Source: Chlorobium sp.
GTDB lineage: Bacteria > Bacteroidota > Chlorobiia > Chlorobiales > Chlorobiaceae
Reading direction: 5' to 3'
DNA length: 64,000 nt
Assembly (NCBI GenBank): GCA_005862285.1
Contig: SZXW01000010.1
Span: 1-64,000, forward strand
A program made the position numbers and the translations under genes. This document shows positions 1 through 64,000 of this stretch, piece by piece; position 1 is the stretch's first letter; each line of letters starts with the position of its first letter. The notes beneath the pieces are model-generated. The model was given only the letters and a program-made list of their open reading frames with translations. It did not search any database and was not told the origin of the DNA.

Positions 1-240
1 CAAGAGGCACCGCATATATTTTGAGATACCGTCCGGGCCGCTTTTCAGCAGGATATGCGCATGGTTCGTCATAAGGGCGAAGGCGTAGATGCCAGTCCCC
101 GATCCTTTAGCCAACAGGCCCATTCGGTCGACAAACGTTTTCCTGTCCGTATCGTCCCTGACGATACTTCCCTGCTCGATTCCCCGCACGATCAAATAAT
201 GCAAAGTTCCCGGTGAGTCAAGTCGCGGCCCTCTCGGCAT
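1..240 (-). CDS. REP-associated tyrosine transposase (Y1/RAYT), N-terminal part, cut by window edge
   Basis: The minus strand reads open for 80 codons from an ATG at 240 to the left edge. The protein begins MPRGPRLDSPGTLHY and carries MTNHAHILL near residues 58-66, which is the HUH-type metal-binding motif of the Y1 transposase family (IS200-like and RAYT proteins). These enzymes nick and rejoin single-stranded DNA and, in the RAYT branch, are linked to dispersed REP palindromes. The catalytic Tyr would lie beyond the edge, so completeness is unknown. REP-like palindromes lie at 5.84-6.22 kb in this window. Confidence 0.82.
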   Translation of the reverse strand, partial: MPRGPRLDSPGTLHYLIVRGIEQGSIVRDDTDRKTFVDRMGLLAKGSGTGIYAFALMTNHAHILLKSGPDGISKYMRCLL

Positions 241-365
241 AGTGCATTATCGTTGATGATGAAAACAGACAACCTCTCTCGTAATATAAAAACTGAAAAT
301 ACTTTTTGTTTTATTTATGGACGTCACCAAGCCTTCCCCAAGTATATAGTGGATATCCTTTTATT

Positions 366-1379
366 TTAGCTTTCTGAAAAGGTTACTAAAGACTCTTCGT
401 ACTTTTTTGATCGCTCATTACATTTAATTAGGTCATCTTTTACTTTTTTTCTATTTAAATTATTTCTAGTAGTTTTTGCTCTTATTTTTTCTCTTGATAT
501 ATTTGCTGAAATAGAATTATAAAAGATGGTTATCTCTTTTATATCTGCCTTTTTATCAGTATCCTCTACAAGTTTGACAAACGCTTTTTGAAAAGCATAC
601 TGTTTGAATCCTTTACGACCGAGCCCTGAATATAGATTTTTTGCTTCTACTTTACCGAAACGAATTATTTTAACTTCATGGGGATTTTCCTTAAATTCTT
701 TATTTTCTAATACATTATTTTCATTTTTTACTCTTATAAGCAATGCATTTAATTTTCTTATATTAAAATTATCATTTAACTTAGTAGCTATGGACAATGT
801 TTTCTCTAAAGCTTTAATTGCATAAGAATACTCTTTTGCATCATAAAAAACATCACTAACATATTTACTAAAATCAAAAGCGCATTCTAAACAATTACTT
901 TTTTCAAAACATTCACATGTATATAAAAACAAATCATAAGATTTCTGATATTCATTTTTCGACAAAAACCTTTTAATCCTTATTTGACTATTTAAAGCAT
1001 CCGAATAATAATTCAATCTTACAACTTCATTATCGCAACCAATAAAAAAGCTAATTTCATCAAGAATCACCTCCTTATAAACAAGCTTAACGAAGTAATT
1101 GCCTAATGGAATATCTATCGGAAGAAAAATTGATAAATTGTCACTATTTTTATCTATCTCGAATACTTTATTATATACACAGCACTCTCCTTCAATATGA
1201 ATTTTAAGCTTTTCAAGCTCTATTTTTAAATCATTAAAACCAGAAATATTTTTTTTTCTTGGCCGTTTCATTTTTAAAACAAGCGATTGGCCTGGATACA
1301 ATACTATTTTTTCTGCAAGTAGTTCTATCCTACCTATAGAATTTATTTCATTAGATAAATTAATAAGCTTATCATCCAT
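366..1379 (-). CDS. Unknown protein of the AT-rich two-gene island (beta-rich N-terminus, TPR-like middle, basic C-terminus)
   Basis: I do not recognise this 337-residue protein. Roughly residues 15-118 look beta-rich. Residues about 120-225 are amphipathic helices resembling TPR repeats, with spaced Cys, Tyr and Ala positions. Residues about 240-337 are basic and helical and could bind nucleic acid or be a winged-helix domain. There is no signal peptide or membrane segment. Its ATG overlaps the last 8 bases of the upstream hydrolase gene (1372-1379), which predicts translational coupling. Both genes are strikingly AT-rich compared with everything after 6.3 kb, which suggests horizontal transfer. 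A partner, sensor or regulator of the hydrolase is an inference from the gene pairing only. Confidence 0.7.
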   Translation of the reverse strand: MDDKLINLSNEINSIGRIELLAEKIVLYPGQSLVLKMKRPRKKNISGFNDLKIELEKLKIHIEGECCVYNKVFEIDKNSDNLSIFLPIDIPLGNYFVKLVYKEVILDEISFFIGCDNEVVRLNYYSDALNSQIRIKRFLSKNEYQKSYDLFLYTCECFEKSNCLECAFDFSKYVSDVFYDAKEYSYAIKALEKTLSIATKLNDNFNIRKLNALLIRVKNENNVLENKEFKENPHEVKIIRFGKVEAKNLYSGLGRKGFKQYAFQKAFVKLVEDTDKKADIKEITIFYNSISANISREKIRAKTTRNNLNRKKVKDDLIKCNERSKKYEESLVTFSES

Positions 1380-2421
1380 TGCAGACCTCTAATATTTTGT
1401 TAAACAAATCTGGATTTGAACAAATTGACACATGATCACAATCGCCATTATCAATTTCGCAACAATTATCAAATTCACTATAAGCACATGCACTATTACT
1501 CAACACAGTATTATCACCATTTTTAACATTAATTGCATTTATTTTATATCTTTTACTCACATAATAACTACTATCTGTAGAGTATTTAGCTGAATATATA
1601 CAAACAGTATCAATTGCATGATCATTATTTGAAATAATTGTTCTAGCTTTCTTAGCCAAATCAATATATCTATCCTTATTTTTCCAAACACTCTTATCTA
1701 ATGCAGAATTAGAATAATTATCATTTAAAAGTATTTTTTCTTCTTCCGGTGGTAATGATTGAAAAACAGAATAAAACCCTTGAAAAATATTTTTTATTTT
1801 ATTTTTTTGTCTTCTAGGTAATTTTTGTGTCGTAGATATTAAGCAATTAGGGATTGTCATATTTAAATCCGGAAAGCCCCGCAATGCCTTATAAGCAACA
1901 GCAGAACCATCAACTGGTGATGCAATCTGTATATGCTTAACAATATTATTTAATATCTGATGGTTTTTTGAAATCATAACCCTAGTAATAAGCCCCCCCA
2001 AACTATGAGAAATAATAATAATATTTTTTTCTTTTTTATCCTTAACAACACTTAATATATATTCGCAAAAATTTTCAGCACTTATAAATATATCCTCTCG
2101 CCAGTCATAAGGAAACACAAAAAAATTATCCCCGAGCATTAACCATAATCCTTCTTTACTGCATAAAAAATCAATCAAATCCCCATATACTATTTTATCT
2201 TTGAAAAGTCCTGATACACTTCGCAAAACAGGCCCAACAACAACATTATTATTAATTTTATTTAATGTTAATTTTTCAGGACTTAAAACCATCATATTAA
2301 GATTTCTCGCACCATTCGAACCCCAAATATATTCATCTTCCTTCCCTTTCTTACCATGCAATTCGGAACCTAAAAAACCGGGTATAAAAAAGAAAACCGA
2401 ATCTTTTACTATTTCAACCAT
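1372..2421 (-). CDS. LCAT-like alpha/beta hydrolase (lipase/phospholipase/acyltransferase family)
   Basis: A 349-residue cytosolic-looking protein. PGFLGSEL at residues 14-21 matches the oxyanion region of lecithin:cholesterol acyltransferase-like enzymes. FPYDWRED near 103-110 is the family's YDWR box. The nucleophile elbow SHSLGG places the Ser at about 140. GDNTV puts the acid at about Asp303, and DHVSICSNPDLF supplies His330, so a full Ser-Asp-His triad is visible. I chose the ATG at 2421 because GAAGGTG lies just upstream; a TTG 21 bases earlier is open but lacks such a site. Substrate is unknown, but lipid or ester hydrolysis is the family expectation. No signal peptide is seen, which is unusual for a secreted lipase and leaves an internal target possible. 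Coupled to the unknown gene downstream. Confidence 0.82.
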   Translation of the reverse strand: MVEIVKDSVFFFIPGFLGSELHGKKGKEDEYIWGSNGARNLNMMVLSPEKLTLNKINNNVVVGPVLRSVSGLFKDKIVYGDLIDFLCSKEGLWLMLGDNFFVFPYDWREDIFISAENFCEYILSVVKDKKEKNIIIISHSLGGLITRVMISKNHQILNNIVKHIQIASPVDGSAVAYKALRGFPDLNMTIPNCLISTTQKLPRRQKNKIKNIFQGFYSVFQSLPPEEEKILLNDNYSNSALDKSVWKNKDRYIDLAKKARTIISNNDHAIDTVCIYSAKYSTDSSYYVSKRYKINAINVKNGDNTVLSNSACAYSEFDNCCEIDNGDCDHVSICSNPDLFNKILEVCNG

Positions 2422-2642
2422 ATAAGTAACACCTTCTTTCAAACAATTGAATGATGAAATTAAATAAGAATAAAAATAAGTTCTATAGAGCTTTTAAATG
2501 TAATAAAAAATCTAATTATCATAAGGACATCTCTATTTATTCTTGAGTGACATATCATATTATAAATAAATAAGTTAAAGGTTGATAAAAAGCCAGATAA
2601 TCTTTATCTTACAGTAATTTCCAATATTCATATCCTGCTGTC

Positions 2643-2924
2643 ATGAAAAACATCAATCCACCCGGCCTTTTTGATGAACAATTCCAGCTTGAACGTCTCA
2701 CCCAGCTCAAAGATCCACTGGTGAAACTGGAGCAATACATCGACTGGGAAATATTTACTCCTATTCTTGATGTCGTTTTCAACAAACCAGAGAACCATAG
2801 CAATACCGGAAGACCACCTTTTGATTGGGTCTTTATGTTCAAGGCTCTTATCCTCCAGAGCCCCTACAGCCTCTCGGATGATGCCATAGAATTTCAGATT
2901 AACGATCAGCACTTAGAAAATTGA
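2643..2924 (+). pseudogene. IS5-family transposase, N-terminal fragment
   Basis: The 93-residue product contains LVKLEQYIDWEIFTPIL and GRPPFDWVFMFKALILQ, followed by LSDDAIEFQINDQ. These are hallmarks of the DUF772 N-terminal domain of IS5-type DDE transposases. The reading frame stops right after the QIND segment, where intact relatives continue into the catalytic domain. No DDE region is found downstream, so this is a truncated relic. It marks the boundary between the AT-rich island and the toxin-antitoxin zone. Confidence 0.8.
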
Positions 2925-3649
2925 TCCATTTTTTAAATAAGGCAAATTTTTTGTTTACATAACATCCTTTTTGAATTATATCAAAGAACCCTGCACCAAA
3001 AGGTACTAAATTCAGGGATGTAAATCGTTAAGGCTGGTATCGGGACTATGTGTAACTACGAAGACTTCAAATGTTGCGTATCGGATCTACGCAACTCGTT
3101 GCTGGCCTTCTGCAATGGAAAAGGCGGAGGTGACAGCAGCTTGCATGTTGAATCACCTTATATGTACAACAAATTCACTCTATTTGCAAGTAAAATAACG
3201 TCTTGGATACTGAGAAGCAGAGCTACGGAAGACTGGCTACAGGACCATCATGAACGTAACCTATCCATGATATGAAGTCTCTAAATGAAGACATTGGATT
3301 TGGTGTTTTATGCAACTGCATCATCTCTGCGCTGAGTGATTTCCCTGACTGAATACTTTCCAACTACAACTCCAGAAAAGCAGGCTTTCCGCATAACGCA
3401 ACGGCGAGATAATGAGAGAACGTTGAATTGGTGGCACCGGAATGTTGCCCGCGTGCATTACTCGGTACAGGGTTGGCGAATGGAAAACACGGTTACCTGA
3501 ATTGATGCGAAGCTGAATGAGAATGAGTATCGAATGAATTCCGGTTTTACGAAGCATCCGCTTTGTCGGGGAACATATTAACTATTGAAATATTTTGTAC
3601 AACAAACCAAAAAAAGAGCAATGGTTTGATCAGGTAAAATGCAACACAA
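2925..3649. other. Non-coding decay zone between transposase relic and XRE gene
   Basis: No intact gene can be supported here. A 75-codon open frame at 3048-3275 (plus) gives a Cys- and Ser-rich product with no recognisable motif. The only readable piece is the restriction/helicase-like fragment at 3336-3500, listed separately. No repeat ends or terminal inverted repeats of an insertion sequence could be seen by eye. Confidence 0.5.
3336..3500 (+). pseudogene. Probable C-terminal fragment of a type III restriction/SF2 helicase-like protein
   Basis: A 54-codon stretch with stops on both sides reads TPEKQAFRITQRRDN and then NWWHRNVARVHYSVQGWR. The pattern WWHRN..R..Y..QGW resembles the nuclease-proximal segment of Res subunits and related DEAD-box helicases as I recall them. 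No start codon context, no helicase motifs and no remaining nuclease motif are present, so it is a relic at best. The match is from memory of the family and is moderate. Confidence 0.35.
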
Positions 3650-3958
3650 TTACGGCAGCATCTTTTCAATATCTTCTTGTGAGGTTTTCAGCGTAAGCAA
3701 GGATTTAACCAGCAAATCAAGGGATACCCCGGGGTCTCCTGCTTCCATTTTTGCAACCCGCGACTGGCTGGAATGAATCATGCCGGCAAACTCCTTCTGA
3801 GTAAGCCGAAGCGACTGACGTCGAGTTTTCAGATGCTGACTCAAGGCAATTTTCAGGGCAATGAAACTTGACTCAACCTGATTCAGTTCGAGAAAATCTT
3901 CAGCATTACCGATTTTCCAGCCTGCTGCTTCAAGTTTCTTTTGTTTCTGCACATCCAT
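3650..3958 (-). CDS. XRE-family antitoxin-like transcriptional regulator
   Basis: A 102-residue protein with a helix-turn-helix at about residues 44-80 (LKTRRQSLRLTQKEFAGMI, then SSQSRVAKMEAG). The N-terminal 40 residues and this HTH resemble HigA/HipB-like antitoxins that follow a RelE-type toxin. The ATG at 3958 is preceded by GGAGA at good spacing; an in-frame start 21 bases upstream is less likely. The expected toxin immediately upstream is not recognisable, so it may be an orphan antitoxin or may be transcribed from the BrnTA promoter, 100 bases behind brnA. Confidence 0.75.
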   Translation of the reverse strand: MDVQKQKKLEAAGWKIGNAEDFLELNQVESSFIALKIALSQHLKTRRQSLRLTQKEFAGMIHSSQSRVAKMEAGDPGVSLDLLVKSLLTLKTSQEDIEKMLP

Positions 3959-4057
3959 CAAAGTTCTCCAGAATATCAAATACGAAATAAACGAAGCCTT
4001 CGGCTTTCGATGCCAGGTTGGGACCTGGCGCTCCCAGATTTTGTCAGATGCATCCTT

Positions 4058-4396
4058 TCAGCTCTTCATGCCCTGATGTTTCCGCATCTCCTCGACGTAG
4101 GAGCGAAGAACAGCATGTATTTTTTTCTGGTAACCTTTGCCCTGGCTGCGGAAGAATTCCAGGATATCATAGTCTACCCTCATGTTGAGCACAGCTTTTG
4201 GGCCGGGTATCTCGACCGAGACAGTCGACCAGTCAACCACCATCCCTGCTTCATCCTCGTCGCTGGCGATCGCGTCTTCAATTTCTTCATCCGTCATGGC
4301 CGCGGCCGCGGCCCAGTCGCTTTTACTTTCACCTCGTTGCATCATCGCACGAAGCTCTTCATCCGAATATCTCACGATATGTTCTTTTTTCGACAT
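4058..4396 (-). CDS. brnA: BrnA family antitoxin
   Basis: A 112-residue protein beginning MSKKEHIVRYSDEEL. The acidic middle section (SDWAAAAAMTDEEIEDAI), the PGPKAVLNMRVDYDILEFF segment and the Arg/Lys-rich QGKGYQKKIHAVLRSYV end are the BrnA pattern. The ribbon-helix-helix C-terminus is expected to bind the operator and BrnT. It overlaps the toxin gene by 38 bases, the usual toxin-first order. A decayed copy of its 3' end sits about 0.7 kb upstream at 4796-4868. Confidence 0.9.
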   Translation of the reverse strand: MSKKEHIVRYSDEELRAMMQRGESKSDWAAAAAMTDEEIEDAIASDEDEAGMVVDWSTVSVEIPGPKAVLNMRVDYDILEFFRSQGKGYQKKIHAVLRSYVEEMRKHQGMKS

Positions 4397-4628
4397 TTCT
4401 CGCCCTCCTGAATGAGATAATTCTGCGGTTACTCTCCCGCCATGTCCAGATCACTGTGTAAAATTTCCCGTCATTCATCGCGGCCGTTGTCATATGCCGC
4501 ATCTCATCACTACTGACTGCTGTTTCCGTTACCGTTGGACGCACGTCAAAAAGCAACGCCACATCCTTAAAGTCGAGGTTATGCTTTTCAAGGTTTCTCA
4601 ATCTTTTATTTTCGTCCCATTCAAACAT
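4359..4628 (-). CDS. brnT: BrnT family toxin (RelE-fold ribonuclease)
   Basis: The 89-residue product begins MFEWDENKRLRNLEKHNLDF, the BrnT signature, and ends in RRARNVEKRTYREIFG. BrnT toxins are ribonucleases that arrest translation and are neutralised by BrnA. I chose the ATG at 4628, the conserved family start. An ATG at 4646 in the same frame would add six residues but lies inside the promoter/operator palindrome. Length is typical for the family and no frameshift is seen, so the pair appears intact. Confidence 0.9.
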   Translation of the reverse strand: MFEWDENKRLRNLEKHNLDFKDVALLFDVRPTVTETAVSSDEMRHMTTAAMNDGKFYTVIWTWRESNRRIISFRRARNVEKRTYREIFG

Positions 4629-4632
4629 AACA

Positions 4633-4653
4633 ATTATACCATACATTTTGTAT
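4633..4653 (-). promoter_or_regulatory. Candidate brnT promoter -10 box and overlapping palindromic operator
   Basis: On the minus strand a perfect TATAAT occupies 4638-4633. Directly upstream, at 4641-4653, is the inverted repeat ATACA-AAA-TGTAT. No good -35 hexamer is visible. A palindrome at this place fits autorepression by BrnA. Transcription from this -10 would begin at about 4626, on the toxin start codon itself. Confidence 0.45.
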
Positions 4654-4795
4654 AGACATTACAGAAAAAATTTACGCTATTCAGGCATTACTACCATATT
4701 GCCTGAAGAAAAATATCTATTTATACGCATAATATACAGTATCCGATCAAAACAAATATCTCTTTGCTGGTATTTATGACGGTGTTTTGGCTTTA

Positions 4796-4868
4796 CCTCG
4801 ACTCAGGAGCGAAAAATGACATGTGTTTTTTTCTGGTAACCTTAGCCTTAGTGTGGAATAGTTTCAAG
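4796..4868 (-). pseudogene. Decayed duplicate of the brnA 3' end
   Basis: The plus-strand bases from 4796 repeat those from about 4090 with only scattered changes: both contain CTCGAC, AGGAGCGAA, then TTTTTTTCTGGTAACC. On the minus strand this corresponds to the GYQKK...VLRSY end of BrnA, now with substitutions and no frame of its own. It points to a former second BrnA-type antitoxin or a partial tandem duplication. Confidence 0.7.
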
Positions 4869-4882
4869 GGGAAAGGGGACGA

Positions 4883-5187
4883 TCAGGAAATGCTCCAGGG
4901 ATCGACGACATCGATGGAGCATCCCTGGAAATCACGGATAGTCCTTGTCGCGAGAACAAGGCTGAGCACTGCGGCTGTTGCGGCAATGAGCGCATCGAAA
5001 GATGAAAGCGGCTGTCCGTTTTTTTCTGACGTACCGGGCATCTCCCCCCACATCAGCGCAATATCACCGGCAACAGGAATCAGCCTTTCCTCAAACCGGA
5101 CTTCGAGTTCTTCTTACAGCCAGGCCGTCAGTTGCGATTTCTTTTTGCCCGACGAAAGCCTTGAGATGCCTTTCTGGCAAGAAAATC
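4883..5187 (-). pseudogene. VapC-type PIN-domain toxin, truncated with an internal stop
   Basis: Reading the minus strand gives GISRLSSGKKKSQLTAWL, a TAA stop at 5116-5114, then EELEVRFEERLIPVAGDIAL. It continues FDALIAATAAVLSLVLATRT and ends DFQGCSIDVVDPW. These are the central and C-terminal PIN motifs of VapC: the Asp of FDALIAATA and the TR..DF box are kept. The N-terminal third with the first catalytic Asp is missing and one sense codon has become a stop, so it is a dead toxin. No VapB antitoxin is found beside it. Confidence 0.75.
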
Positions 5188-5210
5188 CGTTCTCCGTTGT
5201 GATGCAAGCT

Positions 5211-5540
5211 TCAGGCGGTACTCTTGTCCTGTTTTTTCGGAACGAGCTTTATTTCGAGCTCGCAACCGACGGCATCAGCATATTTTCTCAGGGTAGTAAT
5301 GGACGGAATATGTTTTCCTCCCGATTCCAGCCGGGAAACAGCGCTCTTTGTGGTGCCGATTTTGCGGGCAATCGCCTCCTGGGTCAATCCTGAGTGCTGA
5401 CGAGCCCGCAGCATTTCCCTGACGAGCTCATAGACAGGAGCCAAAGCCTCATATTCTTTCCGGAATGCCTCATCTTTTTTTGCTTCACGAAGAAACTTCT
5501 CGTGATCATGCGCAACCGGTTTGTAAGTCAGATTATCCAT
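5211..5540 (-). CDS. HigA-like XRE antitoxin
   Basis: A 109-residue protein with the HTH core SGLTQEAIARKIGTTKSAVS at about residues 50-69, followed by LESGGKHIPSITTLRKYADA. The preceding region is long and helical, as in antitoxins paired with Gp49/HigB-type toxins. Its ATG overlaps the end of the toxin frame by 8 bases (5533-5540), the normal toxin-antitoxin coupling. The antitoxin itself is intact even though the toxin appears shortened. Confidence 0.85.
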   Translation of the reverse strand: MDNLTYKPVAHDHEKFLREAKKDEAFRKEYEALAPVYELVREMLRARQHSGLTQEAIARKIGTTKSAVSRLESGGKHIPSITTLRKYADAVGCELEIKLVPKKQDKSTA

Positions 5541-5733
5541 ATTGTACTTCTTTCATGCGTTTTCGAGCTGTTTCCAGTTCTCGTTTCGGTGTAGCCTGTG
5601 TCTTTTTGATAAATGCGTGAAGGATCACTATCCGTTTACCACTTACAAAACAGTAGAAGGATCTGCCAATTCCATCTTTTCCCCTTGCCCTGAGTTCGAA
5701 GAGGCCATTACCCATAGCTTTCGAATGGGGCAT
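5533..5733 (-). pseudogene. HigB/Gp49-like RelE-family toxin, N-terminally shortened at a repeat boundary
   Basis: The 66 codons read GLFELRARGKDGIGRSFYC, IVILHAFIKKTQATPKREL and end KRMKEVQYG, which is the C-terminal two thirds of Gp49-like RelE-fold toxins (normally near 100-120 residues). The only ATG (5733) coincides exactly with the end of a 123-bp direct repeat. The frame stays open further upstream through the repeat to a stop near 5858, giving NGPCAVATGYGELR before the Met, so part of the toxin N-terminus may be encoded inside the repeat. GGGGA seven bases before the ATG could allow the short form to be made. Whether it is active cannot be told. Confidence 0.6.
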
Positions 5734-5853
5734 TCTGAGTTCCCCGTATCCGGTCGCTACCGCACACGGACCATTAACAATAAATTCGTAAATTTTGGTC
5801 AGTGAATATGCTAAAAGCAGTGCTTTTTCATGGAAAGCAAAGCGAAGAATCCA
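5731..5853. repeat. Direct repeat copy 1 (123 bp)
   Basis: This copy and 6029-6151 are nearly identical over 123 bp (offset 298), differing at only a few positions. Both contain TCCGGTCGCTACCGCACACG and end with GCGAAGAATCCA. Copy 1 abuts the start codon of the shortened HigB-like toxin. Confidence 0.9.
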
Positions 5854-6215
5854 TTAAGGGCAAAAACTCAGGACATGGATGCTTCACTGCATTTCATTAC
5901 GTTCAGCATGACAAGCGGCGATGTCATTCTGAACGAAGTGAAGAATCCATAAAATTCATAAAGGATAAAGCAGAGGGAATGGATGCTTCACTGCATTTCA
6001 TTTCGCTCAGCATGACGAACCGTGATGTCATTCTGAGTTTCCCGTATCCGGTCGCTACCGCACACGGACCATTAACAATAAATCCGTAAATTTTGGTCAG
6101 TGAATATGCTAAAAGCAGTACTTGTTCATGGAAAGCAAAGCGAAGAATCCAGAACTTATAACATTGTAATAAGATGGATTCTTCATTTCGCTCCGCTTCA
6201 TTCAGAATGACATGC
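5841..6215. repeat. REP-like palindrome cluster
   Basis: Several alternating elements of the type GTCATTCTGAACGAAGTGAA and its partner TTCACTGCATTTCATT...CAGCATGAC lie between 5841 and 6215. A last one pairs GGATTCTTCATTTCGCTC with CATTCAGAATGAC at about 6174-6212. Each pair can fold into an imperfect hairpin. They show no coding capacity and resemble the dispersed REP-type repeats mobilised by RAYT transposases. Confidence 0.75.
6029..6151. repeat. Direct repeat copy 2 (123 bp)
   Basis: Second copy of 5731-5853, embedded in the REP-like cluster. On the minus strand it still encodes the same open stretch (IVNGPCAVATGYGKLRM) as copy 1, but then runs into REP sequence instead of the toxin body. 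Confidence 0.9.
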
Positions 6216-6276
6216 CCGTTGCATTGATAACCTGGCGAGATATTGTTGCCGGAACTATAAAACGTAACCCTTTCCC

Positions 6277-8097
6277 CTACTTCTTCTCCTCTTTCGCCGG
6301 AGGGAGGTCGATCTTGAGGCAGAGTTCCTTGAGCTGGGAGGCCAGTACTTCAGACGGTGCGGACATCATGAGGTCCTGTGCGGACTGGTTCATCGGGAAG
6401 GCGATAACCTCGCGTATGTTCTGTTCGTCGCGCAGGATCATGACCAGCCTGTCGAGGCCTGGAGCGATGCCTCCGTGCGGCGGAGCGCCGAGCTTGAAGG
6501 CTTCGATCATATGGCCGAACCGCTTGTCCACTTCCTCTTTTGGATAACCCGCGATGCCGAACGCCTTGTACATGATCTCAGGCTTGTGGTTCCGGATTGC
6601 GCCGCTTGAGAGTTCGATGCCGTTGCAGACGATGTCGTACTGGTAGGCAAGGATATCGAGAGGGTTCATGGTTTCGAGCGCCTCCATTTCGCCCTGCGGC
6701 ATGGAGAACGGGTTGTGTGAGAAATCGATCTTCTTCGCTTCCTCGTTGTACTCGAACATCGGGAAATCAACGATCCAGCAGAAGGAAAGCTCGTCCCTGT
6801 CGAGCTCGAAAAGATCCCCGAAATAGGTTCTCATGCCGCCCATGATCTTGCAGGTCGGCTCCCACTTCCCTGCCGCGAAGAACACCACGTCGCCCGTTTC
6901 AAGCGAAAGCTCCGCTTTCAGGGTCGAAAGCTCCTCCTCGGACATGAACTTCACGACCGGTCCTTTCGGCCCTTCTTCCTTGAACTGGATATAGGCAAGG
7001 CCTGCCGAACCGAGCTCGCGGGCGCGTTTCTCGGCTTTGTCGTAGAAGAGCCTCGATTCGTTGCCGCGTTCCTTCAGCACGAGCGCCTTCACACAGCATC
7101 CTTCTTTTGTATTGGATGCGAACACCTTGAAGGAGGAGTTCACGAAAAGCTTCGTGACATCCTGCATTTCGAGCGGGATGCGCAGGTCCGGCTTGTCGGA
7201 GCCGAAACGGTTCATCACTTCCCTGAAACTGATCCTCGGGAACGGCAGCTGGGTTATGCGCTTCTGCGACATATTCTCTACGAGGTGCTGCATGAGCCCT
7301 TCGAGGATGGCAAAGAGGTCGTCCTGCTCGATGAAGGCCATCTCCATATCGAGCTGGTAGAATTCTCCGGGGCTGCGGTCTGCGCGCGCATCCTCGTCCC
7401 TGAAGCAGGGAGCGATCTGGAAATAACGCGGAAAACCCGACACCATGAGCAGCTGCTTGAACTGCTGCGGCGCCTGGGGCAGCGCATAGAATTTGCCCGG
7501 ATGCAGGCGGCTCGGCACGAGGAAGTCCCTCGCTCCTTCCGGAGAGCTCGACGTGAGGATCGGCGTCTGTATTTCTATGAATCCTTTATCCTCGAGGTAG
7601 CGGCGGATAGCGCCGGAAATCCTGCTGCGGAAAATGATGTTCTGGTGGATCTTCTCGCGGCGCAGGTCTATGAAACGGTATTTGAGCCTCAGCTCCTCCG
7701 AAGTCGGAAGTTCGTCGGCTACCGGGAAAGGCAGCGGCTGGGCGTTGCTCTCGATCCTGATATCGCCTAGCAGCACCTCTATTTCACCCGATGCGAGCTT
7801 CGGGTTCACGGTTGCCGCACTGCGGCGCACCACTGTACCCGATACGCAGATCACCGATTCAGCATGGAGCTGTTCGGCTTTTCTGAACAGTTCTTCTCGT
7901 TCGGGCTGGATGACAAGCTGACAGATACCTGTATGGTCCCTGAGATCGATGAAAATAAGCCCGCCATGGTCCCTGATCCTGTGCACCCATCCGCCGAGCC
8001 GAACTTCGGACTCTTCGAAGGAAGGGTTCAGAAGGCCGCAGTAATGGGAACGGAAGCGGTTTGAAAGAGTCTCTGCGCTGTATCCAGCTATACTCAT
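6277..8097 (-). CDS. aspS: Aspartyl-tRNA synthetase
   Basis: A 606-residue class II synthetase of the bacterial type. The N-terminal OB-fold ([19 protein letters not shown], about residues 37-55) binds the anticodon. Motif 2 is visible as [10 protein letters not shown], the bacterial GAD insertion follows in the middle, the [10 protein letters not shown] segment precedes motif 3, and motif 3 is GLDRLVMIL near the C-terminus. It attaches Asp to tRNA-Asp; whether it also charges tRNA-Asn cannot be decided here. It lies 84 bases after the tau end of dnaX and may be cotranscribed with yihY-dnaX. Confidence 0.97.
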
Positions 8098-8181
8098 AAC
8101 GTTGAAAAATCCTTTGTTGGTAGAAAAATTGAAAACCTGAATATGATGAATTTATATGACTTATAAAACCTCCCGGTCAAC

Positions 8182-9953
8182 TCAGTACACGAGTTCCCCG
8201 CCGAACTCCCTGATGATGAACCTGACAACTTCGTTCTGCTGCGACAATTCCTGGAACAGGGTGAAGATATTCTTCTCCTTCGTGCAGGCGTCCTTTTCAG
8301 CATCGTAACTGATATGGAGTTCCAGAGGCATATCGTAAAACTCAGAAATCTCCTGCTGCAGAAGCTTCTTGTCCTGAACAAGCTCCTCATAGGAAAATTT
8401 TCGGCAGCAGGCAAGCTCGACAAGACCATCTGGAGTGCATGACGCAAGCTCGCAGGACTGCAGGTGCGTCGCCATGACATTCCTCGATTTCTTCGACATG
8501 TGCTCCAGGAACTGGTGCCACTCGAGTTTCAGCGATTCGATAGTTGCGATGTTTCCAGTTCCCCCGCTCTTCTCAACTGCACCCGTCCGTGATTGCAGTT
8601 TGGGCTTCGTTTTCCGCGGCGATGCGAAACCGGAAAATTTCTGCTGCCATGAACCGATATCGAGTTCCCCGGATACGGAACGTTTTGCGGAAGGTGGCGG
8701 CGGAGCGGGTTTTGAAGGAACGGCAGAAACAAGAGGAGCGGCCTGTTCCGGCTGCGTCAGGGGTTTGTCAGGAGCTTTTTTTTTTGTGCCTGCAGCGGTT
8801 GGCTCTGCAGGTTTTCCGGTTTCGATGCATTCACGATATCGACAAGCTTCAGCAGGGCAAGCTCGAAACGGAACTGGTACTCGAACTGGAACTTCAGCTC
8901 TTTCTGGGTCTGCAGCAGGAATTCGACCATCTGCATGACGGAAGCGGGCGAAAACTTCGCCGCATCGCGCTGGTAGCGTTCGCGCACCGCGTCGGAACGT
9001 TCGACAAGACGTGTAGAAGAGAGGTTCTGTACCACCAGCAGGTTCCTGAGGTGTTCGATGAGTTTTTCGAGAAAATCCTGCTCGTCGTAACCGTTCTGTA
9101 TCACGAACTGGGCGACATCGAGCACTTTCGCAGGATTCTGCTCGATAACCGCATCGGTGACGGCGAACATGTGATCGTCGTCGATGTAGTTCAGGAGTTC
9201 GGCAACACCGCGATAGGTGATGCAACCACCCTTGTCGTTTTCAGCGGAAAAAGCGATGACCTGGTCGAGTATGCTCTGGGCATCGCGCATCGAGCCCTGT
9301 GCTTTCCGTCCGACAAGCTGGAGGGCATCGTCCTCGACCAGGATCCCTTCGGTCTCACAGATGGATTTGAGCTGCTTCTGGATATCGAGCAGAGGGATCC
9401 GCTTGAAGTTGAACCGCTGGCACCGGGAGGCGATTGTAGCAGGAATTTTGTGGAGTTCAGTGGTCGCGAATATGAAAATGGCGTGGGGCGGCGGCTCCTC
9501 GAGCGTCTTCAGGAAGGCATTGAAGGCGGCGATCGAGAGCATGTGAACCTCGTCGATGATATAGACCCGGAACCTCCCTTTCTGGGGACCGTAGCGCACG
9601 TTTTCCCGGAGCGTGCGGATATCGTCCACGCTGTTGTTCGAAGCCGCATCGAATTCCGCAATATTGAGGCTCGTGCCGGCATCGAAATCCCGGCAGCTTT
9701 CACACTCTCCGCATGGTTCGGTAACCTGCTGCAGGTACTCGGGGTCTTCGATCATTCTTCGGCAGTTAACCGCCTTTGCGAACACCCTTGCCGCAGTGGT
9801 TTTGCCGACACCCCTCAATCCGGAAAAAATATATCCATGCCCGAGCCTGCCCATACGCAGAGAGTTCTGTATCGTCCGGGTGATATGCTCCTGTGCAGTT
9901 ATATCGGCAAATCTGACCGGCCTGTATTTCCTCGCTATTACCTGATAGGTCAT
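8182..9953 (-). CDS. dnaX: DNA polymerase III tau subunit, produced only through a frameshift or slippage at A10
   Basis: The clamp-loader ATPase starts MTYQVIARKYRPVRFADI, with Walker A GLRGVGKTTAA at about residues 45-55, a four-Cys zinc module (C..C near CGECESC), Walker B IYIIDEVHML, and sensor motifs. The frame runs to residue 398, where ten A residues (8785-8776) are followed by a stop. In the -1 frame the protein continues APDKPLTQPEQAA and then about 190 residues to 8182. This tail has a Pro-rich linker and a globular section (LEWHQFLEHMSKKSRNVM) like the tau domain that binds DnaE and DnaB. A re-read base gives a product of about 590 residues. The start overlaps the yihY stop by 4 bases. 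If the A-run is really 11, a single frame would result. Confidence 0.9.
8757..9953 (-). CDS. dnaX: DNA polymerase III gamma-like form, zero-frame product of dnaX
   Basis: Translated without shifting, the gene stops at 8757 after QKKKLLTNP, giving 398 residues that contain clamp-loader domains I-III and nothing more. This is the composition of a gamma subunit. In E. coli the zero frame makes tau and the shift makes gamma; here the arrangement is reversed as far as the written sequence shows. Confidence 0.7.
   Translation of the reverse strand: MTYQVIARKYRPVRFADITAQEHITRTIQNSLRMGRLGHGYIFSGLRGVGKTTAARVFAKAVNCRRMIEDPEYLQQVTEPCGECESCRDFDAGTSLNIAEFDAASNNSVDDIRTLRENVRYGPQKGRFRVYIIDEVHMLSIAAFNAFLKTLEEPPPHAIFIFATTELHKIPATIASRCQRFNFKRIPLLDIQKQLKSICETEGILVEDDALQLVGRKAQGSMRDAQSILDQVIAFSAENDKGGCITYRGVAELLNYIDDDHMFAVTDAVIEQNPAKVLDVAQFVIQNGYDEQDFLEKLIEHLRNLLVVQNLSSTRLVERSDAVRERYQRDAAKFSPASVMQMVEFLLQTQKELKFQFEYQFRFELALLKLVDIVNASKPENLQSQPLQAQKKKLLTNP
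8776..8811 (-). promoter_or_regulatory. dnaX recoding site: upstream hairpin plus A10 slippery run
   Basis: On the coding strand, CCTGCAG and CTGCAGG form a perfect 7-bp stem with a 9-base loop (8811-8789). CAC and ten A residues (8785-8776) ending in G follow. The zero-frame codons are AAA AAA AAG, so an A-AAA-AAG heptamer, the slippery site known from E. coli dnaX, is in register. A hairpin just before a homopolymer is also the layout that promotes RNA polymerase slippage. Either route would join the gamma and tau frames. Confidence 0.75.
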
Positions 9954-11236
9954 GAATCCTCTTTGTTAATATCCTCGAGCAGTCCGGAAACCGGCATGTC
10001 CATGGTGTTTTTCAGACACTCCGTCACCCTGCAGTATATCGTATCGAAATGTACATTCTTTCCCGCTGAAACCATGACACTGTTTTCCTCTCCTGCTGCG
10101 AAACCAGGCGGGATGATCGAGTAAAGTTCGTAAAGGGACAATTTGTACAGGTCCCTGCTGACGGCAACTTCCCCGTTCGCTGTCGTGTGAACGATCCTTT
10201 TCTGAAGCAGAATATCGACTATTTTTCTCAAAACGGAAGGGTTCGAGCGCCGGATCGATTTCACGATTTTTTTCATGTTCACCGGCTGGCCGCTGTTCTG
10301 TGCGCTCCAGATGAACCCGAGCACCGGAAGTACCATCGAAACCCCTTCGAGCGGATCGAATGACTCTTCAACACTTCTTACCGGCTTCAGCGCCCCAAGA
10401 CAGAAAACAAATTCAGCGCCGGTCAGAACAACCACCCATCCGAGATAGATCCAGAAAAAAAACATCGGGATTACCGACAGCGCCCCGTAGATATGCTGAA
10501 AGGTGGCAATGTAGGAGATATAGAACGCGAACCATTTTTTGGACAGTTCGAACAGTACCGCTGCAAACAGAGCCCCGGTCAGGGCATGGACAAATCTGAC
10601 CCTGCGGTTGGGAACAAGCATGTAGAGCAGGAAAAACGCAACGATGGAATTCAAGAAAGGGATGTAGGAAAAAAACCGTGCTTTCAGGGCGATCAGCGGC
10701 CCTTCGGTAAAGACGGTATACCAGACATAGGAACTCGCGGCAAGGCTGCTCGCAATGAGGACCGGGCCGACTGTCAGCACTGTCCAGTAAAGGGTGAAGG
10801 CCTGGATGAATTTGCGGGGAGCATGCACTTCCCAGATGTCATTGAGAACCTGATCGACGGTGGAAATCAGAAAAAGCGCGATTACAAACAGAAATAAACT
10901 TCCGATGATCGGCACATTCGCCGTCTTGCCGATAAAATCGGTCAGGTAATAGTTCAGGACATTACCGGACCCGGGCAGGAAGTTCTGGACGAGAAATTCC
11001 CTGATATAGCTTTTGAGGGGAGCAAATACCGAAAAAACATTCAGGATCGACAGAACGACCGCAAGAATTGGCACGATCGACAGAAAAGTCTGGAAAGCGA
11101 GCGAACCCGCACTGAGAAAAATCCTGTCGTGGGTGAAGTTATTCCAGAAAAAGGGTATGAAGGAGCGAAGATATTGCGCAATATCGGAAAAGTCACGGAA
11201 AAAAGTGACTCCCGTTTTTTTCTCTGCATCCCCCAT
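9950..11236 (-). CDS. YihY/BrkB family inner membrane protein with C-terminal extension
   Basis: A 428-residue protein. About residues 45-300 form the YihY/UPF0761 membrane domain: SLAFQTFLSIVPILAVVLSI is the typical first segment and GALSVIPMFFFWIYLGWVVV lies near the end of the domain, with about six membrane helices. The family was once mislabelled RNase BN; its role is unclear. Roughly 125 residues follow the membrane part and look like a soluble winged-helix-like domain (MKKIVKSIRRSNPSVLRKIVD). Its stop overlaps the dnaX ATG by 4 bases, so the two are translationally coupled. Confidence 0.88.
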   Translation of the reverse strand: MGDAEKKTGVTFFRDFSDIAQYLRSFIPFFWNNFTHDRIFLSAGSLAFQTFLSIVPILAVVLSILNVFSVFAPLKSYIREFLVQNFLPGSGNVLNYYLTDFIGKTANVPIIGSLFLFVIALFLISTVDQVLNDIWEVHAPRKFIQAFTLYWTVLTVGPVLIASSLAASSYVWYTVFTEGPLIALKARFFSYIPFLNSIVAFFLLYMLVPNRRVRFVHALTGALFAAVLFELSKKWFAFYISYIATFQHIYGALSVIPMFFFWIYLGWVVVLTGAEFVFCLGALKPVRSVEESFDPLEGVSMVLPVLGFIWSAQNSGQPVNMKKIVKSIRRSNPSVLRKIVDILLQKRIVHTTANGEVAVSRDLYKLSLYELYSIIPPGFAAGEENSVMVSAGKNVHFDTIYCRVTECLKNTMDMPVSGLLEDINKEDS

Positions 11237-11286
11237 CAGTTGAACCCCGTCCCGGACCGTTTTACTGTTTTATGATCATTCGATAC

Positions 11287-12627
11287 TCAGGCATCGACAG
11301 TACCTGCCGAAAGTTCCGCCGCAACAATATTCTTCCCTGTGAACCGTACCCGCAACATAAGCAGCAGACCCGTTGCAAAAAACAGCAGAAGCGAGGCGAG
11401 AGCCGCTTTCTGACTGCCTGCGTAAGATGAAACCAGCCCGAATACAAACGGACCTGCAATAGCGGAAGCCTTGCCGAAGGTGCCGTCGTAAAAGCCGAAA
11501 AACTCGGTCACATGTTCTTTGGGGGTAAGCTGAGTCATCATCGAACGGGAAGCAGCCTGCGAAGACCCCATGGACATGCCGGCCAGCATGCCTGTATAGA
11601 AAAACATCTGCTTGCTGCCGGTGAAAATCGCGGCGATGATGACGACAAACCAGATCCCGAGGGTAATGATGATGGTTTTCTTGGGGCCGATCCTGTCCGT
11701 TATGAACCCGAATATGACCGAACCGGCAATGGCGGTCGTCTGAACCGTCATGAAAAAGATAACCAGTTCTCCGGTCGTAAACCCGAGGGTGTTCTGCGCA
11801 TAAATCGAAGAAAAAGCGATAACGGTAAGTATGGCGTCGTTATAGAAAAAGAACGCGAGAAGAAAACGGGACAGGTCAGGATACTGCATGATGTGCCGGA
11901 TAGTATACAAAACCTCGTTGAAAGAGCGGATAACTGTTTTAAAAACACCCTTTCCTGAATCCCTCCGGCCTTGCCGGCCTTGGATTCCGAAATCGGCATT
12001 TACTGAACACTCTTCGCTTCGGGCACTTTTTCTGTCCCGAAGAAAAAGGAAAAGCGGCAGGGAAAACAGGGCAAAGAAGAGCGCCGAAACCATGATGCCC
12101 GACTGGATATTGGCAATGTTTTCGAGATTGATTCCCTTCCCCATCAATGGCTTTATGAGCAGCAGAATCGCAAAAGCACCCATATATCCCGTTGCAAAAC
12201 CGTAACCGGATATCCTGCCGACCTGTTCCGGTGCCGCGATCTCCTTGAGGTAAGCGTCATAAAAAACAAGCCCTCCTTCGAAACCCATGTTGGCAAGAAT
12301 GAAGAGAGCCGCTGCCCAGAGCGCCGTGCCCGGTCCCGAGCGTGAAAGAAGAGCTGTCGCAATTACCGATACAAGGGTAAAGAGAAAAAGAAATTTCTTG
12401 CGTTTTCCCGAATAATCAGCTTCGGCGCCGAGAACGGGGGAAACGAGCGCTACCAGAAGCATGGAAAGACTGACGCTGGAACCCCAATAAGCATCACCGG
12501 CAGGATCGCCCTGGCAGATGACGTTTTTGAAGAAAAGGGGAAAAACGAACGTAACCATGACAACACTGAAGGAAGTGTTTGCGAAGTCAAAAAGCAGCCA
12601 GGAAAACACTTTGAGCTTCGAAGTCAT
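11287..12627 (-). CDS. MFS transporter of the UMF1/Atg22-like family
   Basis: A 446-residue integral membrane protein with about 12 helices. The N-terminus SWLLFDFANTSFSVVMVTFV, the PVLGAEADYSGKRKK loop between helices 2 and 3 and the YDAYLKEIA segment are typical of UMF1 (Atg22-like) permeases. The substrate is not predictable from sequence; relatives export small metabolites or amino acids. It stands alone on the minus strand between yihY and purQ. Confidence 0.85.
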   Translation of the reverse strand: MTSKLKVFSWLLFDFANTSFSVVMVTFVFPLFFKNVICQGDPAGDAYWGSSVSLSMLLVALVSPVLGAEADYSGKRKKFLFLFTLVSVIATALLSRSGPGTALWAAALFILANMGFEGGLVFYDAYLKEIAAPEQVGRISGYGFATGYMGAFAILLLIKPLMGKGINLENIANIQSGIMVSALFFALFSLPLFLFLRDRKSARSEECSVNADFGIQGRQGRRDSGKGVFKTVIRSFNEVLYTIRHIMQYPDLSRFLLAFFFYNDAILTVIAFSSIYAQNTLGFTTGELVIFFMTVQTTAIAGSVIFGFITDRIGPKKTIIITLGIWFVVIIAAIFTGSKQMFFYTGMLAGMSMGSSQAASRSMMTQLTPKEHVTEFFGFYDGTFGKASAIAGPFVFGLVSSYAGSQKAALASLLLFFATGLLLMLRVRFTGKNIVAAELSAGTVDA

Positions 12628-12671
12628 GATCTCTGCCGGTTTATGTAATAATTAAAATATGCACCTGCCGT

Positions 12672-13376
12672 TTACAGGGCGGCAAGGTACATGTACAGGG
12701 ACTCGAACATTCTTCTACCGTCTTCGGAACCCAGGGATTTTTCGCTCGCTCTTTCGGGATGAGGCATCAGACCGAGCACATTGCCCTGCCGGTTGACAAT
12801 ACCAGCAATATTGAGCAGGGAACCGTTCGGGTTCGTTTCATCGGTTACACGGCCCTCGGCATCGGAATATCTGAAAACGATCCGGTTGTGTTCCTCGAGG
12901 CTCTCAAGCACTTCGGGAGGTGCGAAATAATTGCCTTCACCGTGTGCGATCGGGATCCTGAGGACTTCGTCCTGTTTGTAGAGGGAGGTGAAAATCGTGG
13001 AACGGTTTACTGTCCTGATGCAGGTCTGGCAGCAGAGAAATTTCTTGTCCCTGTTGCGTGAAAGAGCGCCTTCCAGAAGACCGCTTTCGAGCAGGACCTG
13101 AAAGCCGTTGCAGATGCCGAGCACGGGAAAACCTTTATTTGCGAATTCGATCACTTCCTTCATGATGGGCGAAAACCTTGCAATTGCACCGGCGCGAAGG
13201 TAATCACCGTATGAAAATCCCCCGGGAAGCAGAATAGCCTTTGCCCCCTGGAGATCATGGTCGTTATGCCAGAGCATGACCGGTTTGAACCCTTTCGTGT
13301 TCGCAACGGCATACTCCGTGTCATGATCACAGTTTGAACCTGGAAAAACAACGACTCCTACAGTTATATCAGCCAT
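12672..13376 (-). CDS. purQ: Phosphoribosylformylglycinamidine synthase, glutaminase subunit PurQ
   Basis: A 234-residue class I glutamine amidotransferase. [12 protein letters not shown] at the N-terminus, the nucleophile Cys in [18 protein letters not shown] and the His/Glu pair in [10 protein letters not shown] complete the triad. It supplies ammonia from glutamine to PurL for FGAM formation in purine synthesis. It follows purS with a 12-base gap, so the PurSQL-type enzyme is expected, with purL outside the window. Confidence 0.97.
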
Positions 13377-13388
13377 GGCGCGTGATAT

Positions 13389-13643
13389 TTAATTGATTTT
13401 TTCCAGTTCGAGTGAATAATTTTCCATGACGGGGTTCGATAACAGCTTCTGGCAGATCTCGTTGCCTATACGCTCCGCCAGCGCCATTTCTTCTTCGTTT
13501 ATGATCACCTCGATATACTTGCCGATCCTTGCAGATTCGACCGTCTGGTAACCAAGATTTTTCAAAGCGTGCTCGACGGCTTTGCCCTGGACATCGAGGA
13601 TCGACTGGCGAAGGGTAACCTTTATTTTAGCAGTATAAGCCAT
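13389..13643 (-). CDS. purS: Phosphoribosylformylglycinamidine synthase subunit PurS
   Basis: An 84-residue protein starting MAYTAKIKVTLRQSILDVQG, with ALKNLGYQTVESARIGKYIE. This is the complete PurS fold, the small bridging subunit that holds PurQ and small-type PurL together and helps ammonia channelling. Located immediately upstream of purQ in the same orientation. Confidence 0.96.
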   Translation of the reverse strand: MAYTAKIKVTLRQSILDVQGKAVEHALKNLGYQTVESARIGKYIEVIINEEEMALAERIGNEICQKLLSNPVMENYSLELEKIN

Positions 13644-13669
13644 ACGCGTTTGTTATTGATTTGATGAAA

Positions 13670-14470
13670 TCAGGTCTGCAACTGGCGATACACCAGTGTA
13701 ATCGAGCGTACAATACCGAGCAGAATATACAACAACATGGCAAGAAAAAAAGCCTTTGCATGAAAGAGAAGCACGCAGAATACTGCACCGATATAAAAAA
13801 TCATCTGTAACGGGTTCCGTCTGAAGGATTCGAGTGTCGGCTTCGGGAGGGCATCATAGTTTACCTTGCTGACCATGAGCAGGGAAAGTGCTGTCGACAG
13901 CCATGCAAGGAAAAAAGTCATGGTTTTTTCAGGCAGGAACGAATCGGCTTTCATCCAGAGAATGAATCCTGCGATGGTAAGTGCCTGTGCCGGTGTGGGC
14001 AGTCCGGAAAACGACTCTTTCCGGTAACCGATCACACTGATATTGAAGCGTGCAAGCCTGAGACCGCTGCCGATAACCAGTATGGAACTGATAAAAATAC
14101 CGGCCTTGCCCGGAAGACCTTCGAGACCGAACTTGTAGACAAGATAAGCCGGAGCCGCGCCGAAGGATACAAGATCGGACAGGGAGTCGAGCTCGAAGCC
14201 GAAATCGGAAGTACCATTCGTTATCCTCGCGATAAAACCGTCGATCGTATCAAAAAAAGCCGCAAGAATGATCAGCCAGCATGCCGTGACAAAATTCCCG
14301 TCACCGGACATGACAATGGATACATAACCGCAGACCATGTTCATGACGGTAAAGACCGAAGGCACGAAAGAACGGGAAACAAACGGAAACAACGGCGACC
14401 TGTCAGAACCGCCGTTCTTTAAAAAAGGTGGATATCTTTTTTGTGACTTTTTTTTGCCGGAACCATTCAT
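13670..14470 (-). CDS. pssA: CDP-diacylglycerol--serine O-phosphatidyltransferase
   Basis: The CDP-alcohol phosphatidyltransferase signature is complete: DGFIARITNGTSDFGFELD followed by SLSD, with all Asp and Gly ligands in place at about residues 78-100. Several membrane helices follow, with FSGLPTPAQALT in the PssA-specific region. The enzyme makes phosphatidylserine, the precursor of phosphatidylethanolamine. I chose the ATG at 14470 (MNGSGKKKSQKR); a TTG at 14518 would add 16 residues. Neither has a strong ribosome binding site. Opposite-strand reading gives nothing. Confidence 0.92.
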   Translation of the reverse strand: MNGSGKKKSQKRYPPFLKNGGSDRSPLFPFVSRSFVPSVFTVMNMVCGYVSIVMSGDGNFVTACWLIILAAFFDTIDGFIARITNGTSDFGFELDSLSDLVSFGAAPAYLVYKFGLEGLPGKAGIFISSILVIGSGLRLARFNISVIGYRKESFSGLPTPAQALTIAGFILWMKADSFLPEKTMTFFLAWLSTALSLLMVSKVNYDALPKPTLESFRRNPLQMIFYIGAVFCVLLFHAKAFFLAMLLYILLGIVRSITLVYRQLQT

Positions 14471-14591
14471 AAAGAGAAAGATAGTTGAACCGTCATCGGA
14501 AAATATCCATTCAATCAACCGGACTTATCTTACTGTAAAATTTCAAGGTACGATCTTTTGAAAAGCTTTAAAAACTTAAAACTGCATACCG

Positions 14592-15422
14592 TCAGTAACT
14601 TTCTTCAGATGACGGAAAACTCCTTTCCCTGACATCCTGCACATACTGTCTGGCGGCATTTTCAATAATCGTGTTCAGATCGGCATACCGGCGGACGAAC
14701 CGGGGATGGAACTCCCGGTTCAGGCCGAGAATATCGTTGATGACAAGCACCTGTCCGTCGCATTCCACTCCTGCACCAATCCCGATCGTGGGAATGGTGA
14801 GCATACCGGTGACTTGAGCGGCCAGGTCAGTCGGGATTTTTTCGAGCACCACGGCAAACGCACCGGACTCTTCGACTATACGCGCATCCTCGAGAAGCTG
14901 TTCCGCCTCACGCTCTTCCCTCGCCCTCACCTTGTAACTTCCATACTTGTAAATCGACTGCGGCATCAGCCCGAGATGTCCCATGACAGGGATGCCGACA
15001 TCGGTTATCCGCTTGATGGTTTCGGCAATGACCCTCCCTCCTTCAAGCTTGACGGCATCGCATTCGTGCTCCTTCATGATTTTTCCCGCGTTGCGCAATG
15101 CCTCCTCGCCTGAAAGCTGGTAACTCATGAACGGCATGTCGATCACCACCATCGCTCTGCTTGTTTCTGCCTGAACGCCCCTGACAACAGCTTTTGCATG
15201 ATAGATCATCTCTTCTATAGTGATCGGCAGCGTGGTGTTGTGACCCGAAAACACATTGCTCGCCGAATCACCGACAAGGATGACATCGACGCCGGCCCGG
15301 TCGAGAATTCTCGCCATGGTGTAGTCGTATGCCGTCAGCACCGATATCTTTTCACCATTCTGCTTCATGTCGAGCAGTCTCCGTGTCGTTACATGGGCTG
15401 CCTTCTGAGCGTTAGTGTTCAT
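14592..15422 (-). CDS. panB: 3-methyl-2-oxobutanoate hydroxymethyltransferase
   Basis: A 276-residue TIM-barrel enzyme. [20 protein letters not shown] near the N-terminus, the metal-binding [24 protein letters not shown] and the catalytic region [14 protein letters not shown] are all family motifs. It converts alpha-ketoisovalerate and methylene-THF into ketopantoate, the first committed step of pantothenate and CoA synthesis. It starts 12 bases after the lipoate ligase-like gene ends and may share its transcript. Confidence 0.97.
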
Positions 15423-15434
15423 GGTTTTTCCTGC

Positions 15435-16247
15435 TTAATGAATAAAATTTTCCCTGGCTTCGAGGATATCACTCAGTTCACCGGGCTGAAGCACGATGAC
15501 CTCGCATCCGGAGTGCTCACCCAGTGCACAGAGCATGAGTTCCGCCAGGCAGTTGTAATCAGGAACATAGCCTAGAATTTCTTCGAGCGATATGGCTTTC
15601 CGTTCCATTTCCTCACCGATTTCCCTGCATTCATCCTTCTTCGTAACAGCGACAAGGCTGCTGAGCTCCCTGTGACGTCCGGTAAGAGGAAGCGATCCAT
15701 GCTGAAGAAGCACATTCCGGCTCCTTCGCTGCGCCGAACCGACAAGTTTCCTTCCCTTGACCTGCAGTTCATATTTCGCCGAAGCCGTGAAACAACTCAC
15801 CGATCCCGCAAGACCGGCCCCTTTCTGTTCCGAGAGGGTCGAACGGCAGAAACCCGCATGAATGCCGAGCCCTTCGAGCGCCAGGCGAATAACCTCGTGC
15901 ACCATCCGGTACAGTTCGGCATTCTGTGCTGGAGAATCGGCAAAGAAGCTGTAGGTGAATTCGTCGGCATGAAAAACCGCACGGCCTCCGGTAGGCCGCC
16001 TGACGATGTCGATGCCTGCTGAAACGCATTTATCGGCGTCAATCGCTGAGATATCCTGGTTGTAGCCAAGTGTCACTGCAAAGGGGCGCCAGGCATAAAA
16101 TCGCCAGAGAGAGCTCCCGCTGCCATATTTTTCCTGAAATCGACCGTCAAGGAATGCATTCATCAGCTGCCGGTCAAGCTCCATATTCTCCTCGCCGCTG
16201 CTGAATCCTGTATCTACACAGTATACTTTTGAAAAATACCTGTTCAA
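15435..16247 (-). CDS. Lipoate--protein ligase A / octanoyltransferase family protein
   Basis: A 270-residue BPL/LplA/LipB-fold protein. The RRPTGGRAVFH loop (about residues 85-95) and GRKLVGSAQRR (about 165-175) are the lipoyl-AMP-binding motifs, and the Lys of the latter is the catalytic residue. It could ligate lipoate or transfer octanoate (LipM-like) to carrier domains such as GcvH or the E2 subunits. The Cys expected for LipM is not clearly placed, so the exact reaction is open. Confidence 0.85.
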   Translation of the reverse strand: MNRYFSKVYCVDTGFSSGEENMELDRQLMNAFLDGRFQEKYGSGSSLWRFYAWRPFAVTLGYNQDISAIDADKCVSAGIDIVRRPTGGRAVFHADEFTYSFFADSPAQNAELYRMVHEVIRLALEGLGIHAGFCRSTLSEQKGAGLAGSVSCFTASAKYELQVKGRKLVGSAQRRSRNVLLQHGSLPLTGRHRELSSLVAVTKKDECREIGEEMERKAISLEEILGYVPDYNCLAELMLCALGEHSGCEVIVLQPGELSDILEARENFIH

Positions 16248-16586
16248 AACTTACACTCTCCTGAATGACTGCTTGCAGACCATGTCACATCGTTATCGTA
16301 CTATCGTTCAGACACATTCCCCTGTTAATCAGACCTGTGGATTCGATATCTGTTTTCACCCGTTCGTAAAGATAGCTGAAAAGCATATGTCAACAAAAAA
16401 AGATAAGATAAATCAGGGGGCCTCCTTCCCGACCTGCCAGAATGGCAACCAATTGCAACCGCTGCGACAGGAACCATGCGGAATTTCCTGTTTTTTTAGT
16501 TCCATACTTTGTTTGTGACCTCCCATACCGGTATTTTGCCTTTCGAACATTACCACATTACCGCAAATTTCTACCCTGCAGGCATT
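16248..16586. other. Divergent intergenic region
   Basis: This 339-base gap separates the divergent lplA-like gene and the CoA-binding protein gene and presumably holds both promoters. Open frames inside it (for example 16273-16518, plus) give no recognisable protein. I see no riboswitch or terminator; a short T-run after CGGAATTTCCTG at about 16480-16498 has no convincing stem. Confidence 0.5.
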
Positions 16587-16997
16587 ATGGAAAAAACCGT
16601 AAAATATATTCTCGAAACGTTCCGCCACATTGCCGTCGTAGGAATTTCAGCCAAAACCGACCGTCCAAGCAATTTCGTGGCCATGTACATGATGGAGCAT
16701 GGATATACCATTTATCCGGTAAACCCCGGGCTCAAGGAAGTGTTGGGCCTTGCCTGTCACGCATCCCTACTGTCCATGCCTGATGAAGTTCAGAAAAAAA
16801 TCGAGGTCGTCAATATATTCCGCAATCCAGCAGATGTACCGCCTGTTGTAGATGAAGCGATCGAGATCGGTGCAAAAGCCATCTGGATGCAGCTCGGAAT
16901 AGCCAATCAAACTGCTGCTGAAAAAGCCCGCAAGGCAGGGCTTCTGGTAGTCGAAAACCGCTGTATCGCTGTCGAACACCGGCAGCTGTTCGGATAA
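16587..16997 (+). CDS. CoA-binding domain protein (YccU-like)
   Basis: A 136-residue single-domain Rossmann protein. [20 protein letters not shown] is the dinucleotide/CoA-binding loop of the CoA_binding_2 family, and [11 protein letters not shown] forms the conserved end. The biological role is not known; the family binds CoA in vitro. I chose the ATG at 16587 because homology begins there. It precedes ddl by 40 bases in the same direction. Confidence 0.88.
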
Positions 16998-17037
16998 AAA
17001 ACAACAAGTCATTTCTTCAACAGTCACAAAAACAATT

Positions 17038-18117
17038 ATGCCGATCACATCTGTCGCTCTCATCTTCGGAGGCAGGTCTGCTGAACATGAAATATCGATC
17101 ATCTCTGCAAAATCCATTGCCGGCAATATCGACAAGAAGCGATACAGTGTCACCCCCCTCTATATTACACATGACGGAATATGGTTCCTCGACGGGATAG
17201 CCCGCGACATTCTCAACTTCGACCTTGCAGCAATTCTCAGAAACGCATCCCTTGAAAAAGCCTCCTCGACAATAAAGGAAATGGTCAGGAAAGCAGGTCA
17301 GCAGCCATTCAACAACGATTTCAGATCGGCCGGCATCGATGTGGCTTTTCCGGCGCTTCACGGCTCCTTTGGCGAAGACGGCAGGATTCAGGGTTTTCTT
17401 GACACCTGCGGCATTCCCTATACCGGTTGCGGCGTTCTCGCATCAGCACTGACAATGGACAAAGCCCTCACCAAACTCTGCGTTGCCGACGCGGGAATAG
17501 AGGTCGCGCCATCTATAACGATTTTCAGCGCCGATTACCATACCAAACCAGCAACTGTAGTCGCTGAAATCGAAAAAAAATTTACGTTCCCATTTTTTGT
17601 CAAGCCTGCAAGCCTCGGTTCTTCAGTTGGCATTTCAAAAGTGCATAATGCCGGAGAACTCCCTGCGGCACTTGATTCTGCCTGTTCGCTCGACACGAAA
17701 GTGCTCGTGGAAATGGCAGTCGCCGGCCGGGAAATCGAAATCGCCGTTCTCGGCAACGATAACCCTGTCGCTTCCGTATGCGGAGAAATAGAACCGGGTG
17801 GTGATTTTTACGATTATCAGGATAAATACATCGACAACAAGGCAAAACTATTCATACCCGCGAGAATTCCTGAAGTACTGCAGGAAAAGGTCAGAAAATC
17901 CGCCCTCAGGGCATATAAAGCGCTCGGATGCCGGGGCATGTCGAGAATAGATTTCTTCGTCGAAGAAAAAACCGGATCGGTCGTGCTCAATGAAGTGAAC
18001 ACGATTCCGGGATTCACCGACATCAGTATGTACCCCATGCTGATGGAGGCATCGGGCACAGGGTTCAGGGAGCTGACAGACCGGTTGCTGCAGCTTGCAC
18101 TTGAAACAGGCCGATAA
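17038..18117 (+). CDS. ddl: D-alanine--D-alanine ligase
   Basis: A 359-residue ATP-grasp enzyme of peptidoglycan precursor synthesis. [20 protein letters not shown] is the N-terminal substrate region, [15 protein letters not shown] and [15 protein letters not shown] follow, [13 protein letters not shown] is the glycine-rich ATP loop, and [16 protein letters not shown] at the C-terminus carries the Mg-binding Glu and Asn. Length and motifs are normal. It acts in the cytosol. Confidence 0.97.
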
Positions 18118-18189
18118 TCTCGATATCTTAACGAAGAGAACCATGAAAGATATGGCGCTTCCCCTCCTGACACAGAAAAGGACAACGAC

Positions 18190-18765
18190 GTGATCAAACA
18201 ACCACACCATTTTTTCAACGAGGTATTGAAGGATATAAACCGCGCTGATTATCAGATGGGGCTTGACCGGCTGAAACCCTTTTCCGGTCTTTTTTCAGAC
18301 TCCTATCTCTTCAACCTGCTTTATGCGAAAGCGCTGAAAGGTCTGAAAAAATATTCCCTCGCTTCTGAATATTACAGGAAATGCTGTGAAATCGCGCCAT
18401 CAAACCAGGTGGCATGGAAAGAGCTGGTCCAGTTGCAGACAACTATCTTCCCGGAAACAGGCGAGAATGTCCTGGAGCTCTTCGATCCGGTAACCGATGA
18501 ACTGGAAAAACTCACCGAAGCGCTTTCTAATTTCGAGCCCGTCAAATCGACGGAAACCGCCGATCCCACGCCGCTTGTCGATCAGAAACAGCCATTTCCC
18601 GACGAGACAACTATTGCTGTCCCCACAGAGAGCCTTGCAATGCTCTTTACGAAACAGGGAGCCTACCGGAAAGCGATCAATGTCTATTCTCTTCTCATCA
18701 GCCTCAAGCCCCAGAACGCTGAACAATACCGGAAAAAAATAGATTCACTGCACTGCCTGCTGTAG
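18190..18765 (+). CDS. TPR-like protein of unknown function
   Basis: A 191-residue soluble protein without signal peptide. Helical pairs at about residues 20-85 (LLYAKALKGLKKYSLASEYY) and 150-190 (LAMLFTKQGAYRKAINVYSL) resemble TPR units separated by an acidic, Pro-rich linker. Such proteins are usually scaffolds. I chose the GTG at 18190 because AAGGA lies a few bases before it. It is placed between ddl and the exporter operon without an obvious link to either. Confidence 0.75.
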   Translation: MIKQPHHFFNEVLKDINRADYQMGLDRLKPFSGLFSDSYLFNLLYAKALKGLKKYSLASEYYRKCCEIAPSNQVAWKELVQLQTTIFPETGENVLELFDPVTDELEKLTEALSNFEPVKSTETADPTPLVDQKQPFPDETTIAVPTESLAMLFTKQGAYRKAINVYSLLISLKPQNAEQYRKKIDSLHCLL

Positions 18766-18877
18766 AATCCCCTGATATCGAGGAACCTTTCCTTCATGAC
18801 TGCGGTTCGATAAACACAATGACACGAACAGGTCAAAAGTCATTATATTGTTTTTTGGACAGGAGTAAACAATCCGG

Positions 18878-18905
18878 TTGACAATCTAAACAGTTCAGAT
18901 ATTCT
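18878..18905 (+). promoter_or_regulatory. Candidate sigma-70-type promoter of the exporter operon
   Basis: A perfect TTGACA at 18878-18883 and TATTCT at 18900-18905 are separated by 16 bases. Transcription would begin near 18912, at or just behind the TTG that is the only plausible start of the TolC gene. Either that start is used on a leaderless message or this promoter is a chance match. Confidence 0.4.
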
Positions 18906-18909
18906 TATT

Positions 18910-20301
18910 TTGGGTTCAAGGTTACATTCATATCTCTGCATAACTGCATTTTTTTTCTTTTTCCCGGCAACAGGCGCAACCGCTTATGAATCCGAAAAAA
19001 AGCTCTCGCTTTCAGATTGCATTTCGATCGCTCTTGAAAAAGCCACCTCAGCGAAAAAGGCAGAATACAACCTCAAGCTCCAGGGAGCGGATGTCCTGAG
19101 GAGTTACGGTAACTTCCTGCCGAAGATATCAGTTTCGGCAGCTTATTCCCCCTACGTCCTGAACCGGACTTATACCCAGTACAATTACGGAGATATTGCA
19201 CGAATCAAAACCGAAAGCGAATCGATAGACCTTACCCTGACGACATCGCTCAACCTTTTCAACGGTTTCAGGGATTTCGCTGCTCTCCAATCGGCCCTGA
19301 ACAGGCAGGATGCAGCGAGATTCTCACTCTCAAGGGCCCTGCAGTCCATTGCTTACGATGTCACCCAGTCCTACTTCCAGGTTCTCCTGAACCGGGAACT
19401 CCTCGATATTGCCAGGGAAAACCTGCTTTCATCCAAAGACCAGCTAACCCTGACCGACCGGCAATTCCAGATTGGTCTGAAATCAATAACCGACCTCAAT
19501 CAGCAGCAGGCCGATACGGCGGAAAGCGCTCTTAACGTCATCAAGTCAGAAACACGCCTGCAGCGAAGCATGCTAGAACTCATTCGCCGTCTGCAGATCG
19601 ATCCTCAGACAAAGATATCCCTTGAACCCGCCCCGGATGAAATAAAAGTTCCTGTGTCATCAAAGCTCGATATCGACAGCCTGGCACCGCTTGCCCTCGA
19701 AAGACGCAACGACCTGAAAAGCAGGTATAGTGAAGCAAATGCGGCAAAATGGCAGATCATCCAGGCAAGGGCATCCTGGCTCCCGCGCCTCGACCTCATT
19801 TTTTCCGTCACTACCGGAGGGACTGGTTTCATTCGTCAATCGATCAACAGCGGACCTGAAACGGAGTATGCATTTCCTCCGCTCTCCGATCAGCTTGGCA
19901 ATTCAATCGGATACTCTGTTGCATTGAACCTGAGCTGGACCCTGTTTGACGGCTTTCAGACCCGTTACAATGTCGAAGCGGCAAAAATAAACCATATCAA
20001 CCAGCGCCTCGATTATCAGGACCTTAAAAACAATATCCTGATCGATCTCAGACAGGCTGCGGGAGACTACAACGCAGCTTTCACTGAAATAGAAACCGCA
20101 AAAGTCAGGCTGAAAGCAGCAGAATCCGCTTTCGCCGGCATAAAGCGGAAATACGAACTTGGAGCGGCGGGATTTGTCGAGCTAAGTACTGCCAGGGCGG
20201 CCCTTTTCAATGCACGTTCAGGCCTCTCTCAGGCAAACTTCAACCTGTTGCTTCAGAAAAACATAGTCGATTTCACTACCGGAAACCTTTCCGTTCAATA
20301 A
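18910..20301 (+). CDS. TolC family outer membrane efflux protein
   Basis: A 463-residue protein with a hydrophobic signal sequence cut near ATGATA/YESEKK. KKLSLSDCISIALEKATSAK starts the first of two internally repeated OEP halves, with long coiled-coil helices (about 60-190 and 270-450) and NLFNGFRDFA-type strands. It should form the trimeric outer membrane channel for the MacAB-like pump encoded directly behind it. The only usable start is a TTG at 18910 with no visible Shine-Dalgarno. Confidence 0.9.
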   Translation: MGSRLHSYLCITAFFFFFPATGATAYESEKKLSLSDCISIALEKATSAKKAEYNLKLQGADVLRSYGNFLPKISVSAAYSPYVLNRTYTQYNYGDIARIKTESESIDLTLTTSLNLFNGFRDFAALQSALNRQDAARFSLSRALQSIAYDVTQSYFQVLLNRELLDIARENLLSSKDQLTLTDRQFQIGLKSITDLNQQQADTAESALNVIKSETRLQRSMLELIRRLQIDPQTKISLEPAPDEIKVPVSSKLDIDSLAPLALERRNDLKSRYSEANAAKWQIIQARASWLPRLDLIFSVTTGGTGFIRQSINSGPETEYAFPPLSDQLGNSIGYSVALNLSWTLFDGFQTRYNVEAAKINHINQRLDYQDLKNNILIDLRQAAGDYNAAFTEIETAKVRLKAAESAFAGIKRKYELGAAGFVELSTARAALFNARSGLSQANFNLLLQKNIVDFTTGNLSVQ

Positions 20302-20325
20302 TCCTGAACACGGCGGACAGCCCCG

Positions 20326-21579
20326 ATGAAAAAAAAGCAGCCCTTCATAAAAAGAAAATCCACCCTGATCACCGCAGCAGTTCTTTTGACAGCAACGATA
20401 TCGATCATCCTGTTCCTCAGGTTAAGGGAAAAACCTGTCGAGGTCACTACCGAAAAAGCCTTCAGGAAAGAGATCGTGCATATCGTTACCGCGACAGGCA
20501 AAATAGAGCCTGAGGTTGTCGTGAACATCGCACCCGATGTATCCGGAGAGATCATTGAACTGCCTGTCCATGACGGTGATAACGTCACGAAAGGAGACCT
20601 TCTGTTCAAAATACAGCCTGACATCTATATCAACCAGGTCCGCCAGAGCCTCGCCCAGCTGAACGCCTCAAAGGCACAAAACCTCGAAGCAAAATCGAGG
20701 AAACTGAAAGCGGAAGACGATTTCCGAAAAGCATCCCTGCTCTACAAGGAAAAACTGATTTCCCAGACCGACTACCTTGCTTCGAAAACAAACTCGGAAG
20801 CCGCACGGGCAAGTTATGAAGCCTCGCTTCACGCCATCGAACAGAACAAAAGCCTTCTCGACCAGAACCAGGAAAAGCTCGATAAAACCGTCATCAAGGC
20901 GCCGATCAACGGTTCCGTCATCGTGCTCAACAACAAACTCGGAGAACGCGTCGTCGGCGTCGGCATGTTCCCCGGCACCGATGTAATGCGAATAGCGAAT
21001 CTCGACAGCATGCAGGTTGTCGTCGAAGTCAACGAAAACGATATCGTGAACGTCAGGACCGGCAATACGGTCAGTGTCAAGGTCGATGCTTACGGAGACA
21101 AGGTTTTCAAGGGTATCGTCCGCGAGATTTCCAATTCCGCGATTTCCAAGGCGGCAGGCACCCAGGAAGAGGTTACCAATTTTTCGGTCAAGATCCGCAT
21201 CTTCAACCATGAACGGCTGCTGAAACCGGGCATGAGCGGTACGGCCGATATCGAATCCCAGCGTATACCCAACGCACTTGTAGTCCCGATCCAGAGCGTT
21301 ACCGTCAGAAGTGCACGTAAAGATACAGCACTTGAAAAATCCGAAAAAACCGGCGTAACCATCGTATCCCAGGCAAGGGAAACCGAGAGCCCGCAAGGTG
21401 TTTTCATCGTGAAGTCAGGTAAATCGTATTTCAGTCCGGTTAAAACCGGTACGACCGACAATACCCATATCATTGTAACTTCGGGTGTAAAAGAGGGGGA
21501 CGAAGTTGTTTCCGGAAGCTACTCGGCCATCACGAACCAGCTCAGTGACGGCCGCAGCGTCAAGGTACAGAAAAAATAG
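20326..21579 (+). CDS. Periplasmic adaptor of the HlyD/MacA family
   Basis: A 417-residue protein anchored by one N-terminal membrane helix ([19 protein letters not shown], about residues 12-30). It has a barrel-sandwich lipoyl-like domain ([20 protein letters not shown]), a coiled-coil hairpin at about 105-180, a second lipoyl half at [20 protein letters not shown] and a beta-barrel domain. This is the membrane fusion protein that joins TolC to the MacB-type transporter. It starts 24 bases after tolC. Confidence 0.93.
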
Positions 21580-21590
21580 GGGGCATCATC

Positions 21591-22280
21591 ATGCAGGAAC
21601 CTCCGGTCATCATCATGAAAGAACTCTGCAAGTTCTATGAAATGGGCGATCAGGTCGTCCGGGCCCTCGATTCCATCAATCTCGATTTCAGGAAGAACGA
21701 CTATGCCGCGATCATGGGACCTTCCGGAAGCGGGAAATCAACCCTCATGAATATCATCGGCTGCCTCGACACCCCGACTTCGGGCATTTATGAACTGAAC
21801 GGACAGAACGTTGCGGAAATGAATGACGACGAGCTGGCCCTTGCGAGAAACAGGGAAATCGGTTTCGTATTCCAGACCTTCAACCTGCTCCCCCGGCTGA
21901 ACTGCCTTCGCAATGTCGAACTGCCGCTGATCTATGCAGGGGTACCTCCGGAAGAACGGAATGAGCGTGCTGCGGAAGCGCTCAGGAAAGTCGGCCTCGG
22001 CGACAGGATGACGCACAAGCCTTCCGAACTTTCCGGCGGACAGATCCAGCGTGTGGCGATAGCAAGGGCGCTTATCAACAAGCCTTCGATCATTCTTGCC
22101 GACGAACCGACCGGCAACCTCGACACCGCGACCAGCCACGACATCATGAATATCTTCGGGACGCTTTCCGAAGTCGGCAACACCATCATCCTCATCACGC
22201 ACGAGGAGGATATCGCGCGATACACGAAACGGATCATCAGGCTCAGGGACGGAAAAATAGAAAGCGACTCGCGGAAATGA
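21591..22280 (+). CDS. ABC transporter ATPase, MacB/LolD type
   Basis: A 229-residue ATPase. Walker [13 protein letters not shown] at about residues 43-54, signature [15 protein letters not shown], Walker [16 protein letters not shown] and the switch His in ILITHEED are intact. It powers the two permeases that follow. The stop overlaps the next start in an ATGA of 4 bases. Confidence 0.96.
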
Positions 22281-23542
22281 AGGTGCCCTTCCGACAATTC
22301 CGGTATGAATCCGTCGAAAGCCTGAAAATGGCGCTCTTCCAGATCAAGGCCAACAAGACGAGATCTTTTCTCACCGCCCTCGGTGTCATCATCGGGATCG
22401 TATCCATCACCATGATGGGCACGGCGATAAACGGCATTGACCTTGGATTCGAAAAAAGCCTTTCCATGCTCGGCTATGATGTCATTTATGTTCAGAAAAC
22501 CTCATGGAGCACCATGGGACAATGGTGGCGATACCGGAACCGGCCGGACCTGAAAACCCTGTATGCCGAACAGATCAACCGGATCATCACCGACAACCCC
22601 CGTTCAGAGCTGCTCCTTGCCGTTCCTCAGATATCCACCTACCAGGCCTCCGCCAGGTACCATGACCGGATACTCGAACAGGTTTTCGCTCTCGGCACTA
22701 ACGGCGACTACCCGGCGACGGCCTCCGGCACCCTTGCGACCGGCCGTTTCTTCACGCCCGGAGAGTCTGCAGGCGACGAAATGGTGGGAGTGATCGGGGA
22801 CGATGTCGCATCAGGCCTCTTTCCGAACGAACCGGCTGTCGGAAAATCGATCCAGATCAGAAACCACAGGATCCGCATCATCGGGACATACAGAAAACAG
22901 GGAAAGTTCCTCGGCCTTTTCAGCTTCGACAATCAGATCATCATGCCGGTCGGCGCTTTTCAGAAGATTTACGGCAAAGAGATGTTCATCACCATCAGGG
23001 TGAAGATCAGGTACCAGCAGAGGGTCGAGGAAGCAAAGGAGGAACTCCTCGGGATAATGCGGAAAATCCGCCGTCTCCCACCGGGAAAGGAAGTGGATTT
23101 CTCCATCAACGAACAGAAAGCTTTCAAGAGCCAGCTCGATCCGATCAAGAACGGCATCGCGATTGCAGGTATTTTCATTACCGGAATGTCGCTGTTCGTC
23201 GGGGCGATAGGCATCATGAACATCACCTTCGTGAGCGTGAAGGAGCGCACGCGGGAAATCGGCCTGCGAAAAGCGCTCGGTGCAAGAAGACAGACCATCC
23301 TGCTTCAGTTTCTCATCGAATCGGTCATGATCTGCCTTATCGGCGGTTTTGTCGGGCTCCTTACTTCAATTATCATAACCTTCGCCATAGAGAAGGTCAT
23401 ACCGGATTTTCCGGTCAGGTTCTCCCCCGACCTTGTCTTTGCAAGCCTCGGAGTTTCTGTCATCACCGGCATCATCTCCGGCCTCGCACCGGCCATCTCA
23501 GCTTCGAGGCTCGAACCGGCGGACTCGCTGCGATATGAATAG
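22277..23542 (+). CDS. ABC transporter permease, MacB/FtsX type (first of two)
   Basis: A 421-residue permease with the MacB architecture. The first membrane helix ([20 protein letters not shown], about residues 34-53) is followed by a large periplasmic core domain and three C-terminal helices of the FtsX domain ([20 protein letters not shown]). In MacB the ATPase is fused to this unit; here it is separate. It overlaps the ATPase gene by 4 bases. Confidence 0.93.
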
Positions 23543-23550
23543 GAGGAACC

Positions 23551-24786
23551 ATGAAGCTCCGTGAAACCATCATACAGGCACTTTCCTCCCTGTCGGTCAA
23601 CAGGCTCCGGTCACTGCTCACGATCATGGGAGTTGCAGTCGGCGTCTTTTCCATCATCGGCGTCATGACCGCCCTCGATGCAGTCGACAAAAGCGTGGAA
23701 ACCGGACTTACCAGCCTCGGAGCCAATACCTTCCAGATCCAGAAGTTTCCGGCCACGGTTTTCGGAAGCGGACATTCGAGAAATTTCTATGCAAACCGAA
23801 AGGATATCACATACCAGCAGGCGCTTCTGTTCAGGAAAAGCATTGAAAAGAGTGCACGAACGATCGGTTTTATCATTACAAGCATGGGCAACCGTGCAAA
23901 ATATGCCGGAATCGACACCAATCCTGACGTGACACTTACAGGCGGAGATGAAAATTTCTCCGCAGCGAACGGCTACAATGTATCAGCCGGCAGAAACCTG
24001 TCGGAAAGCGACATCCGGTATGCAAGAAACGCGGCCCTGATCGGCAGCGAACTCAAGGAGACGCTTTTCCCCGGAGGGGAAAATCCCGTCGACAAATCCA
24101 TAAAGGTGAACGGCGAGGTCTATACCGTTATCGGAGTTTTCGAAAAGAAAGGTGCGGCTTTCGGGCAGAGCCAGGACAATTTCCTGCTGATCCCGATCAC
24201 CCGCTACCTTGACCATGTAAACGAAAAAAGCAGCATCGCGATAACTGTTGAAGCGCTTTCCCGCAAGGATTATCCTCAAGCCCTCGACCGCGCTATCGGT
24301 GCAATGCGGATCGTACGCGGTCTCGGTGTGAAGGACCCCAACGATTTCGAGATCAGGACAAATGAATCGCTGATCGACTCGTTCAAGGATATAAAAAGCG
24401 CCATCAGTTCTGGAGCGTTCATTATCAGTTTCATGTCCCTGCTCACTGCCGGAGTCGGCATCATGAACATCATGCTGGTAAGCGTGACGGAACGTACCAG
24501 AGAAATCGGCATCCGCAAATCCGTCGGCGCGCCCCGCAGGAGCATACTGCGCCAGTTCCTTCTCGAAGCGCTGTTCCTTTCGCTGGTCGGCGGCTTCATA
24601 GGTATTTTTGTGGGCATAACGGCAGGCAACATCGTAGCCCTGAAATTCAATCTCCCGCCCATCTTCCCCTGGCTCTGGATAGCAGTATCGATGATCGTCT
24701 GTTCAGGGATCGGAATGGCTTTCGGAATCTTTCCAGCCTGGAAAGCCGCCAACCTCGATCCGGTAGAAGCCCTCAGGCCAAAATGA
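23551..24786 (+). CDS. ABC transporter permease, MacB/FtsX type (second of two)
   Basis: A 411-residue permease, 8 bases behind the first one and only moderately similar to it. RLRSLLTIMGVAVGVFSIIG is the first membrane helix, the periplasmic core follows, and GVGIMNIMLVSVTERTREIG begins the FtsX helices. Two different permeases with one ATPase predict a heterodimeric inner membrane unit. The exported molecule (peptide, lipid or drug) cannot be told from sequence. Confidence 0.93.
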   Translation: MKLRETIIQALSSLSVNRLRSLLTIMGVAVGVFSIIGVMTALDAVDKSVETGLTSLGANTFQIQKFPATVFGSGHSRNFYANRKDITYQQALLFRKSIEKSARTIGFIITSMGNRAKYAGIDTNPDVTLTGGDENFSAANGYNVSAGRNLSESDIRYARNAALIGSELKETLFPGGENPVDKSIKVNGEVYTVIGVFEKKGAAFGQSQDNFLLIPITRYLDHVNEKSSIAITVEALSRKDYPQALDRAIGAMRIVRGLGVKDPNDFEIRTNESLIDSFKDIKSAISSGAFIISFMSLLTAGVGIMNIMLVSVTERTREIGIRKSVGAPRRSILRQFLLEALFLSLVGGFIGIFVGITAGNIVALKFNLPPIFPWLWIAVSMIVCSGIGMAFGIFPAWKAANLDPVEALRPK

Positions 24787-24806
24787 TATATACTTGGATC
24801 ACCGGT

Positions 24807-25751
24807 TCAGTCAATTCCGGGGATGTCAAGCAGTCTCCGGGCAAAAGTCGTAACATGGTGCATCATGGCCGGCTCGAAGGACGCGAACGCTTCAAGATCC
24901 TTCCTGATGGCTGAATGTTCCCGGAAGGAACGGTCGGCTTTCTCCCACGATGGAAGCACCTGTTCTTCAATCCATTTCCAGCGGTGGACCGGATCGGTCA
25001 CGCTCTTTGCGCCGGTCAGGGTTTCCAGATAACCGGCATGGGTGAAAAATGACGGTTTTGAAGCGGGTTCAGGAAAATCAAGTTCACTTCCGAACGAAAC
25101 GACGATTTTGCCGATCGGGCTGATCGCATCGAATATCGGCTGAAGTGTTCTTATCTGTTCATGCTTCAACAGCAGAATATTTCCCTCGCGGATCATATTC
25201 CTTGCTTCTTCTTCACCCCCGGTTTCCAGAAGTATGCGGGAACCCTGATCGATCCTCCTGAAACCCTCGAGCATGTACTCCTCTTCCTCCGGACCGCAGT
25301 TCCGCTCGATCCCGGCGATCCCCTCCTCGAGGTATGCCGCATGAGCCCAGGCGATATCGTAAAAGATGCCGTTGTTGCCGCGCCTGATTTCATCGAGATC
25401 GGCAAGCAGCAGCTGCCGGGCGGCAAAGGAATGCATCATCGAAGGAATGTACAGAAGCGTGTTGACTGCCTGCCGGAACAGTTTTCCCGGATCGAGCGAA
25501 AAACCTTCTTCCGCGGACTCATCACGCCTGCTGAAACCTCCGGGGGTATGCATGAGCTCGGCAACGGCAAGAGCGAGGCCGACTTGTCTCGACGCAAACG
25601 CCGCCATGCCCGCCCATTTGAAAAGCTCCGGCTTCTGCAGGTACCATGAAGCATATTGCGCCGTGATCGCCCTGTTACGGTCGACTATCCTGTTTTTCGG
25701 CGGAATGTGTGATTCAACCTCTTCAAGCCATTCCTGTTTTGTCCGTCCCAT
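24807..25751 (-). CDS. Conserved-looking protein of unknown function
   Basis: I do not recognise this protein of about 314 residues. It is mostly helical and soluble. Readable blocks are KNRIVDRNRAITAQYASWYL, LFRQAVNTLLYIPSMMHSFA and GNNGIFYDIAWAHAAYLEEG, with several Trp and His positions that look constrained. There is no signal peptide from the chosen ATG at 25751 (MGRTKQEWLEEVE); an upstream ATG at 25838 would add 29 hydrophobic residues and cannot be excluded. It converges with the exporter operon. Confidence 0.7.
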   Translation of the reverse strand: MGRTKQEWLEEVESHIPPKNRIVDRNRAITAQYASWYLQKPELFKWAGMAAFASRQVGLALAVAELMHTPGGFSRRDESAEEGFSLDPGKLFRQAVNTLLYIPSMMHSFAARQLLLADLDEIRRGNNGIFYDIAWAHAAYLEEGIAGIERNCGPEEEEYMLEGFRRIDQGSRILLETGGEEEARNMIREGNILLLKHEQIRTLQPIFDAISPIGKIVVSFGSELDFPEPASKPSFFTHAGYLETLTGAKSVTDPVHRWKWIEEQVLPSWEKADRSFREHSAIRKDLEAFASFEPAMMHHVTTFARRLLDIPGID

Positions 25752-25848
25752 GTCAGCTTTGTTATGTGTTATGATGTTTACTACAATCATTAACAGGCAA
25801 CAGCGCTGAAAAAATTTCAGCAACGGAAAATTTGGCATGGACTGATAA

Positions 25849-25892
25849 TGAGGCTGCCTCAGTTTTCATTCGAGGCTGCCTCTAAAAGATAG
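25849..25892. repeat. Paired GAGGC-T-GCCTC palindromes
   Basis: Two copies of the perfect palindrome GAGGCTGCCTC lie about 20 bases apart between 25849 and 25892. A related GAGGCAGCCTC occurs at 57431-57441. They sit in intergenic DNA. No T-run follows either, so they do not read as terminators. Confidence 0.6.
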
Positions 25893-25933
25893 TCTGTGCT
25901 GAAAAGCAGGAAAAGGAGGCGATTGTCCCGGAT

Positions 25934-26332
25934 TTATTCTAACTCGATAAGTGCCTGGCCACTCTTGACGGCTTCACCGGGAGAAGCGAGAATGCATTTG
26001 ACGGTTCCTGCGGCATGCGCGGTAATGTTCGTCTCCATCTTCATGGCCTCGAGCACGACAAGAAGGTCGTTGACCTGAAGCTTCTGGCCTACCTGGACGT
26101 TCACGCGCTGGACGATTCCGGCAATCGGACTGCGGCAGACTTTTTCGTCTGGCAGACCATCCGAAACAGGAGCGGCCGGCTGAGGCTGGAGAAATACCGG
26201 AAGAGGAGCTTGATGAGACTGTATCGTGGAGGTCAGTTCCGAATAGTCCGGAAGCATCCGTACCTCTTCTCCTTCGATCACTTCCACATCGACAATGTAT
26301 TTTTTTCCGTCTATGATCAACTGCAACTGCAC
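25934..26332 (-). CDS. Biotin carboxyl carrier protein (1.3S-like subunit)
   Basis: A 132-residue protein. An N-terminal beta-rich part (MQLQLIIDGKKYIVDVEVIE) is joined by a Pro/Gln-rich linker to a biotinyl domain. The biotinylation motif LEAMKMETNI puts the acceptor Lys at about residue 98. It would carry carboxybiotin between the two carboxyltransferases encoded upstream. Last gene of the four-gene set. Confidence 0.92.
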   Translation of the reverse strand: MQLQLIIDGKKYIVDVEVIEGEEVRMLPDYSELTSTIQSHQAPLPVFLQPQPAAPVSDGLPDEKVCRSPIAGIVQRVNVQVGQKLQVNDLLVVLEAMKMETNITAHAAGTVKCILASPGEAVKSGQALIELE

Positions 26333-26351
26333 GGTAGTGCTCCTTCTTTAT

Positions 26352-26537
26352 TTAAGCTGAATGATACTGAATGTTATGGGACGACTGTATCGATACACGT
26401 CCCAGCTGTGACCATGAGCTCATACCCCTGTCGCTGATGAAACGTGCACGGCGTATCCTCACGTTCTTACCAAGATATGCGGCAATGGCCGCTGACATGA
26501 TCATGAGCAGTTCAGGGGTAATTTCTGAATCCTGCAT
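26352..26537 (-). CDS. Small subunit associated with biotin-dependent carboxyltransferase (61 aa)
   Basis: A short gene between the 12S-like and carrier genes, with its own ATG at 26537 and stop at 26352. The protein contains LLMIMSAAIAAYLGKNVRIR and ends GRVSIQSSHNIQYHSA. The pattern AAIAAYLGK..RIR....WS..GR is typical of the small peptides found with methylmalonyl-CoA or oxaloacetate decarboxylases and acyl-CoA carboxylases, where they help assemble the complex. It lacks a membrane helix, so it is not a full OadG. Confidence 0.7.
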   Translation of the reverse strand: MQDSEITPELLMIMSAAIAAYLGKNVRIRRARFISDRGMSSWSQLGRVSIQSSHNIQYHSA

Positions 26538-26556
26538 GGGTACTCCAGTTAAATGA

Positions 26557-28101
26557 TTACAGAGGAATGAGTCCGTGTTTTTTCTGAGGCCTGAATTCCC
26601 TTTTTGAATGAACGATATCGAGCGCCATGGCAAGGTAACGGCGAGTTTCCGCAGGTTCGATGATATCGTCGATCTGAAAACGCGACGCCGCTGCATAAGG
26701 AGTGGAAAACGATTCCTGATACTCCCTGACCAGTTCCTGATGACAAGCAGCCGAATCGGCGGCATTTTTTATTTCGTTCCTGAAAATAATTTCAACTGCG
26801 CCTTCGGCTCCCATAACCGCTATCTCGGCTCCCGGCCAGCAGACCACCCGGTCCGCATCAAGGTCCTTGCTGCACATGGCGATATAGGCCCCGCCATAGG
26901 ATTTACGGAGAATGACGGTCAGTTTGGGAACGGTAGCGGCGGCATAGGCAAAAAGCATTTTGGCGCCGTGCCTGATGATACCGCCATGCTCCTGCTCGAC
27001 ACCGGGCAGAAATCCCGGAACATCTACAAACGTGATAATGGGAATATTGAAGGCGTTGCAGAAACGGATGAAACGCGCTGCCTTGTCGGAGGCATTGATG
27101 TCAAGCACGCCAGCCATCACGGCAGGCTGGTTAGCCACGACACCCACCGTACGGCCCTGGAGCCGGGCAAACCCGATCACGATGTTCGGTGCGAAAAATT
27201 CCTGCACTTCCATGAAATCCCCACGGTCCACCACATGCGTGATGACATCGCGGACATCGTAGCTCTGCTTCGGATTCAGCGGAACGATACTGTTCATTCC
27301 CTTGTCGGGCATGATTACCTCTTCAGCTTCAAACTGAGGCGGGTCCTCGAGATTGTTCGAAGGAAGGAAAGAGAGCAGGCGCTTGCAGATCGCCATGGCA
27401 TCGAGGTCGTTTTCCGCAATGAAATGAACAACCCCGGAAAGACACATCTGAGCATTCGGTCCTCCGAGCTCTTCAGCTGTTACATCCTCGCCGGTAACCG
27501 ATTTGATGACTGACGGACCGGTAATGAACATCCTGGCCCCTCTGGTCTGGATGATGAAATCGGTCAGTGCAGGACTGTAGGCCGCCCCTCCGGCACATGG
27601 TCCGCAGATGAGCGATATCTGAGGGACGACACCGGAAAGCATGACGTTGTTGTAGAAAATCCTGCCGTAACCCGAAAGGCTGTCTATGCCTTCCTGTATT
27701 CTGGCTCCGCCGGAATCGTTGATGAGTATGAAGGGAGATCCTGTCTTCAGACAGGCCTGCATCATCTGCACGATCTTGATACTGTGCATCTCCCCTGCCG
27801 ATCCGCCGCCGACCGTGAAATCCTGGCTTGCAAGATGGACCAGCCGGCCTTCGATGCTTCCGGCCCCGGTCACTACGCCGTCCGCCGGCATTTTCTTTCC
27901 TTCCATGCCGAAATTAGTGCAGCGGTGTTCGGCGAAAAGTCCCATTTCCTGAAAGCTGTCCTGATCAAGAAGAGCGTTAATGCGTTCCCGGGCTGTCAGA
28001 AATCCCGCTTTGTGGTGCCGGTCTATCCTTTCCTGACCTCCGCCAAGGCTGATTTCTTCCCTGCGCCGGTTCAGTTCTTCTATTTTCTGTTCGATTGTCA
28101 T
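26557..28101 (-). CDS. Acyl-CoA carboxyltransferase (12S/MmdA/PccB-like)
   Basis: A 514-residue crotonase-fold carboxyltransferase. DFTVGGGSAGEMHSIKIVQM and ILINDSGGARIQEGIDSL form the N-terminal CoA site, GPCAGGAAYSPALTDF the oxyanion hole, and GFLPGVEQEHGGIIRHGAK and RKSYGGAYIAMCSKDL the C-terminal biotin site. It moves CO2 between biotin and propionyl/methylmalonyl-CoA. I chose the ATG at 28101 (MTIEQKIEELN); an earlier frame start overlaps the upstream gene. It sits between the 5S-like gene and the small subunit. Confidence 0.92.
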   Translation of the reverse strand: MTIEQKIEELNRRREEISLGGGQERIDRHHKAGFLTARERINALLDQDSFQEMGLFAEHRCTNFGMEGKKMPADGVVTGAGSIEGRLVHLASQDFTVGGGSAGEMHSIKIVQMMQACLKTGSPFILINDSGGARIQEGIDSLSGYGRIFYNNVMLSGVVPQISLICGPCAGGAAYSPALTDFIIQTRGARMFITGPSVIKSVTGEDVTAEELGGPNAQMCLSGVVHFIAENDLDAMAICKRLLSFLPSNNLEDPPQFEAEEVIMPDKGMNSIVPLNPKQSYDVRDVITHVVDRGDFMEVQEFFAPNIVIGFARLQGRTVGVVANQPAVMAGVLDINASDKAARFIRFCNAFNIPIITFVDVPGFLPGVEQEHGGIIRHGAKMLFAYAAATVPKLTVILRKSYGGAYIAMCSKDLDADRVVCWPGAEIAVMGAEGAVEIIFRNEIKNAADSAACHQELVREYQESFSTPYAAASRFQIDDIIEPAETRRYLAMALDIVHSKREFRPQKKHGLIPL

Positions 28102-28126
28102 GGTAAATATTTCTCGGCGATAATCT

Positions 28127-29650
28127 TCAAGTTGTGGACGGATTGAACGGAGCAACCGTCACCTTGTGTTCCATGCCGCTTACAGTAACGGCATAGGTAA
28201 TCGGCCCCGTGATAACCCCCTGATGTCCTTCGGCAGGATGCATTTCAGATACTCCCGTCAACGGATCAGTTCCGACATTTAAAGGGCCCTCGTGCCTCCG
28301 GGCAAAAAATTTCGGCGCCACCTGGGGAAACATGGCATAGGTGAGAACATCCTCATCCGTACCGTTGCAGCCCGGCAAAGGGAGTGCTTCGGAACGCAGC
28401 TTTTCCCATTCGGGCTTGAGCAGATCCGCCGGACGGCAGGTTATCGGTTCCTTGTGGGTATGCTCTATGGACATCCTCACCACTTCCGGATTTTTCTCTC
28501 CGGGCCCTGCTCCGTAATAGCCGAGCATCAGGTCGGCAAATTCTCCGGTTAAAACCTTATAACGTCCCATAAGTACATTGAGCACCGCCTGCGTACCGAC
28601 TATCTGGCTGCTTGGGGTTACAAGCGGCACATACCCCGTATCCTTGCGGACAAGCGGGATCTCGTCGAGCACGTCCTTCAGACGGTCGCCAGCCCCCTGC
28701 TGCCTGAGCTGGTTTTCCATATTGGAAAGCATTCCTCCCGGAATCTGGCTTTTGAAAATCTCCGTTTCCACGCCGGTGACTTTTGACAGGAACTCCCGGT
28801 AACGCTCAATTTTCGAAACAAAATATGATTTGACACGAAGAACCCTTTCCAGATCAACCTTCGTGCCGAAACCGGTACCTTCAAGCATTTCAATGAAGCT
28901 TTCCGTCGGGTTATGCCCCGGACCGAGGCTCATGGTACTGATCGCTGTATCGACACAGTCGATTCCAGCTTCCACTGCTTTCATCAGGCTCACCATGGTA
29001 ACACCGGTAGTGGCATGAACATGGAGATGAAGGCGCATATCGGGACCGCATGCCGCCTTGATTCCCTTGACAAGGTCGTAAGCGGCCTGGGGCTTGATTA
29101 TGGCGGCCATATCCTTGATGCAGATCGAATCGACCCCCATATCCTGCAGCCTTTTTGCCTGATCGACAAACAGGGCGACCGTATGGATCGGGCTGACCGT
29201 ATAGGAGATGGTACCCTGTGCATGACGGCCGGCTTTCCTGACGGCCCGCACTGAAGTTTCAATATTGCGAAGGTCGTTCAGGGCGTCGAAGATACGGAAG
29301 ACGTCGACACCGTTTTCCGCCGATTTATAGCAGAAGCGCTCTACCACCTCGTCCTGATAGTGACGGTAACCCAGAAGGTTCTGGCCGCGCAAAAGCATCT
29401 GCAGCGGGGTTTTCGGCATAAGCCTCTTGAAGGTGCGCAGCCGCTCCCAGGGGTCTTCGTTCAGGTAACGGATGCACGCGTCATACGTTGCTCCACCCCA
29501 GCACTCTATTGACCAGTAACCTGCCTCATCGAGGTCCTTGCAGGCACCGCTCAGGTCCTCAATTCCCATCCGGGTGGCGATCAGGCTCTGGTGAGCATCA
29601 CGCAGGGCCAGTTCGGTGATATCAATAATCCTTTGTACAGTCGTTTCCAC
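28127..29650 (-). CDS. Carboxyltransferase of the OadA/5S/PycB family (no biotin domain)
   Basis: A 507-residue TIM-barrel enzyme that transfers carboxyl from carboxybiotin to pyruvate, or the reverse. ALRDAHQSLIATRM holds the metal-binding Asp, CIKDMAAII the carbamylated Lys, and RLHLHVHATTGVT the two His ligands. The C-terminal conserved carboxylase domain is present, but the biotinyl domain of typical OadA/PycB is missing; the separate carrier at 25934 would replace it. This composition matches the 5S subunit of methylmalonyl-CoA:pyruvate transcarboxylase. Confidence 0.92.
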   Translation of the reverse strand: METTVQRIIDITELALRDAHQSLIATRMGIEDLSGACKDLDEAGYWSIECWGGATYDACIRYLNEDPWERLRTFKRLMPKTPLQMLLRGQNLLGYRHYQDEVVERFCYKSAENGVDVFRIFDALNDLRNIETSVRAVRKAGRHAQGTISYTVSPIHTVALFVDQAKRLQDMGVDSICIKDMAAIIKPQAAYDLVKGIKAACGPDMRLHLHVHATTGVTMVSLMKAVEAGIDCVDTAISTMSLGPGHNPTESFIEMLEGTGFGTKVDLERVLRVKSYFVSKIERYREFLSKVTGVETEIFKSQIPGGMLSNMENQLRQQGAGDRLKDVLDEIPLVRKDTGYVPLVTPSSQIVGTQAVLNVLMGRYKVLTGEFADLMLGYYGAGPGEKNPEVVRMSIEHTHKEPITCRPADLLKPEWEKLRSEALPLPGCNGTDEDVLTYAMFPQVAPKFFARRHEGPLNVGTDPLTGVSEMHPAEGHQGVITGPITYAVTVSGMEHKVTVAPFNPSTT

Positions 29651-30082
29651 GTTGATATAGTAAAATCAAAATCTTCAGGTATCGGTAGCGATGAAAACAT
29701 GGCTGCAGCATCATTTTATCACTGGAAACCAGCCAAGCCGTCATCCAGGGGATGATACACAAAAAGCTCAGGAAAATGCAAAAACAAGATACATTCACGC
29801 TAAGCAGTGTACTCTAACCCTGTGTCATCCGAATTCCATAAAACATATAACATTATAAACCGCAAGAATATAAAACATTTGACACCAATATCTGTCACAA
29901 TTCCGTTAAACTTTTTACGTTAAAAACACAAAGCTGTCATCTTTATCAACCGCCTGTTTTTCATAACCTGCAAACAGTGATCCATCACAAGAAAATCCAT
30001 TGCCGCCATATGTCCATTGACCGGCAAAGTGCTTATATTTCCTTTTATTTACATTCATTATCATCATTTTAAGGAAACTCGC
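29651..30082. other. Divergent intergenic region
   Basis: A 432-base gap between the divergent 5S-like gene and the glycerol dehydrogenase-like gene. It is AT-rich in its second half and must contain promoters in both directions. No gene, riboswitch or clear hairpin-T terminator is visible. Upstream of the plus-strand gene AAGGA sits at 30072-30076. Confidence 0.5.
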
Positions 30083-31183
30083 ATGCTGAACAAAGCTTTT
30101 TTTCCGGGAAAGTATATCCAGGGTGCCGGCGCTTTCAACGAACTGCCGTCTCTCGTTAACCTGTTCGGCAAACAGGGTCTAATCCTTGCCTCACGAAGCC
30201 CATACGGCAGGATCATACCGGAAAGCGGCATTAACCTTGAGGCAAACTCCTTATCCGTGGAGCAGTTTGGCGGGGAGTGCTGTGAAGAGGAGCTGTCCAG
30301 AGTAGAAACGCTTATCCGTGAACATCATTTTGATGTACTTGTCGGAATGGGAGGAGGAAAAGTGATCGATACGGCAAAAATCGCCGCCGACCGGGAAAAC
30401 ATACCGGTCATCATTGTTCCCACCATAGCCTCGACGGATGCCCCTTGCAGCGGCTGTGCGGTCCTGTACACAAAATTTGGCGTCTATCAGTCGGTTTACT
30501 ATCAGAAACTGAATCCGGCCATCGTCCTGGTCGATACGAATATTATTGCCAACGCTCCGGTAAGGTTCCTTGTGGCCGGCATGGGAGATGCCCTCGCGAC
30601 ATGGTTCGAGGCAAAATCCTGCAGTGAAACACGCTCCCGGAACGAATGCGGCGGGCTCGCCACGCTTTCAGGTCTAAATCTCGCTCGGCTCTGTTATGAA
30701 ACACTCCTCAAAGACGGGTCGGCGGCAAAAACTGCGGCTGAAAAGCATACGGTCACCGACGCTCTGGAACATATCGTCGAAGCGAACATTCTGCTGAGCG
30801 GCATCGGGTTCGAAAGCGGAGGCCTGGCCAGCGCGCATTCCATTCATAACGGATTTACCGCGCTCGAAGAAACACACGCTTACTACCATGGAGAAAAGGT
30901 GGCTTTCGGACTTCTTGCAGGCCTGCAGCTCAACGGAGCATCGGAGGAAGAGATCGAAACGGTTTACTCGTTCTGCGAAGAGGTCGGTCTCCCAACAACG
31001 CTTGCCGAAATCGGGCTGGCGAATGCCGACCGTGAAAGATTGATGAGCGCCGCGCTAAAAGCTTCATCTTCAAATGAATTCATCCACCACGAAACCGTTG
31101 CAATAACACCTGAAAAAGTGCTTGAAGCCATGCTTGCCGCCAATACAACGGGACAAAAGCGGAAAAAGGCGGCAAATGCATGA
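30083..31183 (+). CDS. Glycerol dehydrogenase-like iron-type NAD-dependent dehydrogenase
   Basis: A 366-residue protein. FFPGKYIQGAGAFNELPSLV begins the Rossmann half, VGMGGGKVIDTAKIAAD binds NAD, TIASTDAPCSGCAVLYT is the GldA substrate loop, and GMGDALATWFEA plus AHSIHNGFTAL carry the metal-binding Asp and His. Oxidation of glycerol to dihydroxyacetone, or the reverse, is expected. I chose the ATG at 30083, which has AAGGAA before it; an upstream frame start is unsupported. Confidence 0.9.
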   Translation: MLNKAFFPGKYIQGAGAFNELPSLVNLFGKQGLILASRSPYGRIIPESGINLEANSLSVEQFGGECCEEELSRVETLIREHHFDVLVGMGGGKVIDTAKIAADRENIPVIIVPTIASTDAPCSGCAVLYTKFGVYQSVYYQKLNPAIVLVDTNIIANAPVRFLVAGMGDALATWFEAKSCSETRSRNECGGLATLSGLNLARLCYETLLKDGSAAKTAAEKHTVTDALEHIVEANILLSGIGFESGGLASAHSIHNGFTALEETHAYYHGEKVAFGLLAGLQLNGASEEEIETVYSFCEEVGLPTTLAEIGLANADRERLMSAALKASSSNEFIHHETVAITPEKVLEAMLAANTTGQKRKKAANA

Positions 31184-31323
31184 TGCGGCACATTCAGAGA
31201 TTCCATTGGAGCCATCCGATCTCTCAACATGCCGCAGAATTTTTTCATGGCTCTTTGTTGTTATTATGTTGACGGATTGGAACAGAACCCCTCATTTTTC
31301 GTCAATCTAAACGGAGAAAAACA

Positions 31324-31689
31324 ATGGATACCCGAGAGCTTATAGAAAAGTATCACAACGCATGGACCTCCGGTGATCTTGCCGCTGCCCGCAATTTTCT
31401 TGCCGACAATCTCGATTTTCAGGGCAGTATCAACACGTTTACCCGGGCCGACGATTTCATTTCCGCTCTGTCTCAATTCAGGCAGATCGTAACCGGAGTC
31501 ACTCTTCTGAGAAGCTTCTTCGACAGGGAAAGCGCCGCTCTCCTTTATGACTGCAACACGGCCACACCTGCGGGCGTCGTCAGAACCGCGGAGTTTTTCA
31601 CGGTTTCCGGCAATAAAATCGCTTCGATTCGGCTCGTTTTCGATGCTACTGTCCTGCGTGAAATCGGAAAACAGATGGATGAAAAATAA
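31324..31689 (+). CDS. SnoaL-like (NTF2-fold) protein
   Basis: A 121-residue single NTF2-like domain: MDTRELIEKYHNAWTSGDLA at the start, then LADNLDFQGSINTF and a beta-sheet ending in VRTAEFFTVSGNKIASIRLV. These folds bind or isomerise small molecules, and the function here is unknown. GGAGAAA stands just before the ATG. It lies between the dehydrogenase and the aquaporin genes. Confidence 0.85.
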   Translation: MDTRELIEKYHNAWTSGDLAAARNFLADNLDFQGSINTFTRADDFISALSQFRQIVTGVTLLRSFFDRESAALLYDCNTATPAGVVRTAEFFTVSGNKIASIRLVFDATVLREIGKQMDEK

Positions 31690-31740
31690 TCATGAATTAC
31701 AGGTTGATTTCTCATAAAAAACTTCACAGGATTGCAAACC

Positions 31741-32550
31741 ATGAGTATTCTGCGTCATGATAAAGAGAAAGAGATGCAGCGAAGCCGGATGATCCTCGGC
31801 CAGGCGGCTCCGAACTTCCTCGATCCGGAACTCGAGTGGAGAAGAATTTTTGCCGAAATGTGGGGCACGTTCCTGCTCGTGCTCACATCCGCAGGAGGTG
31901 GGGTGGTATCTGCAATCAGCGGCAGCGAAATCATTCACTCCATGAGGATTGTCGCTCCGGGGCTCATGGTCATGGCGATCATCTATTTCATGGGTACCGT
32001 AAGCGGGGCCCACCTGAACCCGGCGGTGACCCTCGCATTTGCCGTGCGCAGAAACTTTCCCTGGATTCGTGTGCCTGCCTATATTCTGGCGCAGCTCATC
32101 GGCGGTACGGGAGCCGTATGGTTCCTGAAATCGCTTTTCGGCACGGCAGGAAACCTCGGAGCCACGGTACCCGGCCAGGGAATCAGTCACATGACGGCCT
32201 TTGCAATGGAAACAGTCCTGACCGCTGGCCTTGTCAACACGATCCTCGGCACGGCATCGGGTGCACGCAATATCGGAACGAACGGAGCCATAGCCGTGGG
32301 AGGCTATATCATCATGGCGCACCTCTGGTCTTTTCCGGTCAGCGGCACATCGATGAACCCTGTACGCTCACTTGCTTCGGACCTGCTGCGAAATGACTTC
32401 AGCACAACATGGATCTATGTCGCAGGACCTCTTGCCGGTGCGATGATCGGTGTGCTTTTCGAATGGATCCTCAAGGGACCACCGACAGAAGCGGGAACTC
32501 TAGCTGCACAAGGTACGCTCGATCTTGAAAGGCAGGAGAAAAAAGACTAA
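31741..32550 (+). CDS. Aquaporin (MIP family), water-type
   Basis: A 269-residue membrane channel with about six helices. The first half motif is GAHLNPAVT and the second is GTSMNPVRSLASD, where NPV replaces the usual NPA. Ser rather than Asp follows the Arg, which points to water-type rather than glycerol-type pores. The N-terminal 30 residues and C-terminal 25 residues are soluble extensions. Members pass water or small neutral solutes across the inner membrane. Confidence 0.92.
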   Translation: MSILRHDKEKEMQRSRMILGQAAPNFLDPELEWRRIFAEMWGTFLLVLTSAGGGVVSAISGSEIIHSMRIVAPGLMVMAIIYFMGTVSGAHLNPAVTLAFAVRRNFPWIRVPAYILAQLIGGTGAVWFLKSLFGTAGNLGATVPGQGISHMTAFAMETVLTAGLVNTILGTASGARNIGTNGAIAVGGYIIMAHLWSFPVSGTSMNPVRSLASDLLRNDFSTTWIYVAGPLAGAMIGVLFEWILKGPPTEAGTLAAQGTLDLERQEKKD

Positions 32551-32570
32551 TCCTGATAAAGGGAACGGTT

Positions 32571-33821
32571 ATGGTTTCAACTGGCAATAATGGAAAAGGT
32601 TTTCCTCTCAAAACGCTGCTTGGCTTCCTTGGTCCCGGATTTCTGGTCACGGTCGGATTCATAGATCCCGGCAATTGGGCAACGAATATCGAAGGAGGAT
32701 CACGCTACGGCTACAAACTCCTCTGGGTCGTGACTCTCGGCACCGTCATGCTGGTACTTATCCAGCACATGGCCGCAAAACTCGGGATCGCAACAGGAAA
32801 ATCCCTTGCAGTCAACATCCGTGACTTTTTTCCAAAGCCAGTCAGCGCCTTTATCGGCATAACCGTTGTCCTTGCATGCATTGCCACCGATGTTGCGGAA
32901 CTGGTCGGCGGCGGCATCGGATTCAGCCTGCTTTTCGGCATGCCGCTCTGGGCAGGAGCGCTTCTGACCGTGATCCTCGAGGTATTCCTTATCATCAGCC
33001 AGCGATACCACAGGATTGAAACCATCATCGTCGGGTTCCTGGGCATCATTGCAATCTGCTACCTGGTTGAACTGGTGATCGTCCGGCCGGACTGGCAATC
33101 GGCTGCTTCAGGATTGTTCATACCGTCCATGGACCACAGCAGTATTTACGTCGCGATGGCAATTCTCGGGGCCGTTGTGATGCCGCACAACATCTTCCTG
33201 CATTCGAACGTCATCCACAGCAGGAAATGGGGGATTTCAGAACAGGAAAAGCTCGAACTGCTCCGTTACGAGAAAATAGACACGCTGTTCGCCATGACTC
33301 TCGGCTGGATCGTCAACGCTTCGATGATCATTGTGGCTGCAGCTGTTTTTTATTTTCACAACATACCGGTTGACGGCATCGAATCGGCTTCCGCAACACT
33401 CAAACCGCTGGCAGGACCGCTCGCGGGCCTCCTGTTCGCCATTGCACTCGTGTTTTCCGGCGTCGGTTCCTCCATAACATCCTCGATGGCTGAAGCGAAT
33501 GTCATTACCGGCTTTCTCGGAAAACCGGAAGATCCCCGTTCACTGCTGTACAGGCTTGCCGTCTTTATCACATCGATACCCTCCTTCCTGATTATCATGT
33601 ATGGTATCGATACTTACCGGTTACTGATTTTCAGCCAGGTGGTGCTGAGCATCCAGCTGCCTTTCACGCTTCTGCCGCTTCTGATACTCTGCCGAAACCG
33701 CATGGTAATGGGAGGGTTCAGAAGCAGCAATACCGAATTTACTGCAGCGATCATTATTTCCTGTATTGTTATCGCGTTGAATATGTATTTTTTCTATAGC
33801 ACACTCAGCGGGAAAATCTGA
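32571..33821 (+). CDS. Nramp family divalent metal transporter
   Basis: A 416-residue transporter with about 11 helices. DPGNWATNIEGGSRYGYKLL holds the helix 1 metal motif DPGN, and VVMPHNIFLHSNVIHS the helix 6 MPHN motif with the Met that selects Mn, Fe and similar ions. Proton-coupled uptake of Mn(II) or Fe(II) across the inner membrane is expected. It is followed without any gap by a UspA gene. Confidence 0.94.
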   Translation: MVSTGNNGKGFPLKTLLGFLGPGFLVTVGFIDPGNWATNIEGGSRYGYKLLWVVTLGTVMLVLIQHMAAKLGIATGKSLAVNIRDFFPKPVSAFIGITVVLACIATDVAELVGGGIGFSLLFGMPLWAGALLTVILEVFLIISQRYHRIETIIVGFLGIIAICYLVELVIVRPDWQSAASGLFIPSMDHSSIYVAMAILGAVVMPHNIFLHSNVIHSRKWGISEQEKLELLRYEKIDTLFAMTLGWIVNASMIIVAAAVFYFHNIPVDGIESASATLKPLAGPLAGLLFAIALVFSGVGSSITSSMAEANVITGFLGKPEDPRSLLYRLAVFITSIPSFLIIMYGIDTYRLLIFSQVVLSIQLPFTLLPLLILCRNRMVMGGFRSSNTEFTAAIIISCIVIALNMYFFYSTLSGKI

Positions 33822-34232
33822 ATGACGATCTATAAAAACATTCTTGTCGCAATCGACTGCTCCTCTGTTGATGAAATCGTCATTGAACAGGTTGCTGCAC
33901 TTGCCGGCGAGCTCGGGGCGACTGTGCATCTGCTGCACATCGTGCACTCGCATACGATCGATCAGGAAAGGACCATGCGCGAAAAGGCAAACGTTTTTAT
34001 GAAAAACTATCAGGAATTATTGCAGAACAAAGGGATAGAAGTGAACCTGATTATCAGAAGCGGCGAACCGGAAAAGGAAATTCTCACAGAAATAAAAGAG
34101 AATGCCTATGACCTGCTGGCTATGGCTGCACACGGGCACAACTGGATCGGAAGGATCATTTTCGGAAGCGTATCGCGCTCGCTCCGGGAAAAAACACCGA
34201 TTCCCCTTCTTCTGATCAGGTCAGGCCAGTGA
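33822..34232 (+). CDS. Universal stress protein (UspA domain)
   Basis: A 136-residue Usp fold: KNILVAIDCSSVDEIVIEQV at the start, LLAMAAHGHNWIGRIIFGSV with the ATP-loop Gly residues, and TPIPLLLIRSG at the end. The start codon directly follows the Nramp stop (33819-33821), so translation is coupled. It may sense ATP and modulate the transporter, as other Usp partners do; that is an inference from linkage. Confidence 0.92.
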   Translation: MTIYKNILVAIDCSSVDEIVIEQVAALAGELGATVHLLHIVHSHTIDQERTMREKANVFMKNYQELLQNKGIEVNLIIRSGEPEKEILTEIKENAYDLLAMAAHGHNWIGRIIFGSVSRSLREKTPIPLLLIRSGQ

Positions 34233-34267
34233 TTTTCTCTGTTATCAAACCAAAACAACGAACAACC

Positions 34268-34954
34268 ATGATACATTTGCAAAAACTTACAAAACCACTT
34301 GCCGTTCTGATGATTCTCTCGATGACATTATTTTCTGGTGTCAGCAAGGCTTCAAATGCAGAATCAGGAGCCGGCATCGGCGCAGCGGCGGGCGGTATTC
34401 TCGGCGGCATCATCGGCAGCCAGTCGGGCAGCTGGGTAAAGGGAGCCCTCATCGGCGGCATTATAGGAGGAGCCGCCGGAGCGCTGATCGGCGATTACAT
34501 GGACAAGCAGGCCGAAGAGATAGAAAAGGATGTAAATGGGGTAAAAGTTGTCAGGGAAGGCGATGCTATCAGGGTAACTTTTGATTCAGGGATTCTTTTC
34601 CCCTCAGGTTCTGCTGACCTGAGCAATGAAAACTATGCAAACATTGAAAAACTGGCAGGTATTCTCAACCGTTATCATGACACCTCCGTTGTTGTCGAAG
34701 GCCATACCGACAATACCGGAACACAGGAAGAGAACCAGTACCTTTCTGAAGAAAGGGCTGAAGCAGTTACAAACACGCTCGTCTATTACGGCGTCGACAG
34801 CAGCAGGATCACTCCTTACGGATACGGCGATACCCGTCCGGTTGCTTCGAATGACTCTGAATGGGGGCGCAGCATGAACCGCCGTGTCGAAATACTGATC
34901 TATGCGAACGAAGAACTCAAACGCCAGGCTGAATCAGGCAGGATAACAAACTGA
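34268..34954 (+). CDS. OmpA-family protein with glycine-zipper segment
   Basis: A 228-residue envelope protein. A signal peptide (LAVLMILSMTLFSGVSKASN) is followed by a Gly-rich zipper at about residues 35-80 (GAAAGGILGGIIGSQSGSW, GGIIGGAAGALIGDYM) and a C-terminal OmpA domain (VVVEGHTDNTGTQEENQYLS, then SMNRRVEILIY) that binds peptidoglycan. It likely anchors the envelope or responds to stress. I chose the ATG at 34268 because the signal peptide begins there. Confidence 0.92.
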   Translation: MIHLQKLTKPLAVLMILSMTLFSGVSKASNAESGAGIGAAAGGILGGIIGSQSGSWVKGALIGGIIGGAAGALIGDYMDKQAEEIEKDVNGVKVVREGDAIRVTFDSGILFPSGSADLSNENYANIEKLAGILNRYHDTSVVVEGHTDNTGTQEENQYLSEERAEAVTNTLVYYGVDSSRITPYGYGDTRPVASNDSEWGRSMNRRVEILIYANEELKRQAESGRITN

Positions 34955-34986
34955 TGCTTTTCAGGAAAACATAAGTAACCAACTTT

Positions 34987-35019
34987 AAAAAGCCCGTACG
35001 AAATCCGTCCGGGCTTTTT
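34987..35019 (+). terminator. Rho-independent terminator after the OmpA-domain gene
   Basis: AAAAAGCCCG at 34987-34996 pairs perfectly with CGGGCTTTTT at 35010-35019 around a 13-base loop. The A and T flanks make it usable from either strand. Confidence 0.88.
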
Positions 35020-35124
35020 CTTTTGAAGGGAAAAACAAAAATTGCTTACATTTCGGCCACATGCGGCGGCTATCAACCAGCCGGCATAAGCCGCTGGCCG
35101 CCAGGAAAACAAAATGCAAACACC

Positions 35125-35520
35125 ATGTTGTATTTCAAAAGTGCAGAGGAGGTCCTGTATCAGTGGGTATCAAGGGTTTGCAGCGGAAATCCGGACGATA
35201 TCACCGCCCTTTACCATGAAACCGCCATCCTCATACCTACATTTTCTCCTCATACCGTAACATCGACTGAAGGCGTGAGAAATTATTTCGGTCAGCTGGC
35301 TACAAGGAGTGGTCTTGGTGTCCGGCTTCACGGAAAAACACTCAGAAAGCAGTCACAATGTGAAACGCTGCACACTCTCAGCGGCATCTACTCTTTTGAA
35401 TTTGAAGTTGACCAGGTACTGCTCTCCTTTCCATCCCGGTTCAGCTTTGTTGTGGACCTGTCCCTGGAAAAGCCGATCATCCATCACCATTCATCGCAGG
35501 TTCCGAGAAACCTTTCGTAA
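35125..35520 (+). CDS. SnoaL/DUF4440-like NTF2-fold protein
   Basis: A 131-residue protein with SAEEVLYQWVSRVCSGNPDD, LYHETAILIPTFSPH and a sheet ending SFVVDLSLEKPIIHHHSS. The GNPD..LY...A.L.PT pattern fits the SnoaL/CaMKII-association branch of NTF2 folds, in which catalysis or oligomerisation is common. The ATG at 35125 starts the homologous region. It follows the terminator and likely has its own promoter. Confidence 0.75.
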   Translation: MLYFKSAEEVLYQWVSRVCSGNPDDITALYHETAILIPTFSPHTVTSTEGVRNYFGQLATRSGLGVRLHGKTLRKQSQCETLHTLSGIYSFEFEVDQVLLSFPSRFSFVVDLSLEKPIIHHHSSQVPRNLS

Positions 35521-35587
35521 TTCCTCCTTTTTTTTACGGAGCAAGTGCCTTCACGAACCCGAAGGCATTGTTCCGGGAATTCGTTAT

Positions 35588-35595
35588 TATATTTG
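35588..35595 (+). promoter_or_regulatory. Possible TATATTTG promoter box
   Basis: TATATTTG occurs about 48 bases before the GH15-DUF547 start, with TTG 17 bases upstream of the box. The same octamer stands before prs at 39504. It resembles the TAnnTTTG -7 element of Bacteroidota; use in this lineage is not established here. Confidence 0.3.
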
Positions 35596-35642
35596 TTAAA
35601 GCTTTCCAGGGAAAACTTCCGTGACCACAGAGGAAATCCGGA

Positions 35643-38312
35643 ATGTACAGAAGCATTGCAGATTACGGGCTCATAGGAAACCTGCATTCCGCGGCCCTCG
35701 TTTCGAAAGAAGGTTCGATCGATTACTGCTCGCTTCCCCTTCTTGATTCTCCGACCATTTTCGCATCACTGCTCGATGATGAAAAAGGCGGTTTTTTCAG
35801 CTTGCAGCCATCAGAGCCCTTCACTTCGGAACAGGAATATATCAGAGACAGCAATATCCTTTCCTGTTCGTTCCATTCCGGAAACGCCAAAGCCCTGCTT
35901 CATGATTTCATGCCGGTGGATAACCAGGGACCCCGAAAAAAAACAGCAACCCGCATCCATCGCTGCCTGAAAGTCATCCGGGGGAACATGCGTTTTATCC
36001 TGACACTCATGCCGCGTCCGGATTATGCAAGATCCATTCCTTCGATAACGGAAACTCAGAAGAACCTTTTTGTCATACGCTCCGGACGCATTATCCTTAC
36101 CCTTGCCGTTCAGTGCAGGAATGCAGTAATAACAGGTAACGAAAGTGGGACGCTCAAGCTTTCCATTCAGCTCGATGAAGAAGAGGAAGCACACATCGAC
36201 CTGTCTTTCGGAACACACCGCTCATTTTCCGATTTTCAATGTCCTTTCGAAGAAACCGACAGGTTCTGGCAGAAATGGATCCATGACTGCACGGGCGAAC
36301 GGTGTACATACCTCGGAGAGTTTGCCCCGATGATCAACCGCTCTCTTCTTGTGCTGAAGCTCCTGACCTTTCAGTCAACAGGAGCCATTGCAGCTTCCGC
36401 TACAACCTCCCTGCCTGAAACCATAGGTGGTGAAAGAAACTGGGACTACCGTTTCTGCTGGATAAGAGATGCATCATTCACACTGAAGGCTTTTTTTGCT
36501 CTCGGACATATAGCGGAAGCTGATGCGTTCATCCAATGGCTCCATGCAACCTATCGAAGATACGGCAGCAGAAACCTGCAGATCATGTACACCCTCCAGG
36601 GAAAAGAAAAGCTGAAAGAAAAGGAGCTTTCTCATCTGAAAGGATACTGCGATTCCCGGCCGGTCAGAATAGGTAATGAAGCATACAGACAGAACCAGTG
36701 GGACATTTACGGAGAGGTCATGGATTCCGCCCTCCGCCTTTCCGATTACGCAGGCCGGATCGACGAGGAACTCTGGCCTTTTTTCTCGGAAATATGCAAC
36801 CTTGCCATCGAAAACTGGCAAAAACCCGATGACGGTATCTGGGAGGTTCGCAATGGCCCGCATCATTTCGTGTACTCGAAAGTCATGTGCTGGGTCGCAC
36901 TTGACAGAGGTATAACCATTGCGCGGCGTTTCGGGTTTGATGCGCCGCTCGACAGGTGGACTGAGCAACGGGAAGCTGTTAAAGCGGACGTCCTTGCAAA
37001 AGGCTTCAACCGTGAAAAAAACTGCTTTGTCCAGAAATACGGTTCCGCTGATCTTGACGCCAGTCTTCTGCTGCTCCCGCTCTCAGGCTTCCTTCCCATC
37101 GATGACCCGAGGATGCAGGGCACGATAGCTGCGTGTCAAAGTGAGTTGATGCATCGGGGTTTCCTCTTGCGCTACAGGACAGAGGATGGACTTAAGGGAG
37201 AAGAAGGCGGATTTCTGCTTTGCAATTTCTGGCTGGTGGAATGTCTCGCCCGTTCGGGAAAAAGCGTCCAGGCATTGGAATTGCTGAACGAAACCCTGAA
37301 AGCGTCAAACCATCTCGGGCTTTTTTCAGAAGAGTTCGACAGCGTTAATTCCCGGATGCTGGGAAATTTTCCGCAGGCATTCAGCCATATCGGCTATATC
37401 AATGCGGTCACGGCGATCCTCTCTTCTGCAGGCAGGCTGGCTCAAACGAACGAAAAACCGTTCCTTGCCGACAGGTTGCGCAAACTTATCCCGTTCAGGG
37501 TAACGCTGAACAAAGGCAGAGAAACTGTTGTATCCGCTTCACCGGCAACGAGCGGCGAATTGAAAAAAATGCTCGGTATGCTGCAGGGAGCTTTCTTCGA
37601 CAGTGAAAAAGGAAAGGTCGATTATGAGGCAATGAAACGCTCAGAGAGTTTCAGCCGCTACCTGATTCTTGCTCAATCTCTTGCAGCCTTCGATCTCGAT
37701 ACGCTCAGGAGCGACAACGAGAAAAAAGCGTTCTGGATCAATATTTACAACATTCTCATCATTCACGGGGTCATTGAATTCGACATTCACGGTTCCGTAC
37801 TTGAAGTTGTAAACTTTTTCTGCAGAATCGGCTACGATATCGGCGGGCACTTTTTTACACCGGACGACATCGAACACGGTATCCTCCGAGGAAACCGTCC
37901 CCCTCCCCTTGAGCCCTTCGCCCCGTTTTCATGGTTCGATCCCCGGCTTCGTCATGTTGTCGCGTTGTTTGATTTCCGGATTCATTTCGCTCTAGTGTGT
38001 GCTGCCGCTTCCTGTCCTCCAGTTGAGTTCTATGATGCGGCCCTGATCGACCGGCAGCTCGATACTGCTGCACGAAGCTTTCTGAACCGGCGCGGACTGG
38101 AAATTGACAGGATAAATAAGACTGTATTGTTATCGCCTGTCTTTGAGTGGTACCGGAGAGATTTCGGAAGTAACAACCGGAATATCCTGATTTCCATACT
38201 TCCATATCTGCCGGAAACAGATAAAGAATGGATAGAAAACAACCTCACCTCGGTTAAGATCCGGCAACTTTCCTACAACTGGAACCTGAATTCAACCTTG
38301 CTCGAATCGTGA
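35643..38312 (+). CDS. Glycoside hydrolase family 15-like protein fused to a DUF547 domain
   Basis: An 889-residue cytosolic-looking protein. Residues about 1-595 form a GH15 unit as in glucoamylase/trehalase-like enzymes: YRSIADYGLIGNLHSAALVS, NWDYRFCWIRDASFTLKAFF, the acid region DDGIWEVRNGPHHFVYSKVM and the base region LFSEEFDSVNSRMLGNFPQA. Residues about 625-880 form a DUF547 domain: KKAFWINIYNILIIHGVIEF, FFTPDDIEHGILRGNRPP and FALVCAAASCPP. GH15 proteins usually end near 600 residues. No frameshift separates the parts. The first part should cleave alpha-glucosides; the second has no established reaction. Confidence 0.92.
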   Translation: MYRSIADYGLIGNLHSAALVSKEGSIDYCSLPLLDSPTIFASLLDDEKGGFFSLQPSEPFTSEQEYIRDSNILSCSFHSGNAKALLHDFMPVDNQGPRKKTATRIHRCLKVIRGNMRFILTLMPRPDYARSIPSITETQKNLFVIRSGRIILTLAVQCRNAVITGNESGTLKLSIQLDEEEEAHIDLSFGTHRSFSDFQCPFEETDRFWQKWIHDCTGERCTYLGEFAPMINRSLLVLKLLTFQSTGAIAASATTSLPETIGGERNWDYRFCWIRDASFTLKAFFALGHIAEADAFIQWLHATYRRYGSRNLQIMYTLQGKEKLKEKELSHLKGYCDSRPVRIGNEAYRQNQWDIYGEVMDSALRLSDYAGRIDEELWPFFSEICNLAIENWQKPDDGIWEVRNGPHHFVYSKVMCWVALDRGITIARRFGFDAPLDRWTEQREAVKADVLAKGFNREKNCFVQKYGSADLDASLLLLPLSGFLPIDDPRMQGTIAACQSELMHRGFLLRYRTEDGLKGEEGGFLLCNFWLVECLARSGKSVQALELLNETLKASNHLGLFSEEFDSVNSRMLGNFPQAFSHIGYINAVTAILSSAGRLAQTNEKPFLADRLRKLIPFRVTLNKGRETVVSASPATSGELKKMLGMLQGAFFDSEKGKVDYEAMKRSESFSRYLILAQSLAAFDLDTLRSDNEKKAFWINIYNILIIHGVIEFDIHGSVLEVVNFFCRIGYDIGGHFFTPDDIEHGILRGNRPPPLEPFAPFSWFDPRLRHVVALFDFRIHFALVCAAASCPPVEFYDAALIDRQLDTAARSFLNRRGLEIDRINKTVLLSPVFEWYRRDFGSNNRNILISILPYLPETDKEWIENNLTSVKIRQLSYNWNLNSTLLES

Positions 38313-38380
38313 ACGTTCGACCCGAACTGCATGAGTTTCATTATTGGGTTCATGATGGAGAAAAAGTCAGGTGGAGCAGT

Positions 38381-39436
38381 TCAACTGCGCTGTTTCAGCT
38401 CCATCAGCTCTGCTTCAAGGCGGTCGATCTTTTCCTTCATTGCGCCCATCCCCCTCAATGAAGCCTCCTGTTTGAGCTGGTCCCGCATGATCTGAGCAGG
38501 CACACCCCTGAGAACTGCACCCGGCTGAAGAAACGATTTCGATATGCCAGCCTTGGCTGCAACCTGTATGCGGTCGGCAAGCTCCAGATGTCCTGCAAAA
38601 CCGGCCTGTCCGCCTATCATACACTGCCTGCCTATCGTCACGCTTCCGGAAATACCGGCCTGAGCGGCAATGACTGTATGATCGCCGATCCGGCAGTTAT
38701 GGGCAACCTGAACCAGATTGTCGATCTTTGCCCCGTTACTGATCACCGTGCTGCCCATCGTCGCCCGGTCGATCGTCGTATTCGCTCCGATTTCAACATC
38801 GTCGCCGATTTCAACAATGCCCATCTGAGGGATTTTCACATATGATCCGTCTGCCTGCGGAGCGAAACCGAAACCGTCGGAGCCTATCACACTGCCCGAA
38901 TGGATAACCACCCGGTCGCCGACAACCGTACCGTTGTAACAGATCACGCCCGGGAAAAACACGGAATCTCGGCCTATCGAAACATCATGAAGCAGCACGG
39001 AATGATCCCCGATAACCGTATTGTTGCCTATGGAACAACGATCACCTATAACGGCATAGTTGCCTATCGAAACACCATCGCCTATCGAAACATCCCTGCC
39101 TATCACAGCTGTTGCGGCAATCCCTTCTGATGTAACTGTGCGCGGTTTTGCAAATTTCTGGAGAAGGAAAACAAAAGCCGTATATGGATCACGTACTTTG
39201 ATGAACGATGTCCTGTGGCTGAATTCGTCCAGGGGAAGAGAACGGTTGACAATAACGAGCGAGGCCCCTGTCAGGCCAAGGTACCTGATATATTTCTCGT
39301 TGGCGATAAAACTGACCTGTCCTTTTCCGGCGGTCTCTATTTTTGCAGGACCGGTTATCGGCTCTTCGGCATTACCGACAAGTTCGACGGTGTCAAAATA
39401 TCTTGAGAGGTAATCCCTGATCTCCTGAATAGTCAT
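38381..39436 (-). CDS. lpxD: UDP-3-O-acylglucosamine N-acyltransferase
   Basis: A 351-residue left-handed beta-helix enzyme of lipid A synthesis. The N-terminal uridine-binding domain ends near residue 100; hexapeptide repeats follow ([20 protein letters not shown] and many more). [20 protein letters not shown] contains the catalytic His. The C-terminal coiled coil ([17 protein letters not shown]) supports trimers. It converges with the GH15-DUF547 gene. Confidence 0.96.
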
Positions 39437-39503
39437 ATTTTACAGGTAATTATCGGTACTTTTGAACGAGTAAAAATTTAGTTAAAAATTATCTCTTTTT
39501 CAT

Positions 39504-39511
39504 TATATTTG
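39504..39511 (+). promoter_or_regulatory. Possible TATATTTG promoter box upstream of prs
   Basis: A second exact TATATTTG, about 104 bases before the chosen prs start. Upstream spacing shows no strong -35 hexamer. Listed because it repeats the element at 35588. Confidence 0.25.
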
Positions 39512-39614
39512 ATGCCCTGTTTAACATCCGGCCATGTAAATTTGCCGAATGTTGGCAAAGGCATTGAAAAACAGCGGTAATATAATCTCTTTCACTAGAA
39601 TAATGCTGGACTCG

Positions 39615-40586
39615 ATGATAAAACCGATCAAAATTTTCGCAGGCCGCAGTAATCCCGCGCTTGCCGAAAAAATAGCCGAGTACCTCAAAATGCCCCTTTG
39701 TGACATAAAGGTGGAAAATTTTTCCGACGGGGAGATTTCGGTTAATTACAACGAATCGGTCCGCGGATCGGACCTGTTCATTATCCAGTCCACAAATCCG
39801 CCCAGTGACAACCTCATGGAGCTGCTCATCATGATCGATGCCGCCAAGAGGTCATCAGCCGCAAGAATCACCGCTGTCATGCCTTATTACGGCTATGCAC
39901 GTCAGGACAGGAAAGACCGTCCACGCGTCGCCATTACCGCTAAACTCGTCGCAAACCTGCTGACCCAGGCCGGAGCGAACCGCATTCTCACCATGGACCT
40001 GCACGCTGCGCAGATCCAGGGATTTTTCGACATTCCGTTCGATCACCTCTATTCGTGCGTCGTGCTGATCAACGATATCCGCCACAGGGATTTCCGTGAC
40101 AACCTGGTCGTGGCATCACCCGATGTAGGCGGTGTGAAACTCGCAAGAAAATTTGCCGAAGAGCTCGGAACAGACCTTGTCATTGTCGACAAACGCCGTC
40201 CAAGAGCGAACGTAGCCGAAGTGATGAACATCATCGGCGACGTGAGCGGTAAAAACGTCCTCCTGGTCGACGACATGATCGATACGGCAGGGACCCTCGT
40301 CAATGCGGCAAAAGCTATCCGTGAAGCCGGCGGACTCAAGGTTTACGCTGCGGCAACGCATCCGATCCTTTCCGGCCCGGCAATCGAAAGGATCAACAAC
40401 TCGGTGCTCGAAAAAGTCATCGTCACCGACTCGCTGATCACTAATCACGACTATTCGCCGAAAATCGAAACTGTTTCAGTAAGCCAGCTGTTCGGCGAAG
40501 CCATCAAGAGGATCTACGAAGACGATTCGGTCAGCTGCCTCTTCGACAGCAAGAACATTTACGAGAAACTTTCGAATATTCATTAA
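39615..40586 (+). CDS. prs: Ribose-phosphate pyrophosphokinase
   Basis: A 323-residue enzyme that makes PRPP from ribose 5-phosphate and ATP. SDGEISVNYNESVRGSDLFI is the N-terminal regulatory loop, MPYYGYARQDRKDRPRVAIT the ATP-binding flap, DLHAAQIQGFFDIPFDHLY the metal site and VLLVDDMIDTAGTLVNAA the PRPP loop. I chose the ATG at 39615 (MIKPIKIFAGRSNPAL), which matches the usual protein start; earlier in-frame ATGs at 39549 and 39603 are less likely. rplY follows after 32 bases. Confidence 0.96.
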   Translation: MIKPIKIFAGRSNPALAEKIAEYLKMPLCDIKVENFSDGEISVNYNESVRGSDLFIIQSTNPPSDNLMELLIMIDAAKRSSAARITAVMPYYGYARQDRKDRPRVAITAKLVANLLTQAGANRILTMDLHAAQIQGFFDIPFDHLYSCVVLINDIRHRDFRDNLVVASPDVGGVKLARKFAEELGTDLVIVDKRRPRANVAEVMNIIGDVSGKNVLLVDDMIDTAGTLVNAAKAIREAGGLKVYAAATHPILSGPAIERINNSVLEKVIVTDSLITNHDYSPKIETVSVSQLFGEAIKRIYEDDSVSCLFDSKNIYEKLSNIH

Positions 40587-40618
40587 ACACAAGAGATAAA
40601 AGCAAAGAAAGGAAAAGC

Positions 40619-41215
40619 ATGGAAACTATTGTATTAGGAGTTCAGCTCCGCGCCATAACCAAAAACGGTGCTGAAAAACTGCGCAGCAACGGCCAGGTTC
40701 CAGGTGTCATTTATCATAAGGGTGAAGAAACCGTTCCGGTGAGCGTAAACGAAATCGCTCTTGAAAAACTGGTTCATTCGCCTGAGTCCCATATTATCGA
40801 TCTTCAGTTTCCGGACGGAAAAGTCAAACGTTCGGTTATTAAGGATGTACAGTTCCACCCGGTTACAGACAGGATCATTCATACCGATTTTCAGCTCTTC
40901 TCGGCTGACGAAGTTGTCGAACTCGAAGTTCCCGTCTCTGTCACCGGCAACTGCATCGGTATTGAAAAAGGCGGCAAACTGCTCATCAGCCTTCATTCAC
41001 TGACACTGAAAGGCAGGCCGGATGATATGCCTGATCATCTCGTTATCGATATTTCGGCTCTTGAGATCGGTCATTCGATTCATGTCAACGAAATCCCGAT
41101 GGCCAGCTATCCCGGCCTCACCATCATGGTTGATCCGAAAGCTCCGGTTATCACCGTGCAGGGTGCAAACAAAGAGACCGAAGAAACAGCCGTCGCAGCA
41201 GAAAGCGCAAGCTGA
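40619..41215 (+). CDS. rplY: 50S ribosomal protein L25/Ctc (TL5 type)
   Basis: A 198-residue long-form L25. The N-terminal 5S rRNA-binding domain contains LRSNGQVPGVIYHKGEETVP and the C-terminal CTC/TL5 domain contains IDISALEIGHSIHVNEI. It ends in an Ala/Glu-rich tail. The prs-rplY order is common and a terminator follows. Confidence 0.96.
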   Translation: METIVLGVQLRAITKNGAEKLRSNGQVPGVIYHKGEETVPVSVNEIALEKLVHSPESHIIDLQFPDGKVKRSVIKDVQFHPVTDRIIHTDFQLFSADEVVELEVPVSVTGNCIGIEKGGKLLISLHSLTLKGRPDDMPDHLVIDISALEIGHSIHVNEIPMASYPGLTIMVDPKAPVITVQGANKETEETAVAAESAS

Positions 41216-41257
41216 AAAACCTTGTTTTGCTGCCAGCAAGATGTTGTAAGCCTTTTC

Positions 41258-41291
41258 AAAGCTGCTTTGCCGACTGGAAAAGCAGCTTTTT
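41258..41291 (+). terminator. Rho-independent terminator after rplY
   Basis: AAAGCTGCTTT at 41258-41268 pairs with AAAGCAGCTTT at 41278-41288, and a T-run continues to 41291. It ends the prs-rplY transcript. Confidence 0.92.
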
Positions 41292-41375
41292 TTATTTTGA
41301 TAACATTTGATTTTCTGCCGTCTTAATTGTTTTTTTCTATTGCATCCGTTCAGCATCACCGTTAGACTTACAAGA

Positions 41376-42863
41376 GTGAAAACAGCAACAGGTAAATCCT
41401 TGTTATCCGAAAAACCGTCCGGGGAAAAAAAGACGGTCCAGCAAAAGAAAACAGGAAAAATACTTTTTCTTCTGTTTTCTTTGTCTGCCTTTCTTGCTGT
41501 TCTCGTCATACGTTTCAAAATGGTGATACTCAGCTTTCACTCCTTCTTCACTGCAGCAATTCTCCTTTTTGCCAACCCTGAAAAGCTGAAACAGATTTTT
41601 TCACCGGAAATCATCGAATTCTGGATCGGCGCCATCTACCTTGTCCTTGTACCGGTCATTCTTTTTTTCACGGCCATAAGATTTCTCAGGAAACAAAGCC
41701 CTGAAAAACAGAAGAAGTCAATGGAGGAACTCAGTCTTGGCAAAATCAGCCTCAAGGCATTCAAGCGCAATACCATAGCGCTTTACGCCTCATCGATCAT
41801 ATTCATTCTCTATTCAGCTGCATTTCTTGCTCCTTTCATTGCTCCTTTCAACCCTTATGACCAGCAGGATTTTCTCGTTACAGCCTATCAGCCCCCCCTG
41901 ACCCGTATCAATGCTCTCATACTGAAGGAACCGAAAAACCTTATCATCCCGCTCCAGTCAGGAAATGGACCGGAAATCCGGCTGACAAACAGGTTTATTT
42001 CCGACTTTCAGGACCTGAGGACTCGAAACGAACCGTATTCCCTGCGTTTCATCAACGATTATCATATCGAAGGTGAGACGGTTGTCTACCGTCAGGGAAT
42101 TCGCTCAAAAACCATTTCCTTAAAAGACCTCCGTTCTCTTCGAAAAGCGTCATTGGAAAGTGGAAGCAGAGACGATTTCATCGTTTCACGCACTTTTGTT
42201 CTGGGTACCGACCAGTACGGCCGGGACATTCTCAGCAGGGTTATCTACGGCTCCAGAATTTCGCTCTCCATCGGGTTTCTCGTCGTTCTGATATCCGTCA
42301 CGCTCGGTACGGTTATCGGGGTCAGTTCCGGATATTTCGGCGGCTGGATCGATGCTCTTGTCATGAGGATTGTCGATGTGCTTATAGCTTTTCCGGCCCT
42401 TTTCCTGATTCTCATCATCATTGCAACATTCGGCAATTCGATCTACCTGATCGTCATAACCCTTTCCTTTACCGGATGGATGGGTGTCGCCCGGATTGTC
42501 CGCAGCCAGGTACTTTCGCTCAAGGAACAGGAATTCATCCTCGCAGCCAAATCTCTCGGGCTTTCAAATACAAGAATCATTTTCAGGCATCTCGCCCCTA
42601 ACACGCTCACTCCCGTCATCATTGCTGCTACTCTGAGGATCGGCAGCATCATTCTCACGGAGGCCGGCCTCTCCTTTCTCGGCCTCGGGGTACAGCCTCC
42701 GGTCCCGAGCTGGGGCAATATCATCAATGAAGGACGCGACAGCCTCCTGAACTACTGGTGGATATCGACTTTTCCCGGTATCGCCATTCTCTCGACAGTG
42801 GTCTGTTTCAACCTTATCGGCGACGGTGTGCGGGATGCGCTCGATCCGAGAATGAGGGGATAA
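41376..42863 (+). CDS. ABC transporter permease, DppC/OppC type, with long insert
   Basis: A protein of about 495 residues. After two N-terminal membrane segments (LFLLFSLSAFLAVLVIRF, FWIGAIYLVLVPVILFF), KRNTIALYASSIIFILYSAA starts the OppC-type region. A periplasmic insert of about 120 residues follows, then GTDQYGRDILSRVIYGSRIS and the EAA loop LAAKSLGLSNTRIIFRHLAP. It ends GDGVRDALDPRMRG, the OppC C-terminus. The start is uncertain: GTG at 41376 or TTG at 41307. No OppB, OppA or ATPase gene lies beside it, so partners are encoded elsewhere. Confidence 0.85.
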   Translation: MKTATGKSLLSEKPSGEKKTVQQKKTGKILFLLFSLSAFLAVLVIRFKMVILSFHSFFTAAILLFANPEKLKQIFSPEIIEFWIGAIYLVLVPVILFFTAIRFLRKQSPEKQKKSMEELSLGKISLKAFKRNTIALYASSIIFILYSAAFLAPFIAPFNPYDQQDFLVTAYQPPLTRINALILKEPKNLIIPLQSGNGPEIRLTNRFISDFQDLRTRNEPYSLRFINDYHIEGETVVYRQGIRSKTISLKDLRSLRKASLESGSRDDFIVSRTFVLGTDQYGRDILSRVIYGSRISLSIGFLVVLISVTLGTVIGVSSGYFGGWIDALVMRIVDVLIAFPALFLILIIIATFGNSIYLIVITLSFTGWMGVARIVRSQVLSLKEQEFILAAKSLGLSNTRIIFRHLAPNTLTPVIIAATLRIGSIILTEAGLSFLGLGVQPPVPSWGNIINEGRDSLLNYWWISTFPGIAILSTVVCFNLIGDGVRDALDPRMRG

Positions 42864-42865
42864 CC

Positions 42866-43426
42866 ATGACTGAAGCCAACGAACCGGAATCCTGGACGAC
42901 CCTTTCTACGGAATATCTCTACAGAAAACCATGGCTTACCATGCGTCGTGATTCAGTACGTCTGCCGAACGACAGGATTATTGACGATTACTATGTCTGG
43001 GAATTCCCGCCCTGGTGTAATGTCGTCGCTATCACGAAAGACCGTGAAGTGGTGCTTATCCGGCAGTACCGTCACGGACTTGGAAAAGTTCATTACGAAA
43101 TCCCGGCAGGTGTCCACGACAGGGAAGGTGAATCAATCATCGAATCGGCCCGGAGGGAACTGCTGGAAGAGACAGGCTTCGGCGGTGGATCATGGAAACT
43201 GTGGATGGAACTGAGCGCAAATCCGGCACTGCAGAACAACATCTGCTACACCTTTCTCGCTGAAGGGGTAGAGCAGATCGGAACGCAAACCCTCGATGCG
43301 ACCGAGGAGATTTCCGTACATCTGGTGAAGCACGATGAGCTGCGCTCTATCGTGCTTGAAGGCGGGATCATGCAGGCCCTGCATGTCGCTCCACTCCTCA
43401 AATACCTCTCAAGGATTGGAATGTGA
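42866..43426 (+). CDS. NUDIX hydrolase, ADP-ribose pyrophosphatase-like
   Basis: A 186-residue protein. The Nudix box is GVHDREGESIIESARRELLE followed by ETGF, with one extra residue between the first Gly and first Glu. VVLIRQYRHGLGKVHYEIPA precedes it, as in ADP-ribose and nucleotide-sugar pyrophosphatases. GAGGGG inside the end of the permease gene serves as its ribosome binding site, and the ATG starts 3 bases after that gene's stop. Confidence 0.9.
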   Translation: MTEANEPESWTTLSTEYLYRKPWLTMRRDSVRLPNDRIIDDYYVWEFPPWCNVVAITKDREVVLIRQYRHGLGKVHYEIPAGVHDREGESIIESARRELLEETGFGGGSWKLWMELSANPALQNNICYTFLAEGVEQIGTQTLDATEEISVHLVKHDELRSIVLEGGIMQALHVAPLLKYLSRIGM

Positions 43427-43448
43427 ATATCCTGGCGGTATCGCGATC

Positions 43449-43724
43449 ATGAAAAAAACGGCACAGCTCTCCCTCCTTGAATCAACGATAAAATCGCTCG
43501 GATACTCCCTGCGCTATGAAAAAGGCAATTTCCTTGGCGGTGACTGCAGGGTCAGGCAGGATAACGTGGTTGTCGTAAACAAATTCCTGCCGATCGAAGG
43601 GAAAATTTATACCCTTGCGCAGGTCATCAGTAAAATCAATCCTCCCGGCCTCGGGCCCGAAGCTGTAAAAATCGTTGACAGCCTGGTCAACAGCAGCCTT
43701 TTCAGCAGAAAGAGCAGACGTTGA
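43449..43724 (+). CDS. Small protein of unknown function (91 aa)
   Basis: I do not recognise it. The sequence MKKTAQLSLLESTIKSLGYS, LRYEKGNFLGGDCRVRQDNV and VVVNKFLPIEGKIYTLAQVI suggests a compact soluble alpha/beta fold with one Cys. It follows the NUDIX gene by 22 bases and could be in the same operon. It ends four bases before the converging DUF3570 gene. Confidence 0.7.
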   Translation: MKKTAQLSLLESTIKSLGYSLRYEKGNFLGGDCRVRQDNVVVVNKFLPIEGKIYTLAQVISKINPPGLGPEAVKIVDSLVNSSLFSRKSRR

Positions 43725-43728
43725 TGAA

Positions 43729-44886
43729 TTACAATAGCCTTGACACGCCAAACTGGAAATAGTGGGCCTTGAATGTCGCAAGCCCAGTGTCCCTCGTTCC
43801 TGCCAGGCTCCACTCTCCACGCTGTTCATAATGGTCATACTTGCCGTCAACAGTCCATTCCTTGCCGATTTCCCAGCTTACTTTAAATCCGAGAGTCAGC
43901 GCGCCAAATGCCGAAAGACGCTGGTCCTCACTATAATGAATTTGACCTGCCGGAGGAATGGCGGGATTTGACGGATCGGCCGGGTTGACAGGGAGATAAA
44001 AATCAGCCCCGGTCTGAGTGTAGAGACGAACTGCCGGTGTAATGCTCAATCCCGGTAGTAAGGGCTGGACATATTCCGCGTCGAACGTATGGGCTCTGAT
44101 GCTCCAAGTATCCCGATAATAGCGGTAAGAAAGTCGAACAGTGCCCTCGCCGGCATCGAAATGATGGTTCCAGCGGCAGAGAGCAGTCACAATGTTTCGA
44201 AGATCCGGTCTGTTATCATAATATCGGTAAGGGTCTGAGGTATAACCGGTAATGTGGGAATAACCCAGGTTTACCTGTACGATATCATTTTTTGTGAGTA
44301 CCCTGGTAACCCCGATCAATCCGGCCACACTCTTTTTTTCTTTCTGCCCGAACCCGGGAAAATTCGGTTCAACGCTGTCATCGCTAAAGCTGCTTCCGAG
44401 CGTCCAGGTCGTGTTCTTTTCTTCCGTCTCCCAGCTTCCCTGCAGCGAGGCACCCCTGGAAATGTAGTCGTTTTCCTGGGAATAGCTGAGACCCCCGGTC
44501 AGGCTTCCCCTTGAAAAATATCGGGTAAGCTGAATATCTCCTGATTTGCGCAAATCATGCAGGTGCATGATATCGGCTGTGTGATGTGCCGGAGAAGCAC
44601 CTGTCACGGTATCCTTCATGAGTGTTACTGCAAGAGACCACTCGCCTGCGATTGGTACCATGCCCATCAGCGAAAAGGCCTCCACACTTACACGGTCTTG
44701 CGTCATCCCCGCCGTAAGAGGTTTGTCCCCGGTCTGCCAGTCCTGGTAGTTGAGGTATTTCAGGCTCACTATGCCCCGTTCAGGGGCTGCATCTGCATAT
44801 GCGGTTCTGTACGAAGGTGCCACCATTGCAGCGCCGAGCAGGGCTGCCCCGAAAACCGCAAAGTTCTTCATCGAAACAGGTGTCAT
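43729..44886 (-). CDS. DUF3570-type outer membrane protein
   Basis: A 385-residue protein with signal peptide (NFAVFGAALLGAAMVAPSYR, cut near AYA/DAAP). The mature part consists of amphipathic beta strands, for example RGIVSLKYLNYQDWQTG, QVNLGYSHITGYTSDPYRYY and YYRDTWSIRAHTFDAEYVQP, and ends in Leu-Leu with aromatic strands, the pattern of an outer membrane beta-barrel. The ATG at 44886 has AAGGGA before it. It belongs to the TlpA-DUF4266-DUF3570 operon; a surface or redox role is inferred only. Confidence 0.85.
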   Translation of the reverse strand: MTPVSMKNFAVFGAALLGAAMVAPSYRTAYADAAPERGIVSLKYLNYQDWQTGDKPLTAGMTQDRVSVEAFSLMGMVPIAGEWSLAVTLMKDTVTGASPAHHTADIMHLHDLRKSGDIQLTRYFSRGSLTGGLSYSQENDYISRGASLQGSWETEEKNTTWTLGSSFSDDSVEPNFPGFGQKEKKSVAGLIGVTRVLTKNDIVQVNLGYSHITGYTSDPYRYYDNRPDLRNIVTALCRWNHHFDAGEGTVRLSYRYYRDTWSIRAHTFDAEYVQPLLPGLSITPAVRLYTQTGADFYLPVNPADPSNPAIPPAGQIHYSEDQRLSAFGALTLGFKVSWEIGKEWTVDGKYDHYEQRGEWSLAGTRDTGLATFKAHYFQFGVSRLL

Positions 44887-44909
44887 ATTCCCTTTGGTAT
44901 TTTTTGCCG

Positions 44910-45140
44910 TTAATTGCAGCCGCAGCCTCCGCCGCCCACACCGGAACCTCCTGATGCAGCCTCCTTGCTGCTGTAGATATGCTCGGTGTACCTGGTATCC
45001 AGAGGATCGCCCCCGAACGTCATCTCCGGACGGGCAAGTGTTCCCTTCTCCCATGACTGGACGCTGCTGCAGGCAGACAATGCGAGCAGAAGAAGCAGCA
45101 GAAAAGCGTGGAACGATTTCTGAATAGACTTCCTGTTCAT
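44910..45140 (-). CDS. DUF4266 small lipoprotein with Gly/Cys tail
   Basis: A 76-residue protein. The lipobox LALSACSS places the lipidated Cys at about residue 24. The middle LARPEMTFGGDPLDTRYTEH is the DUF4266 core, and the tail is GGSGVGGGGCGCN. The tail Cys pair could bind a metal or cofactor or be modified. Its start overlaps the TlpA stop by 4 bases and DUF3570 follows after 23 bases. Confidence 0.85.
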   Translation of the reverse strand: MNRKSIQKSFHAFLLLLLLALSACSSVQSWEKGTLARPEMTFGGDPLDTRYTEHIYSSKEAASGGSGVGGGGCGCN

Positions 45141-45640
45141 CGTTTTGTCTCCAGTGCCGTTTGAATCTGTTTTTCGAGACCGGTCCGGTCGGACTCCTTG
45201 AATCCCTGATGCTGGAATATGATCTTTCCATCCCTGCCGATCAGGAAGCTTGTCGGCATACCCTTGACCCCGTAACTGCGAGGCGTCATTCCTTTTGAAT
45301 CGAAAGCCACAGGAAACTTAGCGGGAAGCTGGGAGAGGAATTTCAGGGCGTCCTCATTTTTCGCATCGAGGTTAACACCGATGACTTTAAGCCCCTGGGC
45401 CCTGAATTTGTCATGGATGGAATTCAGCCAGGGAAACGATTGTTTGCAGGGACCGCACCATGATGCCCAAAAATCGAGGTAAACTACAGAACCCGCAATA
45501 TTCGACAATTTCACGTTTCCCTGTGTGCCCGGAAGATCGAAATCAGGGGCGGTATTGCCCGGATCGAGCGCAAATGCCCGTGTACTGGAGCTCAGACACA
45601 GCAGCAGGGCAAGGAGAAAAAAGCTTAATTTATTTTTCAT
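45137..45640 (-). CDS. TlpA-like periplasmic thioredoxin
   Basis: A 167-residue thioredoxin-fold protein with a signal peptide (FFLLALLLCLSSSTRAFA). The active site is WASWCGPCKQSFPWLN at about residues 59-74, and the cis-Pro is in GVKGMPTSFLIGRDGKI. It is probably a reductase for Cys in exported proteins. The DUF4266 lipoprotein directly downstream, with its Cys-Gly-Cys tail, is an obvious candidate substrate. Confidence 0.92.
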   Translation of the reverse strand: MKNKLSFFLLALLLCLSSSTRAFALDPGNTAPDFDLPGTQGNVKLSNIAGSVVYLDFWASWCGPCKQSFPWLNSIHDKFRAQGLKVIGVNLDAKNEDALKFLSQLPAKFPVAFDSKGMTPRSYGVKGMPTSFLIGRDGKIIFQHQGFKESDRTGLEKQIQTALETKR

Positions 45641-46019
45641 TGGCGATCATTACAATAAAATAGTTGAACAACCAACCTGAAACACATTACACGAGCTATT
45701 ATGGAATTACATTTATTATTGCGTAAATGTACTGATTATATTTTTTTATACAAGCTCAATTTTTTTTATACAAGCTTAATCAATAAAAAAAAACGACAGA
45801 TGAACGGAACTCTGTAAAGAGGATTTAGATGATCGTATTATGGCGGTATTGTCAATCATGACGCCGGGTTCACTTGAGATTGGTATTCAAGGTATCGCTG
45901 ACCGAACCCGGCCTTACCGTCTTGCCCAGGGAATGCTGAACCGAAAGACCCCTTGTGCCTTTTCAGCCCCTCTCCGATCTGAATAATAAGGGGCTGGACC
46001 GGGAATATGCATACTGAAG
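45641..46019. other. Intergenic region with hairpins
   Basis: A 379-base gap between the TlpA operon start and the beta-lactamase end. It contains a near-repeat of TTTTTTTATACAAGCT at about 45740-45780. It also contains an inverted repeat GCCGGGTTC/GAACCCGGC (45863-45871 and 45904-45912) and CAGCCCC/GGGGCTG (45964-45970 and 45990-45996). None is followed by a clean T-run. No gene is supported. Confidence 0.5.
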
Positions 46020-46799
46020 TTATCTGATAATCCCCTTTTTCTTAAGTGCTTCGAAAACAAGCTTTTTTCGAAATGGCAGGTCGGCATCCGAACGGATATC
46101 TATGTTCGTGGCAAAAAACCAGACGTCGTCAGCAGTTTCAACATAGCCGACATACCAGCCAATCTGCGGTTTCACTCTCGCAGCCCATCCTGTCTTTGCC
46201 CTGACGGTATAACCCTGACCTTTTTCGCTCACCATGATTTCCGCAAGTTTATCATAGACAGAAGAACTGAATGGAAACTTCAGGAGATAAACCTTCTTCA
46301 GGAACTTCACCTGTTCTACTGGACTGATCAAAAGAGAACCGTCCAGCCAGAAGGAATCTGTTTCAAAGGGTCCGCTCAACCTGCCGTAGCCGGCCTCGTG
46401 CAGGTACCGGCGGTATTTTTCGGCACCAACCTTTCGGGCAAGTTCCTGGTAATACCACAGGCAGGAAACCCTGAACGCGCTTTCGAGCGTCTGGTCACTG
46501 TTCCATTCAGGATAATCATAGTGAGTGCCATCCCATTTCAGCAGGTTGTTTTCCGGGGTCACTGCATGTTCCTGCAAGGCGATCAGCGTATTGAAAATCT
46601 TGAAGGTCGATGCGGGAGAAACCCTGCGACGCGCACGCATGTCATTGAAAATGAAGCTTCTATCCGATTTCAGAGAGCGGATGACCATAGTGCCTTGAAT
46701 GCCATTCTTCATGAACAGCTCCGCCAGTTGACGGTCTTCGGCAAACGTCCGGCCTGCGGACAGGTGTAAGAAGGCAATAAGCAGGAAAAGGCGCAACAT
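46020..46799 (-). CDS. Class D (OXA-like) beta-lactamase
   Basis: A 259-residue exported serine hydrolase with signal peptide (LFLLIAFLHLSAGRTFA). S64-TFK (PASTFKIFN), S112-C-L and K202-TGW are the three class D motifs; the usual YGN is GYGR here. GSLLISPVEQVKFLKKVY and PQIGWYVGYVETADDVWFFA are also typical. It should hydrolyse beta-lactams in the periplasm, with spectrum unknown. Base composition is like its surroundings and no mobile element is near, so it looks resident. Confidence 0.93.
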   Translation of the reverse strand: MLRLFLLIAFLHLSAGRTFAEDRQLAELFMKNGIQGTMVIRSLKSDRSFIFNDMRARRRVSPASTFKIFNTLIALQEHAVTPENNLLKWDGTHYDYPEWNSDQTLESAFRVSCLWYYQELARKVGAEKYRRYLHEAGYGRLSGPFETDSFWLDGSLLISPVEQVKFLKKVYLLKFPFSSSVYDKLAEIMVSEKGQGYTVRAKTGWAARVKPQIGWYVGYVETADDVWFFATNIDIRSDADLPFRKKLVFEALKKKGIIR

Positions 46800-46962
46800 A
46801 AGCGATATGAAACCTGATTGGTTAAGGAAACCGCCGTATACCGGTTTTGGAAAAACATCCTTTCATCAAATATACGTATACAGCTTTTCAGGTTATTAGC
46901 ATATACCTTTACTCGACCTGCAGATGCTGCAGTAATCAGGCGATTCATGTATGTAATGCCAG

Positions 46963-49239
46963 TTACCTGCCCTCCCACTGCACAATCTGACTGGTTTTCG
47001 AGCGTACAGCAAACTTTGGATTTGCGGATGAGAAAAGCTGCAGGGCTGCGAGATGACCGCGGGAAAGAAATGAACCCGGTATGAAATAACACAGCTCGGG
47101 ACGAACATAATGCAACCATGATGTGATCTCTTCACGTTGTTTTTCCGCAAAACGGTAGACCCAGAGAAAAACAATGTCTGCCTTGTAACGCTCTTCCTGC
47201 TTCAAACGGCTTGTGCCTGAAACAAAGAGCAGTGACCGGTTCCTGTACCAGATTTTCAGGACCTTTTCTCCGGGCCTCGCAATCACCATCGTCGGCAGGA
47301 CCAGCAGAGAATCGGCACGCTGCAAATGATATCTTGCCGGAACAAGTGAAATGAGTGAATCTGGAGAAAAGAACTGGACAGCTGCCTCGGTCGGGGCCAG
47401 ATTGTACTCCTCGATCTGGCGGGCGATCCTTTTGTTATCTTTTGCAGCACTGCCGGCATCGATCTGAACAGTATGGTTACCGGCAGAAACCAGTACCGCA
47501 ACGTTTCGCCCGAGGTTCACCGTAACAAGCGATGGCGCATCGGGAGATACATGCAATAAAAACGAATACCAGAACAACAGATTTATCCCGATCAGAAGCG
47601 AAACGGCAAGCCTGCCCCATGCCTTAAGGTATGCGCTGTATATCACAGCTACGAGACTCGTGTAATACAACAGAACTTCTGTAAGATCCGGTTTCAGGCT
47701 TATCGTTGCCCAGGGAAATCGGCTGAAAAAGTCCGCTGACTTCAGGGTAAGAGTGGCAAAAAACAGTGCGCTTTCCGCAAAAATCGACGCAGCATAGGCT
47801 GAAACAAGGTTCAGGAGCAGCATGGGAACCAGTGCATACATCAGAAACGTGGAAAAAAGCACGACAGGAATATTGGCAAGCAGGCTGACAAGGGAAAAGG
47901 TGCCGAAATAGCAGGCAACAACTGGCGATACCCCGACAATAGCTGCTACGGTAACAAGGAAGCTGCTGTACAAAAAGTACCAAGCCGCCCGAATGATTCC
48001 CTTTTTTTCAGGCTTTGTGGCATTGAAACAGGGATATAGCAGAAGTATCCCGAGAACAGCACCATTTGTCATCAGAAATCCGGGGTTCAGAAGATCAAAG
48101 GGATCAAGAAACAAAATGATGATATCGGAAAGGGCAAGAGAATTCAGAGGATAGCTCTTCCGGCCAAGAGTCTGGCCGGCAAGCATCACGGCCGTCATGA
48201 TTGCTGCCCGCTTCACCGAAGGAGAATTACCTGTTACATAACAATAGACGACAATAATGAAGAGAACAAGCAGGAATGCTGTCCACCGTCCCGCTGTAGT
48301 GACCTTCAGGCGCTGCAGCAAAACATGAACGACAAGCACGAGCAACCCGACATTGAACCCCGAAACTGCAAGAATATGGGCTGTCCCCGTAATCTTGAAT
48401 GTTTCGAACACCTCTTCGGGCAGATACTGCTTTTCACCGGTCAGCACACCAGCGGCAAGCTTGCGTTCCTCACCGTCAGGCATGAGTTGTTCGAGAGTTC
48501 TCGTAATATACCGATAAACGGGGTTCACGATAAAGCGTTCGAACAAACCAGGCCGAGACTCCCCTTCTTTCTGCACCTGCCAGGGACCCGCAGTATAAAG
48601 CTGAACGGAAATCTGCTTCATCCTTGCGGCCTGCCGAGGAGAAAATTCACCCCTGTTGGCAGCTTCGGGAAGATAGTCGAGCATTCCCTTGACCCTGATC
48701 ATGTCACCCTGCTGAAGTTGCAGTCGAGAGTCCGAAACGGTACGGATAAACACATTTACCCTGTCATGAACCTGCACGGTTTTACCGTTTTCGAATACCT
48801 CTTCCGTTTCCATCATGAAACCTGTGCCCTTCTCCGAACAATCGGGACGGCTTTCAACACGGCCATAGAGCAGTAAAACTTTCCCGGCATAAGGAATCAG
48901 CCCGTTCACGGATGCATAATTGAGCCGGTAGTCAGCAAATGCTGCAAATGATATGACAACAAACAGGGTATAACTGAAAACGGTGAAGGGGAAAGGAAAC
49001 CTGCAGGTACGTTTCAATTTCTCAAAAACCGAACAGACAATCAGAAAAATCAGAGAAATTGCACAAACGGCAAGCCATATTTCAAGATCGAGCCGTATGA
49101 AAACACCGAAAAGAATCCCTGCCATTATACAAAAAAGCAGCCTGACGGCAGGATACGGTGCAAGCGAAAACGTTATCGCTTGCCTGCCTATATTTTTCGT
49201 TCGCAGCAAATCATTGTTTTGTATATTCTTTGTTTTCAT
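46963..49239 (-). CDS. ComEC/Rec2-type DNA uptake channel
   Basis: A protein of about 758 residues. Two N-terminal membrane helices and an OB-like domain (GKVLLLYGRVESRPDCSEKG) are followed by the Competence channel (LAAGVLTGEKQYLPEEVFET, HILAVSGFNVGLLVLVVHVL, YVTGNSPSVKRAAIMTAV). The C-terminal region (LVTVNLGRNVAVLVSAGNH) occupies the place of the metallo-beta-lactamase domain but has no HxHxDH motif. The ATG at 49239 shares bases with an ATG on the opposite strand near metF; an internal start nearer SLAPYPAVRLL is possible. Confidence 0.9.
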   Translation of the reverse strand: MKTKNIQNNDLLRTKNIGRQAITFSLAPYPAVRLLFCIMAGILFGVFIRLDLEIWLAVCAISLIFLIVCSVFEKLKRTCRFPFPFTVFSYTLFVVISFAAFADYRLNYASVNGLIPYAGKVLLLYGRVESRPDCSEKGTGFMMETEEVFENGKTVQVHDRVNVFIRTVSDSRLQLQQGDMIRVKGMLDYLPEAANRGEFSPRQAARMKQISVQLYTAGPWQVQKEGESRPGLFERFIVNPVYRYITRTLEQLMPDGEERKLAAGVLTGEKQYLPEEVFETFKITGTAHILAVSGFNVGLLVLVVHVLLQRLKVTTAGRWTAFLLVLFIIVVYCYVTGNSPSVKRAAIMTAVMLAGQTLGRKSYPLNSLALSDIIILFLDPFDLLNPGFLMTNGAVLGILLLYPCFNATKPEKKGIIRAAWYFLYSSFLVTVAAIVGVSPVVACYFGTFSLVSLLANIPVVLFSTFLMYALVPMLLLNLVSAYAASIFAESALFFATLTLKSADFFSRFPWATISLKPDLTEVLLYYTSLVAVIYSAYLKAWGRLAVSLLIGINLLFWYSFLLHVSPDAPSLVTVNLGRNVAVLVSAGNHTVQIDAGSAAKDNKRIARQIEEYNLAPTEAAVQFFSPDSLISLVPARYHLQRADSLLVLPTMVIARPGEKVLKIWYRNRSLLFVSGTSRLKQEERYKADIVFLWVYRFAEKQREEITSWLHYVRPELCYFIPGSFLSRGHLAALQLFSSANPKFAVRSKTSQIVQWEGR

Positions 49240-49264
49240 GAAGCCTTTAAACATTCTTGCCTGC

Positions 49265-50134
49265 ATGCTTGTCAAAGACATTCTGAACTCTGCCGTTAAA
49301 CCTGTTTTCAGCTTCGAGTTCTTTCCTCCGAAAAAGGACGAGGATTGGGAAACCCTTTTCGAAACCATTGCCGCACTCTCCCCTCTCAATCCTTCCTATG
49401 TAAGTGTCACTTACGGCGCAGGCGGCTCTACCCGCTCGAGAACACATGACCTGGTGGTAAGAATTCAGAAACAGACAGGTCTGACGGTAGTCTCACATCT
49501 GACATGCATCTGCTCCAGCGAAGAAGAAACCGGAACCATCCTGCAGAACTATCTTGACAACGGCATCAACAACGTCCTGGCCCTGAGGGGCGATAAACCC
49601 GCCGGAATAGCCACGCTCGAAGAGGCGATCAAGGATTTTCCCCACTCGATAGATCTTGTCCGGTTCATAAAAAAGAACTTTCCGTCCATCGGAGTCGGCG
49701 TTGCTGGCTTTCCGGAAGGGCATCCCGAAACGCCAAACAGGATGCAGGAAATAGAGTATCTGAAAGCAAAAGTTGATGCTGGTGCCGATTACATCGTAAC
49801 ACAACTCTTTTTCGACAACCGCGATTTCTTCGACTTCGTCGAACGTTGCGCTATTGCCGGTATCACAATACCAATCATTCCAGGGATCATGCCGGTCACT
49901 ACCCGCAAAGGGATGATCAGGATGTCCGAACTGGCGCTTGGAGCGAGAATTCCAGCACCTCTCATGAAACAGGTCCTTGCAGCCGGCAATGATACCGAAG
50001 TAGCGGCAATCGGCATCGAATGGGCGACAAGGCAGGTCCAGGAGCTCATCGACAACCATATCCGCGGTATTCACTTCTACACCCTCAACATGGCCGACGC
50101 CACGCTCAGGATTTTCAGGAACATACACGAATGA
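49265..50134 (+). CDS. metF: 5,10-methylenetetrahydrofolate reductase
   Basis: A 289-residue TIM-barrel flavoenzyme that provides methyl-THF for methionine. PVFSFEFFPPKKDEDWETLF holds the catalytic Glu region, VSVTYGAGGSTRSRTHDLV, NVLALRGDKPAG and GADYIVTQLFFDNRDFFDF are all conserved. I chose the ATG at 49265 because the KDIL...KPVFSFEFF start matches the family; an ATG at 49238 adds nine residues and overlaps the comEC start on the other strand. Confidence 0.95.
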   Translation: MLVKDILNSAVKPVFSFEFFPPKKDEDWETLFETIAALSPLNPSYVSVTYGAGGSTRSRTHDLVVRIQKQTGLTVVSHLTCICSSEEETGTILQNYLDNGINNVLALRGDKPAGIATLEEAIKDFPHSIDLVRFIKKNFPSIGVGVAGFPEGHPETPNRMQEIEYLKAKVDAGADYIVTQLFFDNRDFFDFVERCAIAGITIPIIPGIMPVTTRKGMIRMSELALGARIPAPLMKQVLAAGNDTEVAAIGIEWATRQVQELIDNHIRGIHFYTLNMADATLRIFRNIHE

Positions 50135-50186
50135 CCATCAGCCGGATACAACAAATCTGATAATCCTCGAAGGCTCTTTCTTTCCA

Positions 50187-50209
50187 CCCCTTGTTTGCAA
50201 GGGGTTTTT
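50187..50209 (+). terminator. Rho-independent terminator after metF
   Basis: CCCCTTG at 50187-50193 and CAAGGGG at 50198-50204 enclose a four-base loop and are followed by TTTTT. Confidence 0.92.
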
Positions 50210-50293
50210 CATTCATTCAGCTCAATAATGATTTACTTAATTAATGCAGATATTTCAATATAAAAATATCATCAAAAAAAGCAGAATGAAATC

Positions 50294-50332
50294 AAAAAAG
50301 GCCGCCCCTGCAGAAAAAAACCGGGACAGCCT
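50294..50332 (-). terminator. Rho-independent terminator after the minus-strand esterase
   Basis: On the minus strand AGGCTGTCCC (50332-50323) pairs with GGGGCGGCCT (50309-50300) including two G-U pairs, and six T residues follow. Confidence 0.75.
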
Positions 50333-50359
50333 GAAAGCGGATATGAACTGTTCTGTTAC

Positions 50360-51259
50360 CTAAAGTCTCTCAAAGAATGTTATGGCATCCATCATGTTCT
50401 GAAATTCGGGGTTTGCATTTTCCAGAAGCTTTCCATCGTGTACGATCGGTTCTTTCAGTACGACGCTCGCATGAGCAACACCGTAATCCTTCGGGATCCT
50501 GAAAAAGCTGAACTGTTCCTGAACCGAGACGTTCTGCAACTTTTCTATAGCGGTGATATCTGCTGTCGTATCGCACTCAGAATGTGCGGCAAACACTTTT
50601 TTGGGAAAAGGAAATTTCTGACTGAACCCGCCGGTTAAGGAATCCGTTTCCCCGATGAGCCTCGCCAGTTGAGCGGCGCCATCCAGGTCAATATGATTAT
50701 AGCGGTAAGGGTTTTCTCCTATCAGTGGCTGATTGTTGTCGAGCAGGTCGGCGAGAAAAGTCCTCAGCAGGATTTCCTTCAATTCACCCGTGATACCGAA
50801 TGGTCCTCCGGCCAGATCGAGCGCCGCGGAAAAAAGATAGACAGCTCCGTTGACTTTCGGGTTTACCGCCCCCATGTAGAAACTGAGGGTACCTCCCGTT
50901 GAAAGTCCGCCGATCGATATATCCCCGGATCTGGATACGGCTGCATTGACAGCAAAACTGACGTTTGCTTTCCATTCCTCGAGCTCAACACCCTCCATTC
51001 CGTCAGGCTCTTTCAGACCATGACATTGCAGCAGGGGTATATAAACATTGTAGCCAAGCTGATAGAAAAAATACTCTCCAATCGCCGTCATGAAGTAGGG
51101 TGAATCCGAAAGTCCGTGCACAAGTACTACCGCTTTCCGTTCTGTTCCCGGATGCTCCAGGATTCTCGGATAACAGCCATCCCGGACGTTGTCCGGGGAA
51201 AAATAGCTGAACCGGCCATAGTAGTCCAGCCACTCATGATCACGTGTTTTGCCAACCAT
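50360..51259 (-). CDS. Alpha/beta hydrolase (carboxylesterase-like)
   Basis: A 299-residue enzyme. AVVLVHGLSDSPYFMTAIGE is the oxyanion region, SIGGLSTGGTLSFY the nucleophile elbow (Ser at about 141), and GVAHASVVL the likely catalytic His. There is no signal peptide. YIPLLQCHGLKEPDGMEGVE is reminiscent of monoacylglycerol lipase/carboxylesterase relatives. The substrate is unknown. It follows the pycAB genes on the same strand, but with a 45-base gap and its own terminator. Confidence 0.85.
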   Translation of the reverse strand: MVGKTRDHEWLDYYGRFSYFSPDNVRDGCYPRILEHPGTERKAVVLVHGLSDSPYFMTAIGEYFFYQLGYNVYIPLLQCHGLKEPDGMEGVELEEWKANVSFAVNAAVSRSGDISIGGLSTGGTLSFYMGAVNPKVNGAVYLFSAALDLAGGPFGITGELKEILLRTFLADLLDNNQPLIGENPYRYNHIDLDGAAQLARLIGETDSLTGGFSQKFPFPKKVFAAHSECDTTADITAIEKLQNVSVQEQFSFFRIPKDYGVAHASVVLKEPIVHDGKLLENANPEFQNMMDAITFFERL

Positions 51260-51304
51260 CTTTTGCCAGTTTCAGAAACAAACATCATATCGATTGATCC
51301 CGGG

Positions 51305-53335
51305 TCAGGACTCTTCCTTCACCTCTTCGAGCACAAAAAGAAGCTGGCCCTGTTTCACCATCTGGTTGAGCTTGACCGGAATCTCCTTGATCTGGGCATT
51401 GTAGGGTGCAAAAATCGCGTTTTCCATCTTCATGGCTTCGAGGTTTGCAATTTCTTCGCCCTTGTGGACAATATCTCCGACTTTGACCGATCCCCTTTCA
51501 GGGTTTCCAATGCGCCAGACGGTACCGTTGATCGGTGCTCCGATGTCCGCGAGGCCTTTGGCCATCCTGATCTCCTCTTTTCTGGCGCGGGGCGTTTCGA
51601 TCTGGAACACACGCATCTGATTGTTGACCTTCATCACGGCGTGAATGATACCGTCGTGTTCCGCACCTATCGACACGCGTTCGATGGAGTAAGGCACGCC
51701 CCTGTATTCGAATTCGACCTTGGCTCCCGCCCTCTTGAGACCGGACCTCCAGACATCCGTCGGCAGGACGCAGGGTGCCTCACCGTATTTTTCACGGAAC
51801 CTGATGAACTCGAGCGCATCTTTCGGATGCATGAGGTAGAGAATGAACTCCTCTTCGCTTGGTGAACGATCGAGATGCTCGGAAAGTTCGTGGCGGATTC
51901 GGGCAAGGTCTTCCACAGCTACAGCATCCAGCGGGGAATCTTCGTGCCGCTGGAGGATCTTCTCCTGCCCCTCCTCACCGAAGGTGCTGGTATAAACCCA
52001 GTCGGCAGGCCAGCCCATGGGCAGCTTGCCGTAACTTCCCATAATCAGCTGCTTGAAATCTCCTGGAGCGGACCTGAAAAGATGAAGCAGCTCTTCCTGA
52101 TCCTCGGCTGACATGGCACCGAAATCCTGCTTCTTCTCCTCGACAAAGCGGGAAAGAAGCTGGATCACATGATTGACACCGGCCATGCCGCGCTCCTTGG
52201 CGTAGTGGTTCACGATGCCGCTTGAAGTGACCCAGGTGATCTGTGAACCTGGAGTCACATCGAAATATTTCACGATCTGGTTATAGAGCGACATCACTTT
52301 CAGGATAGCCGGCATGAGATGCAGGAACCCGCCTTTCTGCGCCTGCTCGAATGAGCTCGGAAAGGCACCGCCGGGCATCCGGTGCATGACCACCCCGTAA
52401 TCGAACCCTTTGAACGGCGACTCGGCCCACTCGTAATGCCCGATCCACTCGCGCACCTTCTGGACGGCTGCATCCGCCTCCTTGTGGTTGAGATGGACGT
52501 TCATGCCCGATTCCTCGAGGTATGCAGCCACGCTCAGCAGCGGGGCCTGGCCGAAAAAACGGGTAAGAGAGTCCTCTTCGACATCGACGATGCTTGCGCC
52601 GGCCTGTGCGGCAGCAAGGATCGCCGGCAGAGCGAGGCCGTCGGTGGCATGGCGGTGGTACTGCAGAACGAGGCCGGGCCAGGCCTGCTTGATGGCATCG
52701 AACAGCGAATGAATGCGTTTCGGGCTGCCGACACCAGCCATATCCTTGATACAGAGAATGATTTCCTCCGTGCCGCCGCACAGATCGACCATCTCCCTTA
52801 CAAGCCCGAGATAGTAATCGTTCGTCGTCCAGTCCGCCTGTGTGAAGGAGATGGCCGGCTGGAACAGGCGACTGCGTTTCATGACCACTTCAGCGACGGT
52901 CCTCATGTTGCGAACATCGTTCAGGAACGAGAAACAGCGCCACACATCGATATCGACACGTGAGATCACGTGCTCAATGATGTTTTTCGGGTATGGCCGG
53001 TAACCCCAGAGGTTGGTTTCGCGCACGAGAGTCTGCAGAAGCACGTTCGGCATCTTCTCCCTGAGGAGCGCGATCTCCTCGAAAGGGCTTTCGCGGCGGT
53101 TCATGATCCCGACATGCCACCTTGCGCCGCCATGGCACTCCGCACTGAAGAGCCCCATTTCGTCGTAGTTGGAAGAGAGGGTGGAAAGGTCGCGCATGCG
53201 CAGCCGGTTTTTATAGTCCGACTGACCGGCATCCCTCATTCCGGTCGATGTCAGGGCTATAGCACCCAGATTGCGGACACTGCTCACTATTTCTTTCGGG
53301 GACATCCCCGGTTTGACAAAAACAGAATCGGTCAT
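51305..53335 (-). CDS. Pyruvate carboxylase subunit B (carboxyltransferase plus biotinyl domain)
   Basis: A 676-residue protein. Residues about 25-320 form the carboxyltransferase barrel: GMRDAGQSDYKNRLRMRD, CIKDMAGVGSP with the carbamylated Lys, and LQYHRHATDGLALP with metal His. The conserved carboxylase region follows, and the last 75 residues are a biotinyl domain with LEAMKMENAIFAPY. With the biotin carboxylase 5 bases upstream it should carboxylate pyruvate to oxaloacetate, feeding the reductive TCA cycle. Oxaloacetate decarboxylase is less likely because no membrane subunit is encoded. Confidence 0.9.
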   Translation of the reverse strand: MTDSVFVKPGMSPKEIVSSVRNLGAIALTSTGMRDAGQSDYKNRLRMRDLSTLSSNYDEMGLFSAECHGGARWHVGIMNRRESPFEEIALLREKMPNVLLQTLVRETNLWGYRPYPKNIIEHVISRVDIDVWRCFSFLNDVRNMRTVAEVVMKRSRLFQPAISFTQADWTTNDYYLGLVREMVDLCGGTEEIILCIKDMAGVGSPKRIHSLFDAIKQAWPGLVLQYHRHATDGLALPAILAAAQAGASIVDVEEDSLTRFFGQAPLLSVAAYLEESGMNVHLNHKEADAAVQKVREWIGHYEWAESPFKGFDYGVVMHRMPGGAFPSSFEQAQKGGFLHLMPAILKVMSLYNQIVKYFDVTPGSQITWVTSSGIVNHYAKERGMAGVNHVIQLLSRFVEEKKQDFGAMSAEDQEELLHLFRSAPGDFKQLIMGSYGKLPMGWPADWVYTSTFGEEGQEKILQRHEDSPLDAVAVEDLARIRHELSEHLDRSPSEEEFILYLMHPKDALEFIRFREKYGEAPCVLPTDVWRSGLKRAGAKVEFEYRGVPYSIERVSIGAEHDGIIHAVMKVNNQMRVFQIETPRARKEEIRMAKGLADIGAPINGTVWRIGNPERGSVKVGDIVHKGEEIANLEAMKMENAIFAPYNAQIKEIPVKLNQMVKQGQLLFVLEEVKEES

Positions 53336-53340
53336 ATCGG

Positions 53341-54801
53341 TTAAATCCAGTTCGGTGTTCCAAGAGCAGAAATTTCAGCTACATATCTTGCAATTTTCAG
53401 CGCTTCTTCTTCACTGTCATCTTCAGTGAACTTCGAAACAAGCTCGTCCATGTGCTCTTCTATAAAGCGCGTCGAGAAGTCGCCGCTTATGAAATCCTCA
53501 TGACGTATGATGCTCAAGAGAAGCGGTGCAAGGGTTTTGACGCCTTCGACCCTGAGGTTGCGGCAGAGAATACTGTCCATCTTCATGATGGCTGTTTCGC
53601 GGTCAGGGCCGCTCGTCATCATCAGCATGATGAGCGAATCGTAATATGGCGGTATGTCGGAGCCCTCGTAGACACCCTGAGATACCCTTGAACCGGGATA
53701 CAGGTTCAGGTGCAGACGGCTTATATTGCCGAATGAAGGACTGAAATTAGACGGGTCCTCTGCGTTGAGGCGGACTTCAAGTGCCCAGCGGTTGGGATTG
53801 ATATCTTCCTGTTTGAAAGGAAGCCTCTCGCCCTGAGCGACATCGAGCATCAGGCTCACAATGTCAACGCCTGTCACAAGTTCGGTGATGCCGTGCTCTA
53901 CCTGAAGACGGGTGTTCACCTCAAGGAAGTAGAATTTGCTTGTAACGGAATCGAAGAGGAACTCGACAGTACCTGCAGACGAGTAGCCGATCTTGCGCAT
54001 CAGCCTTACTGCCGTTTCGCAGATCGAGTGGCGGATGTCGTCATCGATACTCGGGGAAGGAGCTTCCTCGATGATTTTCTGGTTTCGGCGTTGAAGTGTG
54101 CATTCGCGTTCGTAGAGGTGGATCACGTTGCCATGCTGATCGGCGATAATCTGGACTTCGATGTGGCGGCCTTTTTCGATATACTTTTCAACGAGCACTT
54201 CGTCGCTGCCGAACGATTTTTTCCCTTCGGACTTGGCCTGTGCGAGGGCATTTTCTATTTCCGAATCGATGTTGACCTTCACCATGCCTTTGCCTCCGCC
54301 GCCCGCAGAGGCCTTGATGATAATCGGAAATGATACGTCCTCATCCCTCATCCACCTGCGGATATCCTCTGCACCGTTCGGCGAGTTGATCCCCGGTATG
54401 GTGGGAACATCCGCGTCCACGGCAATTTTCTTTGATTCTATCTTGTCACCCATCATATGGATCACTTCGGGGCTCGGTCCGATCCAGATCAGGCCCGCAT
54501 CTACTACCATCTGTGCGAACTTCGTGTTTTCGGACAGGAAACCCCAGCCGGGATGAATTGCATTAGCCCCGCTCTTCTGCGCAGCGGCAATGATCTTGTC
54601 CATGTTCAGATAGGACTCTACCGGAGGAGCTTCGCCAATATGGACCGCATCGTTTGCCATGAACACATGGGCTGCAAGACGGTCCGGAGTACTGTATACA
54701 GCCGTTGTAGGAATTTTTCTGTCCTGGCAAGTCTGAATGATCCGCACAGCCGGTACGCTGCGATTGGCAACGAGTACCTTTTTGATTTTTTTATCCATCA
54801 T
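53341..54801 (-). CDS. Pyruvate carboxylase subunit A (biotin carboxylase)
   Basis: A 486-residue ATP-grasp biotin carboxylase. KKVLVANRSVPAVRIIQTC begins the pre-ATP domain, IIIKASAGGGGKGM is the glycine-rich ATP loop, HLYERECTLQRRNQKIIEEA and FLEVNTRLQVEHGITE form the active site. The usual VEHPVTE is VEHGITE here. It makes carboxybiotin for the downstream subunit. The ordering and short gap show one operon. It could also act as AccC for fatty acid synthesis if no other copy exists. Confidence 0.92.
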   Translation of the reverse strand: MMDKKIKKVLVANRSVPAVRIIQTCQDRKIPTTAVYSTPDRLAAHVFMANDAVHIGEAPPVESYLNMDKIIAAAQKSGANAIHPGWGFLSENTKFAQMVVDAGLIWIGPSPEVIHMMGDKIESKKIAVDADVPTIPGINSPNGAEDIRRWMRDEDVSFPIIIKASAGGGGKGMVKVNIDSEIENALAQAKSEGKKSFGSDEVLVEKYIEKGRHIEVQIIADQHGNVIHLYERECTLQRRNQKIIEEAPSPSIDDDIRHSICETAVRLMRKIGYSSAGTVEFLFDSVTSKFYFLEVNTRLQVEHGITELVTGVDIVSLMLDVAQGERLPFKQEDINPNRWALEVRLNAEDPSNFSPSFGNISRLHLNLYPGSRVSQGVYEGSDIPPYYDSLIMLMMTSGPDRETAIMKMDSILCRNLRVEGVKTLAPLLLSIIRHEDFISGDFSTRFIEEHMDELVSKFTEDDSEEEALKIARYVAEISALGTPNWI

Positions 54802-55247
54802 GCGTTTTGAAATGCATTGAAATTCGGAAAAACATCATCTTCAGTGCCCCTGAAGGCAAAACAGAAACCGCCAGACTGCGCAAAAATACTCCGGACCATT
54901 GACTGGTCAGGCAACGGAGAACCAGCTGCAGTTGGTGCTCTTCAGAAAATTTGAATCGCGCAACTTGCACGGCCCATTTCCGGAAGAACCGGTAATATGA
55001 AATCTGGCAGAATAGTTACCACCAATCCGCAGAGAGGCAATGTATGGATCCGGATGATCCCGTAATGGCATCATTTCAAAAGCGCCACCGGTTTCATTGA
55101 AATCCATCACCGCCAGCAAATCACTGAACAGGGGGTATACAAAGTCGAAACGTCAAAGATAATATTTTTGCGGGAGAATCCGAGTGAAAGGAAAAACATT
55201 AATGTCTTCAGGCTTTACAAACTCATTAAATTTCCATCAATTCACCG
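54802..55247. other. Intergenic region with an unconvincing short open frame
   Basis: A 446-base gap upstream of pycA. On the minus strand 54907-55119 stays open (VMDFNETGGAFEMMPLRDH, then SARFHITGSSGNGPCKL) for about 70-80 codons. It has no recognised domain, no ATG at its head and no ribosome binding site, so it may be a relic or chance. No terminator or repeat stands out. Confidence 0.4.
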
Positions 55248-56087
55248 TTACCTGAAGAACTTGTTTACCTCACCGGACAGCTGTGACCGTTCAAGCAGAT
55301 ACTCGATAACCAGACGGGCTACTTCCTGAGGCTTCTCAAAAAAGAAATTATGGCCGGCCCCTTCGATTATTTCAAGCGAAGCTTGCGGAATCCTTCGGGC
55401 CAGCATCCTGGAATTTTCCGGAGGAATCAGGAGATCGTCACTCCCGGTAACGACAAGAACAGGTGACCGGATTTCTTCCGGCAGCGATTCTGCATCGAAT
55501 CCCGTCAATGCATGCATCTGTCCGGCGGCGCCATCAGGAGTCATGCAATGATCGACACTCAATCGTATAAAAGCCTCCACGCGTTCCGTTTCATTGCGAA
55601 TAAAATTTTCGGAAAACATATACGGCATGATCAGACGGGCAGCTTCTTCAGGAGACAAATCAGGGTTTGCCGCCTGCCCGAAGGCTGCAGTAACCCTCGT
55701 ACCGGGCGAAACAGCATTGGTCCCTCCTGGTGAGGTGCATCCAAGAATCGCTTTTCCTATCCTGTCCGGATGGTTTGCGCATAGCATCTGGGCTATCATT
55801 CCCCCCATCGAAACTCCAAATACATGCGTTGAGTCCATGTGCAGAGCTTCGATGAGCCCGATTGCATCCCCGGCCATGTCCCCGATCGTATAAGGGGCAG
55901 GTGAAACCGTACTTCCGCCGGCTCCCCTGTTGTCGTAAGCAATGACCTGAAAACGGGAAGAGAGGAGATGGACCAGCGTGCTCCAGAACTCTTTCGTCAT
56001 GCCGAACCCGCCGATCAGGAGCAACGGTTCTCCTGAACCACTGATATCGTATGAGAGGCTGATACCGTTCACCTTCGCTATACCCAT
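55248..56087 (-). CDS. Alpha/beta hydrolase (enol-lactonase/peroxidase-like)
   Basis: A 279-residue cytosolic hydrolase. GEPLLLIGGFGMTKEFWSTL begins the core, VFGVSMGGMIAQML contains the nucleophile Ser at about 95, VVTGSDDLLIPPENS the acid, and GAGHNFFFEKPQEVA the His. It resembles 3-oxoadipate enol-lactonase and related esterases, but no catechol pathway genes are near, so the substrate is unknown. Confidence 0.88.
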   Translation of the reverse strand: MGIAKVNGISLSYDISGSGEPLLLIGGFGMTKEFWSTLVHLLSSRFQVIAYDNRGAGGSTVSPAPYTIGDMAGDAIGLIEALHMDSTHVFGVSMGGMIAQMLCANHPDRIGKAILGCTSPGGTNAVSPGTRVTAAFGQAANPDLSPEEAARLIMPYMFSENFIRNETERVEAFIRLSVDHCMTPDGAAGQMHALTGFDAESLPEEIRSPVLVVTGSDDLLIPPENSRMLARRIPQASLEIIEGAGHNFFFEKPQEVARLVIEYLLERSQLSGEVNKFFR

Positions 56088-56223
56088 AAATCAAGCCTGT
56101 TCGATCTGGAATGAAAGAAAAACCTGGCTTTGGGTATAAAATAAAGTCTTATCCGGTAAAAGCATTTGTTATTTAAAATACAAGCCTCTTCATATTTTTG
56201 TTTTCCCAGGTTGACAGTAGATC

Positions 56224-57012
56224 TCAGATACCATGGCTGTCCAGCCAGTTGATTATTCTGTCCGCAACCTTCAGGCATCCGTCCTCGAGCATCATGCCAT
56301 GCGGCATATCCGGAAAGATTTCCGCTGCCACACCATACCGGCGGCCCGTTTTGTGGACATCTTTTTCCGACATGATCATGTCTTTTCCGGCACCAAGAAC
56401 GAGCATCGGTATATCAGCGGGCTCTTTTTTCTTCAAATTCGGCACCAGCATTTCAAGATAGACGCGGTAGGAATCTTCATTGAGCCGGGCATAACATGAC
56501 GAAACCACTTCATCCGGCACATCGCTTGAAAAGACAAGCTCCCTGAACTTATGAGGAGTTTCTACAATAGGCTTCATGTTCATCATCAGGCTTCCCTTGA
56601 TTGCATCAACAGGCTGACGGCGGAAAATCCTCCATGTCGCACCGAAAAGCCCGGTTGGAGGTACGGAAGCCATCAAAACCGCCGCTGCTGGACGCTGCCG
56701 TTCCAGATATTCCTGCACTACACGACCTCCCATGGAATGACCGACCAGTACCGGAGGACGCCCCAGATGGCTGACAGCTTCTTCCACATCGGCAAGATAG
56801 TCCTTCAGCGACAACCAGCGCATATCGTCACACCGTTGACTGCCGCCATGACCGCGGAGACTCAGGGCATGGGCCTCGTACCCATGACGGGAAAAATACG
56901 GCAGAAAATGTTCAGACCAGCACCATGCCGCAAGCCCCATGCCATGAACAAACAGGAGGGGTACCGGTCGCGGAGTCGAGGCCGGTTTTTCGGAAATGAT
57001 CTCAAGACGCAT
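56224..57012 (-). CDS. Alpha/beta hydrolase (lysophospholipase-like)
   Basis: A 262-residue hydrolase. PLLFVHGMGLAAWCWSEHFL and LSLRGHGGSQ form the oxyanion region, VLVGHSMGGRVVQEYLE contains the nucleophile Ser at about 92, VLGAGKDMIMSEKD the acid, and MPHGMMLEDGCLKVAD the His. Second of two adjacent hydrolases on this strand, 136 bases from the first and not closely similar to it. Confidence 0.88.
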   Translation of the reverse strand: MRLEIISEKPASTPRPVPLLFVHGMGLAAWCWSEHFLPYFSRHGYEAHALSLRGHGGSQRCDDMRWLSLKDYLADVEEAVSHLGRPPVLVGHSMGGRVVQEYLERQRPAAAVLMASVPPTGLFGATWRIFRRQPVDAIKGSLMMNMKPIVETPHKFRELVFSSDVPDEVVSSCYARLNEDSYRVYLEMLVPNLKKKEPADIPMLVLGAGKDMIMSEKDVHKTGRRYGVAAEIFPDMPHGMMLEDGCLKVADRIINWLDSHGI

Positions 57013-57236
57013 AACACTCTTGTTTTTTGAGAGTGATCGGATTTCAGATATATAAAAAAGGGGAAATTATAACGCAAGTTACTCAATTAACCACCAATTA
57101 TCACAATAGATTGAGTGGAAACTGTGATGACGTATGATGTCAGTCAAGCAGTAACTCAGAGTTTCTTAAGTAACGCTATCTATTTTATTTTCCTTAACTT
57201 CATGTATCGATTCAACAATAAGATCAGCAACCTGAA

Positions 57237-57365
57237 ATGAAAAATATTTTTGTTATCGGCATCGCAGTGGCATTGCTTTCATTCAACTCCGCAATGAGAG
57301 CAGAAGGCGCAGTTACACCCTCCGACAGTGATACGAAAGGGACCGTAAATTCATTCGGCAGATAA
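57237..57365 (+). CDS. Candidate small secreted peptide (42 aa)
   Basis: An ATG at 57237 opens MKNIFVIGIAVALLSFNSAM, followed by RAEGAVTPSDSDTKGTVNS, with a stop at 57363-57365. The first 23 residues look like a cleavable signal peptide (A-M-R-A before EG). The mature part would be about 19 residues, so it is either a tiny exported peptide or the head of a lost gene. The ribosome binding site is weak. Confidence 0.4.
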   Translation: MKNIFVIGIAVALLSFNSAMRAEGAVTPSDSDTKGTVNSFGR

Positions 57366-57575
57366 ACAACAGATCCCTTTTTAAATTATTGCGGATTACT
57401 TTCATGAGAGGCTGTCCCGGAAGCAAAAATGAGGCAGCCTCTGCATGTTATTAAGCGCTTGATGCCCTCGACCACCAGCCTGACAATCTTTTCCTCTCCG
57501 AGCAAAAAATTCTTAGTTCTTTCGCCTTCCATATCCAGACTGGAGCATGGCGCTACGGGCAAATTAACGCAATAA
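57366..57575. other. Intergenic DNA with palindrome and possible gene relic
   Basis: AGAGGCTG (57407-57414) and CAGCCTCT (57435-57442) can pair around a 20-base loop, and the second arm contains GAGGCAGCCTC. The minus strand at about 57445-57550 stays open as LDMEGERTKNFLLGEEKIV with no start, possibly a relic. Nothing else is supported. Confidence 0.4.
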
Positions 57576-57602
57576 AAGAGCCGCCTTTTCAGGCAGCCCT
57601 TT
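57576..57602 (-). terminator. Rho-independent terminator after lysA
   Basis: On the minus strand AAGGGCTGCCT (57601-57591) pairs with AGGCGGCTCTT (57586-57576) around a GAAA loop, with two G-U pairs, and TTATT follows. Confidence 0.8.
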
Positions 57603-57657
57603 TGAGTCTCTGGTGATCCTTATGGAAAAGATTCTTTCCTGTACAGCTCTATGAATG

Positions 57658-58911
57658 TCAGAACACCTCGTTCTGGATAAGCTGCTCGTAGGTGTCACGC
57701 CTGCGCACAAGCTTCGCCTCGCTGCCGTTCACCAGCACTTCGGCGGGCCTGAGCCTGCCGTTGTAGTTGCTGCTCATGACGGCGCCGTAAGCACCGGCTG
57801 ACATCACGGCGAAGAGTTCTCCCTCTTCGGCCGCATCGAGTTCACGGTGACGTGCGAAAAAATCGCTCGATTCGCATACCGGCCCTACGACATCGGCCCT
57901 GATCGTGCTGTCGTGCCTGGTAACGGAGAGAATTTCATGATGCGAGTGGTAGAGCGCCGGACGGATCAGCTCGGTCATGGCTGCATCGACCACGAAAAAT
58001 TCCTTTCCGGTATGATTGCGCTTCCTGTAGAGAATTCTCGTCAGCAAAACCGAAGCGTTTGCGGCAAGGTAGCGGCCCGGCTCGAAAATCACGGTCACTC
58101 CTGCAGGAGCGAGTAGCGGGATCAGCTTTTCGGCAAAATGCTCGATCGGCGTCGCCGGTTTCTTCGGATCATATGTTACAGGGAATCCGCCGCCGATATC
58201 AAGGTATTCGATACCAAAACCCAGGTCCTTCGCCGAATTGAAGATATCGAGCAGCTTCATGGTGGCTTCAACGTAAAAACCGGTATCGAATATCTGTGAT
58301 CCGATATGCATGTCGAGACCCTTGAGCGTTATGTTCCCGAGCGCGCCGAAAAGATCGAAAACCTCTTCGAGCTCCGCTTCGTCGATACCGAACTTCTCCT
58401 TGCTGTCCCCGGTCGTGATATAAGGATGCGTTTCGGCCGTCACGTTCGGATTGATCCTGATCGCAACGGTCGCGTTGCGGCCAAGCTCCCCGGCAATCCG
58501 ATCGATTGCCCTCAGTTCGGAAACCGACTCCGCTTTCAGCATGAGCACACCGCTTTCGAGAGCATAGGCGATTTCCTCAGGTTTCTTGCCTACACCGGCA
58601 AAAATGATCTTTTCCGGTTTGACCCCGGCTTTCAGGGCACGGAATAGCTCGCCTCCTGAATTGACATCGCATCCGCATCCAAGTTCAGCGAGCGTCCTGA
58701 TAACGCTAAGGTTGAAATTGGCTTTCACCGAATAGCAGGTAAAATGCGGCAGTGCGGAAAAAGCATGCTCGAAAGCCAGATAGCTATCTGTCAGGCTTAT
58801 GGCGGATGTCACGAAAAGAGGGGTTCCGTATGTTCCGGCAAGCTCCTGAAGGCTAACTTCTTCACAGGAGAGCGTATTGCCGATGTAATGAAAACTGTTG
58901 CTGTCAAACAC
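57658..58911 (-). CDS. lysA: Diaminopimelate decarboxylase
   Basis: A 417-residue PLP enzyme of lysine synthesis. [20 protein letters not shown] holds the PLP Lys, [16 protein letters not shown] and [13 protein letters not shown] are family motifs, [17 protein letters not shown] binds phosphate and [16 protein letters not shown] contributes the catalytic Cys. It decarboxylates meso-diaminopimelate to lysine. It has its own terminator and is divergent from rpmG. Confidence 0.96.
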
Positions 58912-58992
58912 GGTATAAGTACTTGGTTTTTAATATTGATGAGCCTGAAAATAGCGTTTGTTTTTTATCACGGAAAGAAAAAAACCCTTAAC

Positions 58993-59021
58993 TTGCAAAT
59001 TCCTGTCAGGAAAGCTATATT
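58993..59021 (+). promoter_or_regulatory. Sigma-70-type promoter of rpmG
   Basis: TTGCAA at 58993-58998 and TATATT at 59016-59021 are separated by exactly 17 bases. The predicted start near 59028 leaves a leader of about 30 bases before the rpmG ATG. Confidence 0.65.
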
Positions 59022-59058
59022 CACAACTCTTTATAACTTATTTCCGGACTTAGTTATC

Positions 59059-59241
59059 ATGGCAAAAGGAAAAGAAAACAGAATCGTTATCACACTCGAG
59101 TGCACTGAAGCGAAAAAAGAAGGAAAACCCGTTTCACGATATACCACTACAAAAAACAAGAAAAATACCACGGATCGTCTTATCTTGAAGAAGTACAATC
59201 CAAATCTGCAGCGCCATACCCTGCACAAGGAGATCAAGTAA
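59059..59241 (+). CDS. rpmG: 50S ribosomal protein L33, zinc-free form
   Basis: A 60-residue L33: [20 protein letters not shown], then [20 protein letters not shown]. It has a single Cys, so it lacks the two zinc-binding CxxC pairs of the C+ paralogue. The ATG at 59059 is the family start. It stands before tRNA-Leu. Confidence 0.96.
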
Positions 59242-59306
59242 GCGTTGGATCGGGTACTCGTTGACGGTTTGAAATTTTTTCTGTTCTTATTCATAGCATA
59301 CGCTGA

Positions 59307-59388
59307 GCCCGAATGGCGGAACTGGTAGACGCACTCGTTTCAGGGACGAGCGCCGCAAGGTGTAGGAGTTCGAATCTCCTTTCGGGCA
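59307..59388 (+). tRNA. tRNA-Leu (CAG)
   Basis: GCCCGAA at 59307-59313 and TTCGGGC at 59381-59387 form the acceptor stem, with discriminator A at 59388. The anticodon arm CTCGT-TTCAGGG-ACGAG shows anticodon CAG. A long variable arm (CGCCGCAAGGTG) marks a class II tRNA, and GAGTTCGAATCTC is the T arm. CCA is not encoded. Confidence 0.95.
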
Positions 59389-59488
59389 CTAATAAATGAT
59401 CATTGCGATATGCAGAAAGAATTATCCAACGCTATTTCACTGACCGGAAATTGTACCAATTGGTTTTTTTCTATAGAAAACAAGCCCT

Positions 59489-59517
59489 GCACCTTTCACA
59501 AAAAGGTGCTTTTTTTT
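59489..59517 (+). terminator. Rho-independent terminator after tRNA-Leu
   Basis: GCACCTTT at 59489-59496 pairs with AAAGGTGC at 59502-59509 and eight T residues follow. Confidence 0.93.
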
Positions 59518-59551
59518 ATGTTTTAATTAATTAACCAAAACATCAGTAGTA

Positions 59552-60352
59552 GTGGATCATACAAAAATCAGCCTTCTTGTCAAGCTTCAGCACCTTGACA
59601 ATCAAATAGAAAATATCGTTAGTCTTCAGAAAGGCCTTCCCGAAGAAATTACCGCACTCGAAGAAGACCTCGCTGATACAGGCCGCCAGATAGAGTCCCG
59701 TAAAAAAATTGCAGATGACAATGCAAAGCTTCGCCTGAAGCTGCATGAGACCATCGAAGAGTGCAGGAACAAAATAAAGGCATATAAGGAAAAGCAGACT
59801 CTTGCGCGTAACAACAAGGAGTATGATGCGCTCTCCAAGCAGATCGAGTATGAGGAAAAAGAGATCGCTCATTCCGAGATCCAGCTTCAGGATATCGTCC
59901 ATGCCGAACAGCGCATGCAGGATATCCAGCAGAAAGGCCGCCAGTTGATCGCCGAGAACCGTTATGACGAGATCTCGGAAGAGATGATGCCAGACGATGT
60001 TCTCCATCAGCAGCTCGAAGACCTGCAGAAGCAGGTGGACCAGAAGAAGGAAGAGCTGGACAGCATCGTTATCGAGACAGCAGAGGATGTCGATCATCTT
60101 AATAAACTGATCAACGAACAACGTGAGATCATTAAAGCTGAAGCGAACAGGCTGCTCGACAAATATGACCACCTCAGAAGCGGCACGTTGCAGAATGCCG
60201 TCGTGAAACTGAACCGCAATGCTTGTTCGGGCTGCAATACCAGGGTTCCGACCAACCGGCATACCATGATCGTTCAGGGAGGTTTTTATCTCTGCGAATC
60301 ATGCGGACGTATCGTTGTGCATGAACGGCTGTTCGAAGAGGCCTCCAAATAA
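59552..60352 (+). CDS. C4-type zinc-ribbon coiled-coil protein (DUF164/zf-RING_7)
   Basis: A 266-residue protein. Residues about 5-205 are a long coiled coil (for example ARNNKEYDALSKQIEYEEKE). The last 50 residues hold a zinc ribbon, NACSGCNTR and LCESCGRIVVHERL, with four Cys. The family is thought to bind nucleic acids, and its function is unknown. The start is a GTG at 59552. It sits between tRNA-Leu and rnpB. Confidence 0.9.
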   Translation: MDHTKISLLVKLQHLDNQIENIVSLQKGLPEEITALEEDLADTGRQIESRKKIADDNAKLRLKLHETIEECRNKIKAYKEKQTLARNNKEYDALSKQIEYEEKEIAHSEIQLQDIVHAEQRMQDIQQKGRQLIAENRYDEISEEMMPDDVLHQQLEDLQKQVDQKKEELDSIVIETAEDVDHLNKLINEQREIIKAEANRLLDKYDHLRSGTLQNAVVKLNRNACSGCNTRVPTNRHTMIVQGGFYLCESCGRIVVHERLFEEASK

Positions 60353-60405
60353 GGTTGAACAGCTTCTATAAGGAACGTTCTTTCTCTCATTTAGGTTCAA
60401 CAATT

Positions 60406-60814
60406 ACCGAAACCGCAAGCGTGCAGTCGCTGTACGGCATAAAAACCGTGCAGAGGAAAGTCCGAACTTCACAGGGCAGGGTGCCGGTCGAGAGCCTTTC
60501 GGGGCTCAAGGCCGGGGATAGCGGCGCAAGCCGCTTATCACAGAGAGTGCAACAGAAAGCATACCGCTCAGGGCAACCGGAGTAAGGGTGAAACGGCGGT
60601 GTAAGAGACCACCAGACATTTCAGTAATGGAGTGTGCTCGGCAAACCTCCCCGAAGCAAGGCTAAATAGGAAAGCTTTCCCCCCGCGGGGAAAAGAGCGG
60701 CCCGTTCAATTCCGAAAGGAGAGTTTTCGGGTAAGCCGCATCAGATAAATGGCTGCAGTTTTGCCCGGCTACCGGGCAATTCACAGAATTCGGCTTACAG
60801 CTTCGGTTTCGGTT
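60406..60814 (+). ncRNA. rnpB: RNase P RNA, bacterial class A
   Basis: The conserved core GAGGAAAGTCCGAACTTCAC (P4 and CR-I) stands at about 60451-60470, GGTGAAACGGCGGTGTAAGA at about 60588, and ACCACCAGA follows. P1 pairs ACCGAAACCG at 60406-60415 with CGGTTTCGGT at 60804-60813. The T-run behind P1 makes the last stem a terminator. It is the ribozyme that cuts the 5' leader of tRNAs. Confidence 0.96.
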
Positions 60815-60819
60815 TTTTT

Positions 60820-61011
60820 TCAGACGTCCTCAGGTATGGCTTCGATTGCTTCGATTCCGTAATCACCGATGGAAACTTTCACGGTGACAGGTTTACAGCA
60901 TACCGGACAGTCCTCGGTAAACTCCTGGTTCCCTTCCGACAAATCCACTTCGAAATCCATGCTCTCACCGCAATATGGGCACTGGATGGATACCGGTTCG
61001 AGAATGTTCAT
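60820..61011 (-). CDS. CPXCG-motif cysteine-rich small protein
   Basis: A 63-residue protein with IQCPYCGESMDFEVDLSEG and EDCPVCCKPVTVKVSI, two Cys pairs that fit a zinc ribbon. The family is named after the CPXCG motif and has no known function. It converges with rnpB, whose T-run ends at its stop. Confidence 0.9.
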   Translation of the reverse strand: MNILEPVSIQCPYCGESMDFEVDLSEGNQEFTEDCPVCCKPVTVKVSIGDYGIEAIEAIPEDV

Positions 61012-61087
61012 GTTTTCCTCCTTTACTTATTTTATGATGACATCGACATCTTTCCGGCCTTCAACCCTGATACCGGCAATATTCTAA

Positions 61088-62245
61088 TCAGCCAAGAAGC
61101 TGAAGGCGGCTGCAAGCTTCGTCGAGTATCGCATCTTCCTTGGCAAAACAGAACCGGACGATATCCTCACCTTTCCCGTCCTGATAGAAGGCGCTGCCTG
61201 GAACACTCGCAACCCCTGTCTTGTGAAGGATGTGCATCGCCCTTTCCTTGCCGGTCGAACCGGGCACACTGGAAACATCAGCAAAAACATAATACGCCCC
61301 ATCAGGAATATACGGATGAAGTCCCGCCCGCGAAAGAGCCTGGCAGAAACGGTCTCGCTTCATTTCGTATTCACGGGCGAGACCAAGATAATAGTCTTCT
61401 CCCAGTTCACGCATCCCCCTCGCCACCCCGGCCTGCAGGGGCGCGGGTGCACACACATAGACAAGGTCATTGAAATAGCCTATCGTTTTCGCCCATCGCG
61501 CGTCGCAGATGGCATACCCGATCCGCCATCCCGTTACGCTGAAAGTTTTCGAAGCCCCGGAGACAGTAATGGTACGCTTCTTCATGCCCGGCAGCGTTGC
61601 AAAAGAGAGATGCTCATGACCGGAATAGATGAAATGCTCGTAGATCTCATCTGTAAAGACAAAGAGGTCGTGCCGTTCAGCAAAATCGGCGATCAGGGTC
61701 AATTCAGACGGGGAAAAAACCTTCCCCGAAGGATTTGCCGGGGTGTTGAGAATGATGCCTCGGGTCTTCGGGGTAACAACCCGTTCCAGCTCCTCGATAC
61801 CGAACGTCCATCCCGGAAGAGCAAGGGAAACATAAACAGGCACGGCTTCCGCTGCCTGCAGGGTACTGATATGGTAACCGTAATAGGGCTCGAACACAAT
61901 CACTTCATCCCCCGGATCGAGCAGGGCCTGGAAGGAACAGTAAAGAGCCCCGGTTGCTCCTGCACTGACAATGATCTCCTGCTCGGGATCGCACTCCATT
62001 CCGGAATACTTCTTCTGCTTTGCGGCAATGGCTTCCCTGAGCTGGATAAGGCCTGCGTAATGCGTGTAGGTATTGATTCCTTTTTCGATGGATTCCGAAG
62101 CCCCCTGCACAACCACAGGAGGAATAGGAGTATCGCAGACTCCCTGTGAAAGGTTGATCCCGCCGATACGGTTGCATTCGATGGACATGTTGCGAATCTC
62201 CGACTGCAGAACGCATCCATGGCGGGAACTCAGGGTAAGGCTCAT
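61088..62245 (-). CDS. PLP-dependent aminotransferase class I/II
   Basis: A 385-residue fold type I aminotransferase. GGINLSQGVCDTPIPPVVVQ starts the protein, SAGATGALYCSFQALLDPGD binds PLP phosphate, NTPANPSGKVFSPSEL is the conserved Asn loop, SGASKTFSVTGWRIGY holds the PLP Lys, and VRFCFAKEDAILDEA the substrate Arg. It likely acts on aromatic amino acids, aspartate, or kynurenine-type substrates. Specificity is not decided. Confidence 0.92.
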   Translation of the reverse strand: MSLTLSSRHGCVLQSEIRNMSIECNRIGGINLSQGVCDTPIPPVVVQGASESIEKGINTYTHYAGLIQLREAIAAKQKKYSGMECDPEQEIIVSAGATGALYCSFQALLDPGDEVIVFEPYYGYHISTLQAAEAVPVYVSLALPGWTFGIEELERVVTPKTRGIILNTPANPSGKVFSPSELTLIADFAERHDLFVFTDEIYEHFIYSGHEHLSFATLPGMKKRTITVSGASKTFSVTGWRIGYAICDARWAKTIGYFNDLVYVCAPAPLQAGVARGMRELGEDYYLGLAREYEMKRDRFCQALSRAGLHPYIPDGAYYVFADVSSVPGSTGKERAMHILHKTGVASVPGSAFYQDGKGEDIVRFCFAKEDAILDEACSRLQLLG

Positions 62246-62290
62246 GCTTTGTTCACTGGTTTGATGACTGCGATGCAGCGGTTTTCCGGT

Positions 62291-62737
62291 TTACTCGCTG
62301 ATAAATTCCGTTTCATGGCTCTTGACGATCAGGACGGGACATTTGGCTTTCCGGATTACCTTCTCCGTGACGCTTCCGGCCAGAAGCCGATTGAGCCCGT
62401 GCTTGCTGTGCGAACCCATGATAATGAGGTTCACGCCCAGTTTTTCCGCTTTTTCGAGAATAATATCGGCCGGATCTCCGAATTCGACGGAACCATCGGC
62501 TTGCAACCCTTCCGAAGAGAGTTTATTCATGATTTCCCCGAGCCGGTCGTGCTCTTTCTTTTCAAACTTTTCCTCGAGAGGCAGGTTGTTCACCAGCACT
62601 TCTTCCGGAATATCGATAACATTGAGCAGATAGATCGACGCTCCCATACCTGTTGCAAATTCCCGGGCATAGCTGACCTCTTTGAGGGATGCGTCCGTAA
62701 AATCGACCGGGCAGAGAACAGTTTGAATTTTAAACAT
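62291..62737 (-). CDS. Universal stress protein (UspA domain)
   Basis: A 148-residue single Usp domain: IQTVLCPVDFTDASLKEVSY, VNLIIMGSHSKHGLNRLLAG with the ATP-loop Gly and Ser residues, and AKCPVLIVKSHETEF at the end. It binds ATP in many relatives. It is not closely related to the UspA at 33822 and stands 46 bases before the aminotransferase, perhaps in one transcript. Confidence 0.92.
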   Translation of the reverse strand: MFKIQTVLCPVDFTDASLKEVSYAREFATGMGASIYLLNVIDIPEEVLVNNLPLEEKFEKKEHDRLGEIMNKLSSEGLQADGSVEFGDPADIILEKAEKLGVNLIIMGSHSKHGLNRLLAGSVTEKVIRKAKCPVLIVKSHETEFISE

Positions 62738-62879
62738 GGCGTTAGAGATTTATGATTGGATATCGGTGAACCTCTGTGTTCATATAAGACAGGCGGTTAT
62801 TCATTAAAAGGAAAAATACACACTTTTCTTTCTGCTGCAGATGAATTACTCTGCAATGTTTTTCAAGATATCAGTGATT

Positions 62880-63110
62880 TCAGAATACCGGACCTTTCGG
62901 GAACATACCGTGAATTCCCCATATCGCACCGAATAAGGTCATCATGACCGCCATGATGATACCTACAACAAAAAAAAGGACAATCATGGCAGGAATGCTC
63001 GCAAATGCCCATTTCACCATGAATACAACCATCGACCAGAAAGGCATGCGGATATCGGTGACCACGACTTTCTGTTCTCCGGTAACAGGATGTTCTTCCA
63101 TACTCTTCAT
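62880..63110 (-). CDS. Small membrane protein of unknown function (76 aa)
   Basis: The protein starts MKSMEEHPVTGEQKVVVTDI and has one or two hydrophobic segments, WSMVVFMVKWAFASIPAMIV and LFFVVGIIMAVMMTLFGAIW, so it lies in the membrane. I do not recognise it. I chose the ATG at 63110; a TTG at 63119 is alternative. Confidence 0.6.
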   Translation of the reverse strand: MKSMEEHPVTGEQKVVVTDIRMPFWSMVVFMVKWAFASIPAMIVLFFVVGIIMAVMMTLFGAIWGIHGMFPKGPVF

Positions 63111-63119
63111 TGTTTGCAA

Positions 63120-63481
63120 AGTTGATAGATGTTGTAGTAAGCATCAAAACTATCAAAAATATACCAAAGCTGCCCCTAAGAGAAAATGCTCCTGTAATTT
63201 ACCTATCCTTTTCAAAAAAAAGCTCGCTGTGGTTACCGGAACATGAATATGGAGCGTTAACTACAGCAGATTTCAACAAACATTTTCTTTCCGTCCGGTT
63301 ATCATAGCAAGGCAATCGATCCTCATCTGAACTTTGCTGTATATGACATCATAAAAAACAAAATTTCGACATAATTGTATATTTTTAGGTTATAATTATT
63401 ACATTCCATAAATATTTAAGTTTTTTACATGATTTATGGATTTTTCGCAACCATACTCATGAACCAGGTAAGTGTTATCGT
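63120..63481. other. Divergent intergenic region
   Basis: A 362-base gap, AT-rich in its second half (63350-63430). It should hold the promoter of the ATP-grasp gene. I see no gene, terminator or repeat. Confidence 0.5.
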
Positions 63482-64000
63482 ATGATCCGCTTTTTTGAAC
63501 AGTATAAAGCAGAAACTGACAGGTTCTTTGACGAGGTATTTTCGTCGAACGGGAACCCTCGCGTCCATTACGATAAACTGCTTCATCGTTTCAGGCAGTT
63601 TTCCCCTGAGGATATAAAGGCCCGCCGTGAAATCATCAATATTTTTTTCCGCAACCAGGGAATAACCTTCACGGTATACGGTGTGGACGAAGGTATCGAG
63701 CGTATCTTCCCCTTCGACCTGATACCGAGGATCTTGCCCGCGGATGAATGGAAAACCATCGAAAGAGGGCTTGTGCAGCGGATAACGGCCCTCAACGAGT
63801 TTCTGTTCGATATCTACCATACCCAGAAAATCCTGAAGGATAAAGTCGTTCCCGCTGAACTGATCCTCGGCAGCAAACATTTCGCAAGAGAGTTCGTAGG
63901 CGTCAATCCGCCCCTCGGCGTCTATATCCACATTACAGGAAGCGATATCATACGGGACCGGAACGGCAGCTATATGGTGCTCGAGGACAACCTGCGCACA
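63482..64000 (+). CDS. Circularly permuted ATP-grasp type protein, N-terminal part, cut by window edge
   Basis: An open frame of 173 codons runs from ATG 63482 to the right edge. It reads [20 protein letters not shown], then [19 protein letters not shown] and ends [19 protein letters not shown]. These blocks are the start of the CP_ATPgrasp (DUF404/DUF407) family. Such proteins often pair with alpha-E domain proteins and transglutaminase-like proteins and form peptide bonds of unknown product; those genes would lie beyond the edge. Confidence 0.85.

Follow-up and report, generated by a model that had tools for sequence, protein, structure and literature searches.

A conserved A10 run as a probable transcriptional slippage site for gamma and tau in a Chlorobium dnaX gene

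Several described systems obtain two products from one gene at a slippery run. In Thermus thermophilus, dnaX yields gamma and tau by transcriptional slippage at an A9 run; tau is spelled by the genomic frame, stops close both non-tau frames, and two lysine tRNAs are present, a feature that Atkins et al. (2016) connected with the use of slippage in Thermus (PMC5009743). Slippage by bacterial RNA polymerase becomes efficient at about nine A/T (PMC1088944; PMC5009743). Escherichia coli dnaX also gives two products, at an A_AAA_AAG heptamer, where gamma arises by ribosomal shifting with the help of a Shine-Dalgarno (SD) element and a 3' stem-loop, and the cell has a single tRNA-Lys. In a Roseiflexus IS, a hairpin just 5' of the slippery run is required at the weak T5C5 site. 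The reversed arrangement, with gamma in the zero frame and tau shifted, was described by Antonov et al. (2013), who named Chlorobium species among the examples and proposed transcriptional realignment (PMC3711429), and Atkins et al. (2016) repeated this proposal (PMC5009743).

The gene studied here lies in a 64,000-nt stretch of Chlorobium sp. DNA (the window). In itself it does not differ from the two-ORF dnaX genes of Antonov et al., including those of Chlorobium and Chloroherpeton, in which gamma is likewise genomic and tau is reached by a −1 change at poly(A), mostly at ten A's. Since the reversed layout was described in 2013, the window gene is a further member of that kind. Beyond that work, our sequence comparisons appear to add a repeated switching between gamma-zero and tau-zero genes, a closed third frame and a spread across the phylum. 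We found no report of repeated frame switching in the literature searched, the coverage of which was partial and which is thus weak evidence that the switching is new.

Anatomy of dnaX in the window

The zero frame of the window dnaX matches the 397-position gamma model PRK14955 (NCBIfam), and the tail in the −1 frame matches positions 409–620 of the full-length model PRK14954 (9e-70, NCBIfam). The sense strand reads CTGCAGGCAC-AAAAAAAAAA-GCTCCTGACAAACCCCTGA at the run, and the zero-frame codons are CAA AAA AAA AAG CTC CTG ACA AAC CCC TGA. Addition of one A, equivalent to a −1 shift, opens the frame up to the stop at 8182 and predicts a tau of 590 amino acids (aa). The predicted masses are 66.8 kDa for tau and 45.3 kDa for the 398-aa gamma (Table 1). 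A first-pass annotation, made from the letters alone, had described a 398-residue gamma frame ending behind ten A's and a −1 frame continuing for about 190 residues with a tau-like tail; its coordinates and counts hold. It had also set the gamma boundary exactly after domain III. The boundary does fall just behind this domain, with the run beginning at codon 390, but the Pfam domain ends at residue 382 and the coincidence is not exact.

Table 1 Features of dnaX in the window
Feature	Position	Strand	Basis
Gamma-form ORF of dnaX (zero frame, 398 aa) with AAA+ ATPase, lid and domain III	8757..9953	-	ORF, profile matches
A10 run, probable slippage site (T10 on + strand)	8776..8785	-	A9–A11 in 93/93 Chlorobiales genes
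In-register A_AAA_AAG heptamer within the A10 run; possible ribosomal slip site	8775..8781	-	
Zero-frame TGA stop of gamma	8757..8759	-	
TGA closing the third frame, which transcripts lacking one A or carrying two extra would use	8768..8770	-	
tau-specific tail, −1 frame, stop included	8182..8775	-	profile match; tau-frame constraint
Upstream hairpin (7-bp stem, 9-nt loop, 3 nt from the run); optional and not conserved	8789..8811	-	

The in-register A_AAA_AAG heptamer noted at first pass is indeed present. However, an A run of this length in this phase always contains the heptamer, which is thus no independent evidence. The ORF upstream of dnaX (9950–11236) shares four bases with it, and the 3' neighbour (6277–8097) is aspartyl-tRNA-synthetase-like as named by eye. 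Tail substitutions between the window gene and its nearest relative (L002) numbered 20, 11 and 41 at codon positions 1, 2 and 3, respectively. The concentration of close-relative changes at third positions indicates that selection acts on the protein that the tail encodes in the tau frame.

The A run and the genomic frame among relatives

We compared 93 dnaX genes from 92 Chlorobiales genomes, these being the order members in which the region was found; the published short-run cases C. chlorochromatii and C. phaeobacteroides lie outside this sample. As the first-pass annotation had suggested, the run was followed through the relatives, and a run of A9–A11 stands behind domain III in all 93 genes (A10 in 84, A9 in 8 and A11 in 1), a length at the slippage threshold of about nine. 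No second run of nine or more A's occurs anywhere in these dnaX genes (156,863 nt). The share of AAA among dnaX lysine codons is 12% in Chlorobaculum and 45% in Chlorobium, and the 2.61-Mb genome to which the window belongs holds 14 distinct runs of at least ten A's on either strand. The presence of the run at this site is thus not a matter of chance. One metagenome-assembled genome (G094), probably a strain mixture, contributed two dnaX contigs that differ slightly from each other; each has A10 and is gamma-zero.

The zero frame spells gamma, with tau needing one more A, in 77 of the 93 genes, which share the layout of the window, and tau in the remaining 16. Among the A10 genes, 69 of 84 are gamma-zero. 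Relatives with an uninterrupted frame and no conserved run or hairpin had been named at first pass as evidence against recoding; uninterrupted tau frames do exist in these 16 relatives, yet all 16 keep the run. A maximum-likelihood tree built from the gamma part of 86 genes requires no fewer than 11 changes of frame state, of which at least nine are forced by well-supported branches. At least eight changes remain when A10 genes alone are counted, so most switches came from small indels outside the run. One such gene (L025) carries, relative to its sister (L022), an extra base about 10 nt upstream of the run. Tau-zero genes include those of Chlorobium sp. N1, Chlorobaculum thiosulfatiphilum DSM 249 and a single-contig genome of 2,154,946 bases (G080), possibly that of C. 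tepidum TLS; the zero frame spells gamma in the isolate Chlorobium ferrooxidans DSM 13031. A closely related pair differs in both run length and frame: Chlorobium phaeovibrioides BrKhr17 combines A9 with a gamma-zero gene, and bin.97 combines A10 with a tau-zero one.

The frames that do not lead to tau are closed shortly behind the run. Both end within 13 codons in 90 of the 93 genes. Within ten codons past the run end, both are stopped at 97% of sites, whereas control positions taken from these tails reach 6.7%; singly, the values are 100% and 97% versus 18% and 37%. These percentages are inflated by the relatedness of the genes, and the switches mapped on the tree come closer to counting independent events. 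A −1 ribosomal shift has no use for the third frame, yet this frame is stopped within ten codons in 74 of the 77 gamma-zero genes; all 16 tau-zero genes likewise close the equivalent frame. The stops are supplied by different sequences, with 59 distinct 12-mers following the run. The relatives amount to a natural experiment, in which the product spelled by the genome switches repeatedly and the run and the off-frame stops are kept. This evidence from sequence suggests that selection acts on both forms of the clamp loader in these bacteria.

The run extends beyond the order. In 39 of 60 further dnaX genes of the phylum, A9–A11 lies within 40 codons after domain III; none of the 60 has such a run in the next 160 codons or a run of nine or more T's in the 200 codons after domain III. 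Thirteen of the 39 run-bearing genes are gamma-zero and 26 are tau-zero, with both states present in one family (f15). In one of these genes, from a single draft genome (L306), tau is reachable only by the loss of one A or the gain of two.

Transcriptional slippage and its alternatives

The data support the central proposal of the first-pass annotation, that recoding at the A run would give tau and the genomic frame gives gamma. We regard programmed transcriptional slippage at A10, yielding both proteins from one gene, as very probable. RNA polymerase transcribing the T10 template would stutter and release dnaX mRNAs with varying numbers of A's. On mRNAs with 10 (or 9, 12 or 13) A's, ordinary translation would stop within about ten codons and produce the 398-aa, 45-kDa gamma, and mRNAs with 11 (11+3n) A's would encode the 590-aa, 67-kDa tau. 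By homology, the tau tail is expected to link the clamp loader with the other parts of the replisome. What the sequences show is the anatomy of the gene, the conservation, the frame switching, the off-frame stops and the constraint on the tail; that slippage takes place, in what ratio the products arise and that both are needed are inferences. Because slippage would spread transcripts over three frames, the choice of genomic frame should matter little, and indels beside the run could then flip the frame with the run and the off-frame stops being kept. Polymerase slippage thus accounts for the length of the run, for the indifference to genomic phase and for the stops that close the two non-tau frames.

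Comparison with Thermus points the same way. Both genes have a run of at least nine A's, stops in both non-tau frames and a genome with two lysine tRNAs, as tRNA-Lys genes with UUU and CUU anticodons both occur in the window's own genome. The difference lies in the genomic frame, which is tau in Thermus and gamma in the window; the 16 tau-zero relatives have the Thermus arrangement.

Of the two mechanisms considered at first pass, slippage is favoured on these comparative grounds, and ribosomal shifting, which the heptamer had been taken to favour, less so. In this second explanation, tau would come from −1 programmed ribosomal frameshifting at A_AAA_AAG, by the E. coli mechanism with the products reversed. 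The heptamer is in register, the second product lies in the −1 frame in every Chlorobiales gene of the sample, and C. phaeobacteroides has been mentioned, as unpublished, as an E. coli-like candidate (Atkins et al., PMC5009743). However, runs of at least nine are retained where seven would do, and neither E. coli stimulator stands out. A downstream stem-loop is missing, with z scores of +0.41 for the window and +0.15 on average over the 93 genes, and SD-like pairing upstream differs little from control (mean −3.5 versus −2.6 kcal/mol; strong sites 21.5% versus 18.9%). Unlike in E. coli, tau rather than gamma needs the shift, and tRNA-Lys(CUU), cognate for AAG, is present. Further arguing against this mechanism, the third frame is closed although −1 shifting never enters it, and the draft-genome gene L306 cannot reach tau by a −1 shift. 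We therefore consider ribosomal frameshifting as the source of tau rather unlikely. It could nevertheless add to slippage, or replace it, in nearly all of these genes, because every long A run contains an in-register slippery heptamer. The published Chlorobium dnaX genes with eight and seven A's, the latter in C. phaeobacteroides (PMC3711429), have runs shorter than slippage usually requires and may rely on ribosomal shifting instead.

Slippage might also be tolerated rather than used, rescuing a neutral frameshift in a gene whose only useful product is tau, with gamma as waste. Insect endosymbionts offer known cases of such rescue at long poly(A) stretches (PMC5009743). The 16 tau-zero genes have no need of rescue, yet all of them retain A10 or A11 and early stops in the two remaining frames, and 26 of the 39 run-bearing genes elsewhere in the phylum are also tau-zero. 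Mere tolerance is thus unlikely.

Very unlikely is phase variation by replication slippage, in which run length would differ among cells and toggle tau. A9, A10 and A11 do occur among species, and BrKhr17 and bin.97 differ in this respect. However, run length is nearly constant and the frame flips by indels outside the run, as in the eight changes among A10 genes. In addition, a tau-off state would be costly, since E. coli cannot do without tau. Translation of the tail by itself from an internal start, giving two separate proteins, was rejected as highly improbable: its frame is open and adjacent, but the first 92 codons contain no ATG, GTG or TTG, and tau-zero relatives encode one fused protein. 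An assembly or sequencing error hiding a true A11 and an ordinary single frame, suggested by the error-proneness of homopolymers and by one relative with A11 in frame (L012), is excluded for practical purposes by the conservation of the run, as exactly A10 recurs in 84 of 93 independently assembled genes, 69 of them gamma-zero, including that of the isolate C. ferrooxidans DSM 13031.

Our preferred explanation remains slippage, and the frame is probably chosen during transcription. For the phylum as a whole, we lean towards a scenario in which slippage at a fixed A9–A11 run behind domain III is an old and widespread route to gamma and tau, the genomic frame is nearly free to drift because all three frames are sampled, the two states interconvert repeatedly, and a 5' hairpin tunes the rate in some lineages. 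'Frameshifted' dnaX genes in assemblies of this phylum should be neither corrected nor called pseudogenes, and, if the slippage reading is true, the label 'split' or 'intact' tells little about the products of the cell.

The upstream hairpin and other long runs

Three bases upstream of the run, as the first-pass annotation had stated, lies a perfect 7-bp stem (CCTGCAG/CTGCAGG). The hairpin and run together fold with −11.3 kcal/mol (z −3.7), and a 7-bp stem appears in 0.65% of shuffles of the 40 nt upstream. A stem of at least 6 bp ending 1–7 nt before the run was found in 13 of 82 Chlorobiaceae genes, versus 3.9 expected from shuffles. No such stem occurs in the ten order members outside Chlorobiaceae or in the nearest relative, L002. 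The hairpin had been taken at first pass to favour slippage; a deciding role is not supported by this distribution, and the hairpin was also rejected as a necessary element because only these 13 genes have one. The modest enrichment leaves room for a tuning role, possibly like that in the Roseiflexus IS, though not a general one. Both hairpins stand just 5' of the slippery run, but the A10 run of the window should be slippery by itself, and most relatives do without a hairpin.

Other long runs were seen in passing. In the window, the T9 of the + strand at 1249–1257 is an A9 within a 340-codon minus-strand frame. Elsewhere in the same genome, an A10 run (C1:279413-279422) lies near codon 49 of a frame that looks TonB-dependent-receptor-like by eye, and a sense-strand T10 (C1:709583-709592) lies in a 395-codon frame that looks ABC-transporter-like by eye. 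A further A10 (C9:172642-172651) is found in a long open frame, with 543 codons in the stretch read, which by eye resembles the linker of an FtsK/SpoIIIE-type translocase (FEEQRKKKGEKQ) and may be another slippage site.
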